The notes below the pieces were generated by a model. The model did not search any database. It was not told the DNA's origin and saw nothing but the letters and a program-made list of their open reading frames with translations. Below, piece after piece: positions 1 to 36,518 of a stretch of 36,518 nucleotides of DNA (its first letter is position 1; each line of letters opens with the position of its first letter). Both the position numbers and the translations under genes were made by a program. Origin of the DNA: Mariprofundaceae bacterium (GTDB lineage: Bacteria; Pseudomonadota; Zetaproteobacteria; Mariprofundales; Mariprofundaceae); the NCBI GenBank assembly GCA_015488115.1, contig WFOK01000044.1, forward strand, positions 1-36,518, in the 5' to 3' direction.

Positions 1-1181
1 ATCTGAAGCGGCTGGAAGAGGCCGAAAAGCGTGACCATCGCCGGCTGGCCAAGGTCATGGACCTGTTTCACCTGCAGGAAGAGGCGCCGGGCATGGTTTT
101 CTGGCACCCCAAGGGCTGGCAGCTTTGGCAGACCATTGAGCAGGAAATCCGGACGCCCCAGGTCGTGGACAGGAAGCTCTGGGAGAAATCCGGCCATTGG
201 GACAAGTTCCATGATGAGATGTTCACGACCAGCACCGAGAATCGCGACTATGCCATCAAGCCGATGAATTGCCCCTGTCATGTCCAGGTGTTCAATCAGC
301 ACCTGCACTCCTACAGGGAGCTGCCGTTGCGGCTTGCCGAATTCGGCTCCTGTCACCGCAAGGAACCCTCGGGCACCCTGCACGGGCTGATGCGGCTGCG
401 CAATTTCGTGCAGGATGATGCCCATATCTTTTGTACCGAGGAACAGATTCAGGACGAGGTCTGCCGCTTCATTGACCTGACCTATGAGGTGTATCGCCGC
501 TTCGGATTCGAAGAGGTGATCATTTTCCTGTCCGATCGTCCCGAAAAGCGCGTGGGTACCGATGAGCAATGGGACAAGGCGGAGCACGCCTTGCATACCG
601 CGCTGCGCTCCAAGGGAATTGAATATGGGCTGAATCCGGGCGAGGGCGCCTTTTATGGCCCGAAGATCGAGTTCTCGCTCAAGGACTGTCTGGGCCGGAT
701 CTGGCAATGCGGAACCATTCAGGTGGACTTTTCCATGCCGGGCAAGCTCGGCGCGGAATACGTGGCCGAGGATGGAAGCAGGAAAACGCCGGTGATGCTG
801 CATCGCGCCATTCTCGGTTCGATGGAGCGGTTCATCGGCATGCTCATTGAACATTATGAGGGCAAGTTTCCGTTCTGGCTTGCTCCGGTGCAGGCCGTGG
901 TCTGCAACATCACCGATGCACAGGCCGAATATGTCCGCAGCCTGCATCGGCGTATGGAAGCCGAGGGCTTCCGTGTTGAAATGGACTTGCGTAATGAGAA
1001 GGTCGGCTATAAAGTGCGCGCCCATACCCTGAACCGGATTCCGTTCATCCTGATTGCGGGCAATCGCGAGATGGAGGAGAACAGGATTTCGGTGCGGAGT
1101 CTGGCTGGCGAAAACCTCGGCAGCATGCATGTCGACGATTGGCTTGCACGCATGCGTGAAATGCGCATCAATTATCAGTAA
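1..1181 (+). CDS. thrS: Threonyl-tRNA synthetase, C-terminal part (5' end outside window)
   Basis: This gene charges tRNA-Thr with threonine in the cytoplasm. The reading frame is open from the first bases of the window, so the N-terminal TGS and editing domains lie upstream. The visible part begins at the entry to the class II catalytic core ([19 protein letters not shown]). It contains the zinc-site segment MNCPCH, class II motif 2 ([20 protein letters not shown]), the QDDAHIFC segment, and motif 3 with the last zinc-binding histidine ([12 protein letters not shown]). The anticodon-binding domain follows to the stop. It is the first gene of a thrS-infC-rpmI-rplT-pheS-pheT cluster, the usual order in Proteobacteria, with only about 24 bases between its stop and the infC start. 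Identification is secure; only the true start is unseen. Confidence 0.97.
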
Positions 1182-1194
1182 GCATTGGCTTAAA

Positions 1195-1208
1195 GGGGGC
1201 TTTGTATC
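1195..1208 (+). promoter_or_regulatory. infC ribosome binding site with AUC start codon
   Basis: A GGGGG Shine-Dalgarno run at 1195-1199 lies 6 bases before ATC at 1206-1208, which is in frame with IF3. The nearest conventional start, GTG at 1224, is 24 bases from this site and would remove the first residues of the N-domain. IF3 genes are known for rare start codons such as AUU, on which IF3 itself discriminates. The sequence therefore favours AUC initiation and IF3 autoregulation; this is inferred, not measured. Confidence 0.7.
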
Positions 1209-1718
1209 AAAGTAGATTTACCGGTGAATTGGGCAATCGAGGCTTCGACTGTCCGGGTTGTTGATGAAACGGGGAAACAGATCGGGGTTTTGTCCCTGCA
1301 GGATGCGATTTCCCGGGCCACTGATAAGGGGCTTGATCTTGTGATGATTTCGGCCAAGGCGAATCCGCCGGTCTGCAAGATCATGGACTACGGTAAATAC
1401 AAGTATGAACAGAGCAAGAAGGCAAGCCAGGCCCGAAAGCGCCAGCATGTGGTCCAGGTCAAGGAAGTGAAGGTGGGCGCAAACACCGATGTGCATGACC
1501 TTGAGGTCAAGGTCAGACATGTCAGGAAATTCCTTGAGCAGGGCAACAAGGTCAAGGTTTCGATTCGGTTCCGCGGGCGCGAGATGGCGCATACGGATCG
1601 CGGTGCCGAACAGATGAAGTTGATTGCGTCCCGGGTGGAGGACCTGGGCAAGCCTGAAAAGATGCCAAACCTGGAAGGGCGGCAGATGATCATGGTTCTG
1701 GCGCCCCAGAAGAAGTAA
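1206..1718 (+). CDS. infC: Translation initiation factor IF-3
   Basis: IF3 binds the 30S subunit, checks the initiator tRNA and start codon, and prevents premature 50S joining. The protein of about 170 residues has the two expected halves. The N-domain contains [16 protein letters not shown], followed by the linker [20 protein letters not shown]. The C-domain contains [37 protein letters not shown] in pieces, ending [14 protein letters not shown] chose ATC at 1206 because a strong Shine-Dalgarno sequence is correctly spaced for it and because IF3 genes commonly use such rare starts. A GTG at 1224 is the alternative, giving 164 residues. The gene sits between thrS and rpmI, 13 bases before rpmI, so it is cotranscribed. 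Confidence 0.93.
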
Positions 1719-1731
1719 GGAAGGAAGAACG

Positions 1732-1929
1732 ATGCCGAAGATGAAAACCAATCGCGGGGCGGCCAAGCGCTTCTCCCGGACCGGAAGTGGGAAGTGGAAG
1801 AGAAACAAGGCGTTTGCCAGTCATATCCTGACCAAGAAGTCCTCCAAGAGGAAGCGGGGCTTCCGTCAGAGCGATCTGGTCGCAGCCGCTGATGCGCCTG
1901 CGTTGGACCGGCTGGTCCCCTACAAGTAA
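1732..1929 (+). CDS. rpmI: Large ribosomal subunit protein bL35
   Basis: A 65-residue, strongly basic protein starting [20 protein letters not shown], the typical bL35 N-terminus, with the [11 protein letters not shown] segment in the middle. It belongs to the 50S subunit. A Shine-Dalgarno sequence (AAGGAAG) precedes the ATG. It is the middle gene of infC-rpmI-rplT. In Escherichia coli, L20 represses translation of this gene pair; I did not find a clear L20-binding pseudoknot here, so that control is only suggested by the conserved order. Confidence 0.97.
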
Positions 1930-1947
1930 TCGGAACAGGAGACAACC

Positions 1948-2304
1948 ATGCCTCGAGTGAAATCAGGTGTTCAGGCACATGCACGCCATAAGAAGGTCAT
2001 CAAGGCCGCAGCTGGATATCGCGGCCGCAGGAAGAACTGCTTCCGTGTGGCGACCCAGGCCGTGGACAAGGCACGCCAGTATGCCTACCGTGATCGCAAG
2101 GTCAGGAAGCGCCAGTTTCGCAGCCTCTGGATCACGCGCATCAACGCGGCGGCACGTCAGCATGGCCTGAGCTATTCCCGTTTCATGCATGGTCTGGGCA
2201 AGGCCGGCATCGAACTTGACCGCAAGGTGCTTGCCGATCTTGCCGTGCAGGACAAGAGCGCGTTTGCCAAGCTTGCGGACTTGGCCAGGGCAAACATTCA
2301 GTAA
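1948..2304 (+). CDS. rplT: Large ribosomal subunit protein bL20
   Basis: A 118-residue basic protein beginning [20 protein letters not shown] with the hallmark segment [20 protein letters not shown] and the C-terminal globular domain ([20 protein letters not shown]). It binds 23S rRNA early in 50S assembly, and in several bacteria represses its own operon. Length and motifs match the family throughout. It lies 18 bases after rpmI with an AGGAGA ribosome binding site. A strong hairpin follows 31 bases after the stop and separates the ribosomal genes from pheST. Confidence 0.97.
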
Positions 2305-2335
2305 GCCTGGACGGCAGACTCTCCGTGATGCTGAT

Positions 2336-2369
2336 GCATAAAGGCAGGGCTCTGGCCCTGCCTTTATGC
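2336..2369 (+). terminator. Strong hairpin between rplT and pheS
   Basis: The arms GCATAAAGGCAGGGC (2336-2350) and GCCCTGCCTTTATGC (2355-2369) pair perfectly over 15 bp around a 4-base loop TCTG. No good U tract follows, so it may be an attenuating or processing hairpin rather than a full terminator. In enterobacteria pheST is controlled by an attenuator with a leader peptide; I saw no phenylalanine-rich leader ORF here. Confidence 0.65.
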
Positions 2370-2433
2370 GTATCGGGCCCTGTCCGGGGGCTTGATCCCG
2401 CCACGGGACTGGATAGATCTAGAGGGGGCAGAC

Positions 2434-3489
2434 ATGTCTGATCTGGCGGATATGAAAGAGCGACTCGAGCGTTTCGGACATGAAGCGGTCGAGCGGATTC
2501 ATCAGGCGGATTCGCTGCAATCGCTGGAGCAGTTGCGCATACGTTATCTGGGCAAAAAAGGCGCCTTGACCGAGATGCTCAAGGGGGTTGGACGACTGCC
2601 CGCAGAAGAACGTCCGCTTATCGGGAGCGCGGTCAACCGTCTCAAACACGAGCTGGCCGAGGCATTGCGCGAACGCGAAAGCCTCTTGCAGGTCCGGCTT
2701 GAGGAAGAACGCATTGCAGCCGAACGCATCGATGTCACGCTGCCAGGCCGGCGCCACCCACGGGGCGCAGTGCATCCGGTCCAGAAGGGTCTTGATGAAA
2801 TGACGGCCATTTTTCAGCAATTGGGTTTCCTGGTGGCCGAGGGGCCTGAAGTCGAGGACGAATTTCATAACTTCGATGCCTTGAACATTCCGCCGGAGCA
2901 CCCGGCGAGAGCCATGCATGACACATTCTTTTTTGCCGATGGTCATTTGCTGCGCACGCATACCTCGCCGGTCCAGATCCGGACCATGCAGTCCATGGTC
3001 AAGCGCGGAGAGGAGCCTCCGTTGGCCGTGGTCGCCCCTGGCCGGGTCTTTCGTTGTGATTATGACATGACACACTCGCCGATGTTTCATCAGGTGGAGG
3101 TCTTCCAGGTGGACAGGAAGCTTTCAATGGCCCATCTGAAGGGCGTGTTGAGCTTCTTTCTCTCGAGCTACTTCGGCAGGGATCTTCCCATACGGCTGAG
3201 GCCCAGCTACTTCCCCTTCACCGAACCCTCCGCCGAGGTCGATATCGGTTGCGTGTTTTGTGAGGGCAAGGGCTGTCGGGTCTGCAAGCAGACCGGCTGG
3301 CTTGAGGTGTTGGGCAGCGGCATGATTCATCCCAATGTGCTGAAGGCCGTCGGGATTGATCACCGGCGGTATTCGGGCTTTGCCTTCGGCCTGGGCGTGG
3401 AGCGTCTGGTCATGCTCAAGCATGGCATCCCTGATTTGCGTCTGTTTTTTGAGAATGATGTCCGATTCCTGAGGAGGATGGGAGCATGA
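2434..3489 (+). CDS. pheS: Phenylalanyl-tRNA synthetase alpha subunit
   Basis: The catalytic subunit of the (alpha-beta)2 enzyme that charges tRNA-Phe. The 351-residue protein starts [20 protein letters not shown] after a GAGGGGG ribosome binding site; an upstream in-frame start at 2392 lacks such a site. An N-terminal coiled-coil domain for tRNA binding is followed by the class II core: [32 protein letters not shown], the [11 protein letters not shown] stretch, [17 protein letters not shown], and the C-terminal [21 protein letters not shown]. Its TGA stop overlaps the pheT ATG (ATGA), so the two subunits are translationally coupled. It follows rplT as in many Proteobacteria. Confidence 0.97.
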
Positions 3490-5840
3490 GGATTCCTTTG
3501 TCCTGGTTGAAGGAGCTCGTTCCACTCGAGATTTCCGTACAGGAAGTCACCGAGCGGCTGATCCGCCTGGGCCACGAAGTTGAGTCCGTCGAGACGCCCC
3601 GGGCGGATATCGCCGGCGTGGTTGTCGGGCGTATCCTGTCGATGAAGCCCCATCCCAACGCCGATCGTCTGAAGCTCTTGCAGGTGGATATCGGTAAGGA
3701 TGAACCGCTGTCCATCGTGTGCGGCGCATCCAACATGACCGTCGGTGACAAGGTGCCCGTGGCCACGATTGGCACGCGACTGCCCGGCGGTATGGTGATC
3801 AGAAAGGGAAAGATCCGTGGCGAAGTCAGCTACGGCATGTGCTGTTCAGCTGCTGAGCTTGGTCTGGCCGAGGATGCGGATGGATTGCTCATCCTTCCCG
3901 CGGATGCCCCGGTTGGCGCAGAAGTGGGTTCCTATCTTGACCTCGAGGAAGCGATCATTGATCTGTCCATCACGCCGAACCGGGGCGATTGCATGAGTGT
4001 GCGCGGCATTGCGCGTGAGCTTGCGGCCGACTTGGGGCTGCCGCTGGCCAGGGTCGGGGATGTGAGCCTGACGGTTGACGCTGCCGTTCCGAAGCCCCGA
4101 GTGAAGGTCGAGCATGCCGGGCATGTCCCCTGCTACATGGCCCGCCGCATCGAAGGGCTGCGCGTCGGGGATGCCCCCGAGTGGATGAAGCGCGGCCTGA
4201 TCCAGGCCGGCATGAGATCCGTGAATGGTGTCGTGGATGTACTCAATTATGTCATGCTGTATCTGGGACAGCCGATGCATGCCTTTGACGCCGGCAGGCT
4301 GGAAGGCCATCTCACGGTTCGTCGGGCAACAAGGGGCGAGGTGCTGGATGCCCTGGATGGGCACCGTTATGAGCTGAACCCCGGCGATCTGGTTGTTGCG
4401 GATGATCGCGCAGTCGTGGCCCTGGCCGGGATCATCGGGTCCGAAGCATCCGGGGTCAAAGAAGACACGACGGACGTGGTGCTTGAATCGGCCTTCTTCC
4501 ATCCCTCATGCATCAGTACCTCGCGGCGGCAGCATGGTCTTGTTTCGGAATCCTCAATGCGTTTTGAGCGCGGCGTCGACCCCTCCATGGTCGGTCCGGC
4601 TCTTGAGCAGGCAACGAAGATCCTCGTGGATCTTTTCGGTGGGCGCGCAGGTCCTGTACTCTGTCTGGGTGATCTTGCCGGACTTGCCGCAGGTCGCACG
4701 ATCCGCTGTCGGCGTAGCGAACTGGAAGATCGGCTTGGACGGCCGATTCCTCGGGAGGCGGACAGGGTACTCGAGCGCATGGAGTTTCGCGTGCAGGTTC
4801 AGGACGATCTCATGCAGGTTCATGCGCCTGGTTTCCGGCATGACATTGCCATTCCTGAGGATCTCGCCGAGGAATATGCGCGCATTCTCGGCTATGACGC
4901 CATTCCGGTCCGGATGCCCGATTTGTTGGCGCGCAAGATGCAGCAGAAGGAGAACTATCTGGATCTTGCCGTGTCTGCAGGCGCGGTCCAGGCCATCACC
5001 TATGCCTTCATCTCCGAGGACGAGCAGCGCCATTTCGTGCGTGATGACGGACGGGATCTGAAATTGGTCAATCCGATTGCCGAGGATATGCGCCTGATGC
5101 GGCGCAGCCTTTGGCCGGGGCTCCTGCGGGTCGCGCGCCACAACATGAACCGGCAGCAGTCGGGCGTGTTTCTCACCGAACTTGGGCGCATCTACGAAGC
5201 CGGGGACAAGGCCCACCGCGAGCACAGGGTGCTGGCATGGCTCATGTGTGGCGAGGTTCAGCGTGATGAATGGCACACATCCGCACGCATGGCGGACTTT
5301 TTCGATTTGAAGGGCGCACTTGAGGACTGGCTTGCCGCTGTCGGGCTCAAGGGGCGGTTTCTGGCCGATGACGAGATCCCCGGATTGCAGCCGGGGCAGT
5401 CGGCCCGCATCATGATCGGCAAGCAGCTTGTTGGTGCGCTGGGAAGGATCGATCGTTCCATCGCCACCGATTACGGACTGGAAGCCGCCGTTTTTGCAGC
5501 CTGGGTTGATCTGGATCTGTTGCCGCAGCCGAAGCGCCCCAGGTTTGAGCCGCTGCCGGAGTTTCCTTCGGTGCAAAGGGATATCGTCATGCTTTTTGAC
5601 CGTTCCATCCCAGCGGATGCACTCTTGCAGACGGCAGCCAGGGCGGCGGGGGCCCTGCTTGCCGATGTTTACATCTTTGACGTCTATACGGGCAAGGGCA
5701 TTCCCGGGGACAAGCGCAGCCTTGGTTTCCGCCTGACGCTCCAGGATGCATCCCGCACACTGACGCAGGAACAGGCGGATGAAGTCGTTCGCAAGGTGGT
5801 CGAGGCCCTGTCGAGCCGGCATGGAGGCGAACTGCGCTGA
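3486..5840 (+). CDS. pheT: Phenylalanyl-tRNA synthetase beta subunit
   Basis: A 784-residue partner of PheS. In order it shows the N-terminal [17 protein letters not shown] region, the EMAP-like tRNA-binding domain ([28 protein letters not shown]), the B3/B4 editing region ([19 protein letters not shown]), B5, the catalytic-like core ([32 protein letters not shown]) and the C-terminal anticodon-binding FDX-ACB domain ([26 protein letters not shown]). Length is normal for the bacterial long form. It overlaps pheS by four bases. The gene expected next in most Gammaproteobacteria, ihfA, is absent; an NfeD-like gene follows instead after about 70 bases. Confidence 0.97.
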
Positions 5841-5912
5841 TCTCATGGCGCTTCGGTTTCGGTTCTGCTTCAATAGGGGCGTAACGCCGGGCTCGTATTT
5901 GCAGGGGGAGGC

Positions 5913-6305
5913 ATGCAACGCAGACGATTCAATACCGAACAGGCTGTGCGCCACATCCTGGCCGTGTTGGGTGGTGCCGTGACCACGGGTGTAGTTCACG
6001 AGCTTTACGGTCCTTCACTGGTTCGCGAATCCCTGGTGTTTTTCGGCTCGACCCTGGCCCTGGGCTATTTTCTCGGTCTGTATCGGGTTGCCCGGGGCAC
6101 CGAACTGGTGGGAGAGACCCAACATATGATTGGCAGCAAGGTCCGCGTCATGGAGCCGATCAATCCGAAGGGAAAGATCTTGTACCACAGCAAGCTCTGG
6201 GTGGCCGAATCCGATGAATTCATTGATGAAGGCGAATGGGCCGAAATCCTGTCCGTTCACGGCAGGAAGCTCCGGGTGCGCAAGTGCGAGCGTCCGCACC
6301 GCTGA
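5913..6305 (+). CDS. NfeD-like membrane protein
   Basis: A 130-residue protein with a hydrophobic N-terminal half (about residues 13-55, two possible membrane segments including GGAVTTGVVHELYG and ESLVFFGSTLALGYFLGLY) and a soluble C-terminal half. That half resembles the OB-fold of NfeD proteins (MIGSKVRVMEPINPKGKILY, then a tryptophan-containing strand and EWAEILSVHGRKLRVRK). NfeD-type OB domains accompany membrane stomatins and proteases, but no stomatin lies next to it here; the stomatin-like hflK/hflC are 22 kb away. The GGGGGAGG ribosome binding site before 5913 supports this start. The stop overlaps the rnhB ATG by one base, so the two are coupled. Function unknown; the fold assignment is by pattern only. 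Confidence 0.75.
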   Translation: MQRRRFNTEQAVRHILAVLGGAVTTGVVHELYGPSLVRESLVFFGSTLALGYFLGLYRVARGTELVGETQHMIGSKVRVMEPINPKGKILYHSKLWVAESDEFIDEGEWAEILSVHGRKLRVRKCERPHR

Positions 6306-6880
6306 TGCGGGAGGAGCTGGTTGCCGGTGTCGACGAGGTTGGGCGTGGCCCGCTGGCCGGTCCGGTTGTCGCCGCTGTCGTCGTGCTGGATGTGGATGAC
6401 CCGATGTATGGGGCCTATCGGGACTCCAAGCGGCTTTCCGCCCGCAAGCGCCATGCCATGTATCATCATATCCGGCGACATGCCCGAGCGTTTGCGCTGG
6501 CCTCTGCCAGCGTCGAGGAGATCGATCGGTTAAACATCCTCCAGGCCACATTTTTGGCCATGAGGCGGGCCATGGACAGATTGCCTCTCAGGCCGGACAG
6601 GGTGGTCGTTGATGGACGTCATGCGCCACCACTGGGACATCCCGCGGTTGAGGCGGTTGTGGGCGGAGATGACAGGGTTCAGTGCATTGCCGCAGCCTCG
6701 ATTCTTGCCAAGGTCGTCAGGGACCGTCTCATGAGTCTCATGGCCGTCAGATATCCTGAGTACGGCTTTGAGGCGCACAAGGGCTACGGAACCCGGGCCC
6801 ATTTGTCGGCGATGAGGTGTCATGGGATCACGCCCTTGCATCGGAAGAGCTTTGAGCCGGTCAGGAGGCTGCTCGGCTGA
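6305..6880 (+). CDS. rnhB: Ribonuclease HII
   Basis: RNase HII cleaves the RNA strand of RNA-DNA hybrids and starts removal of single ribonucleotides from DNA. The 191-residue protein begins MREELVAGVDEVGRGPLAGP, giving the family signature with the catalytic Asp-Glu pair at residues 10-11. Further conserved stretches are YRDSKRLSARKR, VDGRHAPP, DDRVQCIAAASILAKVVRDR and YPEYGFEAHKGYGTRAH. I chose ATG 6305 because the protein then starts at the normal family position and overlaps the upstream stop (TGATG). The 3' end overlaps the convergent antiporter gene by 20 bases. Confidence 0.96.
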   Translation: MREELVAGVDEVGRGPLAGPVVAAVVVLDVDDPMYGAYRDSKRLSARKRHAMYHHIRRHARAFALASASVEEIDRLNILQATFLAMRRAMDRLPLRPDRVVVDGRHAPPLGHPAVEAVVGGDDRVQCIAAASILAKVVRDRLMSLMAVRYPEYGFEAHKGYGTRAHLSAMRCHGITPLHRKSFEPVRRLLG

Positions 6881-8525
6881 GTTTCCCGTCCAATCCCCAT
6901 CGGTCCAGCACTTCCTCCGTGAGCATTTGGTTGCTGCCGAACGCGTCCGCAATGACCTCGCTGGCCCCGGCCTGATAAAGCTGGTAGAGATGGATTTCCT
7001 TTCTCGTCCTGACAATGACCGGGATCTGGCTGTTCACGGACCTGATGCGCCTGAGTATTTTCATCACCGTGGCGAAGTCGATCATTGTGATGACGACGGC
7101 GGCGGCCCGTTCAAGGCCGCAGGCCCTCAGGAGCTCCAGGCTGGCGGCATCGCCATACGACACAGGCAGCCCCTGACGCTTGCCTTGCCGCACCTTATCC
7201 AGATCCAGCTCCACGGCAAGACAAGGGACATGGCGAGACTGGAGAAATTCGACGGCATGGTGGCCGATGCGCCCGTGGCCACACACGATCACGTGTCGGG
7301 AAAGCATTTTCGCCTTGTCGCGAATGTCCGAGCTGATCTCTTCCCGGCTTCTTTTTGCGGCATCCGGCATCAACCGGGCGGTCAGGGCGCCATTGAACCG
7401 GATAAGCAGGGGAGCAAGAAGCATGCTGAATAGCATGCCAGCAAGCACTACCTGGCCCGTCATCGGATCAAGGATCTTCTCGTCGAGGGCCAGGATCAGG
7501 ATGGCAAAGCCGAATTCGCCTCCATGAGCCAGACACAGTCCGGTTCTGAAGGCAACGGCCAAGTTCCATGATCCGATGCGGCATGCCAAGGCGACGATGA
7601 CCAGCTTGACGAGCATCAGTATGCATGCCAGGAGAAAGGCTTGGGCCCCTATTAGGGGGAGGCTGCCCAGGTCGAACATCATGCCTATGGTGACAAAGAA
7701 GAGACCGAGAAGAACGTCGCGGAACGGCCTGATTTCCGATTCGACCTGGTGATGGAATTCCGTTTCGCTGAGCATGACGCCTGCAAGAAAGGCTCCAAGG
7801 GCGGGACTCAGGCCGGCGCGATTCGTCAGCCAAGCCGATGCAAGCACGATCAACAGAACGAACAGCGTGAACAGCTCCGCAGACTGGAATCGTGCTACCT
7901 CTCGCATCAGTGGCCGGAGCACCCAGTATCCGAAGGCCAGGATGCACAGCAGCACGATCAGCCCCTCCGCGGCGGCCATGACGAGGGCCCATCCGCCCGG
8001 CATGGCATGTTCTTCGCCCAGCAAGCCGATCAGAATCAGTAGTGGAACAACCATGATATCCTGAAACAGCAGGATGCCCATGCTGTTGCGACCGTGGCGG
8101 GTCTGTAGCTCGGCCTGGTCGGCAAGGATCTTGGTGACCAGCGCCGTGGAGGACATGGCGGCGATGCCGCCAATGACCAGTCCCTGTTCCCAGGAGATGC
8201 CAAGGGCCATGCCCAGGATGTCGATCAGGATCATGGTCAGGACGACCTGAAGTCCGCCCAGACCCAGCACTGCGGATTTCATGCGGCGTAGCACGGGCCA
8301 GGAGAACTCAAGGCCGATGGTGAACATCAGAAAGACGATGCCGATTTCAGCCCAGCTTCTTATTTGTTCGGTGTCTGATATGAATCCGGCCGCACCGGGG
8401 CCCATGAGCATGCCGACAATGAGATAGCCCAGAATGGGCGGCAGGCCGAGGCGCAGGAACATGGCCACCGAGATGACGGCCGCAAACAGCATGAACAGGG
8501 CATGATTCAGAAAGGCATGTTCCAT
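6861..8525 (-). CDS. Kef-type cation/proton antiporter with TrkA-N domain
   Basis: A 554-residue monovalent cation:proton antiporter of the CPA2 (Kef/Ybal) type in the inner membrane. The first roughly 380 residues are hydrophobic with CPA2 stretches (LGLPPILGYLIVGMLMGP, EIGIVFLMFTIGLEFSWPVL, GLSPALGAFLAGVMLSE, CLAHGGEFGFAILILALDE). The last third is a TrkA-N Rossmann domain that binds NAD(H) (HVIVCGHGRIGHHAVEFLQ, SYGDAASLELLRACGLERA). KefB/KefC and YbaL-like proteins share this plan, and no KefF/KefG ancillary gene is adjacent, so gating by glutathione is not supported. The start at 8525 (MEHAFLNHALFML) puts the first membrane helix at the usual place. It converges on and slightly overlaps rnhB. 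Confidence 0.93.
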   Translation of the reverse strand: MEHAFLNHALFMLFAAVISVAMFLRLGLPPILGYLIVGMLMGPGAAGFISDTEQIRSWAEIGIVFLMFTIGLEFSWPVLRRMKSAVLGLGGLQVVLTMILIDILGMALGISWEQGLVIGGIAAMSSTALVTKILADQAELQTRHGRNSMGILLFQDIMVVPLLILIGLLGEEHAMPGGWALVMAAAEGLIVLLCILAFGYWVLRPLMREVARFQSAELFTLFVLLIVLASAWLTNRAGLSPALGAFLAGVMLSETEFHHQVESEIRPFRDVLLGLFFVTIGMMFDLGSLPLIGAQAFLLACILMLVKLVIVALACRIGSWNLAVAFRTGLCLAHGGEFGFAILILALDEKILDPMTGQVVLAGMLFSMLLAPLLIRFNGALTARLMPDAAKRSREEISSDIRDKAKMLSRHVIVCGHGRIGHHAVEFLQSRHVPCLAVELDLDKVRQGKRQGLPVSYGDAASLELLRACGLERAAAVVITMIDFATVMKILRRIRSVNSQIPVIVRTRKEIHLYQLYQAGASEVIADAFGSNQMLTEEVLDRWGLDGKLSRAAS

Positions 8526-8650
8526 GGTTGTTCCCGTGCCCCAACTTAGTAGGCCATCGGGCGGGCGACAAGTGTTGCCGGTCATTCACCTGGCGGGTGC
8601 CAGGGATCACGCCCGTCGGGGAGGATCAGCGTATTAGCCGATCGTGCCGT

Positions 8651-10075
8651 TTATCTGCTGTGTTCGGCGCGCGAGTTCTGCTTGGCCCTGAGGACCACCC
8701 CGCCGGGCAAGAGCCCCAGGGTCTCGAATTCGTGGCTCAGCGAGGCCAGTTGGCGGGCAAGCTCATGCATGGATGGCCTGTTCGGATCGAAGGCGATATG
8801 CGTCAGCCCCTGGATCTGTTTCTTGAACGAGTCCGCATCATTGGTGACCGGCGGCAGGGGAAGGACATCCCTGCGACAGGCCAGCAATGTGCGCGCGGGC
8901 CATTGGCTAGCAGCCAGAAACGGCTCATCAAGCTTTCCAGCCTCTTTTTCCAGGATGGCGATGACCATGTCGGTATCGCTTTTGAGGTGCTGTCTGCTGG
9001 CCCAGCCATACTGGCGGTCATGCAGCATCATCAGGGTCGCGGCGACAAGAACCAGGGCCAGCACAAAACCACGTTGTCCAGCCAGACCCGACCAGCCCCA
9101 TCGGCTGTTGAGCTCGATCAGCAGCGGAACGCCAAGATAGAGAACGCCCGCCCAGACCACGAAGGCCCAAGCCTGATCGGCATGGAAGATGCCGATCAGG
9201 CCTGCCAGCACCAGCACAAGCGATACGGCGTCCATGGAACGGCGATGGCGATAGACATGGATGCCCGTGGCGATGATCCAGAGATCGGCAATGATCAGGC
9301 CGGCTCCCCAACCGGGTTCCCTGAGCAGCGGCGTTCCCAGCAGAATGTCGCCCAGTGGAACCAGGGGATTGGATGAAGCCTCGGGCATGCCATACCAGCC
9401 CCAGCGGAGAAAGAGCATGATGGCGGTGACAGCAGCCAGGCTGAGCATCGTGCCCAGGCCTTGGCCTTGCCGTTTCTGTTGCAGCCACCACCGGAGCCCA
9501 AGGGCCAGGGGGACGGCCAGGCCCATGGGGTGTATCGAAACGGCCATGGCGGTCAGCAGCATGATCAGGAAAAACCAGCTGGGCAGCGCGTGCCTGCTTT
9601 TTGCCATGATCTTGAGCAGCCAGCCGATGGCAATGAAGCAGAACAACAGGTAGACACCGCTGCCGATGCTGTCCGTCTGCATCAGCGCGACCGGGGAGAG
9701 GAGCATCAGCGCCGTGGCGATCATGGAAGGCTCAGCCCCTTGTTCCCGCTCATACCAGCGGTAGAGCATCAGGGCTGAGGCGAACAGCACCAGCATCGTG
9801 TAGACCTTCGCCGAGGGCAAGCTGCCGGCCCAGTGCAGGTCCAGCGGAATAAAAAAGATCGCGCGCAGGTCCGGGATGCCGAACAGGGCTACCGGGCTTG
9901 CGATCTGGTGCACGATGGACCAGTTCAGCAACAAGCCCAGGGCAGCACCTTCCTCAATGCCGTAGGCGTCATATCGAAACAGGGCCATGTACGCAGCGGC
10001 CAGCATGACAAGCCCGGCCAGGCCCAAGTGACGCGGTTGAATAAGCTCGGGGATTCTTTTCAGCAATGTTGTCAT
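8651..10075 (-). CDS. Polytopic membrane protein, possibly a GT-C-type glycosyltransferase
   Basis: I do not recognise this protein with confidence. The 474-residue product starts MTTLLKRIPELIQPRHLG and has about ten hydrophobic segments, for example LGLAGLVMLAAAYMALF, VYTMLVLFASALMLY, GVYLLFCFIAIGWLLK, WFFLIMLLTAMAVSI and AWAFVVWAGVLYLGVPLL, then a soluble C-terminal domain of about 90 residues. The layout, with an acidic motif (YDAYGIEEG) after the first helix and a soluble tail, recalls membrane glycosyltransferases of the ArnT/PMT type, but the diagnostic residues are not clear. No sugar or cell-wall gene is adjacent. An interspersed repeat lies about 108 bases upstream of its start, so its promoter region may be affected. 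Confidence 0.7.
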   Translation of the reverse strand: MTTLLKRIPELIQPRHLGLAGLVMLAAAYMALFRYDAYGIEEGAALGLLLNWSIVHQIASPVALFGIPDLRAIFFIPLDLHWAGSLPSAKVYTMLVLFASALMLYRWYEREQGAEPSMIATALMLLSPVALMQTDSIGSGVYLLFCFIAIGWLLKIMAKSRHALPSWFFLIMLLTAMAVSIHPMGLAVPLALGLRWWLQQKRQGQGLGTMLSLAAVTAIMLFLRWGWYGMPEASSNPLVPLGDILLGTPLLREPGWGAGLIIADLWIIATGIHVYRHRRSMDAVSLVLVLAGLIGIFHADQAWAFVVWAGVLYLGVPLLIELNSRWGWSGLAGQRGFVLALVLVAATLMMLHDRQYGWASRQHLKSDTDMVIAILEKEAGKLDEPFLAASQWPARTLLACRRDVLPLPPVTNDADSFKKQIQGLTHIAFDPNRPSMHELARQLASLSHEFETLGLLPGGVVLRAKQNSRAEHSR

Positions 10076-10182
10076 GCTCCACCATCCTTGATCAGGGATG
10101 CCGGAGTTTAGCGTTGGCGCCATCGGGAACCAACCTCCATATGCATGCATGGGGCATGGATAGGGTGGAGCGCGCAAGGGCG

Positions 10183-10328
10183 CTGGCCCGGATTTTTCAT
10201 GATGACCATGCGCCGGGATTTGAAATGTCGAGACACAAAAAGGAGGGGCATCGGAATAGACGTGCTATTGAAGATGGGCCCCCTGCATTTCGCGGCGCCT
10301 GGCTTGTCTGTGCGGGCCTCCGTGTTAG
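10183..10328 (+). repeat. Interspersed MITE-like element, copy 1 (internally deleted)
   Basis: A 146-base copy of the element found whole at 27115 and 30645. It begins CTGGCCCGGATTTTTCATGA and shares the core (GCCGGGATTTGAAATGTCGA, then GCATTTCGCGGCGCCTGGCT, TTGTCTGTGCGGGCC). It then jumps directly to the right terminal repeat TCCGTGTTAG, losing about 80 bases that the other copies keep. Its internal hairpin is degraded (GAGACACAAAAAGGAGG). The final TTAG supplies the TAA stop of nsrR on the minus strand. It lies between nsrR and the minus-strand membrane gene. The element encodes no convincing protein. Confidence 0.85.
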
Positions 10329-10792
10329 GTGCTTGCCTCGGTCGCGGGTTTGTCCACTTGCAGTTCCAGGATTTCGATGATGCTGTTTGGCTGGGGGCCC
10401 AGGGCATCGGCCAGCGTGTATTGATCCAGCACGTCCATGAAGGCTCTGCGAGCCTGATACATGACGCGTTTCAGCGTGCAAACTGGGCTGATGGAACAGG
10501 TGTTGGCCGATGCATCGAAACACTCCAGCAGATGCATGTGTGGCTCCATCTGGCGCACGATGGCCCCGACATTGATTTGCTCGGGCGGAAAGGCCAGCCG
10601 CATGCCGCCGCCCTTGCCGCGAAACGTTTCAATCCAGCCGCATTGGGCAAGCCGGTGCACCACCTTGACCAGGTGGTTGCGGGAAATGCCATAGGCTTGC
10701 GACAGCTCGGAGATGGTCACCAAGCGCTCGTTGCGAGCCGCCAGATAGAGCAGCACGCGTAGCGAATAATCAGTGTGGAGCGTTAGTTGCAT
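10325..10792 (-). CDS. nsrR: Rrf2-family nitric-oxide-sensing repressor NsrR
   Basis: NsrR is an iron-sulfur-cluster repressor that releases its operators when nitric oxide attacks the cluster. The product starts MQLTLHTDYSLRVLLYLA, the classic NsrR beginning. It has a winged helix (ISELSQAYGISRNHLVKVVH, RGKGGGMRLAFPP) and three conserved cysteines, C-x7-C-x5-C, in the segment ECFDASANTCSISPVCTLK. An upstream TTG at 10801 has the better-spaced AGGA site, but ATG 10792 fits the family. It is divergent from two globin genes that are plausible NO-detoxifying targets, with a palindrome between them. Its stop codon lies in the end of an interspersed element, so the exact C-terminus (PATEAST) may have been shaped by the insertion. 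Confidence 0.9.
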   Translation of the reverse strand: MQLTLHTDYSLRVLLYLAARNERLVTISELSQAYGISRNHLVKVVHRLAQCGWIETFRGKGGGMRLAFPPEQINVGAIVRQMEPHMHLLECFDASANTCSISPVCTLKRVMYQARRAFMDVLDQYTLADALGPQPNSIIEILELQVDKPATEAST

Positions 10793-10811
10793 GGGCAACA
10801 ACAGTATCCTG

Positions 10812-10839
10812 TTGACATCTTTTTCTCAAGCAATAAAGT
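10812..10839 (+). promoter_or_regulatory. Putative sigma-70 promoter of the globin operon
   Basis: A consensus -35 hexamer TTGACA at 10812-10817 is followed after 16 bases by TAAAGT at 10834-10839, a 4 of 6 match to the -10 box. Transcription would begin near 10846, at the edge of the palindromic operator, and run into the first globin gene. The -10 box is weak and alternatives exist. Confidence 0.5.
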
Positions 10840-10847
10840 TACATCCA

Positions 10848-10868
10848 ACATACACTTTAAGTGTGTGT
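10848..10868. promoter_or_regulatory. Palindromic operator, probable NsrR site
   Basis: A 21-base inverted repeat with one mismatched pair lies between nsrR and the first globin gene. Its core ACACTTTAAGTGT (10852-10864) is a perfect odd-centred palindrome, and the flanking ACA and TGT also pair. AT-rich centre and size are similar to Rrf2-type operators. Its position just downstream of the predicted -10 box suits a repressor. Assignment to NsrR is inferred from proximity. Confidence 0.6.
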
Positions 10869-10907
10869 GGCCATCCGGCAATCACATCGATAATGGAGGG
10901 AATCTAG

Positions 10908-11273
10908 ATGAGTAGCGTATATGAACAGCTCGGAGGAGAGAAGGCGATCGATGCCGCGGTCGACATCTTCTACCGCAAGGTCCTGAATGACCCCTATGTC
11001 AATCGCTTCTTCGAGGGCGTGGACATGGAGAAGCAGGCGGCCAAGCAGAAGGCGTTTCTGACCATGGTAACCGGCGGTCCGAACAAGTACACGGGCAAGG
11101 ACATGCGGGAAGGGCACAGGCACCTGGTGAAAATGGGACTGAATGACTCTCATTTCGATCACATTATCTGCCATCTTCGCTCCACCCTCGCGGAGCTCGG
11201 CGTGTCACAGGATCTGATTGATACGGTTATCAGCGTTGCGGAGAGCACCCGCGACGACGTGCTGGATCGTTAA
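10908..11273 (+). CDS. glbN: Truncated haemoglobin, group I (TrHbN type)
   Basis: A 121-residue haem protein, the length of a minimal 2-over-2 globin. It starts MSSVYEQLGGEKAIDAAVDI and shows the family landmarks: the double glycine near the N-terminus, Tyr22 in DIFYRKVL (the probable B10 tyrosine), the segment GGPNKYTGKDM, and the proximal histidine His70 in MREGH. Group I truncated globins bind oxygen and nitric oxide and in some bacteria oxidise NO to nitrate. A GGAGGG ribosome binding site precedes the ATG. It faces nsrR across a palindromic operator and is followed 3 bases later by a second, membrane-anchored globin. An NO-detoxifying role is inferred from this context. Confidence 0.93.
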   Translation: MSSVYEQLGGEKAIDAAVDIFYRKVLNDPYVNRFFEGVDMEKQAAKQKAFLTMVTGGPNKYTGKDMREGHRHLVKMGLNDSHFDHIICHLRSTLAELGVSQDLIDTVISVAESTRDDVLDR

Positions 11274-11276
11274 GCC

Positions 11277-11780
11277 ATGCATCTCGAAACCTTTATTCCA
11301 GCTTTCCTTTTGTTCGCCGTTTTGGGGCTGGTGCTGCCAGTGGCGCTGTCCTCCCTTTCGATGAGCGGGCGCGTGGAGGGTGCAGGAGAGAGCGAGGGGG
11401 CTGCACGTTCCAGCGAACCAACGGTTTATGAGCAACTCGGCGGTGCCGCAGCCATTGATGCGGCCGTGGATATCTTCTATCGGCGGGTACTTGCCGATGC
11501 CTATGTCCGGCGCTTTTTCGAGGGCGTGGACATGGAGAAGCAGGCGGCCAAGCAGAAGGCGTTTCTGACCATGGTAACCGGCGGTCCGAACAAGTATACG
11601 GGGAAGGACATGCGGGAAGGGCACAAGCACCTTCTCAAGATGGGTTTGAACGATACCCATTTCGATCATATCCTGACCCACCTTCGTTCCACGCTGGCTG
11701 AACTGAAGGTGCCGGATCACCTGATTCAGACGGTCATCAGCGTGGCTGAAAGCACGAGGGACGACGTTCTGAACCGCTGA
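11277..11780 (+). CDS. Membrane-anchored truncated haemoglobin
   Basis: A 167-residue protein made of two parts. Residues 1-32 form a hydrophobic segment (MHLETFIPAFLLFAVLGLV onwards) that is probably one membrane helix, followed by a polar linker rich in Gly, Glu and Ser to about residue 48. The rest is a complete group I truncated globin starting TVYEQLGGAAAIDAAVDIFY, with the proximal-histidine motif MREGH. The globin part is a paralogue of the gene just upstream; 80 bases are identical between the two. The anchor part is homologous to a free-standing 36-residue peptide encoded at 12905. The linker has no clear cleavage site, so I expect an anchor rather than a signal peptide, but topology is uncertain. 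It probably brings NO or O2 chemistry to the membrane. Confidence 0.88.
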   Translation: MHLETFIPAFLLFAVLGLVLPVALSSLSMSGRVEGAGESEGAARSSEPTVYEQLGGAAAIDAAVDIFYRRVLADAYVRRFFEGVDMEKQAAKQKAFLTMVTGGPNKYTGKDMREGHKHLLKMGLNDTHFDHILTHLRSTLAELKVPDHLIQTVISVAESTRDDVLNR

Positions 11781-11802
11781 GCATAAAGCAATCGACGCAG
11801 CA

Positions 11803-11828
11803 GGCGCCCGCATTGCGGGCGCCCTTTT
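11803..11828 (+). terminator. Rho-independent terminator after the globin pair
   Basis: GGCGCCCGC and GCGGGCGCC pair around a short AAT-type loop and are followed by TTTT. It separates the two globins from the reductase gene, so the reductase is either read through or has its own promoter. Confidence 0.7.
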
Positions 11829-11843
11829 GCTGCAGCAAAAGGG
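11822..11843. repeat. 22-bp perfect palindrome before the reductase gene
   Basis: CCCTTTTGCTGCAGCAAAAGGG is a perfect inverted repeat without spacer. It overlaps the 3' side of the globin terminator and the G-rich ribosome binding region of the reductase. It could be a protein-binding operator or an alternative RNA hairpin competing with the terminator and covering part of the ribosome binding site. Confidence 0.6.
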
Positions 11844-11851
11844 GGGCATGG

Positions 11852-12826
11852 ATGCCAAGAATCACCTTTGAAGGGAAAACATACGAATGCCATGATGGTG
11901 AGACGGTGCTCGACTGCATGACCCGTCATGGGGTGCTGATTCCGTCTTCCTGCCAAAGCGGCGCCTGCCAGACATGCATGATCCGGGCACTCGAGGGAAC
12001 GCCGCCCGCCGAATCCCAGAGCGGCCTCAAGGATACTTTGATTGCCCAGAATTACTTCCTTGCCTGCATCTGTCGCCCGAAGGAGGATCTGACCATTGGC
12101 CTGACAGGTGTTTCGCCCCGGTACACCAGCGAGGTACTGGAAAAGTCATTGCTGAACGAGCAGGTCGTCCGCCTGCGTCTTTCCGTTCCCGAGGGATTCG
12201 CATACAGGGCAGGTCAGTTCATCAACTTTGTTCGTCCGGAGGATGAACTGACCCGCAGCTATTCCTTGGCCAGCCTCCCTTCCGAACCGTTTCTCGAGCT
12301 GCATGTCAAGCGAGTGCCCGAAGGGCAGATGAGCGGATGGATTTTTGATGTGCTAGGGCAGGGTGATCGCGTGGATTTTTACGGTCCTGCCGGCGACTGC
12401 TTCTACATTCCCGGCAATCCCGAGCAACCGATTTTACTTGCCGGCACGGGAACGGGCCTGGCTCCATTGTATGGTATCGCGCGCGACCTCCTGGCGCATG
12501 GGCATACGGGCGATGTGCATCTGTTCCATGCAAGCCTTGCCCTGCCGGGCCTGTACATGGTCGAGGAACTCAGGGTGCTTGCCCGGGAACATGCCGCATT
12601 CCATTACTATCCCTGCGTGCTGCATGGCGAGGTTCCCGAAGGAGGGCTCCAGGGGAACATCAGTGAACTCCCGGCCAGGGTACTTGGGTCCATGACGGGT
12701 TATCGTGCCTTCCTATGCGGCGATCCCGCCATTGTGAACACGTTGCGTCAGCAGTGCTTCCTTGCCGGCATATCCATGCAACACATTCATTCCGACCCAT
12801 TCGTGTTCACTCCATCGGCGGCCTAG
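11852..12826 (+). CDS. Ferredoxin-domain flavin oxidoreductase (2Fe-2S, FAD, NAD(P)H)
   Basis: A 324-residue electron-transfer protein that moves electrons from NAD(P)H through FAD to a 2Fe-2S cluster and then to a partner. Residues 1-90 are a plant-type ferredoxin domain with cluster ligands C34, C39, C42 and C72 (C-x4-C-x2-C-x29-C; SSCQSGACQTC). An FAD-binding barrel follows with RSYSLAS, then an NAD(P)-binding domain (LLAGTGTGLAPLYGIARDLL) and the C-terminal FLCGDP motif. The architecture is that of reductase components of oxygenases. No oxygenase lies nearby; its neighbours are globins that need re-reduction after NO or O2 turnover, so a globin reductase is a reasonable inference. ATG 11852 gives the standard ferredoxin N-terminus. 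Confidence 0.92.
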   Translation: MPRITFEGKTYECHDGETVLDCMTRHGVLIPSSCQSGACQTCMIRALEGTPPAESQSGLKDTLIAQNYFLACICRPKEDLTIGLTGVSPRYTSEVLEKSLLNEQVVRLRLSVPEGFAYRAGQFINFVRPEDELTRSYSLASLPSEPFLELHVKRVPEGQMSGWIFDVLGQGDRVDFYGPAGDCFYIPGNPEQPILLAGTGTGLAPLYGIARDLLAHGHTGDVHLFHASLALPGLYMVEELRVLAREHAAFHYYPCVLHGEVPEGGLQGNISELPARVLGSMTGYRAFLCGDPAIVNTLRQQCFLAGISMQHIHSDPFVFTPSAA

Positions 12827-12904
12827 CAGGGTCCTCGAGGGGCTTGCAAGCCCCCGACATGGTGGATATGATGCCCGCACAAGTTTGATGGGAGGAAGGT
12901 CGAA

Positions 12905-13015
12905 ATGCATGTAGAAACTTTTTTGCCCGCGTTTTTGCTGTTTGCCGTTCTGGGGTTGGTTCTTCCAGTCGCACTGGCAGGCATTTCCATGAAGGGTCGC
13001 ACGATCGAGGACTAA
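12905..13015 (+). CDS. 36-residue membrane peptide homologous to the globin anchor
   Basis: A small ORF with a strong ribosome binding site (GGGAGGAAGG) a few bases before ATG and a terminator just after its stop. It encodes MHVETFLPAFLLFAVLGLV followed by LPVALAGISMKGRTIED, one hydrophobic helix and a short polar tail. Aligned with residues 1-32 of the anchored globin at 11277 it matches at 26 of 32 positions, and the codons have also diverged, which argues for selection on the protein. I know no named family for it. It may be a small subunit of a membrane complex from which the globin anchor was taken by gene fusion, or a docking partner for the globin. Function unknown. Confidence 0.85.
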   Translation: MHVETFLPAFLLFAVLGLVLPVALAGISMKGRTIED

Positions 13016-13031
13016 GCGGGACGCAAGACGC

Positions 13032-13062
13032 AAAAAGCCCGGCATTCTGTCGGGCTTTTTTC
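13032..13062 (+). terminator. Rho-independent terminator after the small peptide gene
   Basis: The arms AAAAAGCCCG and CGGGCTTTTT form a 10-bp stem with a 9-base loop and end in a T run. It closes the globin-reductase-peptide locus and isolates it from the proton-channel pair downstream. Confidence 0.88.
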
Positions 13063-13115
13063 TTCCACCTATACGCCCGAACCCGTATTGGCGGGCCCCC
13101 GCGGGAGGCAGATGA

Positions 13116-14105
13116 ATGGCCGGTAATGTCCAGCAGCGAGCCCTAGATCAGCGCGGCCTGAGCACGCTGGCCCTGTGGATGGGCTGGGCCACGACATCCA
13201 TCACGGCTTTTGTCGTGATCTATCGCAAGGCCGATGTCGTCAACTTCATTGCCCATGACCAGACGCGCATCACCTGGATCATTCTGGGCATGTTCGCCCT
13301 TGGGGTTCTTGTGAGTCTGATCCAGGCCATGAAATTGACGACTGAATGGTTTCGGGCCTACCGCATCGAGTCGATGGTCAGGGCCAAGGGACTGTCTGCC
13401 GTCAATCCGCGCAAGCAGCGACGTGTCGTCGATCGCTTCATTGCATCACTGAAGCTGATTCTGAGCCAAAATGCCCGGCCGGACCTGGAATCGCTTGTCG
13501 AGGTCGAATTTTCCGCCCAGCACCGCCTGAGCCAGTTTGTCGCACTGCTGGGGAACCTGATGATCACGCTTGGCCTGATCGGGACAGTTCTCGGCATGAC
13601 AATCACGATGAACGGTTTGCACGGGGCTCTCGGAGAGATCGGCGTCAATCAGGATTTGCTTATTGATGGCCTGCGCAGTGCCATGAACGGCATGGGCGTG
13701 GCCTTTTACACGACGCTCATGGGCTCTGTGCTTGGCGGTATCCTGCTGCGCGTCTTCTCATGGATCACCGATACCTCCATCAACGGGCTGCAGGACCTCA
13801 TGCTGAGGACGTGCCTGGTCCACGCCTCAGCCGATCTGGAGCCTTCGGATGCCAGGGATGTGCATGCCCTGGAGGCGGCCGTGGATGGGTTGCAGCAGCG
13901 CCTGGTCTTGCTGAGTCAGGCCATCAGGGCTTCCCGGGAGGAGATGGATCTGTTGCGCAAGGACGCCGGGCTTGCCTACCGGGAGCTTCAAGCCTTGGCA
14001 GAGGATGATCCCGTGCGCAGGCTTGCGGTTTCCCATGCCAAGTATGCCTTGCAGGTCCGACCGGGGCTGCTGGCCCGCATGTTCCGGCGCCGGGGCCAGG
14101 GATGA
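13116..14105 (+). CDS. MotA/TolQ/ExbB-family proton channel protein
   Basis: A 329-residue inner-membrane protein with the layout of stator A subunits. Two hydrophobic segments lie near the N-terminus (LWMGWATTSITAFVVIY and ITWIILGMFALGVLVSLIQA). A cytoplasmic region of about 80 residues follows, then two helices that carry the family signature (LLGNLMITLGLIGTVLGM and MGVAFYTTLMGSVLGGILL). After these comes a basic, partly coiled-coil cytoplasmic tail. Such proteins form pentamers around two B subunits and use proton flow to move them. Its stop overlaps the ATG of the next gene (ATGA), whose product has a MotB-like helix, so the two are expected to form one complex. No flagellar, Tol or TonB gene is adjacent. 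The partner and role are therefore not those of the classical systems. Confidence 0.88.
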   Translation: MAGNVQQRALDQRGLSTLALWMGWATTSITAFVVIYRKADVVNFIAHDQTRITWIILGMFALGVLVSLIQAMKLTTEWFRAYRIESMVRAKGLSAVNPRKQRRVVDRFIASLKLILSQNARPDLESLVEVEFSAQHRLSQFVALLGNLMITLGLIGTVLGMTITMNGLHGALGEIGVNQDLLIDGLRSAMNGMGVAFYTTLMGSVLGGILLRVFSWITDTSINGLQDLMLRTCLVHASADLEPSDARDVHALEAAVDGLQQRLVLLSQAIRASREEMDLLRKDAGLAYRELQALAEDDPVRRLAVSHAKYALQVRPGLLARMFRRRGQG

Positions 14106-14893
14106 GCCTGCGTCGGCGGAGAGCCGCCTCAAGCGATAATTTCTACGAAATCTTTTCGGACATGGCGCTGCTCATGCTGGCTGCGTTCGTGTTTCTGTTT
14201 GCCTTGATTCTTATCAGTGCTCGTCTGCAGGGGGGAGATGATCAGCAGATGGTGCGTGCCGAGATCGAGAAGTTGCGGCAGCAGTTGGCCGAGGCCGAGG
14301 CCAGGAACAAGCAATTGCAGGAGGAAATGACGACCCTGGCTGGTACCGACGTGCAGGAGCAGATGGAGAAGATTCTGGATTCGGCCGGTCTGGGGCATGG
14401 TCAGGGCAGGCATGATTTCGACATGTTTGTTGAAGGCCTGCGGAAGCTGCCCGGAGACACGCTACATTTGGTGGTCGATGCGACAGGCTCGATGCACGGC
14501 GTGACGACATTTCTCATACCCATTCTGCGCGTGATTGCCATTCGGTCGGGGAAGCGCGTGTCCGCCGTGAGTTGGTATGGCGACCGGCGAACGGGCACCT
14601 ATCAGGGCAGCATGGGGGAGATGTTCGACCAGCTCATGCAGAAGGCCCCCTTCGTAGGGACAGATGAGACCATCGGACACGCCTTCAGGGCTCTGGCCAG
14701 GGAGGCTCCGGTGCCCGGGGCTTATCTTCTCATTGGGGATGAGCCGCCGACGGACACAATTCGTTATCATGACATTCCCGCGCCAGTCTTCACCCTGCCT
14801 TTAGGCTTTGACAAGGATTCCCGTACCAAGTACGCCTATCAGGAGCTGTCTCGAAAGACCGGCGGGCGCATGCTCCTGCTTCGTTTCCGTTAA
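14102..14893 (+). CDS. MotB-like membrane protein with von Willebrand A domain
   Basis: A 263-residue protein of unusual composition. A short basic N-terminus leads to one membrane helix (FSDMALLMLAAFVFLFALIL) with Asp20 just where MotB, TolR and ExbD have the proton-binding aspartate. Residues about 45-90 are a predicted coiled coil (EIEKLRQQLAEAEARNKQLQ). From about residue 120 there is a von Willebrand A-type domain beginning LHLVVDATGSMHG, with the metal-site motif D-x-T-x-S, a threonine in VGTDETIG and an acidic GDEPPTD. In flagellar and Zorya stators this position holds a peptidoglycan-binding OmpA domain; here there is none. By the helix orientation the VWA domain would be periplasmic. 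It overlaps the channel gene by 4 bases. Biological role unknown. Confidence 0.82.
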   Translation: MSLRRRRAASSDNFYEIFSDMALLMLAAFVFLFALILISARLQGGDDQQMVRAEIEKLRQQLAEAEARNKQLQEEMTTLAGTDVQEQMEKILDSAGLGHGQGRHDFDMFVEGLRKLPGDTLHLVVDATGSMHGVTTFLIPILRVIAIRSGKRVSAVSWYGDRRTGTYQGSMGEMFDQLMQKAPFVGTDETIGHAFRALAREAPVPGAYLLIGDEPPTDTIRYHDIPAPVFTLPLGFDKDSRTKYAYQELSRKTGGRMLLLRFR

Positions 14894-14903
14894 TCTTTCG
14901 GGC

Positions 14904-15587
14904 TCAAAGCCTGTCCAGCATGGCATTGAGCGTATCGACATCAATGCGCATCTGGCCACGTCGCCCGCCCGGAACCAGAATGCCTTCCTTTTTCAGCATG
15001 CTGATGGCCCGCGAGATGGTCTCCCTGCTCGTTGAAAGCTGATCGGCGATGAGCTGATGCGTGGGGAGGACAACCTGGAACCATCCCTTATCCTCGGGTC
15101 TGCCGAAGCGATAGCAGAAATCGACCAGGTACGCATAGAGACGGTGCGGCACGTCCATGCTGCTGATTCGCTCAAGGATGCGGCTGGTTTTTCGGAGTCG
15201 GGATACGATTTCGGACAGCAGCTTCAGGGTGATTTTCGGCTGTTCCATCAACAAGGGTGTCAGATCACCTCTGCTGATCTGGCCAAGGCTTGAATCTTCC
15301 AATGTCGTGACCGTGGCCGACCTCGGCTGTTTGTCCAGGAGAGCCATTTCGCCAAAGAAGCTTCCCTTGCCCAGCAGGGCCAGCACGATTTCCTTTCCGT
15401 CCGGAGCATAGGAGGAAATCTTGACCATGCCGTCCAGCACGATGTACAGCGAGTCACCCGGTTCGTCCTCATAAACGATGATGCGCTTTTTCTCGACATG
15501 TCGGATTTTGACAATGCGCTCCAGGCTCTGAAGTTCCTCCTCATCCAGCTCGGAGAACAATGGAATGCGGTGCAGGATGTCACGCAT
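14904..15587 (-). CDS. Crp/Fnr-family transcription regulator
   Basis: A 227-residue regulator. Residues about 8-120 form a cyclic-nucleotide-binding beta-barrel (IPLFSELDEEELQSLERIV, GDSLYIVLDGMVKISSYAPD, GSFFGEMALLDKQPRSATV). The C-terminal winged helix contains LPTHQLIADQLSTSRETISR. There are no Fnr-type N-terminal cysteines, so a 4Fe-4S oxygen sensor is unlikely, while the RSATV-type phosphate-binding cassette is kept. The start at 15587 overlaps the 3' end of the DUF190 gene by 8 bases, and the longer open frame upstream is only DUF190 read in another frame. The pair is therefore cotranscribed, and the regulator may respond to the same signal as the DUF190 protein. Its targets are not visible. 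Confidence 0.92.
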   Translation of the reverse strand: MRDILHRIPLFSELDEEELQSLERIVKIRHVEKKRIIVYEDEPGDSLYIVLDGMVKISSYAPDGKEIVLALLGKGSFFGEMALLDKQPRSATVTTLEDSSLGQISRGDLTPLLMEQPKITLKLLSEIVSRLRKTSRILERISSMDVPHRLYAYLVDFCYRFGRPEDKGWFQVVLPTHQLIADQLSTSRETISRAISMLKKEGILVPGGRRGQMRIDVDTLNAMLDRL

Positions 15588-15906
15588 CGGACTCTCCGGT
15601 GCGCATGATCTCGACAGGCCAGGTTGCGAGCAGGCGGTTGCCGAGATGCGGCCGCATGATGTCGATGGCTCTGTCGATGGCCTCGGGATGATCGACGGCT
15701 TCAACGAGCAACGGAAGCCGGTTGGACAGGGAGAGGAACGAGGCTGAATGAACGCCATGGCTGCCAAGACCCTCGATGGCCCGGGTCACGGTCACGCCGG
15801 AAAGCCCGGCCTGCCTGCAGAGGTCGAGCACGGCCTCCATGGCAGGTTTACCGTCGATGCGATCGGATTCCGTCAGATAGATGCGCAGGCATTTTCCAGG
15901 CCTCAT
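15580..15906 (-). CDS. DUF190 (PII-like) protein
   Basis: A 108-residue soluble protein starting MRPGKCLRIYLTESDRIDGK. It contains AVLDLCRQAGLSGVTVTRAI, EGLGSHGVHSASFLSLSNRL and LPLLVEAVDHPEAIDRAI, matching the DUF190 family, whose members have a ferredoxin-like PII fold and often sit beside fluoride channel crcB genes. No crcB is visible here. The stop overlaps the start of a Crp/Fnr regulator by 8 bases, so the two products are made together. The promoter should lie in the short gap next to tRNA-Leu. A nucleotide-sensing role is an inference from the fold. Confidence 0.85.
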   Translation of the reverse strand: MRPGKCLRIYLTESDRIDGKPAMEAVLDLCRQAGLSGVTVTRAIEGLGSHGVHSASFLSLSNRLPLLVEAVDHPEAIDRAIDIMRPHLGNRLLATWPVEIMRTGESDA

Positions 15907-15923
15907 GTTTCCCTCCCAGGGGC

Positions 15924-16012
15924 TGGTACCGGGAGCGGGAGTCGAACCCGCACGGACGATGCCGTCCTCGGGATTTTAAGTCCCGTGTGTCTACCAGTTC
16001 CACCATCCCGGC
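15924..16012 (-). tRNA. tRNA-Leu (anticodon UAA)
   Basis: Reading the minus strand, GCCGGGATGGTGGAACTGG opens the acceptor and D arms, GGGACTTAAAATCCC is the anticodon arm with TAA, a long variable arm follows (GAGGACGGCATCGTCC region), and GTGCGGGTTCGACTCCCGC is the T arm. The CCA end is encoded. The 89-base length and long variable arm are typical of a leucine class II tRNA. It lies alone, upstream of the DUF190-Crp pair on the same strand. Confidence 0.96.
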
Positions 16013-16084
16013 CCAAAGTCCGGAAATGATGCCAAGGAAAAGGGGAAGGGCAAGCGGACATTGGCTTTCAAGCATGCCGCGAAG

Positions 16085-16426
16085 CGAACGAGCATCTGCT
16101 ATGTTCACGCCCGATGCCCATGCAAGGAGGGTGCTGGAATGGAGGCGATCCTCTTTTGCCTTCGATAATTCTGGCACGGGCTTCTCCTGCCTTTTCCGCC
16201 TTCGATGACTGTCGGTGAAGCAGCTGATGATCTGGTGACAGAAGGGAGGGCCTGCGAACTTGTTGATGGGGTGATTCAGATGGGACACAGGCTCGGTATG
16301 GACATCGTGGCCGAGGGTGTCGAAAGCGTGGAGCAGGTCAGGTTGTTGAAGCGCCTGGGGTGTGATTGCGCCCAGGGCTTCTATTACGGCAAGCCCGCTC
16401 CCGTGGAGCAGTGCGACTGGCTCTGA
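16085..16426 (+). pseudogene. Remnant of an EAL-domain (c-di-GMP phosphodiesterase) gene
   Basis: Two fragments of one EAL domain survive in nearby frames. The first (about 16090-16205) reads MFTPDAHARRVLEW then FAFDNSGTGFSCL, equivalent to the ALDDFGTGxSSL region, and is stopped at 16206-16208. The second (16205-16426) reads GVIQMGHRLGMDIVAEGVES, VEQVRLLKRLGCDCAQGFYY and GKPAP, the C-terminal end of EAL domains. The N-terminal half, including the EAL motif, is missing, the DD metal motif has become DN, and there is a frame change with a shortened stretch between the parts. The relic sits between tRNA-Leu and gloB. It cannot encode an active phosphodiesterase. Confidence 0.8.
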
Positions 16427-16427
16427 T

Positions 16428-17216
16428 TCAGAATGCGTCCTTTTGTTTTCTGAGTCGGGCGAAGACGCTGGTTTCATCTGCGCTGATGCCGTGTTGCACT
16501 GCGTAATGTTTGCGGAATTCGTGGTCCAGGACCCGCAGAAACGGATTGGTCTCGAGTTCGAGGCTCAGGGTCGACGGGACCGTCGGCAACCCGCTCTTGC
16601 GACGCGCCCGGGCCTGCTTGATGCGCATGGACAGTTTCGGGTTGTCTTCATCCACGCATGCGGCGAAATCGAGGTTGGCCAAGGTATATTCATGGGCACA
16701 GTAAACCCTCGTGGAGCTGGGCAGGGTGCTGAGGCGTTTCAGGCTTGACCACATTTGTTCGGCCGTCCCCTCGAAAATCCGCCCACATCCGGCCCCAAAC
16801 AGGGTGTCGCCACAGAAAAGGGCGTCCTTGATGAGGTAGGCGATGTGTCCCCCCGTATGCCCCGGGGTCTCGATTATCCGGATGTTCAGGCCGCCAAGGG
16901 TGGTGGGCTTTCGTCCGCAAACGGCCAGATCCAGGCCGGGAATTCTCTTCCTGTCTTCGATCGAGCCGATGATCCTGCAGTCGAACATCTGCTTGAGCGC
17001 GAGGTTCGCTCCCGTATGATCCCAGTGATGATGCGTGTTGAGAACGTGTGTGGGTCGCCGTTTCAACTGACGGCAGGCATCGATCACGGGCTCCGCCGTT
17101 GCTGGATCGACGACAAGGCATGAGGCCTGATCCTGGGGCAGGATGAGATAAATATAATTATCGCGCAAAGCGGGCAACTGGACAACCCGGAAGCCCTCGT
17201 GATCATGCGTCCACAT
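16428..17216 (-). CDS. gloB: Hydroxyacylglutathione hydrolase (glyoxalase II)
   Basis: Glyoxalase II hydrolyses S-lactoylglutathione to lactate and glutathione, completing methylglyoxal detoxification. The 262-residue protein starts MWTHDHEGFRVVQLPALRDN, close to the usual LxDNY beginning. It has the metallo-beta-lactamase metal motif THHHWDHTG (His62, His64, Asp66, His67), then ETPGHTGGH, FCGDTLFGAGCGR and VYCAHEYTLANL. The C-terminal substrate-binding segment (NPFLRV) is present. The open frame extends upstream to 17420, but that extension overlaps the divergent peroxiredoxin and lacks family similarity. It is divergent from the peroxiredoxin gene across 133 bases, a sensible pairing of two detoxification genes. 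Confidence 0.95.
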   Translation of the reverse strand: MWTHDHEGFRVVQLPALRDNYIYLILPQDQASCLVVDPATAEPVIDACRQLKRRPTHVLNTHHHWDHTGANLALKQMFDCRIIGSIEDRKRIPGLDLAVCGRKPTTLGGLNIRIIETPGHTGGHIAYLIKDALFCGDTLFGAGCGRIFEGTAEQMWSSLKRLSTLPSSTRVYCAHEYTLANLDFAACVDEDNPKLSMRIKQARARRKSGLPTVPSTLSLELETNPFLRVLDHEFRKHYAVQHGISADETSVFARLRKQKDAF

Positions 17217-17349
17217 GCCCCCATCATAGGGGAGCGCGGCTTCATGACCAACCCGCCTTTTTATAACCATGCTGTATTTAGGGTGGTGCCAGGGCATCAG
17301 CTTGCTATGATTGTGCTGGAGTTCAATCCATTGAGGAGGATCGTCGAGA

Positions 17350-17952
17350 ATGAGTGTACTGGTTGGAAAGCAAGCCCCTGATTTCACCGCGGCAGCGGTT
17401 ATGGCGGACGGATCGATCAATGAGTCGTTTTCATTGTCCGATTACGCAGGCAAGTATCGTGTCCTGTTCTTTTATCCCCTGGACTTCACCTTTGTCTGTC
17501 CAAGCGAGCTGATCGCCTTCGATCACCGGATCAAGGAATTCGAGGCTCGCGGCGTACAGGTCATCGGTTGTTCTATTGATTCGCAATTCACCCATCTTGC
17601 CTGGCGCAACACAGCCATCGAGGATGGTGGCATTGGTCCGGTCGCCTATCCACTGGTGGCTGATGTCAAGCACGAGATCTGCCGGGCCTATGACGTGGAA
17701 TTCGAGGAGGCCGGAGTGGCGCTGCGCGGCTCTTTCCTGATCGACCGCGAGGGCATCGTGCGTCATCAGGTGGTCAACGACCTGCCTTTGGGGCGCAATA
17801 TTGATGAGATGCTTCGCATGGTTGATGCCCTGCAGTTCCATGAAGAGCACGGCGAAGTCTGTCCGGCTGAATGGGAGAAGGGCAAGCCCGCCATGAAGCC
17901 GACGCCGGATGGCGTGGCCGAGTATCTGGCCAAGCATGCCGACGAGCTCTAG
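17350..17952 (+). CDS. Typical 2-Cys peroxiredoxin (AhpC/Prx1 type)
   Basis: A 200-residue thiol peroxidase that reduces hydrogen peroxide, alkyl peroxides or peroxynitrite. The peroxidatic cysteine is Cys50 in YPLDFTFVCPSE. The resolving cysteine is Cys171 in HGEVCPAEW, which makes it a typical two-cysteine enzyme. Other conserved pieces are SIDSQFTHLAWRNT and LRGSFLIDREGIVRHQVVND. The ribosome binding site (GAGGAGG) and ATG are well placed. No AhpF-like reductase is adjacent. A strong terminator follows, so it is a single-gene unit. It closely resembles the Prx of many Proteobacteria and is not specifically E. coli AhpC. Confidence 0.95.
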   Translation: MSVLVGKQAPDFTAAAVMADGSINESFSLSDYAGKYRVLFFYPLDFTFVCPSELIAFDHRIKEFEARGVQVIGCSIDSQFTHLAWRNTAIEDGGIGPVAYPLVADVKHEICRAYDVEFEEAGVALRGSFLIDREGIVRHQVVNDLPLGRNIDEMLRMVDALQFHEEHGEVCPAEWEKGKPAMKPTPDGVAEYLAKHADEL

Positions 17953-17976
17953 GCGAAAAGCCTGCATGGTCCGATG

Positions 17977-18010
17977 AAAGAGGGGGCGGCTTTTGCCGTC
18001 CCCTCTTTTC
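17977..18010 (+). terminator. Rho-independent terminator after the peroxiredoxin gene
   Basis: The arms AAAGAGGGGGCGGC and GCCGTCCCCTCTTT pair over 14 positions (one G-U) around a TTTT loop, and the T-rich tail follows directly. It ends the peroxiredoxin transcript and precedes fadL by about 95 bases. Confidence 0.88.
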
Positions 18011-18105
18011 TTTGCGGTTGCCGATCTTTCGGTTTTGATCTAAGGTGCAGGCAGGTTTTTATATTGGGAGAAGTTTCACTGAATCAAGACAAGGGAGGAG
18101 AACGG

Positions 18106-19347
18106 ATGAAACGGTGGATGGTTTTGGCCGTCGCCTGTCTGATGGGCTCGGTGCAGGCCCACGCGGGCGGCTTTTTCATCGGCGAGCAGGGGGCTAGGGC
18201 ACAGGGCATGGGTGGCGCCTTCACGGCCGTCAGCGATGACCCGACAGCAGCCTGGTTCAATCCGGCCGGCGTGGCCTTTCAGGAGGGCCTTTCGGGGACG
18301 CTCAATGCTGATGTAATCGTGACCAACAACGAATTTGTGGACACCTTTGGCTTTGGGGGACCGGCGGGTCGAGGCTACAAGGCCAAGAGGGGCAACTTCT
18401 TTATCCCTCATGGCTACATCGCTTATAACCGTGATGATCTGCCCGTGGCGTTCGGGCTGGCCATCAATGCTCCATTTGGGCTCGAGACCGATTGGTCTGG
18501 TTCAGGGGCCCCGTTCAGTTCGGTGCTCGCGCCGGCTCCGCTGCGCGCCGCCACGGTGACTTTTTCGCGCATCCAGATGGTCAACATCAATCCGTCTGTG
18601 GCCTTCAAGGTATCTGACACCTTCTCGCTTGCGATTGGCGCCGCCTATTACAATGTCATGAATGCCGATTTGAACAATCCATTCTTTCGCCTTGGCGGCA
18701 GTGGCAGCGGCTGGGGCATGAATGTAGCGGCCCTTTACAAGGGGGATCGGCTCAGCCTTGGGGCAAGCTATCGCAGCCAGGTGAAGACCAATCTGTCCGG
18801 TGTGGCGGTTTATCCGCTGGGTAACCCTCCCTTGCTGCCGCCAGGATTCTCCACTTCCGGGAGCACGTCGATCACGTTTCCCGACATGCTGAATCTCGGT
18901 ATCGCCTATCAGGTCAGCGAGGCGCTGCTCCTGAGTGCCGATGTCGATTGGGTGAACTGGTCCACCTATGACAGGCTGGTCATCACGCAGCCGGCCCTGG
19001 GGCCGGCAGGCACCCTGGTGGCAGTGCGCAACTGGAAGGCGACCGTTGCATTCCGTATCGGCATGGAATGGTCCTTTGCGGAGAATCAGCGCATTCGTCT
19101 GGGCTATGTCTTTGATCCCACGCCGATCGATGCCCTGTATTTCGAACCGCGTGTGCCCGGCAATGATCGCCAGCTGTTCAATATCGGTTATGGCTATGCC
19201 TTTGATGAGGCTACGTCGGTTGATCTGGCCTACAGCTATGTGCGCATTTCCGACCGCAATGAAACCGGCTCGCCCGTGCCTTTCTACAACGGCAAGTATT
19301 CCGGGGACGGGCATGTGTTCGCGGCATCGTTGACGCATCACTTTTGA
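18106..19347 (+). CDS. fadL: FadL/OmpP1/TodX-family outer-membrane porin
   Basis: A 413-residue outer-membrane beta-barrel for hydrophobic substrates such as long-chain fatty acids or hydrocarbons. A signal peptide (MKRWMVLAVACLMGSVQAHA, cut before GGFF) precedes the family signature GFFIGEQGARAQGMGGAFTA and SDDPTAAWFNPAG. The body alternates polar and hydrophobic strands and ends in a phenylalanine (HVFAASLTHHF), the signal for outer-membrane insertion. ATG 18106 is preceded by AAGGGAGGAG; a longer open frame upstream runs through the terminator and is rejected. It is followed by fadE on the same strand, with a terminator between. Together they suggest fatty-acid uptake and beta-oxidation. 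Confidence 0.94.
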   Translation: MKRWMVLAVACLMGSVQAHAGGFFIGEQGARAQGMGGAFTAVSDDPTAAWFNPAGVAFQEGLSGTLNADVIVTNNEFVDTFGFGGPAGRGYKAKRGNFFIPHGYIAYNRDDLPVAFGLAINAPFGLETDWSGSGAPFSSVLAPAPLRAATVTFSRIQMVNINPSVAFKVSDTFSLAIGAAYYNVMNADLNNPFFRLGGSGSGWGMNVAALYKGDRLSLGASYRSQVKTNLSGVAVYPLGNPPLLPPGFSTSGSTSITFPDMLNLGIAYQVSEALLLSADVDWVNWSTYDRLVITQPALGPAGTLVAVRNWKATVAFRIGMEWSFAENQRIRLGYVFDPTPIDALYFEPRVPGNDRQLFNIGYGYAFDEATSVDLAYSYVRISDRNETGSPVPFYNGKYSGDGHVFAASLTHHF

Positions 19348-19373
19348 GGGAGGTCACTGCGGTGCTCATGTGC

Positions 19374-19398
19374 ATAAGGGGGGCAACAGCCCCCCTTA
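19374..19398 (+). terminator. Rho-independent terminator after fadL
   Basis: The arms ATAAGGGGG and CCCCCTTAT pair around a short loop and are followed by TTT. The hairpin lies 26 bases beyond the fadL stop and separates it from fadE. Confidence 0.82.
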
Positions 19399-19450
19399 TT
19401 TGTGCGCAGGGAGATTCCGAGCCATCATCGAATGAGTACGGGAACGGGGG

Positions 19451-21892
19451 ATGCTCATGACGCTTCTGATCGCATTTGCATGTATCGTTCTGGGGCTGGC
19501 CGTCCTGCTGGCCCGGGCACGGCTGTCCTGTCGTGCGTGGCTCGGCATTTTGGCCGCTTCCATTGCAGTGCTCGCATGGGCCGGCATGCCGCTGCTGCTG
19601 GTCATGCTGTTGTATCTGTTCGTGTTGGCGGGCTGGCTGGTGCTTGGCAGGGATGGTTGGCGGTGGCACTGGTTGAGCAGGCCGCTCTTTGTGCGTATCC
19701 GGCATATGTTGCCGCCGATGTCCGATACCGAAAGAGAGGCCCTTCAGGCTGGGACGACATGGTGGGAAGGCGAGTTGTTCCGTGGTTCGCCGGACTGGCG
19801 AAAGCTTCATGAGACGCCCGCGCCAACGCTGCGGGAGGACGAGCAGGCGTTTCTCGATGGGCCCGTCGAGGAGCTGTGCGCCATGCTCGACGATTGGAAG
19901 ATCAGCGATGAACTGCGCGATTTGCCCTCCGAGGTATGGGATTACCTGAAGCGACATCGTTTTTTCGGCCTGATCATCCCCAAGCGCTATGGCGGTCTTG
20001 AGTTTTCGGCGCATGCGCACTCCCTGGTGCTGCAGAAAATTGCCAGTCGCAGCGCCGCGGCGGCGGTTACGGTCATGGTGCCCAATTCGCTGGGGCCGGC
20101 CGAGCTATTGCTGGCCTATGGGACGGAAGAGCAGAAGAACCACTACCTTCCGAGACTGGCCACGGGTGAGGAGATTCCATGCTTTGCCCTTACGAGCCCT
20201 GTTGCCGGATCCGATGCCGGAGGCATCACGGATTATGGCATTGTCTGCGAACGGTCGTTTGAGGGGAAGCGCACGCTCGGACTGCTGCTGAACTGGGAGA
20301 AGCGCTATATCACGCTCGGGCCGGTGGCGACCGTGCTCGGTCTTGCGTTCAAGGTTTTCGATCCGGATCACCTGCTGGGAGAACGCGAGGAGCTGGGCAT
20401 CACCTGCGCCTTGATTCCGACATCCACACCCGGCGTGACGATCGGACGCAGGCATGATCCGCTGAACATTGCTTTCCTCAATGGCCCGAACAGCGGGCAC
20501 GATGTGTTCATCCCAATGGATTGGATTATTGGCGGGCAGGACATGATCGGGCATGGATGGCGCATGCTGGTGGAAAGGCTGTCCGTCGGAAGAGGCATAT
20601 CGCTGCCTTCGCTTAGCGTCGCTGCAGGAAAGCACGCCTCCCTGACGTGCGGATTGTATGCACGCATCAGGAAGCAGTTTCATCAGCCCATCGGCCGCTT
20701 TGAGGGCGTTCAGGAGGCACTGGCTCGCATTGGGGGACTGACCTACATGATGGATGCCACCGAGCGACTCACGACGAGCGCCTTGGATCAGGGGGAGCGC
20801 CCGTCTGTGGTGACAGCGATGGCCAAGCGTTATCTGACTGAATCGATGCGTCAGGTGGTCAATGACGCGATGGATATTCATGGAGGCAGAGGCATTTGCA
20901 TGGGGCCGTCGAATTATCTTGGGCGGTTGTATCAATCCCTGCCTGTGGCGATCACCGTTGAGGGGGCAAACATCCTGACGCGCAGCTTCATGATCTTTGG
21001 ACAGGGCTCGGTGCGTTGCCATCCGTATTTGCTTGAAGAGATGGAGGCCGTTTCCCTGACGGATGAGACGGCGGGGCTCGAACGCTTCGACAGGGCCCTG
21101 ATGGGGCACTTGGCCTATGCGGTGCGGAACGCGGCGCGATCCCTTGTCTATGGCTTGAGCGCCGGATGGCTGGCTCCGGTCCCTGATGATGTGGGGAAAG
21201 AGACGCGTCTTTATCGTCAGCTGGCCCGGTTCAGTGCCAACCTTTCGATCCTGGCGGACTTCGCATTGCTGAGTCTTGGCGGGGCCTTGAAGAGAAAGGA
21301 ATTTCTTGCGGGTCGGTTTGCTGATGTCATGGCCAGCCTTTATATGGTTTCCTCGTGTCTGAAGCGCTATCGGGATGATGGCTGGCCGGATGCCGACTGG
21401 CCCCTGGTGCGCTGGAGTTGCGAACATGCATTGCATGAGGCCCAGCTGGCCCTGGATGGCATTTTGGAAAACTTCCATCCGCGTCCATTGGCTTGGCTGG
21501 GGCGGTTGCTTGTGTTCCCGCTGGGGCGTCGCCTCCGACCTCCGTCTGATCGGTTGACCCATGAGGTGGCGCGATTGCTCCTTGAACATGGTGAGGCATG
21601 GGAGAGGTTGATCTCGGGCGTGTTCCGTTGTCGTGATCCGGAGGATATCGTGGGCAGGCTCGAGCATGCCCTGGAGCTGACGCTCAAGGCCGAGCCGATA
21701 GAGCGCCGCCTGAAGGAGCGTGGTGCCCGCTTCCGGGGAGGCTGCTCTTATCCGGAATGGCTCGCAGCGCTTCGAGAGCGGAACATGCTCGATGAAAGCG
21801 AGCAGCGGTTGCTCGCCCAGGCCCATCAGGCCATGCGACACGCCATTGATGTGGATGATTTTGACCCGGATGCCTTTATTCGCAAGCTCTGA
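19451..21892 (+). CDS. fadE: Acyl-CoA dehydrogenase, FadE type
   Basis: FadE catalyses the first oxidation of fatty-acid beta-oxidation, acyl-CoA to trans-2-enoyl-CoA, and passes electrons to the respiratory chain. At 813 residues it is the long form, almost the E. coli length. It has N-terminal membrane helices (TLLIAFACIVLGLAVLLA, LLVMLLYLFVLAGWLVLG) and then the dehydrogenase core: FFGLIIPKRYGGLEFSAHAH, the substrate/FAD region CFALTSPVAGSDAGGI, ERLSVGRGISLPSLS and AMDIHGGRGICMGPSNYLGR. A C-terminal DUF1974-type domain follows. It follows fadL across a terminator, so it probably has its own promoter at 19399-19450. The ATG at 19451 follows a GGGGG run. Confidence 0.95.
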   Translation: MLMTLLIAFACIVLGLAVLLARARLSCRAWLGILAASIAVLAWAGMPLLLVMLLYLFVLAGWLVLGRDGWRWHWLSRPLFVRIRHMLPPMSDTEREALQAGTTWWEGELFRGSPDWRKLHETPAPTLREDEQAFLDGPVEELCAMLDDWKISDELRDLPSEVWDYLKRHRFFGLIIPKRYGGLEFSAHAHSLVLQKIASRSAAAAVTVMVPNSLGPAELLLAYGTEEQKNHYLPRLATGEEIPCFALTSPVAGSDAGGITDYGIVCERSFEGKRTLGLLLNWEKRYITLGPVATVLGLAFKVFDPDHLLGEREELGITCALIPTSTPGVTIGRRHDPLNIAFLNGPNSGHDVFIPMDWIIGGQDMIGHGWRMLVERLSVGRGISLPSLSVAAGKHASLTCGLYARIRKQFHQPIGRFEGVQEALARIGGLTYMMDATERLTTSALDQGERPSVVTAMAKRYLTESMRQVVNDAMDIHGGRGICMGPSNYLGRLYQSLPVAITVEGANILTRSFMIFGQGSVRCHPYLLEEMEAVSLTDETAGLERFDRALMGHLAYAVRNAARSLVYGLSAGWLAPVPDDVGKETRLYRQLARFSANLSILADFALLSLGGALKRKEFLAGRFADVMASLYMVSSCLKRYRDDGWPDADWPLVRWSCEHALHEAQLALDGILENFHPRPLAWLGRLLVFPLGRRLRPPSDRLTHEVARLLLEHGEAWERLISGVFRCRDPEDIVGRLEHALELTLKAEPIERRLKERGARFRGGCSYPEWLAALRERNMLDESEQRLLAQAHQAMRHAIDVDDFDPDAFIRKL

Positions 21893-21994
21893 GGGGCGGG
21901 AACAATCCGCAGTTGACAAGCCTTCGTGGCCGATTATGGTTCGCCCACCCGAGTTTTGATCGGAAAGTTTGATACCAGCAGGAGTGGATGAAAC

Positions 21995-22258
21995 GTGGCA
22001 AACCATGCATCTGCACGCAAGCGTGCTCGTCAGGACGCCAAGAAGCGCCTTTCTAACCGTTCGCAGCGCACGGCCATGAGAACGGCCATCAAGAAAGTCT
22101 TGCATGCGGTTGACGCAGGCGATCGCGAGCGTGCAGTGGAGGCTTTCCAGCACGCACAGTCACTGATTGCCAGGGCCGGGCGTAAGCACCTGATCCATCC
22201 CAATCAGGCCGCCCGTCGCATCTCCAGGCTCAATGCCAAGATCAAGGCGCTTGCCTGA
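21995..22258 (+). CDS. rpsT: Small ribosomal subunit protein bS20
   Basis: An 87-residue basic, helical 30S protein. It begins, after a GTG start, with ANHASARKRARQDAKKRLSN and contains RSQRTAMRTAIKKVLHAVDA, KHLIHPNQAARRISRLNAKI, all typical of S20. AGGAG lies about 10 bases before the GTG, and non-AUG starts (UUG in E. coli) are known for this gene and linked to autogenous control. It stands alone, between fadE and purL, with a strong terminator after it. Confidence 0.96.
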   Translation: MANHASARKRARQDAKKRLSNRSQRTAMRTAIKKVLHAVDAGDRERAVEAFQHAQSLIARAGRKHLIHPNQAARRISRLNAKIKALA

Positions 22259-22283
22259 GCCCGTCGTCTGAACGCGCTGAAGA

Positions 22284-22317
22284 GCCCGCCCATGCTCCGC
22301 ATGCGGCGGGTTTTTTT
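22284..22317 (+). terminator. Rho-independent terminator after rpsT
   Basis: CCCGCC and GGCGGG form the lower stem, CATGC and GCATG the upper stem, with one bulged base, followed by seven T residues. It is a clear end for the rpsT transcript and lies 39 bases before purL. Confidence 0.9.
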
Positions 22318-22355
22318 ATGCTTGGTTTCCGTCCGGCAGTTTATAGCATGCCCGC

Positions 22356-25300
22356 ATGTCCGACGAACCCTCGATCCATCATCTGTGCATCTTGCAAGGA
22401 GGCCAGGCCTGGTCCGCGTTCAGGCGGGAGAAATGCCTTGTCCGGTTGCGTGAAGCTGGTCTGGACGTATCCGGCATGGAGGCCCGGTTTCTCTATCTGG
22501 CCGAATTCGACGGGGAATGGAGTGACGACGAGTTCAGACGCCTGTGTCATCTTCTGGGTGGCCATGCCAGGCTTTTTGGCGGGCTTTCATGCGGCCTCAT
22601 GGTTGTGCCCAGACTGGGCACCATCAGTCCTTGGTCCTCAAAGGCGACGGATATCGCCCGATTATGCGGCCTTCAGCGCCTGAGGCGCCTGGAGCGCGGG
22701 ATCGTCCATGAGCTGCGGGGCCTGGGTGAGCGCGGACTGCGCTCGGCGGCCGCCATGCTGCATGACCGCATGACAGAGTCCGTGCTGTATGATGTCGATG
22801 AACTCTCGAAGGTCTTCAGCCATCGAGATCCGCTTCCGCTGGAGAGGATTGATGTGCTCGGCCAGGGAAGGATCGCCCTCGAGCGGGCCAACCGTTCGAT
22901 GGGGCTTGCACTGACGGATGATGAAATGGATTACCTCGTGGACAGCTTCAGGCGTCTCGGGCGCAATCCTACTGATGCAGAGCTCATGATGTTTGCCCAG
23001 GCCAATTCCGAGCACTGTCGGCACAAGATCTTCAATGCCGATTGGGTCATCGACGGCGTGCCGCAGCCGCATACTCTCTTTTCAATGATCAGGCACACGC
23101 ACGAGGCACACCCAAGGGGAACATTGGTTGCCTATCGCGACAATGCCTCCATCATCGAGGGTTTCACGGCCCGACGCCTTTATCCGGATGATGCGGGGCA
23201 TTACCTGGAGCATTGCGATCAAACCCATATCCTGATGAAGGTCGAGACGCACAATCACCCAACAGCCATCGCACCGTTTCCTGGCGCCGCGACAGGCGTC
23301 GGCGGCGAGATTCGCGATGAAGGCGCCACCGGTGTTGGGGGAAAGCCAAAGGCGGGGCTTTGCGGTTTTTCGGTATCCAATCTGCGGATTCCGGGCTATG
23401 AGCAGGCATGGGAGGTGGATCATGGCAAGCCCGAACGCATCGTGTCGGCTCTGGAAATCATGATCGACGGTCCCATCGGCGCGGCCTCCTTCAACAACGA
23501 GTTCGGCCGGCCGAACCTCACTGGATACTTCCGCACGTTCGAGCAGGACATCGGCGGCACGTTGTATGGCTATCACAAGCCCATCATGATTGCGGGCGGG
23601 TTGGGGAACATCGATGCCCGGCACATCTACAAGAAGGAAGTGCCGTCCGGCAGCTTGATCATCCAACTGGGCGGTCCAGCCATGCTCATCGGTCTGGGTG
23701 GGGGCGCTGCATCGAGCATGGATGCCGGCGAAAATGCCGAGGATCTGGATTTTGATTCCGTTCAGCGGGGTAACCCGGAAATGGAACGTCGTTGCCAGGA
23801 GGTGCTCGACCGATGCTGGCAGCTGGGAGAAGAAAACCCAATTCTGTTCATTCACGATATTGGTGCCGGCGGCTTGTCCAATGCCGTCCCCGAGCTGATC
23901 AATGATGCCGGCCGCGGCGGCTGGATAGATCTCCGGGCCGTCCACAACATGGATCCCGGCATGAGCCCAATGCAGATCTGGTGCAATGAGGCCCAAGAGC
24001 GCTATGTTTTGGCCATTGCGGAAGCCTCCCGGGATCGCTTTGCCGAGATATGCGAACGAGAGCGCTGTCCCTTTGCGATTCTCGGCACGGCAACCGATGA
24101 CGGGATGCTTGATGTCTATGATGCCCATTTTGACGATCATCCGATCCGGATGCCGCTTGATGTGCTCCTCGGCAAACCGCCGAAAATGCGGCGCGAGGTT
24201 TGGCGCAAGCAAGCCGCGACAATCCCGTTGCCGGAGAAGCTGGATGATGTGCGCGAGGCCGTGGAGCGCGTTCTGCGGCTGCCGAGCGTTGCCAGCAAGG
24301 AGTTCCTGATCACGATTGGTGACCGCTCGGTTACGGGGCTGGTGGCCAGGGACCAGATGGTGGGGCGCTGGCAGGTTCCCGTGGCCGATGTAGCCGTCAC
24401 GACGACCGATTATGTGCATTATCATGGCGAGGCGATGGCCATGGGGGAGCGAACGCCGGTTGCCGTGATCGATGCCCCTGCCTCCGGTCGAATGGCCGTG
24501 GCCGAGGCCATGCTGAATATCGCGGCAGCATGCATTTCCGATATTGGGGACATCAAGCTGTCCGCCAACTGGATGGCTGCCTGCGGGCATGAGGGCGAAG
24601 ATGCAAGGCTTTATGAGACCGTGCGGGCCGTGGCCATGGAGTTGTGTCCGCAACTGGGGGTTTCCATTCCCGTCGGCAAGGACTCCCTTTCGATGAAGAC
24701 CGTCTGGTTCTCGGACGGGAAGCAACAGACCATGATCGCGCCTTTGTCGTTGATTGTTTCCGCTTTCGCGCCGGTGCAGGACGTGCGGAGAACGTTGACG
24801 CCTGAGTTGTGCTTGAGCGATGAGACGGAACTGCTGTTCCTGGATTTGGGCGCGGGCAAGCAGCGCATGGGAGGCTCTGCGCTGGCCCAGGTTTACTTGG
24901 CCACCGGTGATGAAGCCCCGGATGTGGATGATCCCGCCCGCTTGCGCGCGGCGTTTGGGTGGCTGCAGCAGCTCCATCGAGAAGGGCTTGCCCTCGCCTA
25001 TCATGACCGTTCCGATGGCGGTTTGTTCGTCACGCTGGCCGAGATGGGCTTTGCGGCTCGCTGCGGGTTGGATATCGAGCTGGCCTCACTGGGCGGTCGG
25101 CCCATGAGCGCACTGTTTAATGAGGAGCTCGGGCTTGTCGTCCAGGTCAGGCATGCGCACCGGGAAAGGGTCCGGGAGTTGGCCGTGGCCCATGGGCTGG
25201 AGGCTTGTCTGCACACCCTCGGAACGATTCGTCCGGACCGGCGCTTCATCCTCCGTTGGAATGGAGCGGTTCTTTTTGAGGATCAAATCCTTCGGCTGCA

Positions 25301-26231
25301 GCGTATCTGGTCCGAGACCAGTTACCGCATGCAATCATTGCGCGACCATCCGGGATGCGCCCAGGAAGCTTATGATGCCATCAGCGATGAGCGGAATCCG
25401 GGCCTGTATGCCGAATTGAGTTTTGATCCGGCCGATGATGTGGCTGCTCCCTTCATCGCGACGGGGCAGCGTCCCCATCTGGTCGTCTTGCGTGAGCAGG
25501 GGGTGAACGGACATGTCGAAATGGCCGCCGCCTTTGAGCGCGCGGGCTTTGATGTCTTTGATGTGCACATGTCGGATATCGTCGAAGGCCGCGTGAAGCT
25601 CGACGGCTTCAAAGGGCTTGTCGCTGCTGGCGGGTTTTCGTTTGGCGATGTGCTGGGGGCCGGCCGAGGATGGGCCAGTTCCATACGCTTTCATGAACGG
25701 GCCCGGGATGAATTCGCGCGTTTTTTTGGGCGCGGGGACACCTTTGCGCTTGGCGTGTGCAATGGTTGCCAGATGCTCAGTCAGCTTAAGGACATGATAC
25801 CTGGCGCCCGGCACTGGCCCGAGTTCGTCCGTAATCGTTCCGAACAGTTTGAGGCCCGCCTGCTGATGGTCGAGGTGCTCGATTCGCCATCCATTTTCTT
25901 GTCCGGCATGGCTGGATCGAGGTTGCCGTTGGTGGTGGCCCACGGGGAGGGCAGGGCACGGTTCGGGAGCGATGAGGACTTGGACCGGGTTCACGCTGCC
26001 CTTCGATACGTCGGCCCCGATGGCGCACCAGCTGATGCCTATCCTTACAATCCAAACGGGTCTCCGCAGGGTCTGACCGGTTTTACGACCGCCGATGGCC
26101 GCTTTACCATCATGATGCCGCATCCCGAGCGCATGTTCAGGACCGTCCAGTATTCCTGGCATCCGTCGTCGTGGGGAGAGGATGGCCCCTGGCTGCGCAT
26201 GTTCCGCAATGCACGTGTCTGGCTTGGCTGA
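22356..26231 (+). CDS. purL: Phosphoribosylformylglycinamidine synthase
   Basis: PurL makes formylglycinamidine ribonucleotide in purine synthesis, using glutamine and ATP. The 1291-residue length is the fused large form, with synthetase and glutaminase in one chain. Landmarks are the linker and FGAM-synthase region ([56 protein letters not shown]), the second half ([54 protein letters not shown]) and a class I glutaminase at the end. There the nucleophile Cys lies near residue 1135 (GVCNGCQML) and the partner His/Glu in MPHPERMF. The ATG at 22356 has little room after the rpsT terminator, and no clear Shine-Dalgarno sequence, so the start is less certain than the identity. Confidence 0.97.
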
Positions 26232-26335
26232 ATATGTGTTTCTCCAAGGCGACGAGGCAGCGTGTCCGTGGTATGCTTCGCGGCGGAAACGCGCTCTGGC
26301 GTTCCATGCAATCCACCTGACCTCAGGAGTTTGAT

Positions 26336-27118
26336 GTGCTTTATGTAGCAGTCCGTGCGGCCCGACGCGCTGGTGATCTCATTGCGCGTGCCTTCGATGA
26401 GCGTGCACATTTGAAGGTTCATGAAAAGAGTGCACGTGATTTTGTGACCGAAGTGGATGAACGGGCTGAAGGCATCATCATCCGCGAGATCCAGAAGCAT
26501 TATCCCGGCCATGGCATTGTTGCTGAGGAGTCAGGAGGCCGGATCAATGCCAGGGCCGAGATCCAATGGTACATCGATCCATTGGATGGCACGGCCAATT
26601 TTATCCATGGATATCCCCATTTTGCCGTTTCCATTGCGGCCTGGAAGGGGGGGAGGCCATTGCTGGCCGTCATCCATGATCCAATCCGGAATGAAACCTT
26701 CGAGGCCAGAAACGGCAATGGCGCTTTTCTGAACAGGCGCCGGTTGCGTGTCAGCACGACCGAGCAATTGGCGCATGCTTTTTTCGCCTCGGGCCTGCCA
26801 TCTTACCGCAAGGACCAGATCGAACTGTTCCAGCGCCGAATGGATATCTGTATGAGACGGTGTGACGCCTACCGCCGGGGCGGATCGGCAGCGCTTGATC
26901 TGGCTTATGTGGCGGCGGGGCGCATTGATGCCTATTGGGAGGCAGGCCTTTGCTCTTGGGACATTGCGGCGGGCTATCTTCTCGTGCAGGAGGCTGGGGG
27001 CATTGCAACCGACCTTGAAGGCCGAAGCCTGGAGCTTGAAAAGGGGGATATCCTGGCCACGAATGCGAGGTTGCATGCATCATTCGTGCGTTTGTTGGCC
27101 GAGGCGAATGACGTCTAG
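26336..27118 (+). CDS. suhB: Inositol monophosphatase family protein (SuhB)
   Basis: A 260-residue magnesium-dependent phosphatase; in E. coli SuhB also works as an RNA polymerase-associated factor for rRNA transcription. It starts at GTG 26336 (CAGGAG upstream) with LYVAVRAARRAGDLIARAFD. The metal-binding motifs are all there: DFVTEVDERAE, GIVAEESGG, the signature YIDPLDGTANFIHGYPHFAVS and the late motif EAGLCSWDIAAGYLLVQEAGG. Its TAG stop lies in the CTAG that forms the left end of the interspersed element at 27115, and on the other side of that element the convergent lptG also ends in CTAG. Before the insertion the two genes probably shared that CTAG as overlapping stop codons. Confidence 0.95.
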   Translation: MLYVAVRAARRAGDLIARAFDERAHLKVHEKSARDFVTEVDERAEGIIIREIQKHYPGHGIVAEESGGRINARAEIQWYIDPLDGTANFIHGYPHFAVSIAAWKGGRPLLAVIHDPIRNETFEARNGNGAFLNRRRLRVSTTEQLAHAFFASGLPSYRKDQIELFQRRMDICMRRCDAYRRGGSAALDLAYVAAGRIDAYWEAGLCSWDIAAGYLLVQEAGGIATDLEGRSLELEKGDILATNARLHASFVRLLAEANDV

Positions 27119-27340
27119 CCCGGATTTTTTTCATGATGGCCATGTGCCGGGATTTGAAATGTCGAAACCCAAAGGGTTGTATCGGCATGGCCGCATGACT
27201 TGAAGATGGGGCCTGCATTTCGCGGCGCCTGGCTTGTCTGTGTGGGCCGGATGCATGCCTTTGGCTGCGCCTACATGCGCGCCCCGACCTCGCTCATTCG
27301 GCGCCATCCATTCGCGAGCACATTGAAAAATCCGTGCTAG
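27115..27340 (+). repeat. Interspersed MITE-like element, copy 2
   Basis: A 226-base element bounded by CTAG on both sides. The terminal inverted repeats are CTAGCCCGGATTTTT at the left and, read inward from the right, CTAGCACGGATTTTTC (one mismatch). The core contains GGGATTTGAAATGTCGAAAC, an internal hairpin AACCC-AAA-GGGTT, GCATTTCGCGGCGCCTGGCT and CTTGTCTGTGTGGGCC. It lies exactly between convergent suhB and lptG; each TAG stop is taken from one terminal CTAG. No protein is encoded. Terminal inverted repeats, short length and a 4-base YTAR boundary fit a non-autonomous transposable element. Confidence 0.9.
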
Positions 27341-28392
27341 ATGCCTTCCCTGTGAAGGATGAGAAAGACGGATAGGCCTCCGAAGACGAGATTAGGCAGC
27401 CATGCCGCAAAGGCTGGGGGGAGCTGATCCCCGACGGCAAGCAGGCCGCTTGCATTTCCGGCTACATAGTAAAGCAGCCCCACGGAAATGGATGTGACCA
27501 ATCCCCATGAGGCAGCGCGCGTGCGGTTGCTGACATGAACGCAGAGCGCCACAGCCAGCAGGGCCATGAACAGGCATGCCAGCGGGGCAGCCAATTTCTT
27601 GTGGAAGGCGTAGGCATAGGCTGCCACCTTGAGTCCGGCATGTTCAAGGCTCGAGATGTAGTGGCGCAGTTGCATGAGATTCATTTCATCCGGTTCCGGC
27701 GGTCGTGTCGCCTGGGGCGCTGCCTTGGATGGCAGGGTCATGACATCTTGCTGCTGCACCTTCAGGCCCGTCTGGTCGGGGGTGCTGATGAAAACGTCAT
27801 GCAGGATCCACTCTTCCTGGTTATAGATCGCTTTCTGACTTTCGATTTTTCTTAGCCAGTGTCCCCTGCCATCGGATTCAAGGATGACCACAGCGTATTG
27901 ATTGCGCGCCAGCGGGGTGATCTTGACAAACCTGTGGCCATCCTTGAGCCATTGGACGGCCTGGTCGGGTCGCTCAAGATGTTTGATGTGAACCTTTTCG
28001 ATGCGTTGAAGCTGGTGGTTCGTGATCGGGGTGACCCACTGGCCTATGGCGAAGGTGAGCAGGCCTGCAAGCACGGAGACGCTGAGAATCGGTGTAACCA
28101 GCTTGTTGATACCGAGACCGGCGGCCCGGATCGCGATGATTTCATTGTGGCGCGACAGATCGATGAGGTAAAGGCTGGTTGATACGAGGATCACGATGGG
28201 CATGAACTCCGCGATCATGAAAGGGGACTTGAGGGCGAGATACTCGATCAGCAGGGGGAGCGTGAAATCTTCTCCGAGGAAGCGGGTCTTGTCGAAGGTT
28301 TCAATGATGATGTACACGGCAAGCAATGCCGTCAGCGTTGACAGGGAACGTTTTAGGCAGCCGGAGAAGATCCAGTGGAAGATGATGGGCAT
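27337..28392 (-). CDS. lptG: Lipopolysaccharide export permease LptG
   Basis: An inner-membrane subunit of the LptB2FG transporter, which extracts lipopolysaccharide and hands it to the periplasmic Lpt bridge. The 351-residue protein has the LptF/LptG plan: helices near the N-terminus (LSTLTALLAVYIIIETFDKT, FMIAEFMPIVILVSTSLYL), the conserved NEIIAIRAAGLG segment, a periplasmic beta-jellyroll of about 150 residues, and C-terminal helices (FHKKLAAPLACLFMALLAVA). The DxTRFLxE-like DKTRFLGED favours LptG over LptF. I chose ATG 28392 because the upstream extension runs into hflK. The usual neighbour lptF is not present; the gene stands alone, divergent from hflK. Its stop codon TAG is formed by the end of the interspersed element. 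Confidence 0.9.
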   Translation of the reverse strand: MPIIFHWIFSGCLKRSLSTLTALLAVYIIIETFDKTRFLGEDFTLPLLIEYLALKSPFMIAEFMPIVILVSTSLYLIDLSRHNEIIAIRAAGLGINKLVTPILSVSVLAGLLTFAIGQWVTPITNHQLQRIEKVHIKHLERPDQAVQWLKDGHRFVKITPLARNQYAVVILESDGRGHWLRKIESQKAIYNQEEWILHDVFISTPDQTGLKVQQQDVMTLPSKAAPQATRPPEPDEMNLMQLRHYISSLEHAGLKVAAYAYAFHKKLAAPLACLFMALLAVALCVHVSNRTRAASWGLVTSISVGLLYYVAGNASGLLAVGDQLPPAFAAWLPNLVFGGLSVFLILHREGI

Positions 28393-28496
28393 GTGCGGGA
28401 ATATAGCATTGGCCAGATACCCATGCACGGTAATGGGTGAAAACTGGAGCAGCACTGCTACACTGCGCAGCTTCAATGAACCGTCGGAGGTCAAAC

Positions 28497-29576
28497 ATGC
28501 CTTGGAGTGATCCAAACCAGCAGAACAACCCTTGGGGTCGACGGCCATCAGGTGGCCAGACGCCGCCAGATCTAGATGAGGTGATTCGCCGCCTCCAAGA
28601 GCGTTTCTCCGGTGTGTTTGGCGGCGGATCGGGCGGTGGACGTTCCGCCCCATCATGGAACAGGGGCATGATGGGAGGACTGGCCGGTGTCATCTTCCTG
28701 ATCTGGGCCGCCTCGGGGTTCTACATGGTGGCCGCCGATGAAGAGGCCGTTGTCCTTCGTTTCGGCAAGCATGTCGCCACCAAGGGCCCCGGACTGAACT
28801 GGCATTTCCCTTATCCGATCGAAACGGTGGAGAAGTTGCCCGTGACACGCGTCCAGCGCCTGGAAATCGGCATGAGGCGTTTTCCTGACGGAACCGTGCG
28901 CAAGCGCACGGATGAGTCCCTGATGTTGACCAAGGATGAAAACATCGTGGACATCTCGTTCATCGTTCAATACAAGATCAAGAACGTGGAGGATTATCTG
29001 TTCAACATCGACGCGCCAACGAAGACGGTTCGAGATGCGGCTGAATCGGCGATTCGCGAGGTTATCGGACGCACGCTCATCGATGATGTGCTGACTTCCC
29101 GGAAGGCTGAGGTTGAAATCGAGACCGAGAAATTGATCCAGAGCATTCTCGATGGCTATGAAGCCGGCATTTCCATTACGACCGTCAAGCTCCAGGATGT
29201 GCAGCCGCCGGAGAGGGTGATCAAGGAATTCAAGGACGTGGCATCTGCCCGCGAGGACCGCGAGCGCGCCAAGAATGAGGCCGAGGCCTATGCCAACGAC
29301 ATCATCCCGAAGGCTCGGGGCGAGGCCAAGAAGATGGTGCTTGATGCCCAGGCATACCGCAAGGATGTCGTGGAGCGCGCAAAGGGCGAGGCGCAGCGGT
29401 TCAGGGACCTGCTGAAAGAGTATCGCAAGGCACCGGAAGTGACGAGGAAGCGCCTGTATCTTGAAACGATGCAGGAAGTGCTTGCCGGCATGGACAAGAT
29501 CATTGTCGATCGTTCCGTGGCAGACAAGGTGTTGCCCTATCTGCCGCTTGATCGGCGGAAAGTGGAGGTTAAGTGA
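28497..29576 (+). CDS. hflK: FtsH protease regulator HflK
   Basis: HflK forms with HflC a large membrane cage around the FtsH protease and tunes its activity. The 359-residue protein starts MPWSDPNQQNNPWGRRPSGG after CGGAGG, and has a Gly/Pro-rich cytosolic N-terminus, one membrane helix (GLAGVIFLIWAASGFYMV), then the SPFH domain (ADEEAVVLRFGKHV, DESLMLTKDENIVDISFIVQ, AAESAIREVIGRTLIDDVLT). A long coiled coil with KNEAEAYANDIIPKARGEA follows. An in-frame start at 28437 exists, but 28497 fits the family. It overlaps hflC (TGATG) and is divergent from lptG. Confidence 0.96.
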   Translation: MPWSDPNQQNNPWGRRPSGGQTPPDLDEVIRRLQERFSGVFGGGSGGGRSAPSWNRGMMGGLAGVIFLIWAASGFYMVAADEEAVVLRFGKHVATKGPGLNWHFPYPIETVEKLPVTRVQRLEIGMRRFPDGTVRKRTDESLMLTKDENIVDISFIVQYKIKNVEDYLFNIDAPTKTVRDAAESAIREVIGRTLIDDVLTSRKAEVEIETEKLIQSILDGYEAGISITTVKLQDVQPPERVIKEFKDVASAREDRERAKNEAEAYANDIIPKARGEAKKMVLDAQAYRKDVVERAKGEAQRFRDLLKEYRKAPEVTRKRLYLETMQEVLAGMDKIIVDRSVADKVLPYLPLDRRKVEVK

Positions 29577-30445
29577 TGACACCGAAACAGATGCTGTTGA
29601 CCATTGTCGTCATTGCGCTGATCGGCCTCGTTGGCAGCAGCGCTTTCATCGTGGACCAGCGGGAGCAGACCCTGGTGCTTCAGTTCGGCAATCCGGTCAA
29701 GGTTGTCAAGGAGGCGGGTTTGCATTTCAAGCTGCCGTGGCAGAGCGTCAGCAGGTTTGATCGTCGTCTGCTGGAGAGCGACGCGCCGGTCAACGAGGTG
29801 ATCACGAAGGACAAGAAAACGATCCTTGTTGATAACTACACGCGCTGGAAGATCGTTGATCCTCTCAAGGTCTATCAGGTGGCAAGGGACCAGAGGGGTG
29901 TCATGGCCCGCATGGATGACGTGGTGCGGGGAAAGGTGCGTGAAGTGCTGGGTCAGCACACGCTCCACGAAATCGTGTCCGGGGGCGAGAATGCCAATCT
30001 GCGCGCCGAGTTGATGCTCAAGATTCGGGACCGAGCCGAGCAGGATGTCGCGGCGTTTGGCATCCATATCGAGGACGTGCGCATCAAGCGCGCGGATCTT
30101 CCTCCCGAGAACTCCGATGCCGTTTATCAGCGCATGAAGGCCGAGCGTCAGCGGATCGCAAAGGAGTACCGCTCCGAAGGTGAAGAGGCCGCCAAGGAAA
30201 TCCGGGCCCAGGCGGAGAAGGAGCGTAAGATCATCCTGGCCAACGCCTATCGTGATGCCCAGATCATCAGGGGTCAGGCGGATGCCGAGGCGACGGCCAT
30301 CTATGCCAGTGCGCACAGGCTGGATCCGGAGTTCTATGCTTTCCTTCGCTCGTTGAATGCCTATCGCGCCTCTCTGGTGGATCAGACCCGGTTGATCATC
30401 ACCCCGGGCTCCGAGTTCTTCCATTTCTTTGAACAGTCCAAGTAG
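29576..30445 (+). CDS. hflC: FtsH protease regulator HflC
   Basis: The partner of HflK in the FtsH-associated SPFH complex. The 289-residue protein begins MTPKQMLLTIVVIALIGLVG, a signal-anchor helix, followed by SAFIVDQREQTLVLQFGNPV, the SPFH core (KKTILVDNYTRWKIVDPLKV, VVRGKVREVLGQHTLHEIVS) and a coiled coil (MKAERQRIAKEYRSEGEEAA, ADAEATAIYASAHRLDPEFY). The start overlaps the hflK stop by one base, so translation is coupled; a GTG one codon earlier is possible. The DUF2065 gene follows 17 bases later as in the enterobacterial hfl operon. Confidence 0.96.
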   Translation: MTPKQMLLTIVVIALIGLVGSSAFIVDQREQTLVLQFGNPVKVVKEAGLHFKLPWQSVSRFDRRLLESDAPVNEVITKDKKTILVDNYTRWKIVDPLKVYQVARDQRGVMARMDDVVRGKVREVLGQHTLHEIVSGGENANLRAELMLKIRDRAEQDVAAFGIHIEDVRIKRADLPPENSDAVYQRMKAERQRIAKEYRSEGEEAAKEIRAQAEKERKIILANAYRDAQIIRGQADAEATAIYASAHRLDPEFYAFLRSLNAYRASLVDQTRLIITPGSEFFHFFEQSK

Positions 30446-30462
30446 CGGGGGCTGATGGGGGC

Positions 30463-30648
30463 ATGCGTGATTTGTGGGCGGCCCTGGGCTTGGTGCTGGT
30501 CCTTGAGGGGGCCGTGTATGCTCTTTTCCCCCAGGCCATGCTCGAGATGATGCGCCGCATGCAGGATGCATCCCCGGCGACGCTGAGACTGGCCGGCATC
30601 GCTGCGGTGGCTGTCGGCTGGGCGATTGTCTGGTTTGCCAGGCACTAG
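30463..30648 (+). CDS. DUF2065 small membrane protein (YjeT-like)
   Basis: A 61-residue protein with two hydrophobic helices (LWAALGLVLVLEGAVYALFP and AGIAAVAVGWAIVWFA), matching DUF2065/YjeT, which lies after hflC in many Gammaproteobacteria. Function is unknown; its fixed position suggests a link to the HflKC-FtsH complex. The downstream gene usual in such operons, purA, is missing; instead an interspersed element begins exactly at the stop codon, whose TAG is part of the element boundary CTAG. Confidence 0.9.
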   Translation: MRDLWAALGLVLVLEGAVYALFPQAMLEMMRRMQDASPATLRLAGIAAVAVGWAIVWFARH

Positions 30649-30897
30649 CCCGGATTTTTCAATGTGATCGCGAATGGATGGTGCCGGATGAGCGAGGTCG
30701 GGGCGTGCATGTGGGCAAGCAGTATGGCCGTCGCCATGGTTTGCAGCCAAAGGTGCGCGTCCGGCCCGCACAGACAGGCCAGATGCCGTGAAATGCAGGC
30801 CCCATCTTCAAGTCATGCGTCCATGCCGGTGCAACCCCTTTTGGGGTTTCGACATTTCACATCCCGGCGCATGGTCATCGTGAAAAATTCGGGCTAG
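30645..30897 (-). repeat. Interspersed MITE-like element, copy 3 (inverted, longest)
   Basis: A 253-base copy in the opposite orientation to copies 1 and 2. Both ends are CTAG; read inward the termini are CTAGCCCGGATTTTTCAATG and CTAGCCCGAATTTTTCACG, pairing as terminal inverted repeats. Read on the minus strand the core has GGGATGTGAAATGTCGAAAC, the hairpin AACCCC-AAAA-GGGGTT, CATGACTTGAAGATGGGGCC, and near the end CTCATCCGGCACCATCCATT, all shared with copy 2. It carries about 27 extra bases that copy 2 lacks. It separates the convergent DUF2065 gene and the cyclic-nucleotide-domain gene, giving each its TAG stop. Confidence 0.9.
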
Positions 30898-31808
30898 AGT
30901 GCTTTCCAGGCCTCCCTTGAGGGCAGGTGGTCCATGGTCAACGCCCGGGCCTTTTCTTCTCCCACGAGCGCGGACAGTGAGCGATAGGAGCGTTGCAACT
31001 TGTCTCCGACGCAATGGTACAGGGCATCACGAAATGCCGGGTAGCGGCGCTTCCATGCCAGAACGGACTCCTTGCGTATGGTCAGAAGCTTCAGCGGGGT
31101 AATTGCACTGACCGTGGCGGCATGCGGCATGTCGCAGACCAGGGCAATCTCTCCGATTTCATCGCCCGGCCCCGCCTTGGCCAGCACCAGTTTTCGCTCG
31201 GCATCTTCAGGATGGGGGATTGAAATCTCGGCCTCGCCCTGCAATACGAGGTACATTTCGCCCTCTTCTCGTTGCCCCTCTTGAAAGAGCTTCTCTCCAG
31301 CCTCAAGGGAGAGAATGCGACCATTGTGGAGGATCACTTCCCGTACAGCTTGGGGGAGGACGGCAAACAGGGGGCTGACCGCCAGGGCACTGGCCGCCAC
31401 GCGTTGTTCCGCCAGTTGACTGAGGGCCCTGAAAAAGCGTCCGTTGTTGTCTAGAATCCGCCGCACGGCATCACCAGGGATCTCGTAGAGTGCGCTGGGT
31501 TCAATGGAGATGACACTTGCCCCTGCAGGACTGCCGTAAAGGATGGATGCCTCCCCGAACACATCGCCTGGCGTGATGGAGCCCACCTCAATGATGCGTT
31601 CGCCATGCCTTTTGTTGACCTTGAGCAGTCCTTCATGAACAAGGAAAAGGGTTTCCGGGCGTTGACCTTCTTGAATGATGGGAACGCCCGGAAGATAATG
31701 CGTACGGTTTGCCATGGTCTCCAGGAAGGCTCGTTCATCGGGGAAAAGGACAGCAAGAATGGGAAAGTGCTGCGCGTCAAGCCGGGTGTTGTCTTCATGC
31801 GTGCTCAT
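30894..31808 (-). CDS. Protein with two cyclic-nucleotide-binding domains, no DNA-binding domain
   Basis: A 304-residue soluble protein with two successive beta-barrels of the cNMP-binding type. The first (about residues 12-130) has VPIIQEGQRPETLFLVHEGL and DVFGEASILYGSPAGASVIS. The second (about 150-265) has EKLFQEGQREEGEMYLVLQG and DEIGEIALVCDMPHAATVSA. The order resembles the regulatory subunit of protein kinase A or cNMP-domain adaptor proteins. The last 40 residues are helical without a helix-turn-helix. There is no enzyme or channel domain, so the output is unknown. The start at 31808 (MSTHEDNTRLDAQHFPILAV) avoids overlap with the ferredoxin upstream region. It is convergent to the hfl operon; its stop lies in the end of the interspersed element. 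Confidence 0.87.
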   Translation of the reverse strand: MSTHEDNTRLDAQHFPILAVLFPDERAFLETMANRTHYLPGVPIIQEGQRPETLFLVHEGLLKVNKRHGERIIEVGSITPGDVFGEASILYGSPAGASVISIEPSALYEIPGDAVRRILDNNGRFFRALSQLAEQRVAASALAVSPLFAVLPQAVREVILHNGRILSLEAGEKLFQEGQREEGEMYLVLQGEAEISIPHPEDAERKLVLAKAGPGDEIGEIALVCDMPHAATVSAITPLKLLTIRKESVLAWKRRYPAFRDALYHCVGDKLQRSYRSLSALVGEEKARALTMDHLPSREAWKAL

Positions 31809-31848
31809 GGGTCTCAGTATGAAAGCCGGATGTGGCGCCCGCAAGTGA

Positions 31849-32708
<860 letters not shown>

Positions 32709-32777
32709 AGCCATCGTATGGTGTTGCCTTTTTGGCGTGGTGGACTATCGTTGCTCCTGATATTGCATGGAGGTTCT

Positions 32778-33032
32778 ATGGCTCGCGTAACAGTTGAAGA
32801 TTGCATTCGCCACTATCCCAATCGTTTTGAAATGGTCCTATTGGCTGCCAAGCGCGCCCGCCAGCTGTTGCGTGGATTCCCCCGTCTTGGGAAGGATGAG
32901 GGTGACAAGCCCACGGTTCACGCCCTGCGCGAGATCGGTGCTGGTGAGATCACCTGGGAGCGGCTTCATGAACTCGAGGAGCTTGAGCGTCAGCGGTTGG
33001 CCGAGACTGTGGACGAGCAAGAAGCAGCCTGA
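32778..33032 (+). CDS. rpoZ: RNA polymerase omega subunit
   Basis: An 84-residue omega subunit that helps assemble beta-prime and binds ppGpp in Proteobacteria. It starts [20 protein letters not shown], the invariant beginning, continues [14 protein letters not shown] and [18 protein letters not shown], and ends in a Glu-rich helix. ATG 32778 follows GGAGG. It sits between gmk and the RelA/SpoT gene, 69 bases after gmk and about 44 bases before the next start. Confidence 0.96.
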
Positions 33033-33076
33033 CGTCTTGTGGCTCACGCACGTGTCGACCGGGTTATTCGCCTGCC

Positions 33077-35227
33077 GTGAGCCGCATCTTTGAAATTACG
33101 GAGCGCGTAGCCTCATATTCGGCCAAGGCCGACATCGACCGCATCAATCAGGCTTATGTCTTTGCTGCACATGCCCATGCGGGACAGCTTCGCTCCTCTG
33201 GTGATCCCTACATCGTTCATCCGCTGGCCGTTGCGGGCATCCTCGCCAGCATAGGCATGGATGAGGCCAGCATCATTGCGGCAATCCTGCACGATACCGT
33301 GGAGGATACATCGGTCACCCTGGAAGAGGTGGCTTCGCGTTTTGGTGATGAGGTTGCCCGCCTCGTCGACGGGGTGACCAAGGTTGGCCAGATTCGTTTC
33401 AATTCATCCGAACACAAGCAGGCCGAAAACTTTCGCAAGATGCTGATGGCCACGGCTAGGGATGTGCGCGTGCTCATCATCAAGCTTGCCGATCGGCTAC
33501 ACAACATGCGAACGCTCGGCTTTCTTCGGGAAGACAAGCGCCGTCGTATTTCAGAGGAAACCCTGCACATCTATTCACCGCTGGCCCACAGGCTTGGCAT
33601 GCATTGGATCAAGCAGGAAATGGAGGACTTGGCTTTTCTGCATATTGATCCCGAGGCATACAGGGCAATCGCCTCTAAGATGGAGGATCGTCTGGATGAG
33701 CTGCACAGGACACGTGAGCATCTTGAAAGCCTGATCCAGGAAGCCCTGAGCCGGCAGGGCATGAAGGCCAAGGTGCAGGGGCGCATGAAGCACCTGTACA
33801 GCATTTACCAGAAAATGCAGCGGAAGCACGTTAATTTTGATGAGATCTATGACTTGGTGGCCTTCCGCATCATTGTCGATGACATTCCCTCCTGCTATCA
33901 GGCGCTGGGTCTGGTGCATGGTCTGTATCGGCCAGTGCCCGGTCGCTTCAAGGACTACATTGCCTTGCCCAAGCCCAATGGCTACCAATCGCTGCATACG
34001 ACCGTGATCGGGCCGGAGAACTTCCGTATCGAGATCCAGATCAGAACCCAGGCCATGCATTCATATGCCGAGGAAGGCGTGGCGGCACATTGGCTGTACA
34101 AGAGTCAGGATGCCGATGCCCGGGACCGGGAAAGCTTCAAATGGCTGAAGCGTCTGATGGATCTCATCCAGGAATCGGAAGACCCCAGCGAATTCTTGGA
34201 AAACATGCGCTTGGACCTGTTCGTCCAGGAAGTTTATGTCTTCAGCCGCGATGGGGACATCTTTGCGCTGCCACGAGGGTCGCGCCCGCTGGATTTCGCC
34301 TACGCCGTTCACACCGAGCTTGGGCATCATTGCATCGGTGTGCGCATCAATGGCGAGGTTGCCGATTTCCAGCAACGCTTGCGCAATGGTGACCAGATCG
34401 AGATCATGGTCAGTCCGGAGCAGACGCCAAGCCGGCAGTGGCTTCAGTATGTGAAAACGCCGAAGGCCAGGCATGCGATACGCCAGTGGTTCCGCCGCCA
34501 GGAGCGCGAGGTCAGCATGCGCATTGGCCGCAAGTTCCTGAGGGATGTCCTTGGGCGCAGCGATGTTCCCGTTTCGATGTGCAAGGCCCTCAATTGCCGG
34601 TCGCCTGAAGACCTGATGGAGAAACTCGGCCGGGGCGACTTACCCATTCACAGGCTGTTGGAAGTGGTTCAGAGGAGCGAATGGAAGGCCTTCAATATCC
34701 GTGGGCTTGAAAAGACCCTCATGCATGCGGCCACATGCTGCCATCCGATTCCCGGCGATCCGGTACTGGGACAATTCAGGCGCGGTCACGGCATGATTCT
34801 GCACCACCGCAAATGTCCCGAAATCAGGAAAGGACGGGAGAAGGATTGGCTTGAGGTTCATTGGGAGGGGGAAAAGGGCAAGATGTTCCTGACGGGCATA
34901 GAGGTGTTGACCCGCAACGAGCGGGGCATGCTTGCCAAGGTCACCCAGTGCATTGCCGAACAGTCCTCCAGCATTGAGGATCTGAAACTTCACCAGCGGC
35001 CAGGCTCCACCACCGAGCTCATCTTTCTTGTCAGTGTCGAGAACCGCAAGCATCTGGCCGATCTGCTCCGAAGTCTCAGGGGCGTTCCAGGCGTGGTGAG
35101 GGTGTCGCGGCGCAATCGCGTCGGCCTGCAGGGACAGACCGATGAGGGTGGTGTATCACGGGCGATCGGACAGACTCTGCGTGGCATTTTCAGCGGAAGA
35201 AAAGTGCATGTGAAGGAGGATTCATGA
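33077..35227 (+). CDS. spoT: Bifunctional (p)ppGpp synthetase/hydrolase (RelA/SpoT family)
   Basis: This enzyme makes and degrades the stringent-response alarmone ppGpp. The 716-residue protein has the full long-RSH plan. The HD hydrolase is intact (AILHDTVEDT, His72-Asp73 and Glu76-Asp77). The synthetase domain has RFKD (near residue 290), the form found in bifunctional enzymes rather than the ExDD of pure synthetases, and PKPNGYQSLHTTV. Next are a TGS domain (DIFALPRGSRPLDFAYAVHT), a helical/zinc-finger-like region with HAATCCHPIPGDPV, and a C-terminal ACT domain. The start is GTG 33077 without a strong ribosome site. Its TGA overlaps the ridA ATG. It is the likely alarmone hub of a gmk-rpoZ-spoT cluster. 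Confidence 0.96.
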   Translation: MSRIFEITERVASYSAKADIDRINQAYVFAAHAHAGQLRSSGDPYIVHPLAVAGILASIGMDEASIIAAILHDTVEDTSVTLEEVASRFGDEVARLVDGVTKVGQIRFNSSEHKQAENFRKMLMATARDVRVLIIKLADRLHNMRTLGFLREDKRRRISEETLHIYSPLAHRLGMHWIKQEMEDLAFLHIDPEAYRAIASKMEDRLDELHRTREHLESLIQEALSRQGMKAKVQGRMKHLYSIYQKMQRKHVNFDEIYDLVAFRIIVDDIPSCYQALGLVHGLYRPVPGRFKDYIALPKPNGYQSLHTTVIGPENFRIEIQIRTQAMHSYAEEGVAAHWLYKSQDADARDRESFKWLKRLMDLIQESEDPSEFLENMRLDLFVQEVYVFSRDGDIFALPRGSRPLDFAYAVHTELGHHCIGVRINGEVADFQQRLRNGDQIEIMVSPEQTPSRQWLQYVKTPKARHAIRQWFRRQEREVSMRIGRKFLRDVLGRSDVPVSMCKALNCRSPEDLMEKLGRGDLPIHRLLEVVQRSEWKAFNIRGLEKTLMHAATCCHPIPGDPVLGQFRRGHGMILHHRKCPEIRKGREKDWLEVHWEGEKGKMFLTGIEVLTRNERGMLAKVTQCIAEQSSSIEDLKLHQRPGSTTELIFLVSVENRKHLADLLRSLRGVPGVVRVSRRNRVGLQGQTDEGGVSRAIGQTLRGIFSGRKVHVKEDS

Positions 35228-35604
35228 TGAAACCTGTTCATTCCGACAGGGCGCCTGCGGCCGTGGGGCCATACAGTCAGGCCATGGCGTGTGATGGCAT
35301 GCTGTACACCTCCGGGCAGATTGGTCTTGATCCGGAGACAGGCAGCCTCGTTGGTTCGGATGTCGGGACACAGGCCAGACAGGTGTTGAAGAATCTGCAT
35401 GCCGTGCTGGACGCGGCGGGTTGCACGCCGAAGGATATTGTCAAGGCCACCATTTATCTCACGGACATGGGCGATTTTGCTGAGGTCAATGCGATTTACG
35501 CCGAATGGCTGGGTTCGCATCGTCCGGCCCGATCGACCGTGCAGGTTGCGGGCTTGCCGTTGCAGGCCAGGGTGGAGATTGATCTCGTGGTCCGCTTGCG
35601 CTGA
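35224..35604 (+). CDS. ridA: RidA-family enamine/imine deaminase
   Basis: RidA hydrolyses reactive enamines and imines made by PLP enzymes such as threonine dehydratase. The 126-residue protein has APAAVGPYSQAMACDGMLYT, SGQIGLDPETGSLV, KNLHAVLDAAGCTPKDIVKA, TTIYLTDMGDF-like strand and the catalytic arginine region PARSTVQVAGLPLQARVEID. Two adjacent ATG codons (35224, 35227) are possible starts; the first overlaps the spoT stop (ATGA), implying coupling. The spoT-ridA order is common in Proteobacteria. Confidence 0.95.
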   Translation: MMKPVHSDRAPAAVGPYSQAMACDGMLYTSGQIGLDPETGSLVGSDVGTQARQVLKNLHAVLDAAGCTPKDIVKATIYLTDMGDFAEVNAIYAEWLGSHRPARSTVQVAGLPLQARVEIDLVVRLR

Positions 35605-35716
35605 AAAGGAGCCTTGCCAGCATCGGAGCATGCTTCATGTCCTTTTTTAATCATAAGCACAGCGCGCAGGAAGAGGGGAATATGCTGGATGCAGGGTCGT
35701 CAATGCATGTTTCCGG

Positions 35717-35737
35717 TTTCATGCATGGCGCATGAAA
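35717..35737. repeat. Inverted repeat between ridA and the zincin gene
   Basis: TTTCATGC and GCATGAAA pair perfectly over 8 bp around ATGGC in the 221-base gap 35605-35825. An additional TGCATG/CATGCA pair overlaps its left arm. There is no T tract, so it may be an operator or an RNA hairpin before the next gene; I see no other feature in the gap. Confidence 0.4.
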
Positions 35738-35825
35738 GCGCCGATTGGTCTTTATACAAGCGACCATCGTCATCAGCCGTGGCTTAGCGTCCGCGCGACC
35801 TGGTGTGTGGAGAGGCGTTGTTGAC

Positions 35826-36218
35826 ATGAAGAGTCCGCCGCTGGAGATCTCGCCGGAACAGTTTCAACGCATGGCACAGGAACAACTTGAGTGCCTGCCC
35901 ATGCGCTTTCGTGAGGCGTTGCGGAATGTGGTGATCATCGTCGAACGGGAGGCAGCGGCGGAGGAACGCGAAGCATTGGGTCTGCAGGCATCGGACGAAT
36001 TGCTGGGGCTCTATCAGGGCGAGCCTTTGACGAACCGTGGGTCAGGCTACACGGGTCAGCTTCCCGACGTCATCCATCTTTACATGGATGCCATCATCCG
36101 TCATGGGCGGGAGGAGAACAGGGCGCTGCCGGATGTTATCCGCGAGGTTCTCATGCATGAGATCGGGCATCATTTCGGGCTTTCCGATGCGGACATGGCG
36201 GATTTTCACGGCGATTGA
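35826..36218 (+). CDS. Small metallopeptidase of the zincin (PF06262-like) family
   Basis: A 130-residue protein with a helical N-terminus (SPEQFQRMAQEQLECLPMRF, the typical beginning of this family) and a C-terminal zinc site HEIGHHFGLSD, where the HExxH histidines and the Asp two residues after the Gly-Leu-Ser step would hold the metal. Middle motifs include LLGLYQGEPLTNR and LPDVIHLYMDAI. The family is called a minimal gluzincin-like fold; substrates are unknown. ATG 35826 gives the family start; a longer frame from 35745 has no similarity. It is a single-gene unit ending before a bidirectional terminator shared with rpmB. Confidence 0.88.
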   Translation: MKSPPLEISPEQFQRMAQEQLECLPMRFREALRNVVIIVEREAAAEEREALGLQASDELLGLYQGEPLTNRGSGYTGQLPDVIHLYMDAIIRHGREENRALPDVIREVLMHEIGHHFGLSDADMADFHGD

Positions 36219-36242
36219 GGGGTCACCTTGTTTGCTAAAGCA

Positions 36243-36268
36243 CAAGGGGGCGCCATGGCGCCCCCTTG
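36243..36268. terminator. Bidirectional terminator between the zincin gene and rpmB
   Basis: A perfect 26-bp palindrome, CAAGGGGGCGCC then ATGGCGCCCCCTTG, lies midway between the two convergent genes. It would form the same strong hairpin in either transcript, although the following T tract is weak on both sides. Confidence 0.75.
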
Positions 36269-36293
36269 CTTCGGGTCGATAGAAAGGACGAAA

Positions 36294-36485
36294 TCAGACC
36301 GCTTTTTGCACCTTGCCGGAACGCAGGCAGCGTGTGCAAACCCTGATTCTGCTGACCTGGCCATTCACAATGGCGCGGACCTGCTTCAGGTTTGGCAGAA
36401 AGCGGCGACGGGTCACATTGTGCGCATGGCTGACATTGTTTCCTGCCATGGGACCCTTTCCACAAATTTCGCAACGTTTGGCCAT
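36294..36485 (-). CDS. rpmB: Large ribosomal subunit protein bL28, zinc-ribbon form
   Basis: A 63-residue 50S protein with [20 protein letters not shown] and [17 protein letters not shown], typical of L28, then [14 protein letters not shown]. It has four cysteines, C5-x2-C8 and C50-x2-C53, giving a zinc ribbon. Common gammaproteobacterial L28 is about 78 residues and lacks these cysteines, so this is the other type, seen for example in Deltaproteobacteria and Gram-positives. The start at 36485 has AGGTATC upstream on the minus strand. The rpmG gene that usually accompanies rpmB is not visible downstream. Confidence 0.95.
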
Positions 36486-36518
36486 GACTGATACCTCCAA
36501 AAGCGGGCGCACTTTAGG

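Follow-up and report, generated by a model that had tools for sequence, protein, structure and literature searches.

A short, gene-less mobile element was found to occur mostly at stop codons in the genome of a Zetaproteobacteria MAG (designated G000; 1.69 Mb, 72 contigs), and in part at sites where the stops of two convergent genes overlap within a single YTAR tetranucleotide (hereafter called joints). The window analysed here (36,518 nt) corresponds to contig C44 of this genome and contains three copies of the element, flanked by YTAR sequences that are mostly CTAG. We estimate at about 85% the probability that this distribution is best explained by a MITE that targets YTAR, with a preference for CTAG and for GC-rich flanks, and whose insertions have been filtered by selection against gene damage.

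In the window, copy 1 (10183..10328, + strand; 146 bp) carries an internal deletion; on its left side it ends in CTGG, away from any gene end, and its right duplication, TTAG (10325-10328), holds the TAA stop of an Rrf2/NsrR-type regulator gene (10325..10792, - strand). Copy 2 (27115..27340, + strand; 226 bp, both CTAG included) lies between suhB, of the inositol monophosphatase family (26336..27118, + strand), which has its TAG stop on the left CTAG (27115..27118), and lptG, encoding an LptF/LptG permease (27337..28476, - strand), which has its TAG stop on the right CTAG (27337..27340). Copy 3 (30645..30897; 253 bp, both CTAG included) is on the - strand, opposite to copy 2, and similarly separates a DUF2065 gene (30463..30648, + strand; TAG stop on the left CTAG, 30645..30648) from a gene encoding a cyclic-nucleotide-binding (cNMP) domain (30894..31808, - strand; TAG stop on the right CTAG, 30894..30897). 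Pfam matches confirm the identity of these five genes. The original prediction had placed the stops of all adjacent genes on the element boundaries, and the sequence and the gene calls agree with it at each of the five 3' gene ends concerned. Opposite the regulator gene, positions 10908-11780 encode two adjacent bacterial-type (truncated) globins that are tandem paralogues, with 78% identity over a 300-nt stretch. When known RNA families were searched for in the window, tRNA alone was matched.

The full-length element is of ca. 253 bp (consensus 253 bp), with the 26 two-ended copies of G000 ranging from 96 to 259 bp, and most copies display 89-96% identity to the consensus, with outliers on C69 (84%) and C30 (61%). 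It is bounded by the terminal inverted repeats CCCGGATTTTTCATG, its ends being paired in inverted orientation over 17-19 bp (CTAGCCCGGATTTTTCATG); together with the flanking target, the ends have the form YTAR-CCCGGATT[T/A]TTCATG. The corresponding RNA has a strong fold in which the ends are paired (z = -4.6). No transposase gene is present and only marginal ORF calls occur inside. The element shows three of the four features that define a MITE, and MITE is therefore the right kind of name for it: it is short and lacks genes, it has inverted repeats, and it duplicates a target site that is empty in a relative. The fourth feature is an autonomous insertion sequence with matching ends, and none was found with the transposase family models tried. 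Two 96-bp copies on contig C70 (17227-17322 and 18425-18520) share an identical internal deletion, match at 90 of 96 positions and flank a single Mrp/NUBPL-type gene in opposite orientations; this internally deleted derivative seems to have itself transposed.

A close relative of G000, the isolate J030, contains no element end at ≤2 mismatches, its nucleotide identity with G000 being ca. 80-89% around most sites. In J030, the stops of suhB and lptG overlap in one CTAG and those of the DUF2065 and cNMP genes in one TTAA, both with a gap of -4. Relatives without the element at these sites thus have the joint that had been predicted for them, and the suhB/lptG pair provides an actual example of convergent genes sharing one CTAG as overlapping stops; both genes are also joined in one TTAA in the same-genus genome S012_125 (L142) and in the L153 genome. 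A single YTAR in J030 versus YTAR-element-YTAR in G000, the stops of both genomes being aligned column for column, was found at C30, at the two C44 sites, at C60 and at C9:21467, and the same pattern with column-matched stops recurs at C70:18425, C4 and C48. At C51 and C9:24211, J030 has a single CTAG and one of the G000 duplications has decayed. Since J030 combines a single YTAR with stops that align to those of G000, the stops must be older than the element, and insertion left the protein ends as they were, in line with the earlier proposal that insertion with duplication spares both proteins. In addition, non-palindromic duplications are direct in six cases (TTAG/TTAG at C19, C70:17227, L310, L311 and L313; CTAA/CTAA at L312) and inverted in none, and YTAR is therefore the target and lies outside the element.

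The YTARs at the ends of the element are thus target-site duplications, and the YTAR stop is older than the element and was copied upon insertion. The proposed tie between element ends and stop codons holds in that the flanking YTARs are stops, but these come from the target and not from the element. A different reading would have CTAG as part of the terminal repeat, or TA alone duplicated, with the element creating stops by truncating or fusing genes; CTAG is indeed a palindrome found at most ends, combinations such as CTAG/CTAA flank a few copies, and for IS711 the duplication has been reported to be limited to the TA of its YTAR target (PMC2266754). This is highly improbable: both an element-borne CTAG and a TA-only duplication are rejected by the direct TTAG/TTAG and CTAA/CTAA pairs, with no inverted pair across copies, together with the empty sites of J030, in which the stops already exist.

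Across the whole genome, copy 2 was matched 37 times, and 58 end motifs were found when ≤3 mismatches were allowed. The 26 contigs with end motifs (926 kb) were analysed using genes called with a dicodon model, all gene ends counted below being those of our own gene caller; these contigs were picked for their element ends, a choice that does not affect comparisons made within contigs. Among the 26 two-ended copies, both flanking YTARs are stops of a convergent pair in 8, one is a stop in 14 and none in 4. When compared to the 363 non-coding YTAR sites, copies with any stop (22/26) largely exceed the 8.3 expected (hypergeometric p = 1e-8), as do joint copies (8/26 versus 0.9 expected; p = 2e-7). 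Both results were stable across gene-call thresholds of 8 to 40, and chance coincidence was rejected. Element-free YTARs on the same contigs (n = 769) are distributed among coding (423), intergenic (247), one-stop (94) and shared-stop (5) positions. Six further copies have a single recognised end, one of which (C47) is at a stop. Mapping all copies, as had been suggested originally, thus places most of them at stop codons rather than away from them. The idea of a niche at shared joints holds for 8 copies, or 9 of 26 if C4 is added (its J030 site being a joint), whereas most of the others sit at a single stop. At the other joint copies the flanking genes are ordinary, namely APH-type kinase/HtpG, TatC/LysR, SulP/LppC-like, histidine phosphatase/unknown, PurB/IspH and Mrp/ABC-2 permease.

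Related ends were detected in 28 of 78 Zetaproteobacteria genomes. Stop coincidence is weaker there (19/50 copies, of which G013 accounts for 5/7, S012_125 for 5/14 and the others for 9/29) against a background of stops at 17/129 non-coding sites, and only 1 of the 50 copies is at a joint. One S012_125 copy (L204), mispaired in the automated count, is in fact at a stop. Minimal forms of 34 bp, which resemble a REP-sized palindrome and consist of little more than the two abutting ends enclosed by YTAR copies, were also seen in other Zetaproteobacteria (for instance at positions 1487-1520 of each of L312, L326 and L327).

By logic, a 4-nt overlap between convergent stops can only be spelled YTAR, and each YTAR is able to encode such an overlap, TGA being excluded on both strands because overlapping stops have their central letters in common; joints therefore keep the target for as long as the overlap lasts. 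In the proposed mechanism, the non-autonomous element would insert into a 4-bp YTAR and duplicate it, CTAG with G/C-rich flanks being preferred. At a joint, where the TAR of the plus-strand gene and the YTA of the minus-strand gene overlap on the central TA, insertion would provide each gene with its own stop, since both stops lie in one YTAR, and neither protein would be altered. At a single YTAR stop one gene would likewise be spared, and insertions within genes would be lost. Because YTAR is rare in this GC-rich genome, gene ends would constitute most surviving sites and shared joints would be largely filled. The copies, their duplications, the empty sites, the coincidence with stops and the enrichment are observed, whereas the type of transposase, the action of selection and the cause of any additional enrichment at joints are the parts of this scheme that we infer.

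The YTAR sites of J030 (753 kb) were used as an estimate of the ancestral target pool. By J030 site class, those filled in G000 amount to 7/11 joints, 5/91 free single stops (2/26 convergent and 3/59 tandem), 4/316 intergenic sites and 0/1022 coding sites. Joint totals are small (13 in G000 and 11 in J030). Joints are filled more often than convergent single stops (7/11 versus 2/26, p = 9e-4). At convergent CTAG sites of G000, 8/10 joints, 6/15 single stops and 0/6 sites with no stop are filled, the difference between joints and single stops being not significant (p = 0.10). A logistic model of the 363 G000 sites indicates independent effects of CTAG over other YTARs (p = 0.009), of flank GC at ±3 (p = 0.014), of the stop (p = 0.013) and of the joint (p = 0.013). 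Target preference and loss of harmful insertions account for most of the pattern. The removal of harmful insertions alone gives no obvious reason why joints are filled more than convergent single stops. The rarity of joints among copies of other Zetaproteobacteria also counts against the explanation favoured here, as does the failure of the profile searches to reveal a transposase with these ends. The joint excess may partly result from a faster turnover of single-stop YTARs between genomes; it also suggests some extra pull toward joints, either by direct targeting or by a benefit of separating overlapping genes.

Direct targeting would imply that the transposase reads more than YTAR, joints being chosen at insertion and not left by selection. 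CTAG is favoured at filled sites (21/26 versus 138/337 other sites, p = 1e-4), as is G/C at the second and third positions of the flanks, and IS711 displays an unexplained preference for a single site among about fifteen YTARs (PMC2266754). Such targeting is nevertheless unlikely, given that the stop and joint effects persist after correction for CTAG and flank GC, that the flanks of the copies show no motif of greater length and that the stop bias is much weaker in other genera.

Alternatively, the element could be kept at joints for its benefit, as a two-way insulator, a spacer or an mRNA 3' structure between overlapping convergent genes that lack room for a terminator. The strong RNA fold would fit this role, as would the persistence of the joint effect after target preference is taken into account and the filling of joints above that of convergent single stops with a gap ≤24 nt (7/11 versus 0/14, p = 7e-4). 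This is rather improbable: copies 2 and 3 contain no terminator-like site, which rejects an intrinsic terminator inside them; the orientation bias relative to the stop is not significant (A end 9, B end 5), which speaks against an orientation-dependent function; copy length varies freely from 96 to 259 bp; and few of the copies found in other genera lie at joints. That convergent overlapping stops form a dedicated safe harbour, with CTAG joints nearly saturated (8/10) via targeting or benefit beyond mere survival, is possible but doubtful. The reading we retain remains that of a YTAR-targeting MITE whose harmful insertions were probably removed by selection.

Like the element described here, which inserts at a harmless site at the 3' end of genes, Tn7 inserts at attTn7 downstream of glmS; it uses one conserved site and a dedicated targeting protein, whereas our element uses a 4-bp motif that itself encodes stops. 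REP/BIME palindromes are extragenic and tend toward the 3' ends of genes, features which they share with the element. They differ from it in being palindromes of 20-40 bp (PMC3733652), while the element has 250 bp, a 4-bp duplication and empty sites. In Coxiella, QMITE2 is also a MITE with a stable stem that can be found at a gene 3' end, but it has duplications of 7-11 nt that are variable in sequence, and one copy lengthens the 3' end of enhC (PMC5896051), thereby altering the protein end that our element spares. The element resembles MITEs in general in being short and gene-less, with inverted repeats, target duplication, many copies and empty sites in a relative, and departs from them in its strong concentration at stop codons and shared convergent stops. 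In a literature search that covered few subscription journals, overlapping stops were nowhere found described as a place where transposons or MITEs accumulate, and no report was found of YTAR/CTAG MITEs at stop codons or of these end sequences.

As for a parent, profile searches with PF13701, PF01609 and PF13546 revealed no transposase flanked by the element ends. A YTAR target is common to the element, to IS5 (PMC10359306) and to IS711 (PMC2266754); the element differs from IS711 in the direct repetition of 4 bp versus TA only, and from the IS5 group, compared here by target and transposase profile, in that G000 has no PF01609 (IS4/IS5-type) match, which rejects such a transposase as the parent within G000. 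In G001, G066, G092 and G100, no contig with a PF01609 match has a matching end. An IS1380 derivative was discarded, since PF13701 had no match in G000 and none in the 7 genomes searched, among them five element-bearing ones. A target duplication conserved at exactly 4 bp is common to IS701 (PMC2266710) and the element, but the IS701 end consensus, ---YACT-Y--YR (PMC2266710), does not fit CCCGGATTTTTCATG, and no PF13546 match occurs in G000, G001 or G013, so that an IS701 derivative was rejected as well. No homologue of the whole element was found in plasmids or phages. Short end matches in plasmids led to a similar 187-bp element in a Magnetococcus massalia plasmid (L339, 2501-2687) and to nothing else usable; three viral contigs bear an end, one of which (L337, 376-521) contains a MITE-like element of ~145 bp with no transposase. 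The occurrence beyond Zetaproteobacteria of these short elements, with their CTAGCCCGGATATTTCATG-type or CTAGCCCGAACATTTCACG-type ends, suggests that the parent IS is widespread.

Since all 4-nt overlaps of convergent stops are YTARs, and YTAR is the target of known transposons, joints offer these a natural place to land without harm. Should this hold generally, it would account for the sites at which YTAR transposons and MITEs build up in compact genomes, and pairs of filled and empty joints would make it possible to measure what changes when overlapping convergent genes are separated. A possible side effect also becomes testable, namely that a genome bearing the element avoids YTAR within its coding sequence. 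Relative to the trinucleotide expectation, the observed/expected ratio of coding YTAR is 0.65 in G000 (CTAG 0.74) versus 0.85 in J030 (CTAG 1.05), which, for these two genomes, may reflect target avoidance in the genes of the element-bearing one or codon drift; control tetramers agree between the coding sequences of both.
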